DNA of 14,794 nucleotides from Candidatus Hydrogenedentes bacterium CG07_land_8_20_14_0_80_42_17 (GCA_002780065.1 PEWQ01000012.1:1-14794), one strand, 5' to 3'. Positions 1 to 14,794 are shown, counted from the first letter of the stretch. Notes: a model not told the origin generated them from the sequence alone. Numbers and translations are program-made.

Positions 1-25
1 TTTCAAGTTGTCATAACATCAGAAG

Positions 26-667
26 ATGAATTCAAAAATAAAAATATGCGGAATCACTACTAAAGAAGATCTGCTTTTTTCCGCCAAAGCCGGAGCGAAT
101 CTTCTTGGCATCAATCTCTGGAATAAATCGCCTAGAAGCGTGATACTCGAAGAAGCCGCCAAACTTTTACATGATTCTCGAAAAGAAATGGTTTTGCTTC
201 CCGAAATTGTTTTGGTATTTGTAGAACCAGAACTAGAATTTTTATCCGAATGTATCAAAGTTTTAAAACCGTCTGCCGTTCAAATTCATGGAGAGTGGAG
301 CAAAGAGATCGAAGTAAACGGAGTTAGAGTTATCAGAGCATTTCAGTTCGGGAGTGAAGAAGATATAGATGAAATTGAATCATGGCCGGGCAGTATGATT
401 CTATTGGACGCTCATGTTGAAGGAATGTATGGAGGAACAGGCAGAGCAATTTCAAAAGAACTTGTTTGTAAGGTAAAAAGACCTTACATCTTAGCAGGCG
501 GTCTGACTCCGGAAAATGTCGCAGGCGCAATAAAGCAGTTTGAGCCGTGGGGTGTAGATGTAGCGAGTGGAGTTGAAAATGCACCTGGAAAAAAGGATCA
601 CTCAAAGGTTAAAGCATTTATTGATTCAGTGAAAATGGGGACGGTTCCTATTTTACGCGGCGATTAA
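26..667 (+). CDS. trpF: Phosphoribosylanthranilate isomerase (TrpF)
   Basis: TrpF is the cytoplasmic (beta/alpha)8-barrel enzyme that converts N-(5-phosphoribosyl)anthranilate to CdRP in tryptophan synthesis. The family motifs are in order: KICGIT at residues 6-11 with the general-base Cys8, a SPR motif at 35-37, VQIHGE at 85-90, the general-acid Asp128 in LLDAH, GGTG at 136-139, and the phosphate-binding segments LAGGL (156-160) and GVDVASGVE (176-184). At 213 residues it has the usual family length, so it appears complete and functional. The ATG at 26 places KICGIT where it normally sits; a weak AGAAG lies just upstream. Only 25 bases precede it, so it is probably the distal gene of a trp operon whose other members lie outside the window; that is inference. 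Its 3' end overlaps the convergent coiled-coil gene by 15 bases. A slightly long tail follows the last barrel motif. Confidence 0.95.
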   Translation: MNSKIKICGITTKEDLLFSAKAGANLLGINLWNKSPRSVILEEAAKLLHDSRKEMVLLPEIVLVFVEPELEFLSECIKVLKPSAVQIHGEWSKEIEVNGVRVIRAFQFGSEEDIDEIESWPGSMILLDAHVEGMYGGTGRAISKELVCKVKRPYILAGGLTPENVAGAIKQFEPWGVDVASGVENAPGKKDHSKVKAFIDSVKMGTVPILRGD

Positions 668-979
668 TTTTTCTACTTTTTTTTCAAGAACTTCAAGACG
701 AACATCTAACCTCAAAACCTCATCAAACCTTCTATCCCTCTCGATAAGAATGTCAAGCTTACCATCCATGCGTGCAAAGCGTTCATCCATCTTTGCAAAG
801 CGTTCATCCATCTTTGCAAAGCGTTCATCCATCTTTGCAAAACGTTTGTCCATCTCAGCAAAACGTTTGTCCATCTCACTATGCAGTTCTTGTATCTCTG
901 TACGAACATCACGAATCTCAGGAACCAGCACATCAACCAGTACTTTTCGTAAAGCTTCAACAAAATCTTTTGCGTCCAT
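653..979 (-). CDS. Small coiled-coil protein made of heptad repeats, function unknown
   Basis: A 108-residue, highly charged protein with no signal peptide or membrane segment. Residues 1-35 form a lead-in helix (VEALRKVLVDVLVPEIRDV). About residues 35-75 are repeated seven-residue units of the type MDKRFAE / MDERFAK, with Met and Phe at core positions, as in a left-handed coiled coil. A further helical stretch ends in a Lys-rich tail. The start is an ATG with an AGGAG six bases upstream (986-990), so the gene is probably real even though three repeat units are identical at DNA level. It follows the GspB-like gene by 95 bases on the same strand and has its own candidate promoter. Short heptad-repeat proteins of this kind are widespread in bacteria and mostly uncharacterised. 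It probably self-associates or acts as a spacer; no enzymatic function is indicated. Confidence 0.75.
   Translation of the reverse strand: MDAKDFVEALRKVLVDVLVPEIRDVRTEIQELHSEMDKRFAEMDKRFAKMDERFAKMDERFAKMDERFARMDGKLDILIERDRRFDEVLRLDVRLEVLEKKVEKLIAA
758..880 (-). repeat. 21-base in-frame tandem repeat (coiled-coil heptads)
   Basis: Three perfect 21-base copies lie head to tail at 779-799, 800-820 and 821-841. They are flanked by diverged copies at 758-778, 842-862 and a partial one at 863-880. Each unit encodes one heptad (MDERFAK type), so gain or loss of a copy would keep the frame and change coiled-coil length by one heptad. There are no spacers, so this is not a CRISPR array. Confidence 0.9.
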
Positions 980-1014
980 TTGTCTCTCCTAAGATGATCA
1001 CTGAACTAATAATA

Positions 1015-1043
1015 AGTAAATCACACTCCGATAATTTTGTCAA
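1015..1043 (-). promoter_or_regulatory. Candidate sigma-70-like promoter for the coiled-coil gene
   Basis: On the minus strand a perfect TTGACA -35 (1038-1043) is followed after 17 bases by TTTACT (1015-1020), a 4/6 match to the -10 consensus. Transcription would start near 1008 and give a leader of about 29 bases containing the AGGAG ribosome-binding site. It lies in the 95-base gap after the GspB-like gene, so the small gene could be expressed separately from the upstream operon. Confidence 0.5.
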
Positions 1044-1074
1044 GATGCAGCTGAATATGCATGCGTAGCATTCA

Positions 1075-2094
1075 TTATTCATCATTCATCTTATGCCACT
1101 TTCCGTCGCGGAACTCAACATTCTCGTTGCCGTTCAAAATGTATGATGCATCAGGATTCGATGTAGGAACTAATCTGACTGTTCCGCCCTGTCCCCTGAC
1201 ACTGACACTTCCATCCTCTTTTGTTGTGACAGTAAAGGCTCCGCTTGAAGAAGTCGCAGTAACATTTTTTGTCGATATCAAAACAGAACCTTTTCCGGGT
1301 CGAACAAGCGCTTTAGCAGTCCCTGAAACCAAATGTAACGTCACTTCCTCCGAAACCTCTCCGTTTGGTTTTGACTGCCTCTCAAGCCTCGTGACTCTTG
1401 CATTGCTCGATTGAGCCAATTCGATGTTGGCATGGTCAAATGCCAGAGCAGTGCCGCCGTCAGCATCCGTAGAGATCTCCGAACCTACCTGCAAAGAGCC
1501 GCCCGGAACAGCAGACGCTCCATTGATTCTTGCCGCGCCGAAAACACTTTCCACTCGGCCCTCCGCCATCTCAATTGTGACTGCATTCGGCGGCAATTCA
1601 TTTGGATTACTCAATTCTGTTCCATGATAAACCGGGATGTCTCTGAAATCCTCTATGTATGGAGTTTGTTCCACCGGCTGAGGAATTCCATTTCTCAATT
1701 GAGCATCCTGAATTATCGGAGCCGCAAGCCCGGTATTCTGAAGCGATGAAGGAGTTAACCTCGTTTGCGGCAATGAAGAAACATCTCGCATATTTTCATT
1801 CGGATTCGTGTATTCTCCAAGCACAGGATTAAGTTGCGGGTATTCAGCAGTAATTTGCCGCGAAGAAATATTTTTCTCGGAAGGCGGCACAATCACTGTT
1901 ATGTCTCGAGGTTTAGTCAGAAGATATGTCAATATCGCGGCTAGCGCAATTCCGCCTACAGCCAATACTGCAGGCACCCACGCGGGTATTTGCTCTTCGA
2001 TAAAAAAATGTTCTTCCTGCTCTTCAACCTGTTCGTGCTGAACCGCAGACATCTCCTCATCTCTACGTTTCAACGCGTCGTGAATGATACTCAT
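1075..2094 (-). CDS. GspB-like single-pass membrane protein with FecR-type domain
   Basis: A 339-residue protein. Residues 1-14 (MSIIHDALKRRDEE) match the N-terminal signature of GspB/ExeB-type proteins. A charged cytoplasmic segment follows, then one membrane segment at about 39-60, a Pro/Asn-rich linker (65-170), and a FecR-like beta domain at about 178-310 (GRVESVFG, then LQVGSEIST, then the LVSGTAKALV and VTATSSSGAFTV strands). This topology puts the FecR domain in the periplasm. The ATG overlaps the stop of the upstream GspA-like gene by 4 bases (ATGA), so the two are almost certainly co-translated and probably interact, as GspA and GspB do in type II secretion, where they help insert the secretin through peptidoglycan. 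Classical GspB does not, as far as I recall, carry a FecR domain, so the partner or role may differ. FecR regulator or stress-sensor roles are less likely because no sigma factor is adjacent. Confidence 0.75.
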   Translation of the reverse strand: MSIIHDALKRRDEEMSAVQHEQVEEQEEHFFIEEQIPAWVPAVLAVGGIALAAILTYLLTKPRDITVIVPPSEKNISSRQITAEYPQLNPVLGEYTNPNENMRDVSSLPQTRLTPSSLQNTGLAAPIIQDAQLRNGIPQPVEQTPYIEDFRDIPVYHGTELSNPNELPPNAVTIEMAEGRVESVFGAARINGASAVPGGSLQVGSEISTDADGGTALAFDHANIELAQSSNARVTRLERQSKPNGEVSEEVTLHLVSGTAKALVRPGKGSVLISTKNVTATSSSGAFTVTTKEDGSVSVRGQGGTVRLVPTSNPDASYILNGNENVEFRDGKWHKMNDE

Positions 2095-3692
2095 TTCGTC
2101 AGTCCCGGAAAATCATGGTTGGAGCGTTTCACAAGTGCGCACCATGTCAAAGGTCCAACAATGCCGTCCGCAGGAATGCCAATACTTTTTTGAAAAAGAA
2201 TCACATTTGAAGGATCAGATCTTACTAAACCTCTGGTCCTATTCATAGCCGCACTCAAAAATTCGGACACTCGCGGATCTGCCGCAGGGTTTGCTGGAAG
2301 AGCTAAATGAGACGGCAAAGGAATAACAGCAGAAACTAATATCGATTCGTTTTCGCTAATTCTTGCAACTTTAAAAACTCGATTAGGAAATTGAGTTGAA
2401 TCAAGCTTGGAATCGAAAAATTCAAAACTTGTAGGACTGGCTCCTATCAGTAGTCTTGGCCCTGCCTCATCATCAATCAGAGCAGGCAATCCTATTTTCG
2501 AAAGAGTTGAAAGATTCGTAACAATTTTGATTCCTGTCATTCCAGCAGATTCAATAGTTTTTGCTCCGTCTGACTTCACGCCCCATATCCTCAAGACTTC
2601 ATTCAAAACCTCATCGGTTTTATTCTCGGCAGGAGCAGTCTCCAAAATCTTTTCCTGCACGTCAGTCGCAATTTCATTCTTATTTTCATTCGCAGTATTC
2701 AGCGGCTGTTGAGTCTTTCTGGTTCCGATTCCAATCAGTAAAACAACACAAGCAATAAGAGCCGCGGCAACGGCGGATTTAAGGTTTGCCCTTTTCACCC
2801 GAGCATAATCAGTTGCTTCAGTTTTATCTTCACACAAAACATTTCCGAGCGCTTGCTCTGAAAGCCCTTCTGAGCCCGAAGCCGGTCCTTCATGATCCAT
2901 GATCGCTTTCAGAGCTAGTTCACCGTCAATAACTTTTGTCTTACACGCGTAAGCCGCAAGCATGCATTTGTCGCAAATAATATTTATTAGCCGCGGAGTT
3001 CCTCTCGTATATCGGGCGATCGCTTCAATGGCAGAAGGCTGAAATTCGACGCAGTTCTCGTTTCCCGCAACATCGAGCCTATGCTTTATGTAATTCAGAA
3101 TTTCACCGCGTTCAAGAGGAGTAATATGATATCTTACAGCTATTCTCTGTCGAAGCTGTTCCATTTTTGGAAGTTTCAGAATTTCGTTAAGTTCAGGCTG
3201 ACCGACAAGAATTATTTGGAGCAATTTTTCCTGCTCAGTCTCCAAATTCGACAGCATTCGAATAGATTCTAAAACTTCCGGCTCTAAATTCTGCGCCTCA
3301 TCAATAATCACTGCGACAGGATTTCCCAGCCTCGCCTCTGAAATAAGAAAAAGATTCAGCGTATCGAGAAGAACCTTTTGAGAAGGATTTTTGATCTTCA
3401 TATCGATATTTAAATCGTCGATTATCGCATGGAGCAGTTCCGACTTATTTAGGCTCGGATTGAGTATTACGGCCGTTTTAGTATCAGAGCCGAGCTGATT
3501 GAGAAGTGATCTGCAGAGCGTAGTCTTGCCCGTCCCGATCTCTCCCGTTATCACGATGAAACCTTTTCTCTCCTTTATTCCATACAGAAGCGACGCAAGA
3601 GCTTCTTCATAGCGATTTGACTTGAAGAGATACCTTGTATCCGGAGTCATTCTGAACGGTTCATCTTTCAAACCAAAATAATCTTTATACAT
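2091..3692 (-). CDS. gspA: GspA/ExeA-like AAA ATPase with periplasmic peptidoglycan-binding domain
   Basis: A 533-residue protein with ExeA/GspA architecture. It begins with the family opening MYKDYFGLKDEPF. The AAA domain has Walker A GEIGTGKT at 50-57, Walker B AVIIDEAQ at 127-134, VGQPEL at 163-168, and the arginine-containing RQRIAVRYHI segment. One membrane helix lies at about 305-323. The periplasmic part has a region at 361-440 resembling the C39-like domain of ExeA proteins (LRIWGV) and a PG_binding_1 repeat at about 485-522 (FQKSIGIPADGIVGPLTW). In the known system GspA uses ATP in the cytoplasm and binds peptidoglycan outside, helping secretin assembly. Here it sits 20 bases after the MinD-like gene, with AAGGAAAG as ribosome-binding site, and overlaps the GspB-like gene. 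No secretin or other Gsp gene is in the window, so the client machine is unknown. Confidence 0.85.
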   Translation of the reverse strand: MYKDYFGLKDEPFRMTPDTRYLFKSNRYEEALASLLYGIKERKGFIVITGEIGTGKTTLCRSLLNQLGSDTKTAVILNPSLNKSELLHAIIDDLNIDMKIKNPSQKVLLDTLNLFLISEARLGNPVAVIIDEAQNLEPEVLESIRMLSNLETEQEKLLQIILVGQPELNEILKLPKMEQLRQRIAVRYHITPLERGEILNYIKHRLDVAGNENCVEFQPSAIEAIARYTRGTPRLINIICDKCMLAAYACKTKVIDGELALKAIMDHEGPASGSEGLSEQALGNVLCEDKTEATDYARVKRANLKSAVAAALIACVVLLIGIGTRKTQQPLNTANENKNEIATDVQEKILETAPAENKTDEVLNEVLRIWGVKSDGAKTIESAGMTGIKIVTNLSTLSKIGLPALIDDEAGPRLLIGASPTSFEFFDSKLDSTQFPNRVFKVARISENESILVSAVIPLPSHLALPANPAADPRVSEFLSAAMNRTRGLVRSDPSNVILFQKSIGIPADGIVGPLTWCALVKRSNHDFPGLTK

Positions 3693-3712
3693 TCAAACTT
3701 TCCTTTCTTCTT

Positions 3713-4864
3713 TTATAGTGCCGCCGCGGTATTCAGAGCAGAGGAACTGCCTTTGCCGAACAGTCGCTTTAAATAAGAGCCGAAAGAAAAATAATTTCGC
3801 TCGATTTCAAAATCAGTATTCTCTTCAACTCTCTGAGCAATATTTCTAACCCAATGCGAAGCATCGCAATCGGGATATCTCTTCACGAACGGCGCCGCTT
3901 CCTTAACAGATTTGACAACACACGCATCTTGAAGAACCGGACCGAGAAAAGTTATTTCTATGCCAAGCTCACGACGCGCCGAGTCGCGCATCTTTTTGGC
4001 AACCTCTAAACCTTCGTTGAAATCTTCTGCGCGGTTCACAATCAATTTCGGACGAAACGCATTAAGAATTGCCTTGAGCGTTTTGTACTCCATAAGTTCT
4101 CCGCTCTTTTTTAGCTCATTGAGCAGTCCCGGAACGGAAGGTATCTCAAGCATGCCATTCTCAAGAGAATCAAGAAGTCGAGTCGAGACCGGCATGTCCG
4201 AGGTCTCCTTCTTAAGTTTTCTCATCAATGTAGCTCGTATGAATAGAAACGAATCGCGCATCGCAGTCGGCTCAGGATTCGTAATCACAATGCCCGAATT
4301 AACCATCGAGAAAAAATCTATAACTTCGAGATGAACAGAAGCTCCGAGGTCCAAGACTATGAAACGCGAGCGCAAGGAGCGAAGGTTCCGCAAAAATTTC
4401 TGACGCTGTTGATACTGAAAATGAGACAGCGTCATTGATGGTGTGGAAGAGCCGGAAAGGAAATTGAGCCCTGGATACTGAGTCGGCGAGACTGCGGACG
4501 AAAGAGAATCTATTCGTTTGGAAATGAAATCGTCAATCGTTCGTCTATGTTTTACTCCAAGGATTATGTCCGCGTTCGGAAGCCCGAAATCACAATCGAC
4601 AAGAATCACTTCATCTTTGGAATTCTTTTCCTTCAATCTATCAGCCAGAGCAATTGAAAGGCTGACTGCGATATTTGTCTTACCAACCCCGCCTTTGCCT
4701 GACGCAATAGGAATAAGTTTAGGTTCAAATTCAAGCGGCTCCTCATTTTCAATCGGTTCAATAAATGACGGACTTGATTCAGGGTTCGACTGGTAAACAG
4801 GAGCTTCAAAAAGATTTTGATTAGGAGTTTCTATGCGCTGTAATAATTCAAGAATCTTGCTCAA
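3713..4864 (-). CDS. MinD/ParA/FlhG-like positioning ATPase with C-terminal amphipathic tail
   Basis: A 383-residue protein. After an unconserved 50-residue N-terminal extension comes a deviant Walker A motif GKGGVGKT (56-63) with both signature lysines (57 and 62). It is followed by VDCDFG (Asp90 region), the Walker B-like IVLDLG (169-174) and the VITNPEPTAMRDSF segment (193-206) typical of MinD/FlhG proteins. Such ATPases dimerise on ATP and position cell-division, flagellar or pilus machinery. Near the end, YLKRLFGKG (364-372) closely resembles the membrane-targeting helix of MinD, although about 11 residues follow it. The start is TTG: no ATG lies near, an in-frame TAA occurs at 4883-4885, and AGGGTGA sits just upstream. 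It leads the GspA/GspB-like operon, so it may place that complex at a membrane site. It is not a septum MinD by context (no minC or minE), nor a chromosome ParA (no parB). Confidence 0.8.
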   Translation of the reverse strand: MSKILELLQRIETPNQNLFEAPVYQSNPESSPSFIEPIENEEPLEFEPKLIPIASGKGGVGKTNIAVSLSIALADRLKEKNSKDEVILVDCDFGLPNADIILGVKHRRTIDDFISKRIDSLSSAVSPTQYPGLNFLSGSSTPSMTLSHFQYQQRQKFLRNLRSLRSRFIVLDLGASVHLEVIDFFSMVNSGIVITNPEPTAMRDSFLFIRATLMRKLKKETSDMPVSTRLLDSLENGMLEIPSVPGLLNELKKSGELMEYKTLKAILNAFRPKLIVNRAEDFNEGLEVAKKMRDSARRELGIEITFLGPVLQDACVVKSVKEAAPFVKRYPDCDASHWVRNIAQRVEENTDFEIERNYFSFGSYLKRLFGKGSSSALNTAAAL

Positions 4865-4868
4865 TTTG

Positions 4869-4875
4869 TCACCCT
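4869..4875 (-). promoter_or_regulatory. Ribosome-binding site fixing the TTG start of the MinD-like gene
   Basis: The minus strand reads GTGACAAA directly before the TTG at 4862-4864, with AGGGTGA at 4869-4875 four bases from the start codon. With the in-frame stop just upstream, this makes the TTG the only reasonable initiation codon. Confidence 0.6.
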
Positions 4876-4881
4876 GCCCGA

Positions 4882-4909
4882 ATTATAGAGTGGAAAAAAA
4901 AATTAGCAA
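4882..4909 (-). promoter_or_regulatory. Candidate promoter for the MinD-like/GspA/GspB-like operon
   Basis: On the minus strand TTGCTA (4904-4909, 4/6 match to -35) is followed after 16 bases by a perfect TATAAT (4882-4887). A T-rich spacer lies between the boxes. The predicted start is near 4875, which would leave a leader of only about 11 bases, just long enough for the AGGGTGA ribosome-binding site. It lies back to back with the rightward promoter, with about 36 bases between their -35 boxes. Confidence 0.55.
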
Positions 4910-4945
4910 GATGTAGAGACACAAAATATCGCATTGAACTGATTC

Positions 4946-4974
4946 TTGGCATTCAGCAAAAGACGGAATAGAAT
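4946..4974 (+). promoter_or_regulatory. Candidate promoter for the ROK-ppx-ppk operon
   Basis: TTGGCA (4946-4951, 5/6 match to -35), a 17-base spacer, then TAGAAT (4969-4974, 5/6 match to -10). Transcription would start near 4981, about 34 bases before the ROK ATG. This is the best promoter match in the window. It also argues against starting the ROK protein at the TTG at 4946, which lies inside the -35 box. Confidence 0.65.
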
Positions 4975-5001
4975 AAACTTTAGTTCAAATAATCGACTTA
5001 G

Positions 5002-5007
5002 AAAGGG
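5002..5007 (+). promoter_or_regulatory. Ribosome-binding site choosing the ROK kinase start
   Basis: AAAGGG at 5002-5007 lies seven bases before the ATG at 5015. It selects this ATG over the TTG at 4946, which is in frame but has no such site and falls within the promoter. Confidence 0.6.
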
Positions 5008-5014
5008 CAAAAAA

Positions 5015-6010
5015 ATGGGCGGGAACGAGAAGAACGGGAATAAAAGCTACTGGATCGGAGTCGACATCGGCGGAACCAAGATTCAAGCAACCCTCTTTGG
5101 CGATTCCTTCAAACCTTTATTGAGCGAGCGCAAAAAGACCAAAGGACAAGAAGGAAAAGAAGAGGGTATGAAGCGCTTGAGCGAAGTTATATCGATCGTT
5201 ATGAAGAATATCTCTCAAGACAAAGTCAAAGGGATCGGAGTCGGATGCGCAGGGCCGCTGAATCTCGAAGATGGAAGCATTATCGAAGCGCCGAATCTCG
5301 GATGGAAGAACGTGCCCGTAAAAAAGTTTCTAGAAAAAGAATTCAAAGTGCAGGTCGAAATATCCAACGATGTTGATGCCGGCACATACGGAGAATACAA
5401 ATGCGGCTCAGCAAAAAAAGCGCGGTCAGTGCTCGGGATTTTTCCAGGAACAGGAATTGGCGGCGGATTTGTTTATGAGGGCAAACTTATCCGAGGAAAA
5501 AATTCTTCATGCATGGAGATCGGGCACTTATGCGTAATGCCTTCCGGTCCGATCTGCGGATGCGGTCAGAAGGGCTGTTTAGAGGCTGTAGCGTCAAGAC
5601 TGGCAATAGCTTCAAACATTGCCGCCGCGGCATATCGCGGGGAGGCGCCTTCAATTCTCGAGGAAGCCGGAACTGACCTAAAAAAAATCCGAAGCAAAGT
5701 TATTGCGAGATCAATCGAACGCGGAGAAAAGACTGTGGAAGAGATTGTCCGCCGCGCGGCGGCGTTTATCGGCAAAGCCGCCGGTATAGCTGTAAACCTT
5801 CTCGCTCCAGAAATTATTCTGCTCGGAGGCGGAATGATCTCAGCGATGCCCGGAATCTTTCTCGAAGAGGTAAAAAGTTCCGCAGAAAAAACAGTTATGC
5901 GATCATTTCGCGATACATTCAAAGTAGTCACTGCAAAGCTCGGTGACGACGCGACTGCACTCGGTGCGGCGGCGTGGGCAAAAGAAGTTATCGAAGGAAA
6001 AGAAAAATGA
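5015..6010 (+). CDS. ROK-family sugar kinase, probably glucokinase
   Basis: A 331-residue cytoplasmic kinase, the normal ROK length. It carries the phosphate-1 loop IGVDIGGTKIQATLF (14-28), the phosphate-2 loop FPGTGIGGG (143-151), the catalytic Asp119 in SNDVDAG, the sugar-binding EIGH (168-171), and the zinc motif CGCGQKGCLE (181-190) with Cys181, Cys183 and Cys188, completed by His171. GGGMISAM (271-278) forms the adenosine-side loop. The start at 5015 is set by ribosome-binding site and promoter. It is first in an operon with ppx and ppk, and its stop overlaps the ppx start by 4 bases. Glucose is the likeliest substrate because the sequence resembles bacterial ROK glucokinases, but fructose, mannose or GlcNAc cannot be excluded. 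The phosphoryl donor is probably ATP. The gene partners raise polyphosphate as an alternative, which the sequence alone does not settle. Confidence 0.88.
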   Translation: MGGNEKNGNKSYWIGVDIGGTKIQATLFGDSFKPLLSERKKTKGQEGKEEGMKRLSEVISIVMKNISQDKVKGIGVGCAGPLNLEDGSIIEAPNLGWKNVPVKKFLEKEFKVQVEISNDVDAGTYGEYKCGSAKKARSVLGIFPGTGIGGGFVYEGKLIRGKNSSCMEIGHLCVMPSGPICGCGQKGCLEAVASRLAIASNIAAAAYRGEAPSILEEAGTDLKKIRSKVIARSIERGEKTVEEIVRRAAAFIGKAAGIAVNLLAPEIILLGGGMISAMPGIFLEEVKSSAEKTVMRSFRDTFKVVTAKLGDDATALGAAAWAKEVIEGKEK

Positions 6011-7557
6011 CAAATCAGTTTGCGGTCATCGATATAGGCTCTTCTTCGATAAGACTGGCAATCGCTCAAAGTAAATCCGAAGGCGGCTTCTCGGTCATTG
6101 AATCCTTGCAGAAGCCGATAGCTCTTGGAAAAAACACATTCGTTCAGGGAAGCATAAATAAATCTAACATTGAAGAATGTGTTCAGATTTTGAAAGGTTT
6201 TTGCAAAGTGCTCGGTGAATATCATGTTCCGCAGGAATCGATTCGAGTTGTTGCGACAAGCGCTGTCAGAGAAGCATCGAACAAAGAAGCACTAATCGAC
6301 AGAGTTTACATTGCAACGGGTCTGCAGATATATCCTATCGATGAAGCTGAGATCACAAGATTGACATATCTTGCTCTGAGACAAACTCTAGCAAGAGGAA
6401 AAAATCTGCTGGGTGAAAATGCCGATATTGTCGTCACAGAGATCGGAGGCGGCAGCACAGAGCTTCTGCACCTGATTGGAGGCAAAGTCTCCTTCGCTCA
6501 AACATTTCCTATCGGTTCAATAAAACTTTTTGAAATGGTTGAAGACGTAAAAAGTTCAACTACGAAAATACGAAACCTGCTCGAAAAAAACATCGGCAGA
6601 ACTATTACCCAAATCAAGCAGAGTGTAGATTTTAAAGAGACAACGCAGCTCATGATAATGGGCGGCGACGCTCGGTTCGCGGCTCGGAATATTATTGAAG
6701 ATTGGAATCCCGAGAATATTGCAAAGATTCAGATCTCTTCGTTGAGTAAACTTGTCGACGAAATTTTTACTCTCAATGTCGACGAGATAGTTAAGCGTTA
6801 CAGAATAAGTTACACCGAGGCGGAAACAGTCGGGCCTGCACTGCTGTTCTATTTGTGTCTGGCTCGCGCCGCCAAATCGAAACAGATTATGGCCGCGGCA
6901 TGCACAATGCGCGACGGCATGCTGATCGAATTTGCCGAAGGCGGAGCGTGGTCGCCCGAGCTTACGGAACAGATTGTAAACTCTGCGCTCGAAATCGGAA
7001 AGAAATATGAGTTCGACGAAGCTCACGCGCGGCATGTTGCAGAACTCTCTTCAAAAATATTTCTCGCGCTGTCAAATGAGCACAGGCTCGATTCTCGTCA
7101 CGGATTCTTGCTTTACCTCGCCGGCATTCTTCATGAGATAGGAAATTTCGTCTCGAATAGAAGTCATCATAAACACTCGATGTATCTGATTTCATCCAGC
7201 GAAATCTTCGGGCTCGGAAGACGCGACCATCTTCTGGTCGGAATCATAGCAAGGTATCACAGACGCGCATCGCCTAAGATATCTCACGAAGGATATATTC
7301 TTCTGAATCGGGACGAGCGAATTCTGGTTTCAAAGCTCGCAGCAATACTCAGAGTTGCGGACGCGCTCGACCGTTCTCACAGTCAGAGAATTCAGGAAAT
7401 TAAATGCATTGTCGATGACAATAAATTCGTGATTTATGTAAATGATATAGACGATATCGCTCTGGAACAACTCGGTCTGAAGCAAAAAGCAAACATGTTC
7501 GAAGATGTTTACGGACTGAATGTTCTGTTGAGAAAAGCTCCAACGGTAAAATCTTGA
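6007..7557 (+). CDS. ppx: Exopolyphosphatase, Ppx/GppA family, with C-terminal HD-like domain
   Basis: A 516-residue protein of the full-length Ppx type. It has a two-part ASKHA phosphatase core (about 1-310) and a C-terminal HD-like helical domain (about 320-515). Visible motifs are VIDIGSSSIRL (phosphate-1, 7-17), RVVATSAVREA (80-90), the catalytic-Glu region IDEAEITRLTYLAL (111-124), EIGGGSTELL (phosphate-2, 145-154) and MRDGMLIEF (301-309). The HD-like domain shows LAGILHEIG (371-379). The family removes terminal phosphate from polyphosphate, or converts pppGpp to ppGpp. Its place directly before ppk favours polyphosphate. The ATG at 6007 overlaps the ROK stop (ATGA) with AAGGA eight bases upstream; an in-frame GTG at 5974 lies inside the ROK gene and is less likely. 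The phosphate-2 motif has Glu145 where Asp is usual; a conservative change, but at a functional position. Confidence 0.9.
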   Translation: MTNQFAVIDIGSSSIRLAIAQSKSEGGFSVIESLQKPIALGKNTFVQGSINKSNIEECVQILKGFCKVLGEYHVPQESIRVVATSAVREASNKEALIDRVYIATGLQIYPIDEAEITRLTYLALRQTLARGKNLLGENADIVVTEIGGGSTELLHLIGGKVSFAQTFPIGSIKLFEMVEDVKSSTTKIRNLLEKNIGRTITQIKQSVDFKETTQLMIMGGDARFAARNIIEDWNPENIAKIQISSLSKLVDEIFTLNVDEIVKRYRISYTEAETVGPALLFYLCLARAAKSKQIMAAACTMRDGMLIEFAEGGAWSPELTEQIVNSALEIGKKYEFDEAHARHVAELSSKIFLALSNEHRLDSRHGFLLYLAGILHEIGNFVSNRSHHKHSMYLISSSEIFGLGRRDHLLVGIIARYHRRASPKISHEGYILLNRDERILVSKLAAILRVADALDRSHSQRIQEIKCIVDDNKFVIYVNDIDDIALEQLGLKQKANMFEDVYGLNVLLRKAPTVKS

Positions 7558-9665
7558 TGAGCGAATCAATATTTTTTAACCGCGAGATTTCATGGCTCGA
7601 GTTCAACCACAGGGTCCTGAAAGAGGCTGAAGACGAGTCAAATCCGCTTTTGGAACGACTGATGTTTCTCGCAATATCCGCATCCAATCTCGATGAGTTT
7701 TTTATGGTTCGTGTCGGCGGCCTGATGATTCTTAAATCCGAAAAAAAGAATTGGCTCGATATCTCCTCTATGACCGTTGATGAACAACTTGATTTGATAG
7801 CCTCAACAACTCGAACAATGATGGAAAGCCAATATAAATGTTATCTCAATTCTATAGAACCCAATCTAACAAAAGCCGGAATAAAAAGAGTTAAGCCGAA
7901 CGAATTAACCTCAGAACATAATTCATATCTCGAACGGCTTTTCGATGACGAACTTTTTTCAGTTATCTCGCCGATCGCAGTAATGCCCGAACAGGATTTT
8001 CCTCTGATTACAGGAAGAATTCTCCACCTTGTCGTCAGATTCAAAGCCGGAGAAGGCAACGATGACCGTCCCAAGTTTGCGATAATTCCTTTCAGTAAAT
8101 CCATGAATCGTTTCATCACTCTGCCTTCGGGCACAGGCTACGAGTTCATTCTGCTTGAAGATGTAATCATGCGTTTTATCGACAAGATTTTTCCAGGCGA
8201 ACCTATAGCGGAATGCGTTCCGTTTCGGATAATCAGAAATGCAGATATCGGACTGCACGAGGATGAAGTGGATGACATGCTCAGAGAGATGGAAGAGATA
8301 ATTCGCGCCAGAAAACGAAGCGACGCGGTAAAGATCGAGATTGCCGCACCCGTTACGAAGCAGACCGTTTCGTGGCTCCAGAAAAATCTCAAGGTGTCGG
8401 ATTCCGGTGTGTATGCGGTTCCGGGCTCGCTCGAACTCTCCTCGTTACGGACTATTGCAAATGTCGGCGGATTCAATGAACTGAAGTATGAAATATGGCA
8501 GCCTCAGCCTCATCCGAATATTGATCCGCAGGAAAGCATGTTCGATTCGATCACTCGAAATCCAATTCTTTTGATTCATCCGTATGATTCCTTTGACCCG
8601 ATTGTAAGGCTTATCGAAGAGTCTGCCGATGACCCCGATGTTCTGGCAATAAAGCAGTGTCTCTACAGAACGAGTCCTAACAGCCCAATCGTTGCAGCTC
8701 TGGGCAGAGCCGCACGAAAAGGCAAATACGTCACAGCGATTGTGGAATTAAAAGCGAGGTTTGACGAGGAGCGAAATATCGAATGGGCGAAAAAATTAGA
8801 GGACGACGGAGTCAACATAATATACGGCATCCGCGGATTGAAGACTCACTCAAAGATTCTTATGGTTGTCCGAAGAGAGCCTCAGGGAATTGTCAGATAC
8901 GTTCACTTCGGAACAGGTAATTACAATGAAATTACTTCGAGGATTTATAGCGATGTCAGTTACCTCACGACCGATGAGGATTTGGGTTACGATGCGGCCG
9001 TATTCTTCAATACAATAACCGGAAATACTCAGCCGCGCAGATTCCGAAAAATCGAAGCCGCGCCGATCGGGTTGCGCGAAACGCTTCTTTCATTGATTGA
9101 CGGAGAGACAGGAAGAAAACTCGAAGGGCACAAGGCCGCGATAATGGCAAAACTTAATTCACTTGTCGATCCTCAAATCATCGAGGCGCTCTACCGAGCA
9201 TCAAAAGCCGGCATCAAGATACAGCTCAATGTCCGCGGCATCTGCTGTTTGAAGCCGGGAGTGCAGGGACTTAGCGAAAATATTTCGGTAGTAAGCATTG
9301 TTGACAGGTTTCTCGAACATGCGAGAATTCTCTACTTTTATCACGGCGGAGAAGAAAAGGTTTTTATCTCCAGCGCAGACTGGATGCCGAGAAATCTGGA
9401 TCGCAGAATCGAACTGCTCGTTCCTGTTGAAGACACTCAAAGTAAGCGCAGACTCATCTCCACATTGAAAACTTATTTCAATGATACGGCAAAAAGTTGG
9501 ACGCTTACTCAATTAGGAAATTACGAGCAATTACTCTCTTCCGGCTTGAGAAAGAAACCTTTTAGAAGTCAGGAGTTTTTATTCAAATTGCGATGCGCCG
9601 AAACACAAGAGCTTCGAAAGAAAAAACTCGATGCCTTCGAGCCGCTACGGCCGGCTGAAGAGTAA
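7557..9665 (+). CDS. ppk: Polyphosphate kinase 1 (Ppk1)
   Basis: A 702-residue enzyme, typical Ppk1 length. It reversibly transfers the gamma-phosphate of ATP to polyphosphate, usually at the inner membrane or in granules. The N-terminal domain opens with FFNREISWLEFNHRVL (6-21) and FLAISASNLDEFFMVRVGG (37-55). The catalytic part has IKQCLYRTS (365-373), KTHSKI with the phosphorylated His431 (429-434), HFGTGNYNE (450-458), and FLEHARILYF (585-594) with the second conserved His588, followed by ISSADWMPRNLDRR. All key residues are present. The ATG at 7557 shares one base with the ppx stop (TGATG), implying translational coupling. The ribosome-binding site is weak; a TTG one codon upstream is a less likely start. 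With ppx beside it, the operon sets polyphosphate turnover. Its stop codon lies in the stem of the terminator that follows. Confidence 0.97.
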   Translation: MSESIFFNREISWLEFNHRVLKEAEDESNPLLERLMFLAISASNLDEFFMVRVGGLMILKSEKKNWLDISSMTVDEQLDLIASTTRTMMESQYKCYLNSIEPNLTKAGIKRVKPNELTSEHNSYLERLFDDELFSVISPIAVMPEQDFPLITGRILHLVVRFKAGEGNDDRPKFAIIPFSKSMNRFITLPSGTGYEFILLEDVIMRFIDKIFPGEPIAECVPFRIIRNADIGLHEDEVDDMLREMEEIIRARKRSDAVKIEIAAPVTKQTVSWLQKNLKVSDSGVYAVPGSLELSSLRTIANVGGFNELKYEIWQPQPHPNIDPQESMFDSITRNPILLIHPYDSFDPIVRLIEESADDPDVLAIKQCLYRTSPNSPIVAALGRAARKGKYVTAIVELKARFDEERNIEWAKKLEDDGVNIIYGIRGLKTHSKILMVVRREPQGIVRYVHFGTGNYNEITSRIYSDVSYLTTDEDLGYDAAVFFNTITGNTQPRRFRKIEAAPIGLRETLLSLIDGETGRKLEGHKAAIMAKLNSLVDPQIIEALYRASKAGIKIQLNVRGICCLKPGVQGLSENISVVSIVDRFLEHARILYFYHGGEEKVFISSADWMPRNLDRRIELLVPVEDTQSKRRLISTLKTYFNDTAKSWTLTQLGNYEQLLSSGLRKKPFRSQEFLFKLRCAETQELRKKKLDAFEPLRPAEE

Positions 9666-9690
9666 CGGAACAAACTATTACTCTTTTTTT
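9658..9690 (+). terminator. Rho-independent-type terminator of the ROK-ppx-ppk operon
   Basis: An 8-bp perfect stem, AAGAGTAA (9658-9665) with TTACTCTT (9678-9685), encloses a 12-base loop and runs straight into a T tract ending at 9690. The stem is AT-rich, so termination may be partial. The TAA of ppk is the last three bases of the left arm, so ribosomes finishing ppk would cover the hairpin. Confidence 0.65.
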
Positions 9691-9704
9691 AAATCAAATG
9701 CCTC

Positions 9705-9733
9705 TTGTAAAAATAAACCGTTTTATCTATGAT
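9705..9733 (+). promoter_or_regulatory. Candidate promoter for the GH31 gene
   Basis: TTGTAA (9705-9710, 4/6), a 17-base spacer, then TATGAT (9728-9733, 5/6). It falls between the ppk terminator and a strong AAGGAG ribosome-binding site at 9749-9754, six bases before the ATG at 9761. GH31 is therefore probably transcribed apart from ppk. Confidence 0.5.
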
Positions 9734-9760
9734 TTCGCCTAAATAATCAAGGAGCTCTAA

Positions 9761-11983
9761 ATGAAAAAATTAACCCCGATGATCTTCGGTAACGCACGGT
9801 TCACTCTTCTCACTGAAGGAGTAATTAGACTGGAATACTCTGAAAATAAACGCTTCAATTCATGGCCGTCAATTCTCATTGGGAATAGAAAACTTTTAGG
9901 TCGTTCCTCAGAAATTATAATTGAGAAAAAATCTATTAAAATCAAAACATCAAAGTTCGATCTTGAATACATCGATGACGGAAAAATATTTTCAGAAGAA
10001 AATCTCTCGATAACTCATCTCGATTTTCTTGGTAGAAAATCGAAATGGTTCCCTGGTAAAAAAGATATGGGTAACCTTGGCTCTGTTTCAAGATCGCTCG
10101 ATTACTGGACACATTGCGGAGGACCTCAGAGGTTTCCTGTTGAAGGAATTTTGTCTAAAGACGGAGCGCATTTTATTGATGATGAAGCCAAAATATATTG
10201 GAACTCTGAAGAAAATTGGCCGGAGAATCGCCGCTGGGATATTCAATTTGATGGATATTTTTTTGCGTATGGAAAAGATTTTAAAAGTGCATTACAAGAT
10301 TTTGTAACTGTTTTCGGACGAATCCCCATGATTCCTAAATGGGCTTTTGGTTTTTGGTATTCGAGATATTTTGCGTATCGAGATAAAGATTTTATTCAGC
10401 TTGTAAAAGAATATCGCAAGCGAAAAATTCCAATAGATGTCATGGTAATCGATACTGACTGGCGTAAAGCAGTTTGGGGCGGCTATGACTGGAATGAAAA
10501 ATACTTTTCGAATCCAAAAAAGACTCTGAATCAGCTTCATGACATGAATGTAAAAACTTCATTGAACGACCATCCAGGCTATGACAACTATGACGGACTG
10601 CCTCGTGACGACAGCCATATTCCTGAAATCAGAAAACGGCTCGGAGCACTACCGCACCAGGGTGAATACGCATGCGATTGGTCGAGTCCCGACGCGGTAA
10701 AGGCGTGGAAAGATATTCTGCTCTCCCCTTTCTTTAAACTTGGAATGGATTTCTGGTGGGTCGACGGATGGTGCAAACCGCAGTTTGCTGTCACTCCGCT
10801 TGGCGGCGTAATGGTAGGCGGAATCGATTCTCAGTTGTGGCTCAATCATCACTATTATGAAGTTCGAGAAGAGAGCACAAACAATAGAGGGCTTATTCTT
10901 TCCCGTTGGGGCGGACTAGGTTCGCATCGATATCCGGTTCAGTTTTCCGGTGACACGCCTTCGACGTGGGAGATGCTGAAGGAAGTGATTGCTTTCACCG
11001 TGCGTTCTTCTGCGCTCGGAGCGATTTACTGGTCGCACGATATCGGAGGATTCTTCGAAAATAAACTCGACGAAGAGCTCTTCATCCGTTGGGTACAATT
11101 CGGAGCTTTCAGTCCGATATTTCGAACTCACTCGAATCACGGAGTCAGAGAGCCATGGCTGTATAGCGATAGAGCAACTAAAATATTTCGCAAATACACA
11201 AGAATTCGGTACGCATTGGCGCCGTATTTCTATGCCTTATCGCGCGAGGCATACGACACGGGGCTTCCTATTATCAGACCGCTTTTCATTGAATATAACG
11301 GCAACAATGGCGGAGCGTTGAATCAAAAAGGCGAATACACGATAGGCAGAGATTTACTTGTAATTCCTGCAGACACTCCTTCGACTAATTCTACAAAAGT
11401 TGCTTCTAAGCGGGCTTACATACCTCCAGGGCGCTGGTTCGAGCTAGAAGGTTATGCTTCATACAAAGGACATTACGACATGAAACTGGATATTCCTCTG
11501 GACATTATTCCTCTCTTCGTCAGAGAAGGAGCAATTATTCCGACTCAAAAAGTAATGGAGCATATTTCGTCACTATCTAATACTGAACTTCAGTTCGATA
11601 TCTTTCCGTCAAATATCGAAAATGAATTTTCTTTTTACGAAGACGACGGTGAGACCAAAGATTATGAACGAGGAAAATTTTCTATTGTTCATGTAAAAGC
11701 TTTGCGAAAAGGCGACTGCATTTCTATCGAAGTTAAGCCTCCAAAAGGTAATTTCAAAAAGATGCTAAAAAAGAGAAACGTAACTTTGAGAGTAAGAATT
11801 GAAGATGGAGAGAAGGTTTTTAAAGTGGAAATATTATCGAATAAGCAGAGAACAAAACTTTCTTACAAATTAACAAACAAAATATTCGCCGGAGAAGTTT
11901 CAACCGGTCATAATTTCGTAGAGATAAAAAATCTTATTTTGACAAAGAATAGAGGAATTTTACTGGAGATAAATTTAGGATAA
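9761..11983 (+). CDS. Glycoside hydrolase family 31, probable alpha-glucosidase-type enzyme
   Basis: A 740-residue, apparently complete GH31 enzyme with no signal peptide or membrane segment, so probably cytoplasmic. It has an N-terminal beta domain (about 1-185) and a (beta/alpha)8 barrel from about 186: IPKWAFGFWYSRY (191-203), VMVIDTDW (227-234), and FWWVDGW (331-337) with the likely nucleophile Asp335. Next come SRWGGLGSHRYPVQFSGDTPSTW (two parts, 381-403) with the likely acid/base Asp398, and YWSHDIGGF (423-431). A C-terminal beta region follows, including FSFYEDDGET at 623-632, of the kind seen in DUF5110-type domains. GH31 members cleave alpha-glucosides, alpha-xylosides or related sugars with retention; the exact substrate cannot be read here. 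Free glucose would suit the ROK kinase encoded upstream. Base composition and codon use look somewhat more AT-rich than in ppx-ppk, by eye only. Confidence 0.9.
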   Translation: MKKLTPMIFGNARFTLLTEGVIRLEYSENKRFNSWPSILIGNRKLLGRSSEIIIEKKSIKIKTSKFDLEYIDDGKIFSEENLSITHLDFLGRKSKWFPGKKDMGNLGSVSRSLDYWTHCGGPQRFPVEGILSKDGAHFIDDEAKIYWNSEENWPENRRWDIQFDGYFFAYGKDFKSALQDFVTVFGRIPMIPKWAFGFWYSRYFAYRDKDFIQLVKEYRKRKIPIDVMVIDTDWRKAVWGGYDWNEKYFSNPKKTLNQLHDMNVKTSLNDHPGYDNYDGLPRDDSHIPEIRKRLGALPHQGEYACDWSSPDAVKAWKDILLSPFFKLGMDFWWVDGWCKPQFAVTPLGGVMVGGIDSQLWLNHHYYEVREESTNNRGLILSRWGGLGSHRYPVQFSGDTPSTWEMLKEVIAFTVRSSALGAIYWSHDIGGFFENKLDEELFIRWVQFGAFSPIFRTHSNHGVREPWLYSDRATKIFRKYTRIRYALAPYFYALSREAYDTGLPIIRPLFIEYNGNNGGALNQKGEYTIGRDLLVIPADTPSTNSTKVASKRAYIPPGRWFELEGYASYKGHYDMKLDIPLDIIPLFVREGAIIPTQKVMEHISSLSNTELQFDIFPSNIENEFSFYEDDGETKDYERGKFSIVHVKALRKGDCISIEVKPPKGNFKKMLKKRNVTLRVRIEDGEKVFKVEILSNKQRTKLSYKLTNKIFAGEVSTGHNFVEIKNLILTKNRGILLEINLG

Positions 11984-12000
11984 AGAAAGCATCTGTCAAG

Positions 12001-12039
12001 TTGAGTACTTTCAAAAAATAAATTCCTTGAAAGTGTCAA
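12001..12039. terminator. Stem-loop between convergent genes, possible weak terminator
   Basis: ACTTTCAA (12007-12014) pairs perfectly with TTGAAAGT (12027-12034) across a 12-base loop. With one bulge the pairing extends to TTGAGT and GTCAA on the outside (12001-12039). It sits in the 77-base gap between the GH31 stop and the stop of the leftward surface-protein gene, where a bidirectional terminator is expected. Neither strand has a T tract directly after the stem, so the call is tentative. Confidence 0.35.
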
Positions 12040-12060
12040 AGTATCAATATGAAACCTTTT

Positions 12061-14794
12061 TTACTTTATGATCATTATCTTCTTTACAACACGCTCGCCG
12101 TTTGAACTCGTTAAGATCGCTATGTACATTCCAGAAGCAACTTCTCTTCCGTTGTCATCGTGTGCGTCCCAGTTGTATCGTCCCCATGCCGAGTTCTTTG
12201 CAAAGTGAGATACGAGTCTTCCCGCAATATCGTAAATATCAATCGTCACCTGTTGCGGCAAACTGTCGAATATAATGCCTGATGTCGGATCCGATGCGTT
12301 GTATGCCCTTCCGTTCTTATCCACGTTATCGTATGGGATAAACGGATTCGGATATACAATTACGTTCTTGAGATTTCCAGCCGCCGGCACCGGTGAAAGC
12401 ACCGCAAAGAGCGTAAAGTGGTTCACCTCGGCTCTGACTACATTCATAACCGGATCGACCTGAGAAGTCGGAAGCGGTATCCATGCTCCGGTCACTTCGT
12501 CGTAATAGCAAATCTTGAGATCAGCTTCAAGAACTGTTGTCTGACCAACATAATCATTTTCGAGATCCGTATCCGCATAAGAAATAACAACTATCAGATT
12601 CGAATCGAAATTTCTCAACCCGTCTTCGCGTTCGTACTCGACCGCCCTTCCTGAAACTTCCGCAACCCACGCTCCGCCAAGCGGCGTCGTCGTCGGCACA
12701 GTATCGAGCACTGTCACGCGAATCCAAACAGTCTCTGAAACTGCGCCAGGCGGTATTATCGCTCCGTTTCCGTCCGCAATCATAACTTTATTCGTCGTAT
12801 CAGGTCTAATCTCTTGCCGTCGAACATGATAAAAGGTTGAACCGTCCCGATATTCGTGAACTGTTGAATCTGTCGGATCTACCGTTATCCGATAATATGA
12901 CGGGTTCGGATCCGTGTATCCGTTTGAATCCGTAGCCCGAGCTCTTACATCGTATTTCTGCCCCGAAATCAAATCAGATATATCCCAGTAAAATCCCCAG
13001 AACGGCGGCTCAGTATCCGGATTCGCAGAATACACTGATGAAGTGCATCTGCGCCATGCGCCATTCGGAGCTGTTCGGTATTCATAAAGAACTTGCTGAT
13101 ATGAATCTCCATAAGTTGAAATAATGGACAACTCATTGCCGGCGGCGCGGATCTCAAAGAGCGGAGTATCGATAATTTCCGCAAGCGACGGCGAGGTATC
13201 AACAACTGTAAGCTGTATCGTCGTTGTCGAAACATTGTTTGATGCATCGACTACATAAACCAAAATGTCGTACGTTCCGCCGGAAATATCAGAATCCAAA
13301 GTCACCGTCGCAGTCCAGACCGAATCAGTCGAAGGTGGCGATGATGAAGGCGTAAAGAAATATGAATCAGTCAAACCGAATCCGGAAAGATCGGCAAACA
13401 CTGTATCCACATACGCACTGTCAGTGACATACACTGTAAGAGTCACAACACTAGTTCCGGAATTCGATGAACTTGTCGGAAGTATTGCCGACGATTCAGT
13501 CACAGGCGGAGCGGTGTCTGCTCGAACAATGAAACTGTCGTAAGTCGGCGAAGAAGTCGATACATTGCCCAAAAAGTCGTATGCATAAACTCGCCAGTAA
13601 TAAGTCTGAGATGCAAGCAAAGGAGTCCAGTGGTCGGTGTCGCCCGCAAGAATCACTTCGGAATCAGCTATCGTCGCAAAATTGCTCACCGTCGAAACTT
13701 GAATGAGATAACTATCAAGCCCTACAATCGTATCAGTCGATTCAAACCATTTGAGCAATATTGGTGAAACAACTGAAGCTCCATTATGAGCAAAAAGTAT
13801 CGTTCGAGTCGGAGGCGCAGTATCAATCGTAAAACTGAAATCGAAATTGCAGACAGTCGTATTCGAATTATTGTCACGCGCTGTCACACGCCAATAATAA
13901 GTATTGTTGGCGGATAAAATTGCGGAATAACTAGTCTCTGTCATCCATGACGTATCTAATACTGACGCCGCAAATGTTCCCGCTGTATCGACTTGGAGTC
14001 TATAGGTCACAGGCGGAGAAGTATCGTCTATGGCATCTTCCCAGTTGAGCGTTATTAAAGTAGAAGATGTAATATCGAGATCAGCCGGACTCAAAAGATC
14101 AAATGCATTCGGGCCTATCGTATCTCCTATCGGCACTCGGAATGAATCAGTCGAAGAAGTCGAAACGTTTCCGAGCGTATCATAAGCCAGAACGCGCCAA
14201 TAATATGTGTCGGTCGTAAGAACTCCGGTAACGTAATTTGTATCGGGCGGAATCAAAGTCGCAGAATCCAGAAGCGATACAAAAGTTCCAACTGTATCTA
14301 TCTGAATATTGTAATACGTCAATCCCGAGATCGAGTCTTGGGAAGCGCTCCATGAAAGCGTCACAGGAGGAGTTGTATAGGCTCCTGAATATTTCGTCAG
14401 TATCGGCAAAGTCGGAGGCGCAGTGTCGATTCTAATAATTCTCGAAGAGACCGCTGTGGTGTTTCCGACATTGTCAACCGCAACTACTCTCCAATAATAA
14501 GTATCGTTTGCTGAAAGTGTTCTCGACCCTGATGTCAACGGCGTCGATGAATCCACAATAGGTGCAGCAAAAGTGCTCACCGTATCGATCTGAAGCAGAT
14601 AATACGCAAGCCCTGAACCGGTATCTGAAGCAGAATTCCACGAGAACAAAATTATCGTCGATGTAGTATCGAGACTATTTGCAGGCGAAATCAGAGTTCC
14701 GGCAATTGGTCCTGCTGTATCGGCATATACCTTCCACGGCGCATTTGCCGCGGCAACTGTGTTCCCGGAATTATCGACTGCAATGACTCGCCAC
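12061..14794 (-). CDS. Large secreted repeat protein with T9SS/FlgD-like C-terminal domain (5' end beyond window)
   Basis: The frame stays open to the window edge, so the N-terminus and any signal peptide are missing; 910 residues are visible. The first part holds Fn3-like repeats of about 100 residues, each with a TYYWRV-A-D-GN strand and joined by DTAPP-type linkers (see the repeat entry). Then come Ig-like domains (around 13150-13520), a segment with GAIIPPGAVSETVWIRV reminiscent of ZU5-like domains (near 12700-12770), and a DEVTGAWIPLP ... VNHFTLFAV module (12390-12530). The last 104 residues (12064-12375) have VYPNPF, VTIDIYDIAGRLV, YNWDAHDDNGREVASGMY and end VKKIMIIK: a type A sorting/FlgD Ig-like domain that in Bacteroidetes and relatives directs type IX export and surface attachment. 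It is Ser/Thr/Asp-rich and Cys-poor. Likely a surface adhesin or structural protein; no catalytic domain is seen in the visible part. Confidence 0.85.
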   Translation of the reverse strand, partial: WRVIAVDNSGNTVAAANAPWKVYADTAGPIAGTLISPANSLDTTSTIILFSWNSASDTGSGLAYYLLQIDTVSTFAAPIVDSSTPLTSGSRTLSANDTYYWRVVAVDNVGNTTAVSSRIIRIDTAPPTLPILTKYSGAYTTPPVTLSWSASQDSISGLTYYNIQIDTVGTFVSLLDSATLIPPDTNYVTGVLTTDTYYWRVLAYDTLGNVSTSSTDSFRVPIGDTIGPNAFDLLSPADLDITSSTLITLNWEDAIDDTSPPVTYRLQVDTAGTFAASVLDTSWMTETSYSAILSANNTYYWRVTARDNNSNTTVCNFDFSFTIDTAPPTRTILFAHNGASVVSPILLKWFESTDTIVGLDSYLIQVSTVSNFATIADSEVILAGDTDHWTPLLASQTYYWRVYAYDFLGNVSTSSPTYDSFIVRADTAPPVTESSAILPTSSSNSGTSVVTLTVYVTDSAYVDTVFADLSGFGLTDSYFFTPSSSPPSTDSVWTATVTLDSDISGGTYDILVYVVDASNNVSTTTIQLTVVDTSPSLAEIIDTPLFEIRAAGNELSIISTYGDSYQQVLYEYRTAPNGAWRRCTSSVYSANPDTEPPFWGFYWDISDLISGQKYDVRARATDSNGYTDPNPSYYRITVDPTDSTVHEYRDGSTFYHVRRQEIRPDTTNKVMIADGNGAIIPPGAVSETVWIRVTVLDTVPTTTPLGGAWVAEVSGRAVEYEREDGLRNFDSNLIVVISYADTDLENDYVGQTTVLEADLKICYYDEVTGAWIPLPTSQVDPVMNVVRAEVNHFTLFAVLSPVPAAGNLKNVIVYPNPFIPYDNVDKNGRAYNASDPTSGIIFDSLPQQVTIDIYDIAGRLVSHFAKNSAWGRYNWDAHDDNGREVASGMYIAILTSSNGERVVKKIMIIK
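13576..14794 (-). repeat. Array of Fn3-like repeats of about 100 residues
   Basis: The invariant Trp codon of the (Y)YWRV motif lies at 14791, 14491, 14197, 13891 and 13594, spacings of 300, 294, 306 and 297 bases (about 98-102 residues). Each unit has a SW or NW strand, a Y-L-Q-D-T strand (YLLQIDTVSTF, YNIQIDTVGTF, YRLQVDTAGTF, YLIQVSTVSNF), the TYYWRV-A-D strand with GN or SN after it, and a DTAPP or DTIGP linker. Copies are diverged at DNA level, so they are old duplications. At least four full units are visible and a fifth starts at the edge; more may lie outside. Confidence 0.85.

Follow-up and report, generated by a model that had tools for sequence, protein, structure and literature searches.

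A MinD-like ATPase, a GspA-like ATPase, and a GspB-like protein with a FecR fold encoded as one gene group in two genomes of Candidatus Hydrogenedentes

Three adjacent genes on the minus strand of the window (the whole stretch of DNA analyzed, 14,794 nucleotides) are predicted to encode a MinD-like ATPase (MinD1), a GspA-like ATPase (GspA1), and a GspB-type protein with a FecR-like periplasmic domain (GspB-FecR). We give about an even chance to the reading that this trio forms an envelope assembly factor of the GspAB type, equipped with a dedicated MinD-family regulator and with GspA as the hub. The FecR form of GspB and the MinD partner are what is new here, a GspAB-type assembly factor being in itself of a known kind. 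The arrangement described in the first-pass annotation was recovered from the ORFs listed below, with a gap of 20 bases (3693 to 3712) between the MinD and GspA genes and an overlap of 4 bases (2091 to 2094) between the GspA and GspB-FecR genes.

3713 to 4864, minus strand: MinD/FlhG-type ATPase, 383 amino acids, TTG start, intact Walker A motif GKGGVGKT (Pfam, TIGRFAM-type model, and PDB matches)
4823 to 4864, minus strand: MinD N-terminal amphipathic helix MSKILELLQRIETP, which resembles the N-terminal helix of GspA partners (PSSM rank, 28 of 862)
3752 to 3793, minus strand: MinD C-terminal amphipathic stretch YFSFGSYLKRLFGK, a putative membrane-targeting sequence (conserved in the relative G001)
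2091 to 3692, minus strand: GspA/ExeA-type ATPase, 533 amino acids, with a cytoplasmic AAA+ domain, one transmembrane helix, and a periplasmic C39-like and peptidoglycan-binding part
2883 to 3692, minus strand: GspA AAA+ domain, residues 1 to 270, Walker A and B intact (AF2 pLDDT about 90)
2733 to 2798, minus strand: GspA transmembrane helix, residues 299 to 320 (AF2 helix and hydrophobic stretch)
2091 to 2732, minus strand: GspA periplasmic part (profile match to PDB 4g54)
2133 to 2204, minus strand: degenerate PG_binding_1 half-domain of GspA (Pfam PF01471; E value, 0.0028, below the cut-off)
1075 to 2094, minus strand: GspB-type protein with a FecR-like periplasmic domain, 339 amino acids
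2053 to 2094, minus strand: GspB-FecR N-terminal GspA-partner helix MSIIHDALKRRDEE (PSSM score, 15.4; rank, 24 of 862)
1915 to 1980, minus strand: GspB-FecR transmembrane helix, residues 39 to 60 (AlphaFold model)
1090 to 1578, minus strand: FecR-fold domain, residues 173 to 335 (Foldseek matches to 4m0n, 4m0h, and 6ovk; E values, 5.4e-5 to 9.2e-4)

GspA1 is a bona fide relative of GspA/ExeA, and this identification is firm. The protein matched AAA_22 (E value, 8e-29), its AAA+ domain scored 299.8 bits against TIGR03015, the model of the XrtA-associated ATPase (cut-off, 324.5), and a 21-member GspA profile headed by the window GspA matched the solved GspA periplasmic domain (PDB 4g54) at profile positions 349 to 534 (E value, 3.6e-22). 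In its AlphaFold model, a single membrane helix separates the AAA+ domain from a folded periplasmic part, and two traits of GspA (ExeA) are present, namely, intact Walker motifs and a single membrane helix followed by a C39-like periplasmic domain. The product had been described as a GspA-like AAA ATPase with a periplasmic peptidoglycan-binding end; the matches to TIGR03015 and 4g54 bear out the GspA-like ATPase, but the peptidoglycan-binding domain is seen only as a weak half-domain match (residues 497 to 520), below the Pfam cut-off. The paralogue GspA3 has a full peptidoglycan-binding domain (E value, 1.2e-12).

GspB-FecR has several traits of GspB: its N terminus forms a short cytoplasmic helix, it has one membrane helix, and its gene adjoins gspA. 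In its AlphaFold model, the short N-terminal helix and the membrane helix are followed by a long linker of low confidence and then by a beta domain, which matches structures of FecR/PupR anti-sigma proteins; by sequence alone, FecR was sub-threshold (E value, 0.021). No match to the HR/T2SSB domain (PF16537) was detected in GspB-FecR, and none was above the cut-off in either genome of the phylum. These observations bear out the earlier claim that a FecR domain takes the place of the usual GspB periplasmic domain. GspB-FecR lacks the periplasmic domain by which GspB is defined and thus does not qualify as a GspB under the criterion of its own family; at its N terminus, judging from the sequence, it probably works in a GspB-like manner. 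In a pattern scan of both genomes for other GspB proteins, the GspB of the trio was the only clear gene start, and one uncertain candidate was located near GspA3 in G001 (locus L197). The closest folds are those of anti-sigma regulators of the FecR/PupR kind, as would be expected if GspB-FecR were an anti-sigma-type signaling sensor of the envelope state and not a structural scaffold. However, the N terminus is a GspB-type helix, the FecR-type N-terminal anti-sigma domain is absent, and no sigma factor gene, including ECF sigma factor genes, was found among the genes of the window, all of which makes a sensor very unlikely.

The MinD-type identity proposed for the product of the first gene holds. 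CbiA/ParA/MinD Pfam matches were above the cut-off, TIGR01968 (minD_bact) was matched with an E value of 1.6e-20 (73.5 bits, not reaching the equivalog cut-off of 212.9), and the nearest PDB structures were those of FlhG/FleN. The MinD fold and the deviant Walker A motif KGGxGK are both present. The first 13 residues match those of the G001 protein exactly, which supports TTG as the start codon. The C-terminal stretch YFSFGSYLKRLFGK has a hydrophobic moment of 0.49, is kept in G001, and resembles the membrane-targeting sequence of Escherichia coli MinD; its sequence and hydrophobic moment fit a putative membrane-targeting amphipathic helix. Homology suggests that MinD1 could have a positioning role. 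The protein shares with the FlhG-FlhF/MinD positioning systems the MinD/FlhG fold and amphipathic N- and C-terminal segments, whereas its N terminus is not the DQAxxLR helix of the genome's own FlhG and its neighbor is GspA instead of the SRP-type GTPase FlhF. The identity of MinD1 as the flagellar FlhG was rejected, since flhF and flhG, the latter with a DQAxxLR-type N terminus, are separate genes located elsewhere in both genomes.

GspB-type proteins start with MS(Y/F/I)ILxALKKxExxR, and the TPR and tyrosine kinase partners of other GspA-type ATPases start alike, an MSxIxxALxK N-terminal helix being common to GspA neighbors whose C-terminal parts differ (T2SSB, TPR, or tyrosine kinase). A position-specific scoring matrix (PSSM) trained on GspB N termini only was applied to 862 ORFs, and ranks 1 to 27 were occupied by GspB, TPR, FecR, tyrosine kinase, or similar partner-type membrane proteins. 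MinD1 followed immediately, above every unrelated ORF, with a diverged and weaker helix (MSKILELLQR). MinD2, which is encoded next to a second GspA (see below), ranked 32, below three unrelated ORFs, and its helix is only suggestive. The 18 MinD homologues not next to GspA had background-like scores (-4.4 to -19) and no helix. A fresh census covered 60 GspA loci, of which 49 were usable (in the other 11, GspA was missed by the ORF caller). Among same-strand GspA neighbors, 29 of 76 exceeded the threshold for the helix, whereas among the other ORFs 3 of 306 did so (Fisher P value, 9e-20; related genomes among the 49 loci are not independent). No MinD was among the census partners, and no gene with MinD Walker motifs was present in the 49 loci.

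We tentatively suggest, at somewhat less than an even chance, that GspA-type AAA+ proteins are general inner-membrane docking hubs, to which unrelated partners (GspB, TPR pilus factors, polysaccharide tyrosine kinases, MinD, and FecR-type GspB) bind through an interchangeable MSxIxxALxK helix. The ATPase domain of ExeA is required for the ExeA-ExeB complex (PMC4098917), which fits a cytoplasmic docking role; being amphipathic, the helix could bind the membrane instead of GspA. Among the cases seen here, only in the trio would one GspA be shared by a pair of partners that includes a MinD-type ATPase. A shared helix would provide a simple rule for partner choice by GspA-type ATPases, many of which have no known role, and this rule, should it hold, would be useful more widely. 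Neither a link between MinD and GspA nor the shared N-terminal helix turned up in a literature search of partial coverage.

GspA and GspB help outer-membrane channels to pass the cell wall, and GspAB pairs serving type II secretion systems (T2SS) are well known (PMC9239104; PMC4098917). The domain makeup of GspB varies, with seven archetypes, and a FecR-form GspB or a MinD partner is not mentioned in the available part of the same account (PMC9239104). The trio resembles the GspA-GspB (ExeA-ExeB) pair of type II secretion in the domain order of GspA (AAA+, one membrane helix, and C39-like/peptidoglycan-binding periplasmic part), in the N-terminal and membrane helices of GspB, and in the adjacent, overlapping genes. 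It differs in having a FecR fold for the HR/T2SSB domain, a MinD ATPase at the head of the group, a degenerate peptidoglycan-binding domain, and no nearby secretion genes. Clusters of the MSHA pilus MshL-MshM-MshN type, such as those at loci L098, L102, and L115, which we take to be MSHA-like, have a GspA-type ATPase gene ahead of one for a TPR-type protein that carries an MSxIxxAL helix and a membrane helix. The trio shares this pairing of an ATPase with a helix-bearing protein, but in the clusters the periplasmic domain is TPR and not FecR, MinD is absent, and pilus or secretin-like genes adjoin in L098 and L102.

Among known systems, the closest analogue in which a MinD-superfamily ATPase adjoins a GspA-type ATPase is the kinase/ATPase pair associated with XrtA. 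Like the trio, the XrtA/PEP-CTERM pair (TIGR03015 and the tyrosine autokinase TIGR03018) includes a MinD-superfamily ATPase that has an MSKIEEALKK-type N-terminal helix and adjoins a GspA-type AAA+ protein. Loci L101, L103, and L137 each have a GspA-like ATPase adjoined by a kinase of the TIGR03018 type that bears the same helix at its N terminus. Together with the score of the GspA1 AAA+ domain against TIGR03015 and with the tyrosine kinase-like and FecR-like genes near the third GspA of G001, this raises the alternative that the trio serves the export of exopolysaccharide or another surface polymer and not a secretin, with MinD in the role of the tyrosine kinase and GspA in that of the XrtA ATPase. 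However, the kinase of the XrtA pair is of the polysaccharide type, whereas the trio has a MinD/FlhG-branch ATPase with a membrane-targeting-like C terminus and, in addition, a GspB-like protein. MinD1 matches tyrosine kinase models weakly, GspA1 has the GspA-type transmembrane and periplasmic parts, the third gene product has a GspB-type N terminus, and polymer genes flank the trio in neither genome. Polymer export is therefore an unlikely function.

No secretin, pilus, or exopolysaccharide/polymer gene, classes that the first-pass annotation had named as candidate neighbors, was seen beside the trio in the window or at the G001 locus. Divergently upstream in the window are ROK kinase, Ppx/GppA, and polyphosphate kinase genes, and on the downstream side a coiled-coil ORF and trpF are found; neither side includes a secretion gene. 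Elsewhere, the genome encodes homologues of gspC, gspD, gspE, and gspF, three secretins, and several T2SSE-type ATPases. The first secretin gene is located with gspE and gspF (contig C24), the second with Tad genes (C88), and the third, which is very large, on a contig (C204) with pilin-like genes and pilus-type ATPases. The trio could accordingly be read as an ordinary GspAB pair for the T2SS of the genome, of the well-known kind, with MinD as an unrelated upstream neighbor, and the larger MinD-GspA gap in G001 (about 0.4 kb) points the same way. Against this, in both genomes MinD is found beside GspA twice, at separate loci, a helix-like N terminus is found on MinD1 and, suggestively, on MinD2 but not on MinD homologues elsewhere, and the GspA that adjoins gspC in the window's genome is a third copy and not that of the trio. 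We consider an ordinary pair improbable.

The searchable set includes only two genomes of the phylum, that of the window and G001. In G001, the sole searchable relative, the three genes are arranged as in the window (contig C126), in agreement with a conserved gene order; the identities between the two are 63% for MinD, 54% for GspA, and 33% for GspB-FecR, which ends earlier in G001. The MinD-family census covered 386 genomes, of which 62 had the MinD family at an E value of 1e-28 or better. Among the 61 MinD-family genomes other than that of the window, only G001 has the family beside GspA, and no strong match adjoins GspA in the 60 genomes outside the phylum, although contig ends could hide a few. 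With these 60 genomes and the 49 census loci, wide conservation of the trio was rejected in this sample, and the module is a lineage-specific variant seen only in the two-genome phylum. Pairs of a MerR-MinD protein and an ExeA-like protein (L082, L099, and L104) were rejected as the same system, the N terminus of their MinD being HTH-like and without the helix.

Taking the gene order, folds, motif statistics, and two-genome conservation together, we infer how a GspAB-type factor with a MinD regulator might operate. The cytoplasmic AAA+ domain of GspA would be the hub, and GspB-FecR and MinD would both dock on it by means of N-terminal amphipathic helices of one kind. The periplasmic part of GspA would grip peptidoglycan, and the FecR domain would contact an envelope client, replacing the usual contact between HR and the secretin N0 domain. 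ATP-bound MinD, held at the membrane by its C-terminal helix, would decide where or when the GspA complex assembles, and the complex would act on the wall and the secretin under this control of place or time. The client would most probably be one of the three secretin-dependent machines of the genome, i.e., T2SS, type IV pilus-like, or Tad. Placing and wall opening by the trio, as first proposed, is a fair hypothesis. The regulator reading is favored by the presence of MinD beside GspA at two loci in both genomes; the lack of secretin and pilus genes in the neighborhood of the trio, the weak MinD helix, the degenerate peptidoglycan-binding domain of GspA, and the failure to find MinD-GspA adjacency in the 60 outside-phylum genomes count against the mechanism. 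If the mechanism is true, a positioning ATPase would be tied directly to the factor that gates the wall for secretin-type machines. To our knowledge, the placement of secretin assembly factors in the envelope has been little studied.

The second MinD-GspA pair (MinD2 and GspA2), without GspB, is present in both genomes (contig C58 in the window's genome and C62 in G001). Among the sampled MinD homologues, MinD1 groups with MinD2 in one clade (support, 99/97), but a clade of GspA1 and GspA2 was rejected (p-AU, 0.003) because GspA2 groups with GspA3, and a simple duplication of the MinD-GspA pair was rejected on these grounds. A clade of GspA1, GspA2, and GspA3 was not rejected (P value, 0.53), and duplication of the pair followed by duplication of GspA only is possible.

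A second MinD-GspA gene pair, in which the genes overlap and which lacks GspB, was identified in both genomes of the phylum (2/2), including G001, the second one searchable.

L052 (window's genome), 8116-10775: second MinD-GspA pair
L053 (G001), 9206-11946: second MinD-GspA pair

In three genomes from two families, a MinD-like ATPase with a MerR/HTH-like N terminus adjoins a cytoplasmic ExeA-like AAA+ ATPase. This pair is distinct from the MinD-GspA of the window's MinD/GspA/GspB-FecR trio, and its MinD lacks the GspA-partner type of N-terminal helix.

L099, 6755-8857; L104, 4444-6554; L082, 6715-9025: MerR/HTH-MinD and ExeA-like AAA+ pair

The third GspA paralogue has a full peptidoglycan-binding domain and is divergent to a gspC gene. 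Upstream of its G001 counterpart (locus L100) lie FecR-like and tyrosine-kinase-like genes, and glutamine synthetase adjoins this GspA at both loci.

L078, 5129-7847: third GspA and gspC

A further protein that may carry the N-terminal helix of GspA partners, LSVIRRALREAEKAFG, is encoded ~5 kb from this GspA in G001 (L197; G001:C129:75825); its start codon is uncertain.

One secretin of the window's genome (L080, 6116-10759) is very large (>1500 aa). Secretin N-domain-like segments are repeated in it, and its C-terminal end is helix-hairpin-helix-like; pilin-like genes are on the same contig.

The window also contains the following.

653-979, minus strand: coiled-coil ORF (108 aa) containing near-perfect tandem MDERFAK/MDKRFAE heptads
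4946-9665, divergent to the trio: ROK kinase, Ppx/GppA-HD phosphatase and polyphosphate kinase genes, overlapping head to tail
12061-14793, open-ended: large Ig/fibronectin-repeat protein that has at its C terminus a domain similar to FlgD-Ig and to the sorting domains of type IX secretion
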